Below are positions 1 through 36,787 of a DNA stretch of 36,787 bases, one piece after another; position 1 is the first letter of the stretch, and each line of letters begins with the position of its first letter. A program made the translations under genes and the position numbers. A model generated the notes under the pieces. It searched no databases. It saw only the letters and a list, made by a program, of their open reading frames with translations, and was not told where the DNA came from. Source of the DNA: Merismopedia glauca CCAP 1448/3 (GTDB taxonomy: Bacteria; Cyanobacteriota; Cyanobacteriia; Cyanobacteriales; CCAP-1448); assembly GCF_003003775.1 (NCBI RefSeq), contig NZ_PVWJ01000049.1, forward strand, positions 1 through 36,787, given 5' to 3'.

Positions 1-2
1 CT

Positions 3-1595
3 CCTGAAGGGATTGCTGTTTTGGGATTGTTGGGAGCCTTAGCTTTTGTTGCAGTCACTGGCAAAAAGTCCCTCAAACTAACTACAGCTAAAATGGCAGG
101 GGCTAAAGAATTGGGTAATGCCAGACTCAAAGCCAGAAAACAGAGGAAAAACCCCCAGAAAAATAGCTATACCCTGTGGATTGGTTCTCCTACCCCAGAT
201 TATCCTCAATCTAGTCTGTGGATACCCGACGCTCAAAGGAGTATTGCTGCTCTGGGCGGACCTGGTTCTGGAAAAACTTTCAGTTCGATTAATCCCTTAA
301 TTGAAAGTGCTTTACAGCAAGGGATTCCTGTGGGGATTTACGACAAGAAAGGAGATCAACTTGAGTTATTTGCTCCCTTGGCGGCGCAATATGGTTACGA
401 AGTTGGGATTTTCGCGCCTGGAGAACAGTATTCTATCTGCATCAATCCTTTGGATATCTTACACAGCCCTGAAGATGCGACTGGCGCAAGTGAATTGGCT
501 AAGGTTTTATTGGGTAATTCTAGTAATGACAAGGGAGATTCTTTTTTCACTGATGCAGCCGTGAATGTGCTGAAAGGACTATTCCAGATGGCTAAATCGA
601 CTATATATCCTGACTTTGGCATGGTTTACGCCTTATTGTCTTTAAGCAATCTCGTTGGTAGGTTGGAATTAGCGGTTCGAGAAGAGAAAATGAGTCGCTG
701 GATTGGCTCGGCTTTTACTCAGTTAATCTCAACTAAAGACAGCGAGAAGACTGTAGCTAGTATTGTTTCATCTGCCACTGGGATGTTTTCCCAATTCATT
801 GAGCCGGACATTTTGCGCTGTCTTATGGGTGCTTCTACGATGCCTTTAAGGATTGAAGGCAAAAAGATTATCATTTTTAAATTAAATGAAGCTAGACGAA
901 ATGCTGTTTCTCCGATTATTGCTGCGGTAATTGACTCGTTTGTCTCGGCTAATTTTGCCCAAGGTAGACAAGATCCATGCGTAATTTCTTTAGATGAATT
1001 GCCATCAATGTATTTTGAAAAGCTACCTTACTGGATTAACGAGCTTCGTAGTGCTGGATCTGGTTTTATTTTGGGAGTGCAAAATATGAAGCAGCTTTAC
1101 GAAAAATACGGCGATAATTTAGGAGCCGCTATCTTCAGCGCTTGCAATACGAAGATGATTTTTAATCCGGGAGAGAAAGAAGCAGCTCAAGAATTTTCGG
1201 ATTTTTGGGGTCAAACCGAGATTAACCTCAAAAATAAGTCCGTTTCTCACAGTAAAGAGGGTAAATCTACTTCTAAGGGAGAGCAGTTGCAGCAAAAACC
1301 CCTAATATCTGTCGATGATATTTTAGGTTTTATGGAAGGACATTGCGTGATTACGAGTTCCGCCTACAATGATGGCAAACGGGCAAATTATCCTTATCAA
1401 ACCAAGATTCACATTCCCTCCGAGCAAATCGCCAGATTTAAGAAGGCTGAGGGTTTGTGGCAATCAGTCAAGCAGCGTCTGGTGACTCGGAGCCAATTGG
1501 CATCTAATCACGATTTAGCTCAACAGCTAGAAGAGCGCATATCTTTAGCTGAATCTTTACTGCCTTTACCTGTATCTAATACTAATGATTTTTAG
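3..1595 (+). CDS. Type IV secretion coupling protein (VirD4/TraD/TraG-like), 5' end cut by window
   Basis: The product is a T4SS coupling ATPase that would recruit the relaxase-DNA complex to the conjugation channel at the inner membrane. The frame is open to the left edge, so the N-terminus is missing. A TTG at 21 is the first possible start inside the window, but the hydrophobic stretch before residue 15 looks like the end of a membrane anchor. Numbered from the TTG, Walker A GGPGSGKT is at 79-86 and Walker B ISLDE is at about 322-326, followed by the conserved region ending GFILGVQNMKQLYEKYG that is typical of TraG/TraD proteins. It precedes a + strand T4SS cluster, and a relaxase lies at 28171-29655. 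The family call is firm; the exact subfamily is not. Confidence 0.88.
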   Translation, partial: PEGIAVLGLLGALAFVAVTGKKSLKLTTAKMAGAKELGNARLKARKQRKNPQKNSYTLWIGSPTPDYPQSSLWIPDAQRSIAALGGPGSGKTFSSINPLIESALQQGIPVGIYDKKGDQLELFAPLAAQYGYEVGIFAPGEQYSICINPLDILHSPEDATGASELAKVLLGNSSNDKGDSFFTDAAVNVLKGLFQMAKSTIYPDFGMVYALLSLSNLVGRLELAVREEKMSRWIGSAFTQLISTKDSEKTVASIVSSATGMFSQFIEPDILRCLMGASTMPLRIEGKKIIIFKLNEARRNAVSPIIAAVIDSFVSANFAQGRQDPCVISLDELPSMYFEKLPYWINELRSAGSGFILGVQNMKQLYEKYGDNLGAAIFSACNTKMIFNPGEKEAAQEFSDFWGQTEINLKNKSVSHSKEGKSTSKGEQLQQKPLISVDDILGFMEGHCVITSSAYNDGKRANYPYQTKIHIPSEQIARFKKAEGLWQSVKQRLVTRSQLASNHDLAQQLEERISLAESLLPLPVSNTNDF

Positions 1596-1604
1596 GGGGG
1601 ATTT

Positions 1605-1784
1605 ATGGTGCAAAAGTTGCGTCGAGGTCAAGTTAGACCTTCACTTTCGGGACATTATTACTTGAAACTACAAAAGTTTACTGAAAAGCGCTCTTTTAGC
1701 AGTATGTCACAGGCATCTGCGTATTTGTTGGCATATGCGTTAGATAGACTGACAAATAAACTGGATTCTGAGGAGAACTCATGA
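1605..1784 (+). CDS. Small basic protein, possibly ribbon-helix-helix
   Basis: This short gene codes for 59 aa. It has a strong ribosome binding site (AGGGGGGA at 1594-1601) just before ATG 1605. Its TGA overlaps the next start as ATGA at 1781-1784, which suggests translational coupling. The N-terminus is basic (RRGQVRPSL) and a predicted helix lies at about 34-52 (MSQASAYLLAYALDRLTNK). A beta-strand-like YYLKLQKF before that helix is compatible with an Arc/CopG-type fold, but this is inference. It sits between the coupling protein and an unknown coiled-coil gene, so it may belong to the transfer operon. I do not recognise the family. Confidence 0.6.
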   Translation: MVQKLRRGQVRPSLSGHYYLKLQKFTEKRSFSSMSQASAYLLAYALDRLTNKLDSEENS

Positions 1785-3031
1785 CAATTACCGCAAAAAA
1801 ACCGCAATTAAGACAGCTTAGGCAAGAAAAGAGCGAAGAAATACGGCAAAAAGAAAAGGAACTAAAAGCCGAACGAGAAGCTTTGAAAGCCGATAAACTG
1901 CGACAAATCCCGGAATTAAAGCAAAAGTACGCGAAAAAAGAGCGAGAAGCCAAAGGAGAATTGAGAGATGAACTGATGGTACTGTGGCAAAATAGACTCG
2001 AAAAAGCCCAAGATATCGCGCAAAAAGTGGCTAATCGCGGGAAACTTGATGGGGCGACTTTATTGGCTGCTAGTGCTGTATTAGGACTGGCTGTAGTGCG
2101 TGCGGGGCTAATTTTGGCACGGAAACCTCTCAGTCAAGATGATGATAGGGATATAGATGAACTGATAGAGACAGTAGATAGGGCTGAAGCCGTGGCTGAC
2201 TCGGTTGAAGCTAGATTAAATCCAGATTTGTTGCCGGAAATCATCAATTCCGTTGAAGCGTTAGAAAATGCCGGAATTCAGGTATATGCTGACGATTCTC
2301 AGAGATTGTCAGACGGGTATTCAGGCGATCGCGTATCAGAACTTTTACAACAACTGAATCAAAAGCTAGCAGAGGTAGTAGAAAAGCAGAAGAGCGAAGA
2401 ATTAGCTGCTCATTTAGCGGCAATAATCCCAGAATACTCCAAAATTCCTAGTCGTAGTCAATTTATCACCCCAGAAGGAAATTACGACGATGGAGAGCTA
2501 GCGGTAACTCACAGAAAGGATCAAAGGGGAGAATGGTTTGATGAGGTATCGTTAAAAACGGGTTTTCGGGCTGAAATTCACTCAGGAGGAGATATTAGAG
2601 TCATCGATAATTTATCAACTCAACAGTTGCAGAGGTCAATTAACGCTCTTGACGAAGAGATTAGGATAGCTTGGCAACGAGAGACAGAGCAATATGAGTC
2701 GAGAAAACGGAGTACTGAGGCGCAATTTGCTCGACATTTAGTTGATTATTGTCGCCGTGATGGTAAATTAAGCCATCTAAATTTTACAACTGCGACGGGC
2801 ATGACCATTAATGTCAAGGAAAGATTTGACGGTATTAATTTAGTCCACTATGTCACTTTTTCAGATCCAAATGTAGGCGATCCGTTTCATGGGAAATTTA
2901 TTGTCAAGGTACACAATGATGATATTAAGCTGATGGAAAATACTTTAGGTGATTCAACTTTATTTGAGCAAGCAGAGAGATTGAAAAATTGTTTGAATCG
3001 GAGTGTTTCTAGATCTCAGTTGGTGGTGTAG
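1781..3031 (+). CDS. Hypothetical coiled-coil protein of the transfer cluster
   Basis: The family of this 416-aa protein is not recognised. The first 85 residues are highly charged, rich in K, E and R, and should form a coiled coil. A hydrophobic segment at about 93-113 (LLAASAVLGLAVVRAGLIL) could be a membrane helix or a buried helix. A second acidic helical part covers about 120-210. The C-terminal half is mixed and globular-looking, without a catalytic motif I can name. The start overlaps the preceding small gene by 4 nt (ATGA), so it is probably translated with it and the coupling protein. A structural or accessory role in conjugation is inference from position only. Confidence 0.75.
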   Translation: MTITAKKPQLRQLRQEKSEEIRQKEKELKAEREALKADKLRQIPELKQKYAKKEREAKGELRDELMVLWQNRLEKAQDIAQKVANRGKLDGATLLAASAVLGLAVVRAGLILARKPLSQDDDRDIDELIETVDRAEAVADSVEARLNPDLLPEIINSVEALENAGIQVYADDSQRLSDGYSGDRVSELLQQLNQKLAEVVEKQKSEELAAHLAAIIPEYSKIPSRSQFITPEGNYDDGELAVTHRKDQRGEWFDEVSLKTGFRAEIHSGGDIRVIDNLSTQQLQRSINALDEEIRIAWQRETEQYESRKRSTEAQFARHLVDYCRRDGKLSHLNFTTATGMTINVKERFDGINLVHYVTFSDPNVGDPFHGKFIVKVHNDDIKLMENTLGDSTLFEQAERLKNCLNRSVSRSQLVV

Positions 3032-3502
3032 AAGTCAAAAGTGAAGAGAGTTAGAAGTAGAGACGAGGGTAGATCGCTTATCTGTATAAAAGTCAAAACT
3101 TTATATTTCGCAAATACTTTTTTTCAAATTAATCAACTATTTACCCCATCTGTGATGTCGGATTTGGCGTGAGTCAAGATGAGTCAAAATGAGTCAAAGT
3201 GAGACAGATATTGAGTTGACTTATTGGGATCTATTAAATAATATTTATTCAGATTAACTAGTAGTAATAGTACCTCTTCGTCTCGATCTAATAGATGTTA
3301 GGGGAGGATAGTTGGAGGTAACCCTATGCCTGCGGCACGCTCAGGGACAAGGTAATAGGTAATAGGTAATAGGGAAGAATTATCCACTCCCTCTTCACTT
3401 TTGACTTCTCCTCCCTTTTCACTCCTAACTCCTGACTCCGATTGACTTTTAACTTCATTTTTGTTCGTCTATCAACACTACTTTAAAACTCAGGATGCGA
3501 CC
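3032..3502. other. 470-bp intergenic region with simple repeats
   Basis: I see no convincing gene here. The stretch contains GAGTCAA-type direct repeats (about 3173-3210: GAGTCAAGAT, GAGTCAAAAT, GAGTCAAAGT), a GGTAATA heptamer array (3351-3373), and pyrimidine-rich low-complexity sequence (3385-3445) made of variants of ACTCCT and CTTTTGACTTC. A promoter for the downstream T4SS genes may lie here, but I cannot define one. Confidence 0.5.
3351..3373 (+). repeat. GGTAATA heptanucleotide tandem repeat (3 copies)
   Basis: There are three perfect GGTAATA units plus a partial one. The same heptamer recurs at 7326-7356 (4 copies, same strand) and 4219-4241 (inverted, TATTACC). Short tandemly repeated heptanucleotides are common in filamentous cyanobacterial genomes. 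Confidence 0.9.
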
Positions 3503-4060
3503 ATGATAGTCAAGTCTAGAGCTACGGCTTTAGCTCTAATTCCTCGTGCCAATTCAATTTTTCTACCTGTATTACTAGGCAGTGCATTTCTCGTATCTGT
3601 GTTAATGGTCGTGCTTGCTCCCCATCTAGCATTTATGCTGCTGGGATCTGGAGTGGGGCTATTTTTAATTAGTTGGATTGAGGCAAAGTCTCCTAATTTC
3701 CGCATCTGTGGAATCAAGTTATCCCTAATTTTGGTATCTCTTTTAGTGACGGCTTTAAGTGTTTTTTATTTGTCCGATTCGGCTAGTGCAATTTTTTTAG
3801 ATGCAGCACAAACTAAAGCCAAAGATCTGGTTACCAACTTCGCTGGCGGGGGTGGTGGTAACGCTAATTACACTACGTTTATTGATGGGATCTTCATTTT
3901 AATTCGGATAGTTGTCGTCTGCTTGATTTCTTTTTTGGTGATTCAAATATTCAATCAGCTACGCCAAGACGATGAGTGGAAGCCGTTATTGGCTACTTTA
4001 GTCGTCGTTTGTCTAGCCCTGATGGGTATTGAAGGTTTGACGAATATTGTTTTGAACTAA
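3503..4060 (+). CDS. Multi-spanning membrane protein, VirB2/TrbC pilin-like candidate
   Basis: This is a 185-aa membrane protein. I chose ATG 3503 over the upstream TTG at 3461 because a transmembrane topology starts soon after it; neither start has a good ribosome binding site. Hydrophobic helices lie at about 18-40, 42-58 and 70-90, then come a DSASA stretch resembling a signal-peptidase site and a Gly-rich patch (GGGGG). The end has two helices flanking a short polar loop (NQLRQDDEWKP). The two-helix C-terminal half with a short charged loop matches the topology of VirB2/TrbC pilins, and its position just before VirB3-like and VirB4 genes agrees. The pilin call is inference; it could also be another T4SS membrane subunit. 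Confidence 0.5.
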   Translation: MIVKSRATALALIPRANSIFLPVLLGSAFLVSVLMVVLAPHLAFMLLGSGVGLFLISWIEAKSPNFRICGIKLSLILVSLLVTALSVFYLSDSASAIFLDAAQTKAKDLVTNFAGGGGGNANYTTFIDGIFILIRIVVVCLISFLVIQIFNQLRQDDEWKPLLATLVVVCLALMGIEGLTNIVLN

Positions 4061-4093
4061 GTACGTTCAGAGAAAACAATGGGCACCGAATTA

Positions 4094-4148
4094 AGTCAAA
4101 AGTCAAAAGTCATTGGCGAAGCCGCCCCTTTGGGGCTAAGTCAAAAGT
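4094..4148 (+). repeat. 55-bp dispersed hairpin repeat, copy 1
   Basis: A 55-nt element is flanked by AGTCAAAAGT and contains TTGGCGAAGCC and the hairpin GCCCC-TTT-GGGGC. A second copy at 31885-31939 has the same length and differs at 5 positions, including the loop, which reads AAA instead of TTT. It lies between two T4SS genes and is noncoding. Confidence 0.85.
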
Positions 4149-4218
4149 GAAGAGAGGCAGTTCGCTTGAGGCAGATGGCAGAAGGAGGAGAGAATCAGGC
4201 TTGGGCTTTGCCTTCTAA

Positions 4219-4241
4219 CCTATTACCTATTACCTATTACC
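4219..4241 (-). repeat. GGTAATA heptamer array in inverted orientation, abutting a start codon
   Basis: Three TATTACC units (GGTAATA on the - strand) end one base before ATG 4243. No Shine-Dalgarno sequence precedes that ATG, so the repeat occupies the translation initiation region. Confidence 0.85.
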
Positions 4242-4242
4242 A

Positions 4243-4551
4243 ATGTCTACAGTTTCCTTAAATAGAATTTATCTGAAAAAGGCGGGTTTTGGATTCGTCG
4301 CCGCCGAGCAAATCGTACCTTTTGCCGTTATCATCCTGTTTTGCGGTATTCTGTATCTTTTTGTGATTTCCGAGCTTTTAATTGTCGGCGGGATAGCTTT
4401 TTGGCTTTTTGCTAGTTGGCTAGCATTAACTGGCAGCAATCCCCATCTATTTATCGATCAGTTGGTTCCAGTGCCTGGAGCCGAGTGGATTGTCGGCTAT
4501 TTAGCTCCCGTATCCTTATTGAATAGCAATGGCAGTCAAAAACAAGGTTAA
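4243..4551 (+). CDS. Small membrane protein, VirB3-like by position
   Basis: This 102-aa protein has two hydrophobic segments at about 24-48 and 50-65 (PFAVIILFCGILYLFVIS and the following helix), followed by a polar tail. Its 3' end overlaps the VirB4-like ATPase start by 23 nt. A small two-helix membrane protein immediately upstream of, and overlapping, virB4 is the usual arrangement of VirB3/TrbD/TraL. I see no decisive motif, so the name rests on size, topology and position. The start codon directly follows a heptamer repeat array and lacks a recognisable ribosome binding site. Confidence 0.55.
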   Translation: MSTVSLNRIYLKKAGFGFVAAEQIVPFAVIILFCGILYLFVISELLIVGGIAFWLFASWLALTGSNPHLFIDQLVPVPGAEWIVGYLAPVSLLNSNGSQKQG

Positions 4552-7324
4552 ACCTAGAGTTAAAAGAGTTAAGGAGAGAAGTCAATCAGGGCAAAACAAT
4601 ACTTTTGTCCCGTTTGAGAATTACCTCGATTTGGTGGCTGTAGTCGATTTTCAAGTGGAAGATCGCTCTATTGGCGCTTATTTATTGCAGAAAAATGACC
4701 AGTGGCGTTTAATCTTTGGCTTTGAATACGTCCCATTTCACTCTACTCCTTTAGAAGAGTCAGGTTCTCAGGCGTTCTGGATTATCCAAGAGGCTCTCAA
4801 GGAGATTCTGCCAGGAGAGAGCCTGAGATGGGTGATGGGCTGCTATCGGGATGATTCTGAAGCTCAGGCAAAATTGCAAGAGATGGGGAGTAGCTGCACT
4901 TTACCCGTGGCGCGTCTTTTGCTCAAAAGTCAGCAAAAACGGATAGCTGAATTGACTACATCGGGTCAAAGAAAAGTATGGCGACATTATGTATTTGCTA
5001 GCTACACTTTAGACCCGAAAAACTCTGGCAGCAAGCCGACTTTTTGGGCGAAGGCAATTAATTACGCTTTAGGTTTATTTAACTCCTTAAAAGGGTCAGA
5101 TTATCGAGAAGAGTATCGGTCTTTTTTAATCGACCTCCTGAACGAAGCGTTTTTCCAAGGATTTGAGCGCTGGCAGTTAATTTTAGCCAAAGCTGGGATT
5201 AAAGCCACTCCTTTGCCCCATCATGCCATGTGGAATTATGCTTGGCAGAAATTCCATCATCCTGGTTCTACTCCAGAGCCTTGCCCTCATGTTTTGATTT
5301 TCCACAAACAGGGAGGGAAAATCGATTTAGAAGAATTTATGGTGGGTTCTAGCCATATCTGTACTTCTTTAATTCAAGCAGATGCTTGCCCAAAACATAA
5401 GCAGATGCGGGAGGCGGTGTTTGTTAAGGGAAAGTATTGTGCCACCTTAGTTTTAGATGTCCCTCATCGGGATTTTGGTACTCCAGATCGAGCTTTAGTG
5501 TGGCTGTGGAATAAGTTATCGGGTGAATTGGTTTACGATACCGAATTATATGCGGAAATCACCAAAGTTAACGTTTTGGCTTTCCAGGATAACCTAGATA
5601 GGCTATCTAATCACTCTAGAGCAAATATCTCCTGGGCGGCTCAGAAGGCTGGAGCTAGGAATGTACGGGCGGAAACAGATTTTGAAAATGTGTTGGATGC
5701 CCAAAAGGAGCTTTATTCGGGCGCTATCCCAATCAAGCTGGCTTTTGTACTGGTAGTTTACCGAGATAGCTTAAGGGATTTAGATAAAGCTTGTGCTTTG
5801 CTGAAAGATAGCTTTGATACCTCTAAGTTCAGCCGTAACACTGAAACTTGCTGGTCTTCTTGGTTGGATACTTTGCCATTTAATTTGCGGCGGTTGTTGG
5901 CATCTTCTAGTTTAGTCACCGAACGCAGACCTACTGTACCATCAGAAGTCTTACCTGCTTTGCTACCTCTAGCTGCTCCTCGCGACATCGATTCAGAAGG
6001 AGTCGAATTTATCTCCTTTAAGGGGGGAAAGCCGTTATTTGTCAATCCTTTTGGTCGCCAAGCTGAAAATGTCTTGATTTTGGGGCAAAGAGGTTCGGGG
6101 AAGAGCGTTTTATTCAATCATTTTGTCTTTCAAGCTTTAGCTCAGGGGATTCCAGGAACTATTATCGATATCCCTGGCAAAAATGGGAGTACCTACAAGC
6201 CTTTAGTAGAAGCTTTAGGAGAAGAAGGAGCTTACTACGATACTTCTCGCTCCAGTTTAAACTTTATGGAACCTCCCGATTTGAGGGGCTTTACGCGGGA
6301 AGAACGGGAATATAGGATGACAACTTGGAGAGCTTTCCCTCAAGCGATGATTTCAGCCATTTCTATGGCTGGATTGGACGATCCGGCTCTAAATCAACGG
6401 GTAGATACTTTGGTTGCCCAAATTCTCGATATCTTTTTGAGCGATAGCGAGATTATTGCCCGTTACAATGCAGCTTTTGCTGGAGGATGGAAGTCTCAAG
6501 CTTGGCAGGATATTCCCACTTTTAGGGATTTTTTAAAGTTCGCTACCAAAGAAAACCTGAATTTGGATTCTTTTGGAGCATTAGATGACAAGGCTTTAAA
6601 TCAGATTCAAGTGCAAGGTAAGTCTCTACTGATTCAAGATTCTCTTTTAGGACGACATTTATGCAGACCTTCTTCTTGCTCTCCGACACCCCAGTTAATC
6701 GTGTTTGCGATTCAAGGGTTGATTTCTGATTACGAGTTTGTTTTAGCAGCATTAAACGTTCAAGCAGCTTGCAGTCGCATATCTCTATCTCATACTCGTT
6801 CTTTTATAGGATACGATGAAATCTCTGTATTATTTCGCTATGCACCAATTTCTTTATTTGCGGCTCAACGTTCTGCTACTTCGAGAAAAGATGGAGTTAG
6901 CCTGATTTTCGCAGGTCAAGATCCCAACCAGGTACTCTCAGCCGCCGGAGCGCCTCAAATCATGCAAAGCGTGCAGTATAAATTTATCGGTAGGTTAGAA
7001 CCTACTGGGGCTGAGGCTTGCCATCATTCGCTGGGTTTCCCGAAAGAGATAATTAGTCACAATATTTCTGAGGATTTTATGCCCAATTTCCGAGATTTTT
7101 CAACACAATGGCTATTTACGGTAAGTGGACAATATTGGTTTGTACGATATTTTGCCTGTCAAATCGCTTTGGGATTGGGAGCTAATAATCCCGACGAGAT
7201 TGCAGCTAGGGAGAGGATTCGGCAAAAGTACGATTCAGGACTCAAGGGCAATATTTTAGCGCTAGGGGAATATTCTCGGTTACTTTGCTCGGCTTATGCG
7301 GATGGGGTCAGAATTGCTAGCTAG
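4529..7324 (+). CDS. VirB4/TraC-like conjugation ATPase
   Basis: At 931 aa this is of the size expected for VirB4/TraC/TrbE ATPases, which energise pilus assembly and substrate transfer at the inner membrane. Walker A GQRGSGKS is at residues 519-526 and Walker B IGYDE ends at D763-E764. The N-terminal half lacks nucleotide-binding motifs, as in the family. The gene overlaps the VirB3-like gene by 23 nt, so the two are probably co-translated. The call is well supported by motifs, length and context. The window holds no VirB11 ATPase that I can see. Confidence 0.85.
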   Translation: MAVKNKVKPRVKRVKERSQSGQNNTFVPFENYLDLVAVVDFQVEDRSIGAYLLQKNDQWRLIFGFEYVPFHSTPLEESGSQAFWIIQEALKEILPGESLRWVMGCYRDDSEAQAKLQEMGSSCTLPVARLLLKSQQKRIAELTTSGQRKVWRHYVFASYTLDPKNSGSKPTFWAKAINYALGLFNSLKGSDYREEYRSFLIDLLNEAFFQGFERWQLILAKAGIKATPLPHHAMWNYAWQKFHHPGSTPEPCPHVLIFHKQGGKIDLEEFMVGSSHICTSLIQADACPKHKQMREAVFVKGKYCATLVLDVPHRDFGTPDRALVWLWNKLSGELVYDTELYAEITKVNVLAFQDNLDRLSNHSRANISWAAQKAGARNVRAETDFENVLDAQKELYSGAIPIKLAFVLVVYRDSLRDLDKACALLKDSFDTSKFSRNTETCWSSWLDTLPFNLRRLLASSSLVTERRPTVPSEVLPALLPLAAPRDIDSEGVEFISFKGGKPLFVNPFGRQAENVLILGQRGSGKSVLFNHFVFQALAQGIPGTIIDIPGKNGSTYKPLVEALGEEGAYYDTSRSSLNFMEPPDLRGFTREEREYRMTTWRAFPQAMISAISMAGLDDPALNQRVDTLVAQILDIFLSDSEIIARYNAAFAGGWKSQAWQDIPTFRDFLKFATKENLNLDSFGALDDKALNQIQVQGKSLLIQDSLLGRHLCRPSSCSPTPQLIVFAIQGLISDYEFVLAALNVQAACSRISLSHTRSFIGYDEISVLFRYAPISLFAAQRSATSRKDGVSLIFAGQDPNQVLSAAGAPQIMQSVQYKFIGRLEPTGAEACHHSLGFPKEIISHNISEDFMPNFRDFSTQWLFTVSGQYWFVRYFACQIALGLGANNPDEIAARERIRQKYDSGLKGNILALGEYSRLLCSAYADGVRIAS

Positions 7325-7325
7325 A

Positions 7326-7356
7326 GGTAATAGGTAATAGGTAATAGGTAATAGGT
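7326..7356 (+). repeat. GGTAATA heptanucleotide tandem repeat (4 copies)
   Basis: Four perfect GGTAATA units plus GGT start right after the stop of the VirB4-like gene. One further isolated GGTAATAGG lies at about 7389. The same heptamer family occurs at 3351-3373 and 4219-4241. Confidence 0.9.
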
Positions 7357-7420
7357 CAGAGTTAGTTTCTAGCTTTTGACTTAATGCGGTAATAGGTCAG
7401 GATTTTTTCGGAGTAAAGTT

Positions 7421-8308
7421 ATGAAAAAACGTTTTTTTTGCTTAATTTGCTTAGTTTTGACTGGGATAGCTTGGGGGAAAAATCCAGTTTTAGCATCCGA
7501 TGTTACCTTGGAATGCGACGCGCAAAATGTCTGTCGCCCTGTCGGCTCTGACGGTCAGCCTGTGGGATCTGTTTCCATTGGAATATCGACGGCTGAAGAC
7601 ATATTATTAGATACTGCCAATGACGGCAATCCTGTTGGGTCTGGGTTTAATTGGCAGCAAGTTTTGAAAGATTACGTGACTCCTATTGCTGTAAATTTGA
7701 TCGCTCAGAAGGTTTTTGGAGATGGTCAAATAGCTAATGCGGCGGGAGTTATTCTCACTAAAGAATTGGGCAAAAAACTTTTTCCTAATAGCGAGGATAT
7801 AGCCAAGAGTTTAAAAGACAACCAACAGCAAATTTTTGGTCAAGATGTTAACGGTATATTTGGTTCCGGTGATGTTTTAGGCAATCTCCAGATTTCAGTA
7901 GATTCGGCTTTTCGGACGGGTAGTCTGGAAAATCTGGGTTTAATTGGCGATGGGGTTGGACTTAAGTTAGCGACCTTCCAAGATAGTGCCCAGAAGATTG
8001 CTAAATCTGCCCAAGAGATCCAAAATAAAGCCCAGACAACGGATAATTCTCACGATCTGTTGGGTCTGATAGCCCAAAGTCAAACAGGTGAAATTGCTGT
8101 ACAAGTTGAGACAGCCAGTATCTTGCGGGATACCTCCTTTGCCATTGGGATGGGGACTGAGATCCAAAATCAACAGTTAAAGGAGTTTCAAGCGGAGCAG
8201 GACTTCAAACAACGTCGGGAAATTCAGAGAATTGCCACCAATATTCAGGTTCCTTCGTTCTTTTTGCCGGAGAATCAACCCTCTCCCCATCCAACTTCAA
8301 CTCCCTGA
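7421..8308 (+). CDS. Secreted helical protein of the T4SS cluster, VirB5-like by position
   Basis: The 295-aa product begins with a signal peptide (MKKRFFCLICLVLTGIAWG, cleavage likely after VLAS near residue 26), so it should be periplasmic or exported. Two cysteines (in LECDAQNVC) follow closely. The C-terminal half is alpha-helical and rich in Q, K and E. Its position between VirB4 and VirB6-like genes is where VirB5/TrbJ-type minor pilins or channel components sit. I see no family signature, so VirB5 is inference from position and export signal. Confidence 0.55.
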   Translation: MKKRFFCLICLVLTGIAWGKNPVLASDVTLECDAQNVCRPVGSDGQPVGSVSIGISTAEDILLDTANDGNPVGSGFNWQQVLKDYVTPIAVNLIAQKVFGDGQIANAAGVILTKELGKKLFPNSEDIAKSLKDNQQQIFGQDVNGIFGSGDVLGNLQISVDSAFRTGSLENLGLIGDGVGLKLATFQDSAQKIAKSAQEIQNKAQTTDNSHDLLGLIAQSQTGEIAVQVETASILRDTSFAIGMGTEIQNQQLKEFQAEQDFKQRREIQRIATNIQVPSFFLPENQPSPHPTSTP

Positions 8309-8365
8309 CTTCTCCCGATTCACTAATTACAGAGTCCAATTCTCGTCTAAAAGCTAGAAATAGTC

Positions 8366-9496
8366 ATGTCTTTTCTTTTTGCTGCTTCCCCTCAATCTCA
8401 AAGTGCCATAGATCTACTTAATACATCAAATCAGTGGGCGCAAGCTGTTTCTAACTCTCTAAATGGGACTTGGGACGCGGTAATTTCGCCGACATCTCCT
8501 CTATGGCAAGCTATTAGTTCCATTGGACTTGGGATTTTAGCCCTAGTTTTTATGGTGCTATCGGTACGATATTTCGTTGATGTGACGAAAGAAGCCGATT
8601 TTCAGGTTTTGCTGCGAAAAATAGCGATTCCTACGATTATGTCGTTGTTGCTGTTGAATAATGGTGCGGCTATGGCGACTGGAATTAAAATGTTTCGCCA
8701 AGTCTCTTTGGGGATGATTGATACGGCGACTAAGATTAATATTGCGGGGATTAACGCTCAGCAAGCCATGACTCAGCTTGGATATAATTCTGCGGGTACA
8801 GCCGCAATTCAGGCTATTATTGCGACTTGTAATGGCAAAACTGGAGCAGATTATGCTGATTGTTTAACCAGTATTCAGCCCCAAATTAATCAGGTGGTGG
8901 CTGATTTCGAGGCTAAAGCTGGTATGCAGTTACCATCTTTGCAGCAGATGGCGAATAATGTGCAGAATTCAATTACCTCAGCTTTAGGTTGGTTGGATAT
9001 GGCTAGAATGGCTAGTGATGCGGCGGTTAATTTCCTGAAGTTTTTACTACTAGTGGTTCAATCTTGCGTTTTAATTTGCCTTGAGTTGGCTTTATTATGT
9101 GTGGCTTTATCTGCTCCCGTTTTTTATGCTTTAGCTTTCATCCCCGGTCAATTTTCCTTTGCTCTGGGATGGTTGAAAAAGTACCTAGAGTTATTTGGGT
9201 TTAAATTTGGTTACTTTGTAGTAATTGGTTTGGGAGCGATAGTGATTGTCAATGGTGGCGTTTTTTCAGGTCCAATTGATATCATTTTTCTGGCAATCAT
9301 TGCTATATTTGGACCAGTTGTGGCGAAGATCATCTCCAAAGCTGACGGAGAAGGAGCTTTTGGAGCTTTAAGTGGAGTAGCAGGTAAGGCAGCAGGTGGG
9401 GCAGCGCAATTAGGGGCGGCGGCTGTCACTGGTGGAGCTAGTAAGATAGCTCAGATGGCAGCAAAGCAAGGAGCGAAACAATTAGCTAATAAATAA
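8366..9496 (+). CDS. VirB6/TrbL-like polytopic membrane protein
   Basis: This 376-aa protein has membrane segments at about 51-71, 86-104, 222-262 (long, probably two helices), 281-299 and 303-324, with a large loop at 105-220 carrying two cysteines (C155, C166). The C-terminus is rich in Ala and Gly. Five or more helices, a central extracytoplasmic loop, and placement between VirB5-like and VirB8-like genes fit VirB6/TrbL, the inner-membrane channel component. It lies 6 bp before the next gene. Confidence 0.68.
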   Translation: MSFLFAASPQSQSAIDLLNTSNQWAQAVSNSLNGTWDAVISPTSPLWQAISSIGLGILALVFMVLSVRYFVDVTKEADFQVLLRKIAIPTIMSLLLLNNGAAMATGIKMFRQVSLGMIDTATKINIAGINAQQAMTQLGYNSAGTAAIQAIIATCNGKTGADYADCLTSIQPQINQVVADFEAKAGMQLPSLQQMANNVQNSITSALGWLDMARMASDAAVNFLKFLLLVVQSCVLICLELALLCVALSAPVFYALAFIPGQFSFALGWLKKYLELFGFKFGYFVVIGLGAIVIVNGGVFSGPIDIIFLAIIAIFGPVVAKIISKADGEGAFGALSGVAGKAAGGAAQLGAAAVTGGASKIAQMAAKQGAKQLANK

Positions 9497-9502
9497 GTAA
9501 TA

Positions 9503-10237
9503 ATGACAGCTAAAACTAAAATTCCGGTTAAATTTCAACATAGCTCTTTAATTCCCAAAGGTAACAATATTTTGCCCGTTGCCTTTTTGATTTTATGCGG
9601 TTTTTCTGGATTGAGCTTTTTGATGGTGGTAGGGTTGATGGCTCAAGTCAATGCTATAGCCAATCGTAATAATAATACTTTCGTTCAGCTTGCCGATGGC
9701 AAAACTTACTATATCTCCGAAAGAGATGAAAATTTTCGTTATCCGGCAGTATTAAAGAAATCTATTGAAATATGGCTCAAAGAGTCTTTTGAATGGCGCA
9801 ATACTCAAACTCAGCCTGGAGAACAAGATACTCGCTCGGTCGGCGATCGTAAATTTGTCAGCAACAGAGCTTATTTTGCTTCTTTTCTCTTAGAAAGTCG
9901 ATTAAGACCGCCGATATTAGAAGAAATTGCTAATATAACCCCTAGAGAAGCCTTTAACGGTGGAGTTTTATCTGCTGTAATTATTTCCGATATATCTGAA
10001 CCTAAAGAGATTGGTGTAGGTAGATGGGAAATTAATGTGATCGCCACTAGGGTGGTAATTACTAAAGATCGAGGGCAAGAGAAGTTATTTCCTTTTAATC
10101 GAACTTTTAAAATCAAATCCGTACCTATCCCTCGGATTGTCCCTCCTAGCAATGCTTCTGATTTTGAAAAGAAAATCTATGAATATCGCTCGGGTGGAGC
10201 CGAAATATTCGATATTATTCCTTTTGTGCCGAAATAA
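9503..10237 (+). CDS. VirB8/TraE-like bitopic T4SS protein
   Basis: The 244-aa product has a short cytoplasmic N-terminus, one membrane helix at about 24-48 (ILPVAFLILCGFSGLSFLMV), and a periplasmic domain of about 190 residues. The periplasmic part includes a repeated Tyr/Phe-containing beta pattern and ends in a proline-rich stretch. VirB8/TraE proteins have exactly this topology and lie before virB9/virB10. It starts 6 bp after the VirB6-like gene and 30 bp before VirB10. Assignment is by topology and order; no invariant motif was recognised. Confidence 0.6.
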   Translation: MTAKTKIPVKFQHSSLIPKGNNILPVAFLILCGFSGLSFLMVVGLMAQVNAIANRNNNTFVQLADGKTYYISERDENFRYPAVLKKSIEIWLKESFEWRNTQTQPGEQDTRSVGDRKFVSNRAYFASFLLESRLRPPILEEIANITPREAFNGGVLSAVIISDISEPKEIGVGRWEINVIATRVVITKDRGQEKLFPFNRTFKIKSVPIPRIVPPSNASDFEKKIYEYRSGGAEIFDIIPFVPK

Positions 10238-10267
10238 AACTTAAAAATGGGATAAAGCGCCAAAATC

Positions 10268-11887
10268 ATGAATACAGATCTAGCAGAAATAACAGAAGCC
10301 GATCTCGATCTGGCTGTGGGTGGGGTTAGTCGCCAGGAATCCGACGATTTGCCCTTATTAACCTCAGAGTCTTCTCAACCATTGCTTGACGATTCTGAGC
10401 TTTTTGACCAGAAAAAAGCCAATCAACTCCAAGGTAACCGTCCTTTGGTGCAGCTTGCAGTGGTCTTAGGCATTGTTGGTGCGGTTTCGGCGATCGCTCT
10501 CTTCTTCTTTCTGGGATTTTCGGCTAAAGTAGCTCATCAGCCGAAAGATGAGCCAAAGGAGGTCACGGCTTCGCCTCCAGTGGAGGATGAAGCCAGTAAA
10601 TACAAATCTAGAGCCGCTTTTGCCGATCAGAAGTTGAAGATCGAGCCTAATAGTTCTCCTGCGCCTGTAGCCAGTCCTTTGATTCCAGATAGCGCGCCGC
10701 GGGTTAGTCGGGTCAAAAATACTTCAACACCTACGCCTACGCCTACTCCTACTCCTACTTTTATTCCTTCGCCTGCGCCACCACCATCACTACCCCCTAG
10801 AACTTATACTCCATCTACCCCACCGCTACCCGCAAGGCGAACCAGAGTTGACACTCCACCTCCACCATCACAGATTCGTCGTTATACTCCATCCCCACTA
10901 CCCCCTAGAACTTATACTCCATCTGTGCCACCACCCCCTAGAGCTTACATTCCACCACCATCTCCTCATCCCAGGATTGTTCCTTCTCCTCCACAACCAG
11001 ATCCTAGTCCAATTCGTAGTTACACTCCATCACCATCACCCTATATTGCTTCAACACCTACACAACCTGTTCCATCTCCTGTCGATCCTCATCAAGCTTG
11101 GCTGGCGGCGGCAGAAACTGGTTCCTATGGGACTGGAGAGGTGGGATCTGTCAATACTGAGGTTGTAGCATCGACACCTACACAAGCTGTTTCTACAGAT
11201 GTTAGTTATCTTTCAAGTAATCAGAATGTAGTAGAAGGAGAGCCGCAGATATTAGTGGGAACCCGCGCTCATGGGATTTTGGAGACTCCAGTGGCTTGGG
11301 TCGGTCAAAATCCTAATCCTCAGCCAAAATTTGTCATTAGGTTATCTGAGTCGATTAGCTACAGTAATGGAGCTAGAGCTATTCCTGAAGGCAGTTATTT
11401 AATTGTCAAGATTGATAGCAGCAATCAAGCCGGATTTTTAAATCTCAGCGCCACTGAGGTCTTAATTCCTCAATCAGATGGTGGAACTATTGCTAAATCT
11501 TTGTCTCCAGGAGCGGTTATTGTCCTTGGTGGTCGAGGGAATCTTTTGGAGGCTAAGGCGGTGAAACGCGATCGCCTTGGGGGTAATTTGAAGATGGCGT
11601 TGCTCTCAGGAATTGGGCAATCTACCGAATTGATTAATCGACCAGATACTCAAGTTTCTACCAATAACGGGTACTATAGTTCTACTACCACTAGTAATCC
11701 TCAGCCTAATTTGCTGGCAGGGTTTGCCACAGGTGTAGCTCAGAATTTAGTTGACCAAGAGATGAGTCGATTACAGCAGCAAGTTGATAATAGTAGAAAT
11801 AATGAGCCTGTTTTTATCATTGAGAAGGGGGCTGAGGTTCAGATTTTTGTTAATAGTAGTTTTCCATTAGATATTACATCTCCTTAA
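10268..11887 (+). CDS. VirB10/TrbI-like core-complex protein with long proline-rich spacer
   Basis: The 539-aa product has a cytoplasmic N-terminus (1-60), a single membrane helix at 61-84, and a proline-rich periplasmic spacer at about 130-272 with a TPTPTPTPTPT run and repeated RTYTPS/RxYxPP motifs. The C-terminal domain (about 300-539) has the beta-rich TrbI/VirB10 character, including a GTRAHGILETPV segment and a conserved-looking IPEGSYLIVKI. VirB10 spans from the inner membrane to the outer-membrane pore and reports ATP use. The +1 frame across the spacer is also open for 106 codons, but that is a composition artefact. Confidence 0.78.
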   Translation: MNTDLAEITEADLDLAVGGVSRQESDDLPLLTSESSQPLLDDSELFDQKKANQLQGNRPLVQLAVVLGIVGAVSAIALFFFLGFSAKVAHQPKDEPKEVTASPPVEDEASKYKSRAAFADQKLKIEPNSSPAPVASPLIPDSAPRVSRVKNTSTPTPTPTPTPTFIPSPAPPPSLPPRTYTPSTPPLPARRTRVDTPPPPSQIRRYTPSPLPPRTYTPSVPPPPRAYIPPPSPHPRIVPSPPQPDPSPIRSYTPSPSPYIASTPTQPVPSPVDPHQAWLAAAETGSYGTGEVGSVNTEVVASTPTQAVSTDVSYLSSNQNVVEGEPQILVGTRAHGILETPVAWVGQNPNPQPKFVIRLSESISYSNGARAIPEGSYLIVKIDSSNQAGFLNLSATEVLIPQSDGGTIAKSLSPGAVIVLGGRGNLLEAKAVKRDRLGGNLKMALLSGIGQSTELINRPDTQVSTNNGYYSSTTTSNPQPNLLAGFATGVAQNLVDQEMSRLQQQVDNSRNNEPVFIIEKGAEVQIFVNSSFPLDITSP

Positions 11888-11992
11888 TTTTTTTTGAATA
11901 ACCTGATTAAAGGAAATTTATTTTTTTGAGTTAAAGCTCCAATTTTATTCTGATGAGGTTATGATGGGATCGGATCTCTTCAGTAACTTTTT

Positions 11993-12889
11993 ATGGCTAG
12001 ATCGATTGCTGCCAAGCTGGCGACTGGCATATCTTTAGTGTTTTTAGCAGTTGGAACTCCTGGCTTTGGCTTGGATATTCCAAATGAAGTTGCACGAGGA
12101 AGCAATGGTAAACCTTTCTTGCTGCGTGTATCTCGTGGTTTTGGTTTAAATGTCAGCTTTTTAGAGACAGGGGAGGTAATTACTAAAGCATGGCTCGACG
12201 ATCCGAGTCGAATAGTTTTTTCCGTTGAGGGCAACTTATGTCCAACAGGTCAAAATTGCACCAGCAAAGTTTCTCAAATTATCCATTTGAAACAAATTAA
12301 TCCGATTGATTTCCCTCAAATTCCTAGCTCTGCCGATAAATCAACTCTCTTGACTGTGATTACGCAAAAACAAGGGAAAAAGCGCATATATTCCTTTCGT
12401 GTAGTACCCGTTCAATCCAATGGTGGGGATAATTTAGTCAATATTCTTAGTCCTAATTCTCAGCCCGTCACGGTATCTAGCCCTGTACCAACTGATTTTC
12501 CAGAGCTAAATATTCCCAATATTCCCAGACAGGAAGTAAGGGTAGAGACACCACCTCCAATTCCCTCACCTGTACCTGCATCATCACCACCCTCTTTTAA
12601 ACCACTACCTACTTCATCTGTCACTCGCCACCTTACGAATGGAGAGCAAGCAGATTTTTTAGTTAGCGGACTAATGTGGCGCAAATCTGATTATCCCCGT
12701 CGTTCAGGGCAATGGAGACGGATCAATACAGCTATAGCCTTATTGAGACAAGGAGAATCTTTAAACAATGCGGCGATTAAGGCTAAAGTACCGTTAGATG
12801 AGTTACAAAGTCTAGTAAATTTCGCTAGGGGTAGAAATTCAGATCTGATTCGCACTAATGCTCAAAAACCTTTATCTTTTTTGGATTAA
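11993..12889 (+). CDS. VirB9/TraK-like secreted T4SS protein
   Basis: The 298-aa product has a signal peptide at about 1-26 (ending GTPGFG before LDIP) and a beta-rich N-terminal domain with strands such as ITKAWLDDPSRIVFSVEG. That segment resembles the VirB9/TraK domain that forms the outer-membrane core collar. Two cysteines (CPTGQNC) are present. A Pro-rich linker (about 183-208) precedes a charged helical C-terminus (about 215-298). It lies directly after VirB10, whereas virB9 normally precedes virB10. The assignment is plausible but not certain. Confidence 0.55.
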   Translation: MARSIAAKLATGISLVFLAVGTPGFGLDIPNEVARGSNGKPFLLRVSRGFGLNVSFLETGEVITKAWLDDPSRIVFSVEGNLCPTGQNCTSKVSQIIHLKQINPIDFPQIPSSADKSTLLTVITQKQGKKRIYSFRVVPVQSNGGDNLVNILSPNSQPVTVSSPVPTDFPELNIPNIPRQEVRVETPPPIPSPVPASSPPSFKPLPTSSVTRHLTNGEQADFLVSGLMWRKSDYPRRSGQWRRINTAIALLRQGESLNNAAIKAKVPLDELQSLVNFARGRNSDLIRTNAQKPLSFLD

Positions 12890-12891
12890 TT

Positions 12892-13092
12892 ATGGACACT
12901 GAAACCAAAACACCAGAAAATCAAGTATTAAAGTCGAAGAAAACATTATCTACGGGAAAAATAGTCTGGTTTTCCATTTTAGGTTTCATCGGATGTTATA
13001 TCCTCTGGTCGGCACTATTTTATCACCCGTCTGCTTACCAGCAGAGGCAGGATTGGATTAATAATCCTGGCAAACCAAATTCAGGTCAGTAG
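12892..13092 (+). CDS. Small single-pass membrane protein
   Basis: This 66-aa protein begins 2 bp after the VirB9-like stop. It has a polar N-terminus, one hydrophobic helix at about 26-46 (IVWFSILGFIGCYILWSALF) and a polar tail. It has no lipobox, so it is not an obvious VirB7. It is the last gene before the hairpin at 13106, so it probably ends the T4SS operon. The family is unknown. Confidence 0.6.
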   Translation: MDTETKTPENQVLKSKKTLSTGKIVWFSILGFIGCYILWSALFYHPSAYQQRQDWINNPGKPNSGQ

Positions 13093-13105
13093 TTCTTTTG
13101 AATTG

Positions 13106-13139
13106 ATTATGGAATCTCAATTAGCTGAGATTCCATAAT
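13106..13139 (+). terminator. Strong hairpin, probable end of the T4SS operon
   Basis: A perfect 14-bp stem (ATTATGGAATCTCA with its complement) and a 6-nt loop ATTAGC are followed by a short T run (TTTT). It starts 14 nt after the last T4SS-cluster stop. The weak T tract means termination is likely but not certain. Confidence 0.65.
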
Positions 13140-13193
13140 TTTGGGAAAGAAGGTGATAAAATGTTTTGTAATTTATTGGTTTAATTCAGAAAA

Positions 13194-13259
13194 ATGTCTG
13201 GAGTTATCAAGATGTCAGGATAATAATTCAGATCTAAAAAAGCCCAAAAAATGTCAGAA
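13194..13259. promoter_or_regulatory. Three ATGTCWGRA direct repeats upstream of a winged-helix gene
   Basis: ATGTCTGGA (13194), ATGTCAGGA (13212) and ATGTCAGAA (13251) are direct repeats, and an inverted partial copy CCTGAC lies at 13266. They could be binding sites (operator or weak iterons) for the protein encoded at 13370. The spacing is irregular (18 and 39 nt), so an origin function is only speculative. Confidence 0.3.
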
Positions 13260-13334
13260 GGATCACCTGACTTAACCGATGACCCTACTAACCTGTATTT
13301 ATTGTTGACTTCAGGATAGCACATCGGCAGGCGA

Positions 13335-13366
13335 TCGTTCCACTAATTTACGAAAAAAAGGAACGA
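13335..13366 (+). promoter_or_regulatory. Inverted repeat overlapping a ribosome binding site
   Basis: TCGTTCC (13335-13341) is the exact complement of GGAACGA (13360-13366). The right arm overlaps the Shine-Dalgarno AAGGA (13358-13362), 7 nt before ATG 13370. It could act as an operator for autoregulation or as an mRNA stem that hides the ribosome binding site. Confidence 0.45.
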
Positions 13367-13369
13367 CAG

Positions 13370-14785
13370 ATGGCTACAGCATTTTACTCTTGTTTGGGGG
13401 AAACCCGCCCGATCAATCTTCTCAAAGAATATTTAGACATTTTTCGAGGTCGGCAAAAAAGCAAAGCCTACCTCTTGTCATGGCTAGATAACTGGCTATT
13501 CCGAAAAAAGAAAGCAGGTCTTGTCCCTTGGGTGTATGTAGTCCTCCAAGATGTAGCTGATGAATTGGGATACTGTCGCGATACGGTACATCGCCATTTA
13601 CAAGAACTAATGGAATTGGGTCTGATCTCTCGAAGACCTTACCATAGATATCCAACCGATAATATCTGGGAATATACGATTAATTTTGAAGAGCTACGGC
13701 TTTTAGAAGTCAAAAGTCAGGAGAGACGCGATATATCGCGTCTGTACCCAGTCAAAAGTGAAGACGGGAGAGACGCGATATATCCTGTCTGTACAGGAGT
13801 AAGTGAAAATCAAGCCTTATCCCCCCAGTCCTCCTCTTCCCTCCTGCCCTCTGCCTCTTCCCTAGCCCTGAAAGGGCGGCTGCGCCAACTGCCTTCTCCT
13901 AATTCTTCCCCAAGTCTAATTTCAGACTCCCAGGAATCTGAAATTAGACTGCCAACAGTCCAAGTTCAGAATACATACACAATTCCTACTCCTATTTCCT
14001 CTCTACAAACAAGACAGACCCCCATACCTGTTGTTGTTGCCGAAAAAAAAGCAGAGAAGAAAGAAGAAGTCAGCCAAGAAGAAACGGTTGAACAAATATC
14101 TAGAGAAGACTTAGCCTTATCCCTCTTGCAATTGCCTGTCAAAATTAAACCCAACTCAAATATCAAACTCGAAGTTGAGACAAATTTTCCCCGCCTGGGG
14201 GAGGCTTTACAAAACTTAAAACAAGCCATGAATAGCTGGAGAGTCCGCCCTGACTTCAACTGGGGCGGTCTGTTCGTCAAGTTCTTGCGAGGGCAAGGAT
14301 ATTTAGAAGAAACCCCGATTCCCTTCAACTATGAAGAAGTAGATCCCCCTAGTGCGGATGATTTACGAGCTTTGGATGCAGCTATGGCTAGTGGAGCTAT
14401 AGCTGATTACTACTACAGCACCATAGAGCGATCGCACCAGGTAATTGGTGAACAGGGAAATAGATCGGTTCATTGGCGATCAGGATTGGCAATCGTGAAG
14501 AAGGCAGAAGGCAGTTGGCGCAGCCGCCCTTTCAGGGCTAGGGAAGAGGCAGGAGGGCTGGTCAAGGAAAATCAGGAAAATGCCGTTACCCCAGGCATCT
14601 ATGTGCCAGATCCTCTGATGTCACAAACTCTGACACCTACCCTAGAAGAATTGGTAGAGCGCAAGCGTTGTCAGTGGCAAGATGCCCCACTTCTGCGCTC
14701 AAGTATTGCTCAGTGGGCGAAAGAAACCGAAGGCGTGATTTTGACCGATACAGGACCCGTTCTTGAAGAATGGCATGATTTTTAA
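13370..14785 (+). CDS. Winged-helix DNA-binding protein (possible plasmid replication or regulatory protein)
   Basis: The 471-aa product has an N-terminal winged helix-turn-helix at about 52-110, with recognition-helix-like CRDTVHRHLQELMELGLI. A variable linker follows at about 115-235, then a C-terminal domain at about 255-400 (for example NWGGLFVKFLRGQGYLEE) that looks conserved and globular. The linker DNA is full of palindromes: a 20-bp perfect palindrome at 13724, a 14-bp stem at 13913-13950, and a 38-bp element at 13860 that reappears inverted at 14506. All are in frame. Ribosome binding site AAGGA and ATG 13370 set the start. The upstream repeats suggest autoregulation. Its place next to maintenance genes makes a replication initiator possible, but I do not recognise the family. 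Confidence 0.7.
   Translation: MATAFYSCLGETRPINLLKEYLDIFRGRQKSKAYLLSWLDNWLFRKKKAGLVPWVYVVLQDVADELGYCRDTVHRHLQELMELGLISRRPYHRYPTDNIWEYTINFEELRLLEVKSQERRDISRLYPVKSEDGRDAIYPVCTGVSENQALSPQSSSSLLPSASSLALKGRLRQLPSPNSSPSLISDSQESEIRLPTVQVQNTYTIPTPISSLQTRQTPIPVVVAEKKAEKKEEVSQEETVEQISREDLALSLLQLPVKIKPNSNIKLEVETNFPRLGEALQNLKQAMNSWRVRPDFNWGGLFVKFLRGQGYLEETPIPFNYEEVDPPSADDLRALDAAMASGAIADYYYSTIERSHQVIGEQGNRSVHWRSGLAIVKKAEGSWRSRPFRAREEAGGLVKENQENAVTPGIYVPDPLMSQTLTPTLEELVERKRCQWQDAPLLRSSIAQWAKETEGVILTDTGPVLEEWHDF
13724..13743. repeat. Perfect 20-bp palindrome inside a coding sequence
   Basis: AGACGCGATATATCGCGTCT equals its own reverse complement. A degenerate second copy (AGACGCGATATATCCTGTCT) lies about 47 bp downstream. 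Both are in the linker of the winged-helix gene and keep its frame. Confidence 0.85.
13860..13897 (+). repeat. 38-bp inverted repeat, left arm
   Basis: This 38-nt block is the exact reverse complement of 14506-14543. It contains the motif GGCTGCGCCAA (TTGGCGCAGCC on the - strand), shared with repeats elsewhere in the window. It lies inside the linker of the 13370-14785 gene. Confidence 0.85.
13913..13950 (+). repeat. Hairpin with 14-bp perfect stem in a coding linker
   Basis: AGTCTAATTTCAGA (13913-13926) pairs with TCTGAAATTAGACT (13937-13950) across a 10-nt loop. It lies in the variable linker of the winged-helix gene and keeps the reading frame. Confidence 0.85.
14506..14543 (-). repeat. 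38-bp inverted repeat, right arm
   Basis: This is the exact reverse complement of 13860-13897, with 608 bp between the arms, both within the same gene. It is translated in frame near the protein C-terminus. Confidence 0.85.
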
Positions 14786-14860
14786 TCTCCCTCTTCCCTC
14801 CCAGAAGGGCTGAGAGAGGTTGAGTTTTGAGCTTTGGCAGAGAAATTAAGAGGTAACAAG

Positions 14861-16588
14861 ATGGTGATGCTAGCTGATTTGGCTCCACGAACTAGAGTTA
14901 TAGTCAAGGCTAATTCTCGGTTCAGGAAAGATGTTGAGGGAGTAGTATCTGAGGAAAAGCCTAGCTCGAAAAATCCCGGTCAAGTTCCCGTTTATATCAT
15001 GGCTGGTCGAAATACTGGGGTTTACTGGTACAAACCAGAACAATTGACCCCAATTAAGGATGCCTCTCCCGTCAAAGGCAATACCCCACCAGATCCCATC
15101 CCTTACCCTCAAGGGACTTTGTTGCAAATTACTTCGACGGGTATCGAAATCGGACAGGCGATGGAATGGTGGCTCAAAGTAGCTGTAGCCACCGGAGAAA
15201 GCGAACTGCACGGCACTAGTCGTAGCCATAGAACAGTAATTCGAGCCATAGATCCCACCACAGGTGAGTTGGTAAGCCACAGTTGGAGAACTGAATGCCT
15301 CAAACCAATACCATCGGGTGAAGAAGTTGAAGCAGTAGAGCAATTGCTGGCAGCTATAGATCAAGAGAGTCAAATTTCTCCATCAGTCGAGATTTTGCCC
15401 CTAAGTCGGCAAAGTGGGTCAGAATCTGACCCGTTCCAAGTCTCAGATTGGGTAACCAATGGTACACAAGTTGGTGTGGTAGATGCTCTGGAAATAACAC
15501 CTAGCCTTGAGCCTCAAGTTTGGGTGGAGTGGATGGATGGGGGTGAATCCAGGTGTCCCACTCTGGAACAGCCTGTCAATTTACAGGTGCTAGAACCCAA
15601 TTGGGATTGCGGTTACCGGAGAGGAAGTCAGGCTCTACTCAATGATCTTGTCGTGACTGTGGTGGGATTTGTCTGGGGACAGGGTTCGCCAAAACCGATG
15701 GTGGAAACCGACTCTAGAGTTTTGATTTGCACTAATTTTGAGTGTCTTCTGCCAATTGAGGTCATTGCTTCAAGCTCTACCTTTGAGTTAACAACAGTGG
15801 AGCTTTTAGAAGAACTGAGCTTTGATGAGGCACAAGAGCGCCAAAGGCTAGAAAGGAAGGTAGAAAGGGCTTTCTATGAAGCTGGATGTGCTTTAAGGCA
15901 ATTGCGCGATCTCCGTTTGTATCGTTCTACCCATAAGACTTTTGAAGCGTATTGCCAAGATAGGTTTGGGTTTAGTCGCCAATCTGCCAGCTACTTGATC
16001 CGTAGTGCTGGTGTGTATGAGAATTTGTCAACCAATGGTTGTCAAATCTTACCGAATAACGAACGCCAGGTCAGACCTCTAACTGTACTAGAGTCAACGG
16101 AGCAAGTGGAAGCTTGGGAGCAAGCGGTAGAGCAAGCGGGAGGTAAAGTGCCCTCCGCTCGTGTTGTTAAAGGCATAGTAGATCGCAGCATTAAAGCCAA
16201 GAATCGATTTTCAGCTAAGGATTTTTGCTTACCTGGGGATGCTTTTACCTTGTGTCATTTGCAAGACTCTGAAAGACGTTACAATGGCTGCTGGTGTATT
16301 GCAATCAAACTATTTGATTTTTCAATTATGGTAGATACTGCCCTTGGTTCTCTTCAAGTTAAGCCCGAAAATCTGGCAAGAGTTGACTATCCTGGGATTA
16401 ACGAGAAGCTAACAACTGTTTTGAAAAGGATTCATAGTTTGGATGATTTAGTTAAGCAAGAAGAGTCTGCCAAAGCTATCTTAAATTCTTTGTCCAAAAA
16501 GCTTTATTTAACCGCCTTCGACGAGAGACTTTTGGATTGTATGGAGCAACATTTTTGTGCAACGAATTCTGTAGATAGCTCTAGCTAA
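14861..16588 (+). CDS. Plasmid-type HTH protein with N-terminal SH3-like segments
   Basis: ATG 14861 is preferred over an upstream TTG (14834) because AAGAGGT lies 6 nt before it; this gives 575 aa. The N-terminus has short beta-rich, SH3-like stretches (GVYWYKPEQLTPI). At about 325-440 there is a helical region with LYRSTHKTFEAYCQDRFGFS, then RQSASYLIRSA, ILPNNERQVRPL and GGKVPSARVVKGIV. This arrangement, a helix-turn-helix that somewhat resembles ParB/KorB DNA-binding segments, is common in proteins I know from cyanobacterial plasmids. Regulation, partition or plasmid maintenance is the likely role, but the function is not established. It starts 75 bp after the winged-helix gene on the same strand. 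Confidence 0.7.
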   Translation: MVMLADLAPRTRVIVKANSRFRKDVEGVVSEEKPSSKNPGQVPVYIMAGRNTGVYWYKPEQLTPIKDASPVKGNTPPDPIPYPQGTLLQITSTGIEIGQAMEWWLKVAVATGESELHGTSRSHRTVIRAIDPTTGELVSHSWRTECLKPIPSGEEVEAVEQLLAAIDQESQISPSVEILPLSRQSGSESDPFQVSDWVTNGTQVGVVDALEITPSLEPQVWVEWMDGGESRCPTLEQPVNLQVLEPNWDCGYRRGSQALLNDLVVTVVGFVWGQGSPKPMVETDSRVLICTNFECLLPIEVIASSSTFELTTVELLEELSFDEAQERQRLERKVERAFYEAGCALRQLRDLRLYRSTHKTFEAYCQDRFGFSRQSASYLIRSAGVYENLSTNGCQILPNNERQVRPLTVLESTEQVEAWEQAVEQAGGKVPSARVVKGIVDRSIKAKNRFSAKDFCLPGDAFTLCHLQDSERRYNGCWCIAIKLFDFSIMVDTALGSLQVKPENLARVDYPGINEKLTTVLKRIHSLDDLVKQEESAKAILNSLSKKLYLTAFDERLLDCMEQHFCATNSVDSSS

Positions 16589-16820
16589 AGTTAATTGGCA
16601 GATCTCAGTAGATCGCAAACATCTGTTTGTTGACGAGATCGTGCGGGTTTCAGCCCCTCCTTTTGAGCAGTCAGATGGCGATCTCAAGTCAGCCATATCT
16701 GGATGGAATCGCTGAGAGATTCCTACAAGCCAGTTTCCCAGACAATTTCAGCGAGTTGGTGTTTCTCCACTGAAACGAGCTACTGATGGGGCTTCTAGAA
16801 AACTTTGCGATCTACTGAAG
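16589..16820. other. Intergenic region without a supported gene
   Basis: I see no gene with a credible start here. A small hairpin CAAACA-TC-TGTTTG lies at about 16618-16631 without a T run. One frame (about 16640-16763) reads open without a ribosome binding site and could be a decayed fragment. Confidence 0.3.
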
Positions 16821-16997
16821 CTATTTTCTTGGCTGGTTTGTCCGTTCCTTGAGTGCTTTAGTCGCGATCGCCGTCAAGAGATTAGAGAGGGGTCTAGTTT
16901 CATCCTCAGCCCATGTTGCCAGCCCTTCATAAATTTCACTGGGTAGAGTAATGGTGATTCTTTTAGGCTTTAGGCTTGTATTTGTTTCAGTTACCAT
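16821..16997 (-). CDS. Ribbon-helix-helix (CopG/Arc-like) DNA-binding protein
   Basis: This is a 58-aa protein. I chose ATG 16997 over an in-frame GTG at 17006 because AAAGGTGA lies just upstream of the ATG. It has the ribbon-helix-helix pattern: strand PKRITITLP, then helices SEIYEGLATWAEDE and PLSNLLTAIATKALKERT. Such proteins are plasmid copy-number repressors or antitoxins. No toxin gene lies next to it. It is divergent from the EAD-trypsin gene, with a 126-bp shared upstream region, so it could regulate the conflict island; that is inference. Confidence 0.75.
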   Translation of the reverse strand: MVTETNTSLKPKRITITLPSEIYEGLATWAEDETRPLSNLLTAIATKALKERTNQPRK

Positions 16998-17123
16998 AGA
17001 TATCACCTTTGGTTAAGAGCTTGTAGTAACTTTGTTGTGAATAGCATCTTTTAGTTGTGTAGAGCATTACTCAGATGATAGCCTAAACATAACTAATTTT
17101 GACATTGCTTTGATGAGCCTAAA

Positions 17124-18128
17124 ATGGAACTTTCAGGCGATAAGTTTGAACAATTGCGGATTGCCTTGCAGCGAGCCTACCCTAGCAGACCCAAGTTGCA
17201 GTTATTGTTGCGTGAGGAATTGAATGTCAGATTGGACGAGATAGTAGGAAACGGTAACTTAGAGAATACCGTTGCAGAATTGCTCGGGTGGGCTGAGGAG
17301 TCTGAAGAAAGAATACCGAAGCTAGTAAGTGCTGCTATCAAGAGAAATCCAGGTAATTCCCATCTGCGTGCGTTTGTTGAGTCTTTTGGGATGATCCCTG
17401 TTGAGGCAAGGGCTACTCCCATTATTTCTTCTGGATCGGAGTTTGAATGGCGAGGTCCAACTGACGATCTCGAACTTCAGAGCTTTTTGCGTCCACAGCC
17501 CCAATTGTGGGATATGGCATTTCTCAAGCATGGAGTGGATCGAGCGGCTGGCGTGTGTCGGATTGAAATTGAGGCAAGGCAAGCGATCGGGACTGGGGTT
17601 TTGGTTAAGCAAGATTTACTCCTGACTAACTACCATGTTTATGAAGCGGCAGGACTAGATGCTTCGCGACTGCGTTTAGCATTTGGGTCTATGACTGGGA
17701 TGGAAGAAAACGAACGGATATTTCAGCTAGCGGATCATCCAGTTGTTCATTACAGCCCCACCAATAAGTTTGATTATGTGTTGTTCCGCGTAGAACCCAG
17801 AATTTGGCAGGCTGATGCTATTCGTCCTGTCAGCTATGTCCAAACCTCTCCACCCAAGGGAAGCAGCGTTCACGTTGTCCAACATCCTGATGGTGATGCG
17901 ATGAAGGTAGCGTTTGGCACGAATGGGGTTACAGGTGTATATGAGGAGGAAGGGCTAATTCAGTACGTTAGTCAAACATCAAATGGGTCTAGCGGCTCTC
18001 CCTGTTTTAACGATCTATGGCAATTGGTTGCCTTACATCATGCCCAGCGTGCCACCACCTTTAGGGTTGTGTGCGAGGGCATTCTGTTTAGCAAAATCTA
18101 TCCGCAAATTGCGGCGGCTCTATCTTAG
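17124..18128 (+). CDS. EAD-trypsin: effector-associated domain fused to trypsin-like serine protease
   Basis: The 334-aa product has an N-terminal effector-associated domain (about 1-88, beginning MELSG and helical) and a chymotrypsin/trypsin-fold protease at about 140-334. Likely catalytic triad: H171 in LLLTNYHV, D217 in KFDYVLFRV, S292 in NGSSGSPCF. There is no signal peptide, so it should act in the cytosol. EAD-trypsin proteins are known components of NTP-dependent conflict systems, where EADs are thought to bind each other and connect effectors to adaptors. The VMAP-C protein at 18593 starts with a related EAD (also MELSG...QLR.AL), so the two probably interact. All key residues are present. 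Confidence 0.88.
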   Translation: MELSGDKFEQLRIALQRAYPSRPKLQLLLREELNVRLDEIVGNGNLENTVAELLGWAEESEERIPKLVSAAIKRNPGNSHLRAFVESFGMIPVEARATPIISSGSEFEWRGPTDDLELQSFLRPQPQLWDMAFLKHGVDRAAGVCRIEIEARQAIGTGVLVKQDLLLTNYHVYEAAGLDASRLRLAFGSMTGMEENERIFQLADHPVVHYSPTNKFDYVLFRVEPRIWQADAIRPVSYVQTSPPKGSSVHVVQHPDGDAMKVAFGTNGVTGVYEEEGLIQYVSQTSNGSSGSPCFNDLWQLVALHHAQRATTFRVVCEGILFSKIYPQIAAALS

Positions 18129-18146
18129 TCAAGGAGTGAGGAGAAT

Positions 18147-18563
18147 ATGGGACGACGAATTGTCACAAGGCAGCTAGAATCAGGCACATCTAAAGCAACC
18201 GTAGATGGGTATCAAGATCGGTTGCTTAAGTATATTCCTGCTGATATTAATGCTGCGTGGATTGCGTTGAGCGGCATCGTTAAAAGTACAACTACAATTC
18301 CTCAGAACGCCGTACTTTGGGTTTTATTTGTAATTTTGTTGATTCTGACACCAATCTGGATTTGGATAGGGACTAAAGAATCAAAAAAGCCTGTAGCTAA
18401 AACCCAGATTGTGGTATCTACCGTAGCCTTTTTTATTTGGGTATTTGCATTAGGAGAGCCTTTTGCTACTAGTTTCAAGGATTTTTATCAGCCCGTGTAT
18501 GGCTCGCTGTTGCTGATTCTCTATACTCTGATTGTCGCGAAGATTGTCCCGACTGAAGGATAG
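18147..18563 (+). CDS. Three-helix membrane protein between EAD genes
   Basis: The 138-aa product has a polar N-terminus (about 1-52) and hydrophobic helices at about 54-76 (AVLWVLFVILLILTPIWIWI), 86-105 and 115-133. It starts 18 bp after the protease stop, with AAGGAG and GAGGAG upstream, so it is probably co-transcribed. The family is not recognised. In a conflict island, a small multi-helix protein could be a membrane-perturbing effector or an anchor for the complex. Both ideas are inference from context. Confidence 0.6.
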   Translation: MGRRIVTRQLESGTSKATVDGYQDRLLKYIPADINAAWIALSGIVKSTTTIPQNAVLWVLFVILLILTPIWIWIGTKESKKPVAKTQIVVSTVAFFIWVFALGEPFATSFKDFYQPVYGSLLLILYTLIVAKIVPTEG

Positions 18564-18592
18564 ATTAAATATTAAATAAATGAGTCAGGAAG

Positions 18593-20164
18593 ATGGAATT
18601 AAGTGGTGCAGAAGTTAAACAACTTCGATTAGCATTAAAAGATTCATTTAAAGAAGGCGATCTAAAGCAGTTCTTGCGTGAAGATCTGAATTTGCGTTGG
18701 CATCAAGATATAGAAGGAGGAACATACGATGCCAAAATTGCGAGTTTAATTGAAACTGTTGAAAGTAGAGGAATTAAAATATTTCAAAAATTAGTTATTG
18801 GTATTGCTAGGGAAAGATCTAAAAACTCAAAAATCAAAGAATTTGTTGAAATCAAAATTGCTGACTTGATCGAACATAATATTGGTAGTTTATCGAAGAA
18901 GGCATTAGTTGACATCATCAATATTCTTGAGCGAACTAATAACTTTAATGATATTTGGATGATTGGTAAAAATATTTTGTCTAGTAAAGTTGGAGATTGT
19001 TATTCACAGGAAGTTAAAAGCTTAGCCAATTCTAATTTATCAAATTGGTTTAAGTGTTTTATCCTCCTCAAGCTTTTTTTAGAAGCTTATCCGGGTTCAT
19101 CCGATTACCCTAATATTTTGGCTCTTGTCCAGAATCTTCTCCAAAAATCAGCTTTAAGTAATGAGATTAAGCGAGAGTTAAGGGAATGGCTTCAAGAAGT
19201 CAATCCTAATTTTACATCTCAGGCTACTCTCTCATCTAGTACTAATGAATCTCAACAACCAACTGGTGGGGAATTAAAAGCCCATTTAATGATTACGGTC
19301 AATTCTGAACAGTCTAAATATCGGGTCATTGCTAGTCTACTTTGTATTGCCCCAACAGGAAATAGTAAAGAAATCCCAGTCAACTTGAATCCACAGTCTA
19401 ATGAGCGAGGTATATCGTGTACCAAACGTCAGCTACCTAAGAAACTAGCAGAGTTCATTCAAAAATGTCTATCAGATAGCCTGAGCTATTCGGACAACTT
19501 ACTAGGATGTAATTACTATAAGCTAATTATCGAACTATTTTTACCTATTGAGCTACTTTGCGAGCCTATTGACCGCGAAAATATTTTTGGTGGTAATATT
19601 CATTTTGCAGCTAAATATCCTTTAGTAATTCGTTCCTACGATCGGCTTAGTAAAGCTGTAATTGAAGGAAAAGATCTTTGGAATGAGTTTGTCAGATCCT
19701 CAGCCCAATTTCCGCACTTATTAGAAGTAAATTCCCAACCAAAATGGCAAAACATAATCTTACCTTTAACCGATCTAAATAGTGTTAGTTTGATGTCGTT
19801 TAAGGAAAAGCTTAAGAAGAGTATAGGCATTAGAAGTAATTGTCCAGTGCCTGCTTGCCCCAAACAGAAGTATAGGTTACTGCTGGAAATATTGGACTCT
19901 GGTATTCCAATCGTGTTTTGGTCTAGATCTGGCGAACCATCCTTCGCCGCTCGCAAAACTGGGATAAATCGGTTTTTACAAGTCGATCTGTTGTGCGATC
20001 GCTATAGATTCATAGAAGAAGTAAGAGGGGCGCGTGCGCGTGCGCTTGACTATCGAGGGCAAACACAGGAACGATGGCTGAGACATCTCACTTTGCTGTG
20101 GGACGATCCGAAACTGATGCCGCCAATGGATTTATTGCAAGTAGGAGGAAAAACTTCATCATGA
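18593..20164 (+). CDS. EAD-VMAP-C protein (vWA-MoxR-associated protein)
   Basis: The 523-aa product has an N-terminal EAD (about 1-88) and a helical middle part at about 95-200. A linker near 205-222 leads to a C-terminal domain (about 225-523) with VMAP-C hallmarks: LIIELFLPIELLCEPID, then YPLVIRSYDRL, then IPIVFWSRSGEP and a final PPMDLLQVGG. VMAP proteins are the third partner of vWA and MoxR in ternary systems and bridge to EAD effectors. Its stop overlaps the MoxR start as ATGA (20161-20164), as expected for stoichiometric partners. Confidence 0.8.
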   Translation: MELSGAEVKQLRLALKDSFKEGDLKQFLREDLNLRWHQDIEGGTYDAKIASLIETVESRGIKIFQKLVIGIARERSKNSKIKEFVEIKIADLIEHNIGSLSKKALVDIINILERTNNFNDIWMIGKNILSSKVGDCYSQEVKSLANSNLSNWFKCFILLKLFLEAYPGSSDYPNILALVQNLLQKSALSNEIKRELREWLQEVNPNFTSQATLSSSTNESQQPTGGELKAHLMITVNSEQSKYRVIASLLCIAPTGNSKEIPVNLNPQSNERGISCTKRQLPKKLAEFIQKCLSDSLSYSDNLLGCNYYKLIIELFLPIELLCEPIDRENIFGGNIHFAAKYPLVIRSYDRLSKAVIEGKDLWNEFVRSSAQFPHLLEVNSQPKWQNIILPLTDLNSVSLMSFKEKLKKSIGIRSNCPVPACPKQKYRLLLEILDSGIPIVFWSRSGEPSFAARKTGINRFLQVDLLCDRYRFIEEVRGARARALDYRGQTQERWLRHLTLLWDDPKLMPPMDLLQVGGKTSS

Positions 20165-21306
20165 CTCAGGATTGGATCGTATTTGAAGGAGAGAAAGAAC
20201 CACACGATGGCATCGATCGCCTACTCCAAATTGAAGCTCCAAAATGGCGGCAATTTGCTGGCAGCGATACTGTTTTGGATGACGACAAAGATGCTGCTTA
20301 CTGGGCAAAATTACATAATATTGCCAAAAAGAGAGTGCGCGACATCGAGCGAGGAAAAAGCTTTCGAGTTCCGCCAACACAATCTGAGTCAGATGATCCA
20401 GATGCCAAAGTGCCCAGTGTCATTGATGCAGTTAATGCGGCTCTTTATCTACGCCGACCATTGTTAATTACGGGAAAACCCGGATCGGGAAAAACTTCTC
20501 TAGCTTACGCGATCGCCTATGAACTAAAATTGGGTCCAGTCTTAGTCTGGTCGGTGACGGCAAGATCGAATCTCCAGCAGGGACAATATCAATACGATGC
20601 GATCGCTAGATTGCAAGATGGTCAGCTTAGTCAATACCCTCAGACAAAGACTGAGACGGCACTAGAACAGGTTAGTCAATACTCTCAGACAAAGACGGAA
20701 CCCGAACTAGAACAGGAGCAAAATCACCTTGATATCGGCAAATATATCCGCCTTGGTTCTGTGGGCACGGCATTCTTGCCCTCAAAGCGTCCGCGCGTAT
20801 TGCTGATTGACGAAATTGACAAGAGCGATATTAATTTGCCCAATGATCTGCTCAATCTTCTCGAAGAGGGTGGCTATTCCATAACAGAATTACGCAGGCT
20901 AGCAAAACGCGGTAGCAAGACGCAAACCGTGGAATCAGAAGATGGTTTAGATGTTGAGATTCACGATGGTAAAGTGCAGTGTCAGGCATTCCCCGTGGTG
21001 GTAATGACCAGTAACGGAGAGCGGGAGTTTCCTTCGGCTTTTTTGCGTCGCTGCGTGCGAATTGCCATGCCAACTCCCAAAGATGAGGCACTGGTTAATA
21101 TTGTTAAGTCTCACCTAGGAGAGGAATTAACTAAACAATTTGAGAAAATAATTACCGATTTCCAAGAGCGCAATGACGAAGAAGAAGGAAATTTGGCAAC
21201 CGATCAGTTACTCAATACCCTATATCTACTAGCCAAGGATGCCGATACCGAGAAAATCAAAGCGCTGTTATTCAGTTCGCTTACGAGTATGGGAACAGGG
21301 CAATGA
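20161..21306 (+). CDS. MoxR-family AAA+ ATPase of the ternary system
   Basis: ATG 20161 overlaps the VMAP stop (ATGA). It is preferred over an upstream in-frame start at 20074 that would run far into the VMAP gene. This gives 381 aa. Walker A GKPGSGKT is at 105-112 and Walker B LLIDEIDKSD has D217-E218. A sensor-1-like VVVMTSNGEREFP and the arginine-rich AFLRRCVRI follow. MoxR ATPases remodel or activate partners, usually vWA proteins. The loop between Walker A and B carries a 15-residue tandem duplication (SQYPQTKTETALEQV / SQYSQTKTEPELEQE). The gene ends in an ATGA overlap with the vWA gene. Confidence 0.88.
   Translation: MTQDWIVFEGEKEPHDGIDRLLQIEAPKWRQFAGSDTVLDDDKDAAYWAKLHNIAKKRVRDIERGKSFRVPPTQSESDDPDAKVPSVIDAVNAALYLRRPLLITGKPGSGKTSLAYAIAYELKLGPVLVWSVTARSNLQQGQYQYDAIARLQDGQLSQYPQTKTETALEQVSQYSQTKTEPELEQEQNHLDIGKYIRLGSVGTAFLPSKRPRVLLIDEIDKSDINLPNDLLNLLEEGGYSITELRRLAKRGSKTQTVESEDGLDVEIHDGKVQCQAFPVVVMTSNGEREFPSAFLRRCVRIAMPTPKDEALVNIVKSHLGEELTKQFEKIITDFQERNDEEEGNLATDQLLNTLYLLAKDADTEKIKALLFSSLTSMGTGQ
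20629..20718 (+). repeat. 45-bp in-frame tandem duplication in the MoxR gene
   Basis: Two adjacent 45-nt units (20629-20673, 20674-20718) are clearly related and encode 15 residues each. They lie between the Walker motifs and extend a surface loop. Confidence 0.8.
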
Positions 21307-23906
21307 TTGATCGCCTGATTGCAGAATTAGGAGAGCAACTAGAACTAACTGCGGAAGAGTTGGCAGATATTGTTTGGTTAACGCTGATTCGGCGGCAGGG
21401 TAAGGCTGATGCTGTGCCAGCACCACAGACAAAGACTGTGCTTGAGACGGTTACAGTCTCATCCTCTTACTCGTCAACATCTATACCTATCTCAGCACCG
21501 ACTCCCCAACGTCAGCTTAAGTCTGAAACTTTAGCTGGGATTGCCCCTCACCGATCGCATTCCAGCACCAGCGATCAGCTAGGACGAATCCCTATCAAGG
21601 TGGCTAACCCGCCTTCCATTCGCGATCCTTTAGCATTGGTGCGATCGCTGCGTCCCCTCATGCGTTTAGTGCCCTCCGGTTATGTTGAGAGCTTGGATGA
21701 AGAAGCTACCGCACAACAGATTGCCGAGGCATTTATCTATCATCCAGTGGTCAAACCAGAACTAGAACCTTGGTTAGATTTAATTTTAGTGGCAGATGAG
21801 AGCGATTCTATGCCGATCTGGAAGCAGACGGTGCTGGAATTTCGCAAACTGCTCCGCAATTATGGAGCATTTCGGGACGTGCAGCTTTGGGGACTGTATT
21901 GGGATAGTAAACATAAACAATTCAAGCTCCATTCGGGGCTGGGAAAAGCACCTCAAGCAACTCGCCAACCGAAAGTAGTGATCGATCCTAGTGGACGACG
22001 GTTGATTTGGTTGATAACTGATTGCGTTGCCGATTATTGGCAAGATGAAAGTTTAGTGCAGTTGTTGAAACTTTGGTCGCGATCTAGTCCAGTGGCGATC
22101 GCTCAAGTATTCCCAGAATGGTTGTGGATGCGGACGGCTATTCGTAGCTATACCCCCGTCTCCCTATTGGCGCAGGAACCCGGATTACCCAATGCGCGAC
22201 TCACCGCTCTAAATAGTGATGGGCAGGCTGAAATCAAGCCTAGATCTGGCACCCTTATGCCAATTGTGCCCCTAGAAGCTAATGCTGTCTTGGCTTGGAG
22301 TCAGATGGTGATGGGACACCATGAGTCACAGGGCTATCGCGTGCGGGCGATCTCGTCTGATCCTGATGCCACAGAACCAGTTTCTTTATCGCTTCAACAA
22401 CGCATCGAACGGTTTCAGGTAATGTCGTCACCCATCGCCCAACGCTTGATGGGATTAGTAGCAGCAACCCCATCGATTACCCTGCCAGTTATTCGCCTGA
22501 TCCAAGAAACCTTGTTGCCTAGATCGCGGCAGATGAATGTCGCAGAAGTATTGCTCGGTGGGCTGTTAAAGCCGATCGCATCTCCAGAGTTGGTTGAAAA
22601 CGAGCTTGAGTATATCTTTGTAGACGAAGGCATCCGCGATCTATTGCTTGCCGAAACCCCAGTGCCTGATACGGTTGCGGTGCTATCAAAGTATATAGAA
22701 CGGCAGTTTGACAAGTCACTGGATGATTTTGTGGCGGATTTGCTGCTCTGGAGCCAGAGTGAGGATCAAGAATTGGTAGAAGCAGCTCGTCCTTTTGCCA
22801 CCGTCACGGCTGCGGTATTGAAGCGTAAAGGGGGCAAGTATCGCGATTGGGCAACTCAGATTGAGCAAGGGTATGTCCCTTCGCCACAGCCCGGACAGGT
22901 CGAATTTCCCCCGTTGCAATCAATCACATTTGAAACGGTATTTGTGGAGTTAGAGGAAGAGAATTCTCTCCAAGCTTTTGATTTTGAAATGGCGACGGTA
23001 AGTTTGCCAACATCGGGTAGGAAAAAAACAGTTACGATTCACAAGCAACAGGGGCAGGCATGGAAATATATCGAGCCACTGAGCGAAACCGTAGAACTAG
23101 AAATGGTAGCAATTCCAGAGGGGAAATTCTGGATGGGTTCGCCAGACAATGAACCACAGCGATCTCCTGATGAAAGTCCCCAGCATGAAGTCAGCGTTCC
23201 AGCTTTCTTTATGGGGAGGTATCCCGTAACGCAGGCTCAGTGGCAGTTTGTCGCGACTCTACCACAAATTGAGAGATCGCTAGACCCAAACCCATCTAAC
23301 TTCAAAGATATGACTAAACCTGTTGAAAGAGTCTCTTGGCTGGATGCTACAGAGTTTTGCGCCCGACTCTCCAAATTCACAGGAAAAGCCTATCGCTTGC
23401 CCAGTGAAGCGGAGTGGGAATATGCCTGTCGTGCCATGACCTCACCCCCTTCGACAAGCTCAGAGCAACGCCCAATCTCTCTCCTGCAAGGAGAAGGGAG
23501 CAATTACCCACCATTTCATTTTGGAGAAACTATTACGCCAGAGTTGGCAAATTATGATTGGAAATATGCCTATGGTAATGCTCCAAAGCTAAAGAAGAGT
23601 TCTGAGGGGACGACACCCGTGGGGCAGTTTGGCTTTGCTAATGCCTTTGGCTTGTCTGATATGCACGGTCAGGTGTGGGAATGGTGCGAGGATGATTGGC
23701 ACAGCAATTATGAAGGTGCGCCTACTGATGGTAGTGCTTGGGTCAATAAATCTCGTTCTGAGACTGACACACGAGTAGTGCGGGGCGGTTCTTGGGTCTC
23801 TTCTCCTAGGTCTTGCCGTTCTGCTGGCCGCAGCGACCTCTTTGCGGGGGATCGCGACTTCAATGTCGGTTTTCGTGTTAGTTGTTCTGCTCCGAGGACT
23901 CCTTAG
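21303..23906 (+). CDS. vWA/SAV_2336-like protein with C-terminal DGR-variable FGE-sulfatase (C-type lectin) domain
   Basis: The 867-aa product starts with an ATGA overlap to moxR. A Ser/Thr/Pro-rich linker at about 40-90 is followed by a region resembling SAV_2336/vWA domains (about 105-330). A MIDAS-like DESDS lies at D165-S169 (DxSxS), followed by LIWLITDCVADYW. A middle helical part leads to an FGE-sulfatase fold (about 600-867) with IPEGKFWMGS, LPSEAEWEYACRAM, DMHGQVWEWCEDDW and RGGSW. The last 41 residues are the DGR variable region: relative to the template the changed residues are V832, S833, S834, S837, G842, S844, D845, L846, F847, D852, F853 and V855. It should be the ligand-sensing member of the ternary system. 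A 14-residue insertion, absent from the second FGE gene, lies in the middle of the lectin domain. Confidence 0.87.
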   Translation: MIDRLIAELGEQLELTAEELADIVWLTLIRRQGKADAVPAPQTKTVLETVTVSSSYSSTSIPISAPTPQRQLKSETLAGIAPHRSHSSTSDQLGRIPIKVANPPSIRDPLALVRSLRPLMRLVPSGYVESLDEEATAQQIAEAFIYHPVVKPELEPWLDLILVADESDSMPIWKQTVLEFRKLLRNYGAFRDVQLWGLYWDSKHKQFKLHSGLGKAPQATRQPKVVIDPSGRRLIWLITDCVADYWQDESLVQLLKLWSRSSPVAIAQVFPEWLWMRTAIRSYTPVSLLAQEPGLPNARLTALNSDGQAEIKPRSGTLMPIVPLEANAVLAWSQMVMGHHESQGYRVRAISSDPDATEPVSLSLQQRIERFQVMSSPIAQRLMGLVAATPSITLPVIRLIQETLLPRSRQMNVAEVLLGGLLKPIASPELVENELEYIFVDEGIRDLLLAETPVPDTVAVLSKYIERQFDKSLDDFVADLLLWSQSEDQELVEAARPFATVTAAVLKRKGGKYRDWATQIEQGYVPSPQPGQVEFPPLQSITFETVFVELEEENSLQAFDFEMATVSLPTSGRKKTVTIHKQQGQAWKYIEPLSETVELEMVAIPEGKFWMGSPDNEPQRSPDESPQHEVSVPAFFMGRYPVTQAQWQFVATLPQIERSLDPNPSNFKDMTKPVERVSWLDATEFCARLSKFTGKAYRLPSEAEWEYACRAMTSPPSTSSEQRPISLLQGEGSNYPPFHFGETITPELANYDWKYAYGNAPKLKKSSEGTTPVGQFGFANAFGLSDMHGQVWEWCEDDWHSNYEGAPTDGSAWVNKSRSETDTRVVRGGSWVSSPRSCRSAGRSDLFAGDRDFNVGFRVSCSAPRTP
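23780..23896 (+). repeat. DGR variable repeat VR1
   Basis: This 117-nt block matches the template 25466-25582 without gaps. It differs at 18 positions, all of them adenines in the template. It ends at GCTCCGAG, the invariant end expected for the initiation site of mutagenic homing, 10 nt before the stop codon. Confidence 0.95.
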
Positions 23907-23960
23907 CCCTTTACTCTCTAGCCCTCTAGCCCTCTGCCCTCTTTTCTTTTCACTCTCCCT

Positions 23961-23974
23961 TCGCCGTCAGGCGA
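23961..23974 (+). repeat. Hairpin downstream of VR1
   Basis: TCGCC-GTCA-GGCGA forms a 5-bp stem with a tetraloop, 65 nt after the end of VR1. An identical hairpin sits 65 nt after VR2. Hairpins or cruciforms downstream of variable repeats assist target recognition in some DGRs; this one is farther away and shorter than the classic case. Confidence 0.5.
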
Positions 23975-24004
23975 TCAAATTATAAAATCAGAAAATTTAG
24001 TCCT

Positions 24005-24349
24005 ATGTCAGAACTCCCGATCGTTCAAAAAACCTACGATTTAATCAAGTGGTATGTCCCTATTCTCAATCGTCTCCCCCGCAACCATAAATTTTTGCTA
24101 GGCGATCGCATCGTGACGCGGCTATACGATCTCCTGGAGGGATTAATTCAGGCGCGTTTTAGCCACAATAAGCTTTCTAGATTAGAAAAGCTGAATATTA
24201 GCTTAGATGTTCTTCGCCACCAAACCCGTCTGTTAGCTGATTTTCAACTTATAAATACCAATCGCTACGAATATGTTGGCAAGAAATTGAATGATATCGG
24301 AAGCGATCTCGGTGGTTGGATCAAACAGCAGCAGCAGGTATTAAAATGA
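24005..24349 (+). CDS. avd: DGR accessory variability determinant (Avd)
   Basis: The 114-aa protein is predicted to be all helical, as in the four-helix Avd family (bAvd, 23S-IVP-like fold). Typical features are a basic helical pattern with [18 protein letters not shown] and a C-terminal LGGWIKQQ. Avd binds the reverse transcriptase and the template RNA and is needed for cDNA synthesis and retrohoming. It starts 98 bp after the first target gene and overlaps the RT start as ATGA at 24346-24349. Size, composition and neighbours make the call strong. Confidence 0.9.
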
Positions 24350-25407
24350 AACGTTACGGTAACCTTTGGCACCAAATTATTAGTTTTGAGAATTTGCTCA
24401 AGGCATCTCGTCAAGCCCAAAAAAGCAAACGATTTCGCGCTAATGTTTTGGATTTTAATTACAATCTAGAGCAAGAGCTAATTCAGCTTCAGTACGAGCT
24501 TCAGAATCATACATACAAACCCGGAGCTTACCGTACTTTCCAAATCTTTGAACCAAAACCACGGGTAATTTCAGCCGCCCCCTACCGCGATCGCGTTGTT
24601 CATCACGCACTTTGTAATATTATTGTCCCCATTTTCGAGCCGACTTTTATCCACGATAGCTATGCTAATCGGGTAGGTTTTGGTACTCATCGTGCTTTAC
24701 GACGTTTTACCCAGTTTGCTCGTAACAGTCGTTATATACTGCAATGCGACATCCGCAAGTACTTCCCTAGTATTGATTGTGAAATCCTGAAATCACAGCT
24801 TCGTCATAAAATCAAGTGTCCTGAAACGTTATCCCTAATCGAGCAGATCATCGATCTTGGTCACGACCAAAAACCAATCGTTGAATATTTCCCAGGGGAC
24901 AACCTGCTCACACCTTGCCAAAGGCTACGAGGGTTACCAATCGGTAATCTCACCAGTCAGTTTTTTGCCAACGTTTATTTGAATGGATTTGACCATTTTG
25001 TGAAAGAGCAACTCAAGGCAAAGCGATATCTACGGTATGTTGACGATTTTTGTCTCTTTGCCGACGACCGCGAATTTCTAGCTGATGCCAGAGTAGCAAT
25101 TGAGGATTATTTGACTACCTTGAGAGTGCGAATCCATCCGATTAAAAGCCAATTGTTTGAAACCAAGATCGGTGCTAATTTTGTGGGCTTTCGGGTGCTG
25201 AGCGATCGCATTAGGGTACGTAACGATAACCTGCGACGGGGAAGGCTACGCCTCAAACAGATGAAAAAAGCTTGTCTTAACGAGCAGATCTCCCTAGAGC
25301 AGTTAGAGCGATCGCTCCAAAGCTGGAATGCCCATCTAGAACATGGCGATACTTGGCGATTGCGGCAAGATATATTTCAGGCAGAGGCATTTTGTCAAAT
25401 ATCTTAA
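24346..25407 (+). CDS. DGR reverse transcriptase
   Basis: I prefer ATG 24346, overlapping the avd stop (ATGA), over 24316; it gives [18 protein letters not shown], a usual DGR-RT beginning. The length of 353 aa is typical. Motifs: [11 protein letters not shown] (palm motif A) and LPIGNLTSQ (197-205), where I-G-x3-SQ replaces the QG-x3-SP of most reverse transcriptases and marks DGR enzymes. The active-site YVDD is at 231-234, and a downstream [18 protein letters not shown] (motif D/E region) is present. All catalytic aspartates are intact, so the enzyme should be active. It copies the TR RNA with errors at adenines. Confidence 0.95.
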
Positions 25408-25465
25408 ATGACGACTGTTCTTTGACGAGATTTCGGATAAGCTGAGACTGGGGCAGGCAGATAAA

Positions 25466-25582
25466 GCGGGGCGGTTCTTGGATCAATAATCCTAGGAATT
25501 GCCGTTCTGCTGACCGCAACAACAACAATGCGGGGGATCGCAACAACAATATCGGTTTTCGTGTTAGTTGTTCTGCTCCGAG
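25466..25582 (+). repeat. DGR template repeat (TR)
   Basis: This noncoding 117-nt template starts 58 nt after the RT stop, on the same strand. It holds 10 AAT/AAC codons in the frame of the target genes, including an AAC-AAC-AAC-AAT run and an AAC-AAC-AAT run, plus 27 adenines in total by hand count. AAY codons allow 15 amino acids but no stop codon. Directly after the block the TR has T (25583) where both VRs have G, then ACTC matches again. This gives an IMH-like versus IMH*-like difference at the boundary. Confidence 0.95.
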
Positions 25583-25744
25583 TACTCTTCACAGTCAGAA
25601 CTTGTGGATGGGAATCCATTGGGTGTACTAGAGGAGTCCAGACCTGCTCCAGTGATGCACCAGCATCCGAAAATCAAAACGGGTAGGGTAGCCTGGTAGC
25701 TGCGGCGAACGTTTGCCCTACCTCCCATATTTTGGGCACTCAAC
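25583..25744. other. Region between TR and the second target gene
   Basis: No gene is seen. GGTAGGG (25682-25688) can pair with CCCTACC (25716-25722) around a 27-nt loop and might end or protect the template RNA. DGR RNAs usually extend beyond TR, so part of this stretch may be functional RNA. Confidence 0.35.
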
Positions 25745-26581
25745 ATGAAAATTACTCTCCGTTCCGAATCGTGCGCCGCACAGTACTACCAAGAAGATTT
25801 AGACAGCAGTACCACTTTAGACATGATTTTGATTCCGGGTGGTAATTTCATGATGGGATCTCCCGACCACGAGCCAGAACGATATGATGATGAAAGTCCT
25901 CAGCATAATGTAAAAGTGCCCACATTCTTTATGGGGAAAACTCCTGTAACTCAAAAACAGTGGCGCGCTGTAGCGGCTTTACCTGAGATAAAACACCATC
26001 TAGATCCAAACCCATCTGAATTTTCGGGGGACGATCGCCCAGTCGAGCAAGTCTCTTGGCATGAAGCTGTAGAATTTTGCGCTAGGCTTGCTAAAAAGAG
26101 CCGCAGACCCTATCGCTTGCCCAATGAGGCGGAGTGGGAATATGCTTGTCGTGCCATGACCTCACCCCCAACACAGGGCAATTACCCACCGTTTCACTTT
26201 GGGGCAATTATTACCCCAGATTTAGTAAATTACAACTGGACAGAAAGCTACCAGAACTCGCCCACCAAGTCAGAAAGATCGAGCGGAACTACTCTTGTGG
26301 GAACTTACCCTCCTAATGCCTTTGGCTTGTACGATATGCACGGTCAGGTGTGGGAATGGTGCGAGGATGATTGGCACAGCAATTATGAAGGTGCGCCTAC
26401 TGATGGTAGTGCTTGGGTCAATAAATCTCGTTCTGAGACTGACAGACGAGTAGTGCGGGGCGGTTCTTGGATCAATGATCCTAGGTATTGCCGTTCTGCT
26501 GACCGCTTCAACTACCTTGCGGGGGCTCGCTACTACGATGTCGGTTTTCGTGTTAGTTGTTCTGCTCCGAGGACTCTTTAG
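25745..26581 (+). CDS. Stand-alone FGE-sulfatase/C-type-lectin DGR target protein
   Basis: This 278-aa protein consists of one FGE-sulfatase domain without the vWA part: MILIPGGNFMMGSPDHEP, PVTQKQWRAVAALPEI, RLPNEAEWEYACRAM, DMHGQVWEWCEDDW and RGGSW. It is alignable over its whole length to the end of the 21303 gene product and diverges mainly in the N-terminal two thirds. The VR2 residues that differ from the template are D245, Y248, F255, Y257, L258, A261, Y263, Y264, D265 and V266. There is no signal peptide, so it is probably cytosolic. It could be a decoy, a soluble co-receptor or a second specificity for the same relay; this is inference. Confidence 0.88.
   Translation: MKITLRSESCAAQYYQEDLDSSTTLDMILIPGGNFMMGSPDHEPERYDDESPQHNVKVPTFFMGKTPVTQKQWRAVAALPEIKHHLDPNPSEFSGDDRPVEQVSWHEAVEFCARLAKKSRRPYRLPNEAEWEYACRAMTSPPTQGNYPPFHFGAIITPDLVNYNWTESYQNSPTKSERSSGTTLVGTYPPNAFGLYDMHGQVWEWCEDDWHSNYEGAPTDGSAWVNKSRSETDRRVVRGGSWINDPRYCRSADRFNYLAGARYYDVGFRVSCSAPRTL
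26455..26571 (+). repeat. DGR variable repeat VR2
   Basis: This 117-nt block aligns to TR without gaps. It has 12 differences, all at template adenines. It differs from VR1 at many of the same codons, so the two genes have been diversified independently. Confidence 0.95.
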
Positions 26582-26635
26582 CCCTTTACCCTATTGCTCT
26601 TTTGCCCTCTGCCCTCTTTTCTTTTCACTCTCCCT

Positions 26636-26649
26636 TCGCCGTCAGGCGA
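26636..26649 (+). repeat. Hairpin downstream of VR2
   Basis: It is identical to the hairpin at 23961-23974 and lies at the same 65-nt distance from the VR end. The sequence between VR2 and the hairpin is also very close to that after VR1, so it may simply have been duplicated with the target. Confidence 0.5.
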
Positions 26650-26693
26650 TCATTTTTTTTATCATGGCGATCTTGTGGTTATTTCTGCCAATA

Positions 26694-26867
26694 ATGGCAG
26701 CTAAAGTTGAACTTAATGCTGTGAGACAAAAGCCAAGTTTGGATAGTCTAGAGCGTGGTATTACTCGTGCGATCGCTCTTACTCGTTTCGAGCCTGCTGC
26801 TGTAGATCGCCTCGAAAGATTTAGAGAACTAATAAAGAATGGTATACCTCAAGAAATTGCCGCTTAA
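26694..26867 (+). CDS. Small hypothetical protein
   Basis: The gene would code for 57 aa from ATG 26694, or 67 aa from ATG 26664. Neither has a good ribosome binding site. The protein reads as a compact helical domain (SLDSLERGITRAIALTRFEP, then RLERFRELIKNGIPQE). The family is not recognised. It starts near the end of the duplicated flank of the second DGR target. It could be an antitoxin-like or regulatory peptide, but nothing shows that. Confidence 0.4.
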   Translation: MAAKVELNAVRQKPSLDSLERGITRAIALTRFEPAAVDRLERFRELIKNGIPQEIAA

Positions 26868-26923
26868 CCAGTTAACCTTTCATCTGTTTTTCTGGAAGAA
26901 CTCATTAATATAGAAAAAAATAA

Positions 26924-27184
26924 ATGGACTGCCAACCAACTTTCATAGTAGATACTTTGGTCTACTTAGCTTTTCAAGGGTTATTGTTTTGGATCGCCGT
27001 AATGGCTCTTGGCGATCGCCTTATGGAGCGGATCTTAGGGATGAAACAACTGACAGATATTCAACCGCCTTCAACTGTTGAGAGTAAATCATTGCCCCCT
27101 GTTTCTGATATGGAATTTAAAACCATAGACTTACAGACTAAGAGGATTGCATCTGTCGATTTTTTTCGATCTGACGAATTATAA
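26924..27184 (+). CDS. Small hypothetical membrane protein
   Basis: The 86-aa product has one hydrophobic helix at about 8-30 (FIVDTLVYLAFQGLLFWIAV) followed by a polar tail. The ribosome binding site is poor. It converges with vapC, the two stops being about 5 bp apart. I do not recognise the family, and whether it is a real gene is moderately uncertain. Confidence 0.45.
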   Translation: MDCQPTFIVDTLVYLAFQGLLFWIAVMALGDRLMERILGMKQLTDIQPPSTVESKSLPPVSDMEFKTIDLQTKRIASVDFFRSDEL

Positions 27185-27189
27185 GATCT

Positions 27190-27636
27190 TTAATTACACC
27201 AATTTTCGAGAGGAAATGCTTTGACTGATTGCATTCGGGTGAAACCACGATCTGCTGAAACAATAGTCAGATTGTATTGCAGCGCGGTAGCAGCGATCCA
27301 AATATCGTTATCATCAAAACCTAAATCGACGATAGTGGTTCTTCTACGCTTCTCTTTTTCCTTGGGTGCAAATCGCTGGAATAATGCAGCTTTTAACTGA
27401 CCATAGGCAGTAGCTGTCAGATCGTCTGCTAGATAAATCCGAATATCATCGAGAAACTCGCTTAAACGAGATAGGTTACTCTCTTTCATCTTAGAGTTTT
27501 CCATCATAAAAGTAAGCTCTCCTTGCACAATTACACAAGTGACAATTTGAGATTCATTCACCATTGCTACATGACGAATGATGTTAGGATCGCCAAGAAT
27601 GATGCGGCTACAGTGATTGGTGTCTAGCAAGTACAT
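27190..27636 (-). CDS. vapC: VapC-family PIN-domain toxin
   Basis: This 148-aa PIN-domain ribonuclease has the expected acidic residues: D5 (MYLLDTNHCS), E40 (VQGELTF), D111 (DDNDIWIAA) and D129 (IVSADRGF). VapC toxins cleave RNA, often tRNA or rRNA, when freed from their antitoxin. The gene starts with a TAATG overlap to the upstream antitoxin gene, as expected for a co-translated pair. The motif set looks intact. Its role on this element is probably post-segregational maintenance. Confidence 0.88.
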   Translation of the reverse strand: MYLLDTNHCSRIILGDPNIIRHVAMVNESQIVTCVIVQGELTFMMENSKMKESNLSRLSEFLDDIRIYLADDLTATAYGQLKAALFQRFAPKEKEKRRRTTIVDLGFDDNDIWIAATALQYNLTIVSADRGFTRMQSVKAFPLENWCN

Positions 27637-27911
27637 TATTCAATCAAATTGTGTTCGTCAAATTTGGCTTGACTGCGAGTGTCATAAACCATTTGCAAGC
27701 ACTCATCAAAGTCATCACCCTGCCATGTGCCAGCGTGTCTCAGAATAGAACGTCCTGATGCGGGACGATAGGTTAGCTTTGCTGGTACTTCTGTGAAAGC
27801 TTGGGGGTTCTCTCGTTTGACTTGGATCGAACTGGCGAAATGAAGAACTTCCGCCAGTAGTTCCTCTGGCATCGACTCAATTTCCTGCATTAGCTGTTCT
27901 TTTAGTGTCAT
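27636..27911 (-). CDS. VapB-like antitoxin (DUF2281-type N-terminus)
   Basis: The 91-aa product begins MTLKEQLMQEIESMPEELLA, then EVLHFASSIQVKRENP, a pattern typical of the DUF2281-type antitoxins found with PIN toxins in cyanobacteria. The C-terminal part (SGRSILRHAGTWQGDDFDEC) should wrap the toxin. It lies directly upstream of vapC (TAATG overlap). A ribosome binding site-like GAGG precedes the start. The promoter region carries the direct repeat at 27946-27963. Confidence 0.78.
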   Translation of the reverse strand: MTLKEQLMQEIESMPEELLAEVLHFASSIQVKRENPQAFTEVPAKLTYRPASGRSILRHAGTWQGDDFDECLQMVYDTRSQAKFDEHNLIE

Positions 27912-27945
27912 AAATCCTCTGAGAAATTCTGTATCGCTAGCACTA

Positions 27946-27963
27946 TATATTGATGTATATTGA
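27946..27963 (-). promoter_or_regulatory. Candidate operator of the toxin-antitoxin operon
   Basis: TATATTGA occurs twice (27946-27953, 27956-27963) with a 2-nt spacer, a 10-bp period that puts both on one face of the helix. It lies 35 nt upstream of the antitoxin start, where autoregulating VapBC complexes bind. Confidence 0.5.
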
Positions 27964-28085
27964 GGGCGTTTAGTTAATATAGCTGTTTACTAGAGAATTC
28001 ACTCAATGAATAATCCTCTCAACCTACAGTTTTATCGTTTTCAGCTCGCATTTTTACCGCAATTAGTCGGGAAATAAGTTTAATT

Positions 28086-28107
28086 GAAATTGAGCATTTT
28101 CAATTTC
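28086..28107 (-). terminator. Hairpin after the relaxase gene
   Basis: GAAATTGA pairs with TCAATTTC (8-bp stem, 6-nt loop), 64 nt past the relaxase stop on the - strand. It is AT-rich and lacks a clean T run, so the terminator call is weak. Confidence 0.35.
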
Positions 28108-28170
28108 GCACAATCTTTGAAAAATTCGTTCCTTAAATTTCCTTTGGTGACGTGAATAGCTTTTTCTATT

Positions 28171-29655
28171 TTATCTTTCCCAGTCCAGGTTTTTGTGGTT
28201 ATGCTTGATTCTTTTGCGTTCAAGTTGTTCTCGATCTGCTTCATTCAACTGCTTTGCATTATCATTATCAGTCCTAACTAGATCGCTAGTTCTGCTTTCT
28301 ACTCGCTCTTCTGAGTTATAATTCTCAGGCTCTATTTCATGGTCTTTGAATATGTCAATAGATGTAGTGTCAGATTTCTCTTCTTCACTAATTTCCACCC
28401 CTTCTGAGATTTTATGATCTGGCAACTCCTGTTGAGTTTGAATTATTTCTGGAGCGTTGGCGCAGCCTCTCGGTTGGCGGAGCCTGCCTGTGGGACATAC
28501 GAGAATCGCATCGAATGTTCGCTCTGAAACTCGTAATTCTTCGCTCCTCTCAATGTTAGTCTCCAGTCGATCTTGGTCTGTTTCCTGTCGATTGCAGGTT
28601 GTCTCTGGAAGAGTTAAAGCTGTTAATTGTGCTAGTTTCTGCGGCATGACTGATGCGATGTCTTTGGGCTTTTTCAGATTTGCCTCGTCATCATCATTAT
28701 CATCAGAAGTAGAAGACTGATTTAATTGATGAACTAAACTAACAAATCCTTCATTTGACCAAGTTTGGGTTAAGGTTTCATCTAACTTTTCCAGACTTTT
28801 TTGACTGGTTGTTTCTAGTTTGTCTTGCTCTGCTTGTTGATTAGTATAGGTAAACTTGGTGACACAACCAACTGTCATTCCTTCTTGAATTAATCCTTTT
28901 AAAGTATATTTTTTGCCTAATTTTCTGGCAGCAAAAGCCACCTGATTATATTGATAAGATAAACCTTCTATTTCGCCACTAGGTTTAACTCTAACTCTAG
29001 TTTGTATGTGTCTTTGTTCTAATCTATTTAGCAGTTCTTCCACGGTAGAACTGGTAGTTATTAGTTCGTCAATAGCAGATTGAATTGTAGTTTTAATACT
29101 AGGAGTTGATAAACCTTCTGGATTTTGTGACTTCTCTTTTCTTTCTTTCCTAATTTGTCCTGTAGTTGGCGCACCTTTTGATTGCTCCCAAGATGACTTG
29201 ATGGAAGTTATTCCAGTTTCAACTTCAATTTTCCTCAAGATTTTTTCGGTATTTTTATAGTCCATCCAACTAGATACTACTTTTCCGTCATTCAGCTTGA
29301 CTCGGTTAACTATGAGATGAAGATGCGGTCTGGGTTTTCCAGTTTCAGTATAGGTATCGTGATGAGCCGCAATTAACCATTGATTGTTATTATATCCAGC
29401 CCTTTTGAGAAATGTTTCCGCTAGTTCTACCATTTGCTCGGTAGAGATTTGGTCATCGGGGTGCGGACTTAAACTGATGTGAGCTACTGGATATATTACT
29501 CTACTATTTTGAGTGGCGATCGCCTCAAATTCCGCAGCCAATTGACAAGAACTTTGGCTTGCCATATTGGTTTTTAGTAAGATCGCATCTTTCTTGTTCA
29601 AAACGTAAGATGTGGCTCCTCCAAAGGAGCTTCCTTTGACTACTTTAGCTAGCAT
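28171..29655 (-). CDS. Conjugative relaxase (MobP/MobA-like relaxase/mobilisation nuclease domain)
   Basis: This is a 494-aa protein from ATG 29655; an in-frame TTG at 29673 is the alternative. The relaxase domain is in the first ~170 residues: KGSSFGGATSYVLNKKDA, then a helix, and the metal-binding motif III with HHDT at 98-101 and PHLHLIVNRV (H111, H113). A catalytic Tyr candidate is Y17 in the N-terminal ATSYVLNK. The C-terminal part is charged and variable. About residue 405 (CPTGRLRQPRGCANAP) carries a segment encoded by dispersed TTGGCGNAGCC repeats (28459-28490). The start overlaps the upstream mobC-like gene by 11 nt. It would nick oriT, probably in the 29989-30026 region. Confidence 0.88.
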   Translation of the reverse strand: MLAKVVKGSSFGGATSYVLNKKDAILLKTNMASQSSCQLAAEFEAIATQNSRVIYPVAHISLSPHPDDQISTEQMVELAETFLKRAGYNNNQWLIAAHHDTYTETGKPRPHLHLIVNRVKLNDGKVVSSWMDYKNTEKILRKIEVETGITSIKSSWEQSKGAPTTGQIRKERKEKSQNPEGLSTPSIKTTIQSAIDELITTSSTVEELLNRLEQRHIQTRVRVKPSGEIEGLSYQYNQVAFAARKLGKKYTLKGLIQEGMTVGCVTKFTYTNQQAEQDKLETTSQKSLEKLDETLTQTWSNEGFVSLVHQLNQSSTSDDNDDDEANLKKPKDIASVMPQKLAQLTALTLPETTCNRQETDQDRLETNIERSEELRVSERTFDAILVCPTGRLRQPRGCANAPEIIQTQQELPDHKISEGVEISEEEKSDTTSIDIFKDHEIEPENYNSEERVESRTSDLVRTDNDNAKQLNEADREQLERKRIKHNHKNLDWER

Positions 29656-29965
29656 CTTCTGGGTTGATTCCAATGGCTTTGAGTCTGATTTTATTCAAGG
29701 TTTCAATAACCTGCAACCTGGTAGACTCATCAGCGATTGCTGATTCTATCTGGGCTATAGCTAATCCTAATTCCGCATAGATTGTATTTCCTTGGCGAAC
29801 TCTTCGTCGTTGGGGTTTGTGATTGTTGAGCCGATCTCGAACCCACTGAGATAAGTTTTTTTCTGCCATTGCAGCTTTAATTTCCCAGATCTGTTTCTGG
29901 GAGAAAGAGCATCTGATGAGCAAGATGGCTTCTTTCTTGGTTTTATTTTGTTTATACATCGACAT
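29645..29965 (-). CDS. MobC-like relaxosome accessory protein
   Basis: This 106-aa basic protein lies directly upstream of, and overlaps, the relaxase gene. The N-terminal half looks like a ribbon-helix-helix (AILLIRCSFSQKQIWEIKAA, then helix NLSQWVRDRLNNH). The C-terminal half is helical. MobC/MbeC-type proteins bind oriT and help the relaxase. It starts at ATG 29965, with a second ATG two codons downstream, next to the candidate oriT. The name is by size, fold pattern and context. Confidence 0.7.
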   Translation of the reverse strand: MSMYKQNKTKKEAILLIRCSFSQKQIWEIKAAMAEKNLSQWVRDRLNNHKPQRRRVRQGNTIYAELGLAIAQIESAIADESTRLQVIETLNKIRLKAIGINPEDAS

Positions 29966-29988
29966 TGCTTGCTAACACCCACCCCCAC

Positions 29989-30026
29989 AAAACCCTAGTG
30001 CCGCACTCAGAAATGCGCCTAGTTTT
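29989..30026 (+). other. Candidate origin of transfer (oriT)
   Basis: An imperfect inverted repeat (left part AAAAC..CTAG..CGCA, right part TGCG.CTAGTTTT, with CTCAGAAA in the loop) lies between the divergent mobC and the 30079 gene, the usual oriT location. At 30011-30020 AAATGCGCCT resembles the RSF1010-type nic core (AAGTGCG/CCCT). Sequence resemblance and position are the only evidence. Confidence 0.5.
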
Positions 30027-30078
30027 CCCATGTTGGCGTGCTATTTTATTGATGAGAGCATTTTAACCTAAAACCAAC

Positions 30079-30450
30079 ATGACAGCCTTTTGGGAAGAAC
30101 TAGCCGCAGGCTTGGAGTCTTTGCCGCAGCCAGAGGTGAAGGAAAAGGATTTGACGGCGAAGAAGGTAGTAGAGCGCCTCTATGATTCTTTAATTGACAG
30201 CCTAGATCGAGGGCATACTCACGATTCTTTAGCTCAATACCTCAATGATAAGGGAGTGGCGATCGCTCCTAGTACCTTAAAGTTTTACATGGCAGAAATT
30301 CTCAAAGATAGGAAGAAGAAGGCGCGCCAAGAACGTCAGTTAGCTAAAAAAGAAACTGTACCTGTTGATGCCACTAAAGTTGTGTCTATAGATAGGAAAA
30401 ACGAATTGAGTCATGTAGAAGCCGATACTTTCGATCCTGCGGCTTTGTAA
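30079..30450 (+). CDS. HTH-type protein upstream of parA-like gene
   Basis: This 123-aa acidic/basic protein has a helical segment (DLTAKKVVERLYDSLIDSL, then TLKFYMAEI) that resembles a helix-turn-helix region of plasmid transfer or partition accessory proteins (DSLAQYLNDKGVAIAPSTLK). A lysine-rich stretch follows. It is divergent from mobC across the candidate oriT and lies 37 bp before the ParA-like gene. The family name is not recognised. A role in relaxosome or partition control is inference. Confidence 0.6.
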   Translation: MTAFWEELAAGLESLPQPEVKEKDLTAKKVVERLYDSLIDSLDRGHTHDSLAQYLNDKGVAIAPSTLKFYMAEILKDRKKKARQERQLAKKETVPVDATKVVSIDRKNELSHVEADTFDPAAL

Positions 30451-30487
30451 ATGGCTGATAGATTCTACCGAAGATCGGGAATAATTT

Positions 30488-31231
30488 ATGAGCAACTTAA
30501 TCTTTGTCACGGGTAACAAAGGTGGAATTGGCAAATCCACCCTAGCTAGAGGTTTGATAGATCGCTATCTGGCTCAAAACATTCCATTATCAGTTTACGA
30601 TGGCGATACAGAAATTGGCAGCTTGCATAGGTTTTGTCATAAAGTGACTCCCGTACATCGCATTGATATGCATGGGAGCAATCCCTTAGATAAGTTGATG
30701 ATAGATCTAGATACAAGTCAGCCATCCCCAGTAGTTGTTGATTTAGCGGCTGGGATAGGTACAGTATTTTCAATCGCTACAGCCGAATTAGGATTTTTTG
30801 ATTGGTTGAGAACTACTCGATATCAAGTCTCGATGTTTTCGGTGATTTCCAATTTAATAGATTCAGTCGTAATTTTGAAGAAACTACTCGAATCTTTAGA
30901 ACAGCAAAAAGTTAGTTCAATTCATCATGTAGTAGTCAAAAACTTACATTTTGGAGATCCTGAAAGTTTCGATACCTACGATAGATCTAGTACCCGTAAA
31001 ATATTACTAGAACTTGGTGGCAAAGAAATCTTTCTGCCCAAGTTAAACGATTTAACTTGTCAAACCGTAGATTTCAAAAATCTCTCATTTAGTCAAGCAG
31101 TGACTGACACCTCCATTGGTTTACCCCATCGCCTGAGAATCAGTACTTGGCTGTCTAATTTAAACGCTGAGTTAGATCAAGTTAGTGCTTTAGTAGATCC
31201 CACCGTAGTCGATGCATCAAATGCAGCCTAA
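30488..31231 (+). CDS. ParA-like ATPase (deviant Walker A)
   Basis: The 247-aa product has the deviant Walker A GNKGGIGKST at 9-18, with both signature lysines K11 and K16, D38 in VYDGDTE, and VVVDLAAGIGT at about 82-92. These are hallmarks of ParA/MinD/Soj-type ATPases, which on plasmids segregate copies or position transfer complexes. Located beside relaxase genes, it could also belong to the TraL or MobD-like ParA proteins of transfer regions. The next gene overlaps its end by 20 nt. Confidence 0.82.
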   Translation: MSNLIFVTGNKGGIGKSTLARGLIDRYLAQNIPLSVYDGDTEIGSLHRFCHKVTPVHRIDMHGSNPLDKLMIDLDTSQPSPVVVDLAAGIGTVFSIATAELGFFDWLRTTRYQVSMFSVISNLIDSVVILKKLLESLEQQKVSSIHHVVVKNLHFGDPESFDTYDRSSTRKILLELGGKEIFLPKLNDLTCQTVDFKNLSFSQAVTDTSIGLPHRLRISTWLSNLNAELDQVSALVDPTVVDASNAA

Positions 31232-31880
31232 ATCTTTGCTCGATGATTTCCTAGCCGAGCAACCCACTGAACTGCAAAATCGGATTTTGGGTTTGTCTTT
31301 AAAGTTAGGAATTCCGACTAACGATCCTTTCTATGTTTTCCTGATTGTGGCTGGATATGTTGAAGGACTTTTAGAAGATAAGCCCAAGCAAGTCGATGCT
31401 TTATTTGAAGATTGGGAAGCTAGGTTACGTGCTGATTTGGAATTAGAATCTCAAAGAGCTTTAGAGCAACAAAATAAAGCCATCAAAATAGAAATGATTA
31501 AAGCTACCAAAGAGCTTTTAAACAAGTCTAAATTGGAACAAAGGCAGATTACCTGGTGGAACTATTTTCAAGGTGGGGGAGTAGTATTAGGTGCTATAGC
31601 TGTGGGAATAGTATTGGGATTAGCGGTTCCACCGTGGTTAGAAGGTGGGTTAACTGAGTCTCGTAAACTAACTACAGTTCAATCAGAATCCTTACATTGG
31701 GCGACATCAAATGAAGGTAAATTAGCCAGACAAATCATGGATTGGAATCGCGATACTTTAGCCGATAGATCCTGCAAAGAAGATGCGAAAAAGTTGAAAG
31801 TAACTATTGTTGTCGGACAGAAAAAAGCCAAGTCAGGGTATTGTGTGATTTGGGTGGTTCCGGCGAGAGAAAGGAGGTAA
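31212..31880 (+). CDS. Coiled-coil membrane protein coupled to ParA-like gene
   Basis: The 222-aa product overlaps the parA-like gene by 20 nt (ATG 31212; a second ATG is at 31221). It has an N-terminal helical part, a charged coiled coil at about 70-112, one membrane helix at about 120-140 (GGGVVLGAIAVGIVLGLAVP), and a basic C-terminal domain. It is probably a partner of the ParA-like ATPase, perhaps linking it to the membrane. I do not recognise a known family. Confidence 0.62.
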   Translation: MHQMQPKSLLDDFLAEQPTELQNRILGLSLKLGIPTNDPFYVFLIVAGYVEGLLEDKPKQVDALFEDWEARLRADLELESQRALEQQNKAIKIEMIKATKELLNKSKLEQRQITWWNYFQGGGVVLGAIAVGIVLGLAVPPWLEGGLTESRKLTTVQSESLHWATSNEGKLARQIMDWNRDTLADRSCKEDAKKLKVTIVVGQKKAKSGYCVIWVVPARERR

Positions 31881-31884
31881 GAGA

Positions 31885-31939
31885 AGTCAAAAGTCAAGAG
31901 TCATTGGCGTAGCCGCCCCAAAGGGGCTAAGTCAAAAGT
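31885..31939 (+). repeat. 55-bp dispersed hairpin repeat, copy 2
   Basis: It is homologous to 4094-4148 with 5 differences. The hairpin GCCCC-AAA-GGGGC has the loop complementary to copy 1 (TTT), as if the loop had been inverted. It is flanked by AGTCAAAAGT as in copy 1. Confidence 0.85.
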
Positions 31940-31989
31940 AAGAGGTAATAACGTAAGTTTCTAGTTACTATCTTTGACTTGTTTATTAA

Positions 31990-32045
31990 TTGTTAATTGT
32001 TAATTGTTAATTGTTAATTGTTAATTGTTGATTGTTGATTGCTAA
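31990..32045 (+). repeat. TTGTTAA heptamer array
   Basis: There are five TTGTTAA units, then two TTGTTGA and one TTGCTAA, eight heptamers in exact register. The change is one-sided, towards the 3' end. A noncoding stretch follows it, up to the next start. Confidence 0.9.
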
Positions 32046-32171
32046 TTAAATTTTCCTCTACGTGTCCTCCAATCCCCCAAGAGTACATCCAATTTATCAC
32101 TAGCAACTTGGGTTAATAGGTAATAAGTTGTTCTAACTTTTGACTTTTGATTTCTGACTTTTGACTTCATT

Positions 32172-33056
32172 ATGTGGAATCGTCAATCATATCCTGTAGT
32201 AGTTTATCCACCTTTGCTGTTGAGCCTAAAAATTGATGCTTTGGCACAGCGAGGTATCAATACTCCCAAGGTTGTAAATCATGAATTATCTCAATTCAAC
32301 GTCAAGACTACTATTCAAGTACCCCACAATACTTACCAATATCTCTGGGCAACATATCTAGCTGCTCTTGTGGCGATCGCTTATCGCTTATTCTTGTTAA
32401 AAGGATTTGGTTTGCTATTAGTATTGTCGTTCATCTTTTTGATAGTGGTAGGAGTACAGAAGTATCTAACTGGTAGGAGTCGAGTGAAATTCATAATTAA
32501 AACTAAACTCAAAACAACAACAACAAAATCTAGCTCTATTGCTCAGCAGTTATCAGGTAAAATCATAACGGCTGATGGTGTGAGTACAGCACCTGCTGGA
32601 GTATCGGAAGCTAAATTTAAGACCTATCTGGAGCGATATTTTACGGTGAAACAGAACTTAAAGTTTAGCATTCCAGGCACCACTCTTAGCTATACTCCAG
32701 ACTTTTTAATTATTGATGAAAGTGGTATTATTATTGATGTGGAGGTGGATGAACCTTATGAGGGAAAGACTAAAACTCCCCATCATTGTTTTGACAAACC
32801 CCAAGATAAGAATCGAGATGAGTTTTTTCGCCAAGGCAATATTATTACGATTAGATTTGCCGAAGAACAAGTAGTTAAAGAACCTTTAGCTTGTTGTCAA
32901 TTTATTAGTGGAGTTTTGGAGCGAGTTACAGGTACAATGGATACAGGTAGATTCAGTAAGATTGACCGAATTAAACCCGTTAACAGATGGAATACGAAAC
33001 AAGCTAAAATAATGGCAAAGAAGGATTATAGATACAAGTATATCTCAGAAAATTAG
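32172..33056 (+). CDS. Membrane-anchored protein with PD-(D/E)XK-like nuclease fold
   Basis: The 294-aa product has an N-terminal part with hydrophobic helices at about 59-76 and 77-95. A C-terminal domain at about 145-270 follows the order of restriction-endonuclease folds: ERYFTVKQNLKF, D177 in LSYTPDFLI, E191 in IIDVEVDEPYE, and ITIRFAEEQV strands. The position after E191 is V then D193 instead of the usual Lys, so catalytic activity is uncertain. Repeats of ACTTTTGACTT type precede the start. Fold assignment is inference from motif spacing. Confidence 0.6.
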   Translation: MWNRQSYPVVVYPPLLLSLKIDALAQRGINTPKVVNHELSQFNVKTTIQVPHNTYQYLWATYLAALVAIAYRLFLLKGFGLLLVLSFIFLIVVGVQKYLTGRSRVKFIIKTKLKTTTTKSSSIAQQLSGKIITADGVSTAPAGVSEAKFKTYLERYFTVKQNLKFSIPGTTLSYTPDFLIIDESGIIIDVEVDEPYEGKTKTPHHCFDKPQDKNRDEFFRQGNIITIRFAEEQVVKEPLACCQFISGVLERVTGTMDTGRFSKIDRIKPVNRWNTKQAKIMAKKDYRYKYISEN

Positions 33057-33133
33057 TTGAAAAGACTAACTTAATAGATCTCCCGATTGGCAATTGTAAA
33101 TTTATATAATTGAGAAAAATCTGACCTCTGATT

Positions 33134-33631
33134 ATGCAAACCGATCAAACCGAACACACACCACCAAGTAATCGGCAAAGTCTCTATGAAATCGATTTTT
33201 ATGCGTGGCTACAGCAACAAGCACGACTCCTCAAAGATGGGCAATGGACTGAGCTAGATCTACCTAATTTAATTGAGGAAATTGAATCATTGGCAAAACA
33301 GCAACGCGCCGAATTAAGAAATCGCTTGAGGGTTTTAATCGGTCATTTACTAAAATGGGAATATCAATCCGAGCGACGCAGCCGGAGTTGGTTGGCGACT
33401 ATTCGCATTCAGCGTCGGGATACCCAAGAATTACTGTCAGAAAATCCCAGTCTCAAACCCTATCTTCAAGAAGCCATACAAAAGATTTATGACTCTGGTA
33501 GAGATTTAGCTGTCGGAGAAACAAATCTACCTCTCAAAACCTTTCCTGAGAACTGCCCCTATAGCTGGGAAGAGATCTTGAGCTATAGCTTTTTCCCTGG
33601 CGCACCTGCTGTTGAAGAGTTAATGGAATGA
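33134..33631 (+). CDS. DUF29 family protein
   Basis: This 165-aa protein has the standard DUF29 pattern: YEIDFYAWLQQQARLL, LDLPNLIEEIESLAK, then LIGHLLKWEYQ and a SWLATIRIQRRD segment, ending with CPYSWEEILSYSFFPG. DUF29 is common in cyanobacteria and its function is unknown. Its TGA overlaps the next gene start as ATGA (33628-33631), so it is probably co-translated with the AAA+ ATPase. Length is normal. Confidence 0.9.
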   Translation: MQTDQTEHTPPSNRQSLYEIDFYAWLQQQARLLKDGQWTELDLPNLIEEIESLAKQQRAELRNRLRVLIGHLLKWEYQSERRSRSWLATIRIQRRDTQELLSENPSLKPYLQEAIQKIYDSGRDLAVGETNLPLKTFPENCPYSWEEILSYSFFPGAPAVEELME

Positions 33632-35145
33632 GGGGCGATCGCACTTTTTTCTCTCAACTGTTGGTTTCATTCATGCCAGATTCAAACCCACTAACTCAAT
33701 TATTACAAAAGCGATCGCCTCTACTGGCTCTGGAAGCTCAACTGATTGACTGGAATCATGCTTTAGCTATATGTCATCAAGCAGCCACTCAGTTAGCAGT
33801 AGATTTGTACTACTATTCTCCTCACTTCGATACTCTCCAACAGGTTACTCCAGTTCAATCGGGGTGGAACTTACACCCAACGTCAGACACAGTAGAAAAT
33901 ATTTGGACGAGTCTGCTATCTAGAGCAGAATCTGGCATTTACGTGTTAGAGGGGGTGAAATTAGATAATTCACCCGATATTTACGCTTTAGCCCACGCTT
34001 ATCGTACTCTCCCTGACTCCCAGCATTGGATTTTGCTGGATGAATACTTTGATTTCCCCACCAAACTGCTGCCTTTAATTCCCCAATTATCTCTACCTTT
34101 ACCTAACAGTGATGAAATACCCGATTTAATTGGTACAACCGATCCTGCGGTGGTACGAGCTTGTTTGGGTTTATGTCGGGGGGAGATAGATTTGCTCAAA
34201 CAGAGGGCATCATCGGGCGATTTGGTGGCGCAGATTGATGAATACAAACGGGGTAAACTCAGGGGCAAAGGTTTAGAAACCATCAACGAACCCGATGTAC
34301 CCGTGGGTGGGTTAGATTTGCTCCAGGAATCTATTCAGATGGCAGCATCCTTGCTGTCTCCCGATGCCCAGCAGTACAATCTCTCATTTCCCAAAGGAGC
34401 CATATTGTGGGGCGTACCAGGTACAGGTAAATCATTGAGTGCCAAACAAGCAGCCAAGACAATGGGAGTGCCGTTAGTAGCGGCGGATTGGGGTGGGTTA
34501 ATCAGTGCTATTGCTGGGGAATCGGAAGCTAATTTGCGCTATTTATTACAGATGGTGGAATTGATTGCTCCTTGCGTCCTGTATTTTGATGACTTTGAGA
34601 AAGGTTTTGCTGGCTGGAATGCTACTGTGGGTGGGGATACTCAGAAGCGTTTGACGGGTAAGTTTTTGACCTGGATGCAAGAGAGAACTGCGCCAGTATT
34701 TGTCTTGGCTACGGTGAACAGGTTAGAAATGCTACCACCGGAATTGATTAGGCGGTTTGAAGAGGTCTTTTTCGTAGACTTGCCTAATAATGGAGAAATC
34801 AAACAAATATTTGAGCTACATTTAGCTAAATACTTCCCCGATGTAGTTTTTGATAAGGTACAGTGGGTGAAACTGATTCGGGAGTACAAGAACTGCACTC
34901 CGGCGGAAATAGCAGTCTGGGTGAGAAAGACGGCGGAAAGACTATTTTACCAAGGTAGACCGGGGGTAGTAACCTTAAAAGACCTGTTGGAGTCAAGGAG
35001 TTTGTTTGTACCGAGTACCGTGAGGGAATCAGAGCAAATTCTGGCAATCAGAAACAAAGCGGCTTTTGCTAGACCAGCTTCTAGCAAAGATACCTCTGAA
35101 TGGGCAGTTCCACCTCAGAGGTTATTTGAAGGAGTGGGTTCCTAG
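33628..35145 (+). CDS. Ycf46-like AAA+ ATPase
   Basis: The 505-aa length and domain plan (N-terminal degenerate AAA-like half, C-terminal AAA+ module) match Ycf46-type ATPases of cyanobacteria and plastids. Walker A GVPGTGKS is at 262-269. Walker B VLYFDDFEK has D321-D322, so the usual catalytic Glu is Asp. A sensor LATVNRLEMLPPEL and RRFEEVF arginine finger region follow. The start ATG 33628 overlaps the DUF29 gene; ATG 33673 is an alternative. Ycf46 function is debated (light-stress or carbon metabolism); a link to this element is not evident. Confidence 0.82.
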   Translation: MRGDRTFFSQLLVSFMPDSNPLTQLLQKRSPLLALEAQLIDWNHALAICHQAATQLAVDLYYYSPHFDTLQQVTPVQSGWNLHPTSDTVENIWTSLLSRAESGIYVLEGVKLDNSPDIYALAHAYRTLPDSQHWILLDEYFDFPTKLLPLIPQLSLPLPNSDEIPDLIGTTDPAVVRACLGLCRGEIDLLKQRASSGDLVAQIDEYKRGKLRGKGLETINEPDVPVGGLDLLQESIQMAASLLSPDAQQYNLSFPKGAILWGVPGTGKSLSAKQAAKTMGVPLVAADWGGLISAIAGESEANLRYLLQMVELIAPCVLYFDDFEKGFAGWNATVGGDTQKRLTGKFLTWMQERTAPVFVLATVNRLEMLPPELIRRFEEVFFVDLPNNGEIKQIFELHLAKYFPDVVFDKVQWVKLIREYKNCTPAEIAVWVRKTAERLFYQGRPGVVTLKDLLESRSLFVPSTVRESEQILAIRNKAAFARPASSKDTSEWAVPPQRLFEGVGS

Positions 35146-35190
35146 TTAAAATATAAGCGATTAAGATGATTGAGGAGGTAATTATGGGGT

Positions 35191-35568
35191 ATGGAAATTC
35201 CTGAAAATGCTAGCGTTGTTTCTACCCATCAAAGAAGTCCCAATCCATTTGAAAAAGAGTCTTTTGCTAGATATCGAGATTGGTCAGAAAGTTTAGTTAA
35301 CTTTATGGCAGAACAAGCCAAAAATCCCCACTTATTATCGTGGCAGCAATTAATTACATCAGAGAAAGCTTTGGAGAATGCTTGCTGCTGCGCGATAATT
35401 TTAGCAAGCTCGATTGAGTATGAATACTCGTCACAATCGTGTAAATTACGGCAAATAGCAGCGCAGTTAAAAGCTATTACCACCGATGAACTCAATACTT
35501 GGCTTCAGAGTGGATGGTTAGATGTAACGGGTCTAGAAAATAGTTGGCACGCCTTACTAGAATTTTGA
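35191..35568 (+). CDS. Hypothetical protein
   Basis: The 125-aa protein is mostly helical with a hydrophobic middle containing several cysteines (ENACCCAIILASSIEYEY). GAGGAGG at 35173-35179 lies 11 nt before ATG 35191. A nearer ATG at 35184 is in another frame and stops after six codons. Its family is not recognised. It follows the AAA+ gene on the same strand by 45 bp. Confidence 0.55.
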   Translation: MEIPENASVVSTHQRSPNPFEKESFARYRDWSESLVNFMAEQAKNPHLLSWQQLITSEKALENACCCAIILASSIEYEYSSQSCKLRQIAAQLKAITTDELNTWLQSGWLDVTGLENSWHALLEF

Positions 35569-35574
35569 TGAAGG

Positions 35575-35814
35575 AGGTCAATTTATTTAACTGATTTAAC
35601 TGTTATTACCGCTAATCCTACGGAAATAGACCGACAATCTGGGCAATTAATCAATCAAAGAAATGAAGTTAAACGCGATCGTCAATCTGATTTAGAATTG
35701 TGATCCATTCCATAAGGTGATCCCCATATTGCACGAGCAGATTGGCAACAAAGTTCAGAACTGGCTGGAGACTAATTGGTCTAGTTTGAAGGCGACGGGG
35801 TATCTAGGATAGCG
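35575..35814 (+). pseudogene. Possible decayed coding stretch
   Basis: No intact gene is seen. A good ribosome binding site (AAGGAGG at 35571-35577) is followed by a frame that reads LTDLTVITANPTEID and on to a TGA at 35701 without an ATG start. A second fragment (NKVQNWLETNWSSLKATG) ends at a TAG near 35811. Together they look like remnants of an ORF that has lost its start and frame. Confidence 0.35.
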
Positions 35815-36183
35815 TTAAGACCGAAAATCATTACCTCTGTTTAACCAGTAATGCCAGTCGGCTATGGCTTCTGCGGTTTCATCATCAACTTCATCATCAA
35901 CTTCATCTACTTCAATATCTGATAGAGGTACAGAAAAGATATCCTCAGCTTCACCTTCTTTGTACAGGACTTCTACGAACATCTGCTGTTCGCAATCGTC
36001 TTCTGATGACATTTCCACTACCTCAACCTCTGAGCCATTCCACAAGGCTGGAAAAGGAAAATGAAGCTTCTTGTCCAGATAATAATACCAACCCATCGCT
36101 TGTTCTTCTGGAACATAAGCATCAACGATGATTTCTAGGTCAATTCGTTGCTCTCTATCTGAATCTTCGGCAACTGTGGTCAT
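35815..36183 (-). CDS. ccbP: CcbP-type calcium-binding protein
   Basis: The 122-aa product carries the pattern of the cyanobacterial Ca2+-binding protein CcbP: GWYYYLDKKLHFPFPA, then VEVVEMSSEDDCEQQMFVEV, a very acidic stretch (DEVDDEVDDE), and EAIADWHYWLNRG. In Anabaena, CcbP holds calcium and its degradation accompanies heterocyst differentiation. Here the acidic linker (EVDEVDDEVDDETAE) is prominent. The gene is convergent with the upstream genes. Identification is from pattern memory and is fairly confident. Confidence 0.8.
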   Translation of the reverse strand: MTTVAEDSDREQRIDLEIIVDAYVPEEQAMGWYYYLDKKLHFPFPALWNGSEVEVVEMSSEDDCEQQMFVEVLYKEGEAEDIFSVPLSDIEVDEVDDEVDDETAEAIADWHYWLNRGNDFRS

Positions 36184-36287
36184 AACTGTTTAACTATCCA
36201 GCAGTGGCTCAAGTTGGTCAAAGAGATAATACACCAATCGCTTCTTAAAATCACCTCTTTTTGCCCTGTGTTTAGCTATCAATAATC

Positions 36288-36787
36288 TTGTCAACCGCAA
36301 TCCACATCATCACTAACGGACTAGATCGTCCCACCTTGACCCGCATCCTGCTCAGCTATCTCCGTGCTTGGGGCTGCAATCCAGTCTACGTCGATGCCTC
36401 CACCATTGCCGTTGATGACTTTGCGGCTTGGGATTCTCTGCTGACCTTGCCTTGTTGCGTCCTGTCCATCTACGAGCCACATTATGTCCTGGAGTGGCTA
36501 GCTGAATCCCAAGTTAGCTTTTGCTGGTATCAGTTCATGTCTCCACAGCGACAGGAAATGGTGGATACTCTAGCTTACATGGATGAGGTGCGAAGTCTTG
36601 GAGGTAGAGTGTTCTATGTCCTGTCAGAGCGTCTGTTTAAGGGCAATAGTGTTGAGTCCTCTCTTTATGTGCCCGTGATGGGAAAAGTGGAGAATTGGTT
36701 GGGAGTCATAAGCGATCGCGCTACTCACCCTACTCATCGACAGAAGTTGGTGGCTAAGCTAGATGCGGTGTATGGAATGCTGGCATC
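36288..36787 (+). CDS. Hypothetical protein, cut by right edge
   Basis: A reading frame is open from an in-frame stop at 36273 to the right end of the window; the first usual start codon is TTG 36288. The 166-residue part seen begins STAIHIITNGLDRPTLTR and contains WYQFMSPQRQEMVDTLAYM and FYVLSERLF. Codon usage and hydrophobic pattern look coding. No family is recognised and the C-terminus is missing. It is divergent from ccbP. Confidence 0.55.
   Translation, partial: MSTAIHIITNGLDRPTLTRILLSYLRAWGCNPVYVDASTIAVDDFAAWDSLLTLPCCVLSIYEPHYVLEWLAESQVSFCWYQFMSPQRQEMVDTLAYMDEVRSLGGRVFYVLSERLFKGNSVESSLYVPVMGKVENWLGVISDRATHPTHRQKLVAKLDAVYGMLA

Follow-up and report, generated by a model that had tools for sequence, protein, structure and literature searches.

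A free-standing FGE gene as second DGR target and possible partner of a vWA-fused receptor in Merismopedia glauca

Introduction

DGR-linked conflict systems have been proposed to serve multicellular bacteria as adaptive sensors. The question addressed here is why a second target that comprises the variable domain only is present in many loci. Short, CLec-only second targets are already described in the accessible parts of PMC10907252 (2024), and the architecture of the gene considered below is therefore not new. As in the Merismopedia locus, the systems of that report show a MoxR ATPase gene upstream and one long plus one CLec-only target; they are proposed to be antigen sensors, and clade 5E is given as comprising most cyanobacterial DGRs of such kind (PMC10907252, as far as the text was available). 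The Merismopedia locus differs from them in the vWA (SAV_2336) part of its long target and in the presence of a VMAP protein.

A second group of relatives are the VMAP ternary conflict systems with a DGR (Kaur et al., 2020; PMC7159879), which likewise combine MoxR, a vWA part fused to FGE, and a VMAP protein with an EAD. The sections of that paper that were accessible describe the vWA-fused FGE, and no mention of a free FGE partner was found in them. The Npun_F4889/F4890 DGR of Nostoc punctiforme also possesses two targets beside MoxR and vWA genes (PMC12691664, PMC3610870, both in part). Adenine mutation is reported for both targets, and the second one is co-expressed with the MoxR and vWA genes; the domain make-up of the targets is not given in the portion of the paper at hand (PMC12691664). 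Wording on multiple targets was not found in PMC8144416. In literature searches, to which subscription papers mostly did not belong, no report was found of a free partner beside a fused gene without a close DGR, nor of polarised exchange between two such genes; these are the two points added here.

Layout of the locus

The window, i.e. the whole stretch of 36,787 nucleotides from Merismopedia glauca CCAP 1448/3 that was analysed, harbors a locus with the gene order EAD1-trypsin, VMAP, MoxR, vWA-FGE (target 1), bAvd, RT, TR, and free FGE (target 2). Its features are as follows.

17124-18128, + strand: EAD1 plus trypsin-like protease, likely effector (Pfam EAD1 2.4e-20, Trypsin_2 1.2e-19)
18593-20164, + strand: VMAP protein with EAD1, VMAP-M1 and VMAP-C (Pfam, three of three domains above cut-off)
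20161-21306, + strand: MoxR-like AAA ATPase (AAA_5 2.9e-08, above cut-off; start codon picked by eye, the open frame begins further upstream)
21303-23906, + strand: target 1, vWA (SAV_2336-type) N-terminus fused to a C-terminal FGE domain
23638-23977, + strand: the part of target 1 and its 3' flank that corresponds to the common tract at 26313-26652
23780-23903, + strand: VR1, in fused target 1
23961-23974, + strand: GC-rich hairpin 3' of VR1, TCGCC(GTCA)GGCGA
24005-24349, + strand: bAvd accessory protein (Pfam bAvd 1.9e-21)
24346-25407, + strand: DGR reverse transcriptase (RVT_1 1.1e-20)
25466-25589, + strand: TR (template repeat), three-copy family with VR1 and VR2, A-specific differences
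25585-25723, + strand: conserved RNA element 3' of the TR (alignment of 20 chosen loci; sub-threshold Rfam RT-14)
25745-26581, + strand: target 2, free-standing FGE protein of 278 aa with ATG start (open reading frame, Pfam)
26313-26652, + strand: tract common to both targets, consisting of pre-VR part, VR, stop codon, spacer and hairpin
26455-26578, + strand: VR2, in target 2
26636-26649, + strand: hairpin 3' of VR2, with sequence and spacing as behind VR1

The N-terminus of target 1 matches NCBIfam NF041121 SAV_2336_NTERM (E 1e-107, residues 16-468) and its C-terminus Pfam FGE-sulfatase (2.3e-48, residues 600-859). The designation "vWA part" is based on NF041121 and a DxSxS motif seen on visual inspection; no vWA match in target 1 is given by Pfam. 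MoxR, vWA and VMAP are thus present together as in a ternary system, which is a property of the locus and not of target 2 alone, with the vWA component recognised via NCBIfam and motif rather than Pfam. MoxR homologues adjoin vWA genes in related loci as well. The RT of the window shows 63-70% identity in alignment to 12 other RTs from its order and its own genome, and the nearest named relatives of RT and targets are cyanobacterial.

Target 2 as a second target of the local DGR

Open frame, domain search and structure prediction confirm that the gene at 25745-26581 is real and encodes one FGE/C-type-lectin-fold domain. Pfam assigns a single family, FGE-sulfatase (residues 26-270, E 1.3e-57), and no vWA, EAD or other domain. 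The AlphaFold2 model (mean pLDDT 92.3) predicts a complete and confident fold; among solved structures, PvdO (5hha) and a formylglycine-generating enzyme match it best. TvpA of Treponema denticola (PDB 2y3c), like target 2 a variable protein of the same fold, ranks fourth with a TM-score of 0.72 and 26% identity in the structural alignment, and also matches in sequence (E 5.4e-25). Its genomic context differs from that of target 2. Pfam, pLDDT and structural matches agree in placing target 2 among FGE/C-type-lectin variable domains; since the NCBIfam enzyme models that match it score far below their cut-offs, "FGE" is used here as a family name only.

TR, VR1 and VR2 form a three-copy repeat of 84-90% identity with differences almost only at A, which, as a sequence pattern, is not one that chance produces. 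Of the 31 template A in the best-scoring core, 20 are altered in VR1 and 14 in VR2; each VR has, in addition, a single non-A difference, which falls on the same 3' position in the alignment (TR 25583). A 130-nt comparison places 18 template A in first, 13 in second and one in third codon position; the latter is unchanged in both VRs, and the changes in VR2 are distributed over 11 first, four second and no third positions. By its VR and by these codon positions, target 2, which is encoded on the same strand as the RT and 3' of the TR, truly qualifies as a second target of this DGR. Compared feature by feature, it corresponds to the FGE domain of the fused target minus the vWA part, rewritten from the same TR and followed by the same 3' hairpin.

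The earlier note had described a second target behind the TR that lacks the vWA part and any EAD, which is borne out by Pfam and by the position of the TR (25466-25589). The EAD it implied for the fused target is absent there too, EAD1 residing in the VMAP protein and in the trypsin-like protein. That the fused receptor and the free gene use a common template holds, as VR1 and VR2 are both A-mutated copies of one TR, and the suggestion of a second specificity or co-receptor is supported as far as sequence can do so.

Hairpins, template RNA and expression

Both VRs are followed by a pyrimidine-rich spacer and the identical hairpin. In BPP-1, a hairpin-forming inverted repeat 3' of the VR is needed for efficient homing, according to the available part of PMC3240598. 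The structure at 26636-26649 is of the kind expected behind a DGR target, with a 5-bp stem that is shorter and a spacing that is longer than in the phage examples. In the surveyed loci, 22 of 31 free targets have a GC-rich hairpin no more than 120 nt from the VR, as do 43 of 69 long ones; shuffling gives means of 0.7 and 1.3, respectively. The feature is not specific to DGR targets, because seven of the 25 FGE genes from stretches that lack a DGR RT are likewise followed by a hairpin, and the one behind VR2 could be read as a terminator, too.

The element at 25585-25723 can be aligned in 20 chosen loci (19 of the 49 listed and, partly, L094), with or without a free target. Rfam RT-14 matches it over the full length below the gathering score (36.4 vs 48.1, E 0.012), and in seven related loci no RT-14 match reaches that score. 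The element probably forms the 3' portion of the template RNA. As target 2 starts ~20 nt behind it, gene and template RNA probably share a transcript. Template RNA is reported to be very highly expressed in N. punctiforme (PMC12691664, in part), which makes read-through expression of target 2 plausible. A promoter scan yielded five sites, against 4.7 in shuffles.

Recurrence of free partners

The RT-anchored set comprises the best 80 named loci of a longer RT list, the window, and 12 loci from relatives of the order and from its own genome, i.e. 90 loci after removal of three duplicates. The 60 relatives listed include none from the same genus. Free targets that match a TR, 33 genes in total, occur in 26 of these 90, one or more per locus. 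Among the matches listed, 23 of the 33 begin within 10 residues of the domain, and 21 are located behind the TR and share the strand of the RT, 15 of them starting 159-288 nt past the TR. MoxR is encoded in the stretch in 20 of the 26 loci, again among the matches listed; of the six lacking it, three (L065, L116, L135) are on contigs cut near the long target and three (L131, L133, L143) are not cut. In the 54 loci that have a long target and 1.8 kb or more of 5' sequence, MoxR accompanies 18/18 with a free target vs 13/36 without (Fisher 3e-6, matches listed); frames cut at contig ends (L087, L141, L146) are left out, which turns 18/19 into 18/18. The presence of MoxR was judged by phmmer with one query, for which the best E-values in L154-L157 are only 1e-27 to 2e-35, and on the RT tree the link between free target and MoxR comes down to only four supported independent pairs (median p 1). 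MoxR also occurs in 11 of 17 free-FGE loci chosen by hand among the matches listed.

Fourteen loci were hand-picked for short frames or tandem hits, with other short frames of ~340-400 aa left out. As this picking was done from the best rows of the hits, the frequency claim is based on a second survey, which uses the vWA part rather than the RT as its anchor and thereby removes the DGR bias. It covers 120 relatives, of which 21 gave hits, in 30 loci. A free FGE is located within 5 kb of 16/21 fused vWA-FGE genes vs 0/6 usable unfused vWA genes, a small control group (p 0.0016; p 0.003 without L056, whose free gene is broken). Left out were L185 (cut) as well as L165 and L174, in which the contig ends within the vWA gene, the unfused count being 0/8 with the latter two included; L179, near a contig end, was kept as having no free FGE. 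Five of the 21 fused genes have no free partner. Such a partner is present at 6/6 fused genes with a DGR in the stretch (including the broken L056) and at 10/15 without. The surveys show that free FGE genes recur near fused vWA-FGE genes, also where no DGR RT is close. The earlier note had counted it against its reading if homologues of target 2 were to occur mostly without the ternary system; the MoxR counts and the proximity to 16 of 21 fused genes run the other way.

Nine fused-free pairs have no local DGR (L149, L151, L152, L171, L175, L178, L181, L182, L184). The seven genomes of these pairs, mostly drafts in which distant or unassembled DGR RTs are possible, yielded no match to the RT at E<=1e-60; G006 (L151) contains a single sub-threshold bAvd match. 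In one syntenic locus, bAvd, RT and TR lie between the fused and the free gene in genome G096 (L176), and the two genes stand side by side in G038 (L149) and G010 (L150), where ~4.35 kb of the G096 locus are replaced by ~30 nt. Both genes are kept, each with 81-88% identity between the genomes and, for L149 and L150 compared with L176, 81-86%. G010 possesses DGR RTs elsewhere in the genome; G038 has none at E<=1e-60. We infer that the cassette was lost in L149/L150 rather than gained in L176. Between G038 and G010, the fused VRs are the same at 39/41 positions, and the free genes agree at 30/42 in the VR vs 198/225 in their own domain; this contrast between fused and free VR is not repeated in L154/L155. 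As a separate observation, L176 contains a second RT frame (11352-13151, - strand) between the fused target and Avd on the opposite strand, distant from DGR RTs (E 3e-10).

Proposed role of the free protein

The reading preferred here, to which we give about an even chance, is that target 2 would be a second soluble hypervariable sensor subunit, acting as partner in a DGR-diversified vWA-MoxR-VMAP system. The fused and the free protein would work as a pair, e.g. as two ligand-binding subunits in one MoxR-driven assembly, with each sampling ligands independently. Binding of a ligand by either or both might be relayed to the vWA/MoxR pair and from there to the effector arm of VMAP and EAD1-trypsin. 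A free partner where no close DGR remains leads to a concrete prediction, namely a heteromeric sensor, and the syntenic locus with and without the cassette, together with polarised conversion (see below), makes the partner idea directly testable.

Exchange between the fused and the free gene

According to an alternative that we consider unlikely, the main role of the free gene would be that of a reservoir, a second mutating copy from which gene conversion carries the VR-bearing end into the vWA-fused receptor. An argument for it comes from the window pair, in which the last 82 codons of the domain show no synonymous difference (0/22.5 synonymous sites changed in the pre-VR part, codons 43-82 from the domain end, and 0/32.2 in the VR). 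Upstream of this tract, the two targets are near saturation at synonymous sites, with a pS of 0.78 in codons 83-122 and 0.66 in the rest. The common tract of ~340 nt continues past the stop codons to the hairpin, with few differences in the non-coding spacer. Copying from the TR alone cannot make it, because the pre-VR part is absent from the TR, nor is the pS of zero explained by constraint, since pre-VR pS is at least 0.46 between the fused gene of the window and the long targets of other loci (67 comparisons). These synonymous sites show a recent exchange of the VR-bearing 3' segment within the window pair. L084 repeats the pattern (0/21.7 synonymous sites changed in the pre-VR part, 1/30.3 in the VR), and the 60 nt behind the VR, mostly non-coding spacer, match at a median of 54/60 within loci (43 pairs) vs 18/60 between loci.

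A direction can be read in G096. Diagnostic sites are those at which the fused genes of the other two genomes have one base in common and all three free genes share a different one. The fused gene of G096 is of the free type at 10927-11123, apart from two exceptions and one third state, which amounts to 23/26 sites at 10900-11140, including 12/12 in the pre-VR part (10900-11000). This segment is flanked by fused-type sequence: the free-type background before the tract is 30/122, and behind it 8/10 sites are fused-type. The TR barely aligns to the pre-VR stretch (20/40 and 17/47). A transfer from the free to the fused gene is the simplest account.

Against exchange as the main purpose stands its rarity. 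Pre-VR pS is zero in only two of 42 within-locus pairs; its mean of 0.52 vs 0.63 upstream reflects lower values in 26/42 pairs and no lower ones in 16/42. Neighbouring paralogues are moreover expected to convert without any purpose, and free genes exist where there is no local DGR. The alleles themselves also argue against it: at A sites mutated in both genes, the same base was observed 164 times vs 144 expected (37 pairs; 7 vs 4.6 in the window), pointing to VR-allele sharing that is at most weak. Allele sharing as a proof of transfer was dropped for this slight excess. Of the earlier suggestion that the free gene stores VR alleles for conversion into the receptor gene, the exchange of the VR flank in the window and the free-to-fused polarity in G096 stand, and the transfer of VR alleles proper is left with this weak signal.

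Partnership and donation may be combined. Recombination would swap the VR-bearing 3' ends of the two genes, and donation to the receptor could then be a by-product of the role of the free copy as partner. In such a two-gene receptor, which we put forward tentatively and hold to be rather unlikely in this full form, the free copy would be partner and donor at once, with the DGR mutating both genes and recombination moving the VR and flank of the free gene into the vWA-fused one. Hypermutation would then be coupled to gene conversion within one bacterial immune-like locus.

Origin and remaining alternatives

In a domain tree from which the VR and the 40 residues before it were left out, free domains appear in many places (24 changes, at least 13 of them forced; not settled by bootstrap). 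The free and the fused domain of the window are sisters (96/95) on long branches, and in one case domains of different species cluster, namely the free one of Nostoc desertorum (L074) with the fused one of Desmonostoc muscorum (L071; 100/99). Repeated local birth or repeated homogenisation, either would give this pattern. As free targets are polyphyletic, there is no single conserved partner lineage.

Such scatter would also suit a passenger, i.e. a DGR target that arose by duplication, persists through chance and turnover, and has no role of its own. Solitary free FGE genes occur likewise: among the hand-picked loci, L153, L158, L159, L160 and L161 have a free FGE in a stretch that lacks MoxR, and in L158-L161 a fused partner is missing as well. 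In addition, the free copy at a second DGR locus of the same genome is broken by an insertion. This explanation is nevertheless distinctly unlikely, given that target 2 is open, full-length and confidently folded and that free genes recur in many loci, also without a local DGR. Very doubtful, finally, is a decoy or soluble competitor that would bind the ligands of the receptor and damp it or set its threshold, for although target 2 is domain-only, without vWA, made from the same template and, judged by eye, devoid of a signal peptide, nothing specific favours it, and VR1 and VR2 differ by 18 nonsynonymous changes, so that the fused and the free protein need not bind the same ligand.

The second DGR ternary locus of the Merismopedia genome just mentioned (L056, on contig C96, 4042-11045) contains MoxR, vWA-FGE, Avd, RT, TR and free FGE. 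The element that interrupts its free FGE is a MITE-like sequence of 181 bp with perfect 16-bp inverted ends, of which the genome holds four copies with 98-100% identity.

Two of the loci without MoxR bear further traces of a DGR. In L153 (6086-9567, contig C72 of genome G005), where no DGR RT is found in the stretch, two FGE genes, one of the fused type and one free, correspond to the TR of the L064 DGR on another contig of the same genome, with 15 A and one non-A differences in one gene and 19 A and seven non-A in the other; they are likely remote targets of that DGR. In L159 (5975-7490), a free FGE is directly followed by a TR-like copy (120/130 identical, nine of ten mismatches at A), and no RT was found in the 12-kb stretch.

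Downstream of target 2, the window encodes a VapBC-like pair (27190-27911, - strand), a MobA/VirD2-type relaxase (28171-29673, - strand) and a protein with a weak ParA-like match below cut-off (30488-31231). An exact overlap of the contig ends was not found at six lengths tried. Given the VapBC-like pair, the relaxase and the ParA-like match, the contig may represent a mobilisable plasmid or an integrated element.
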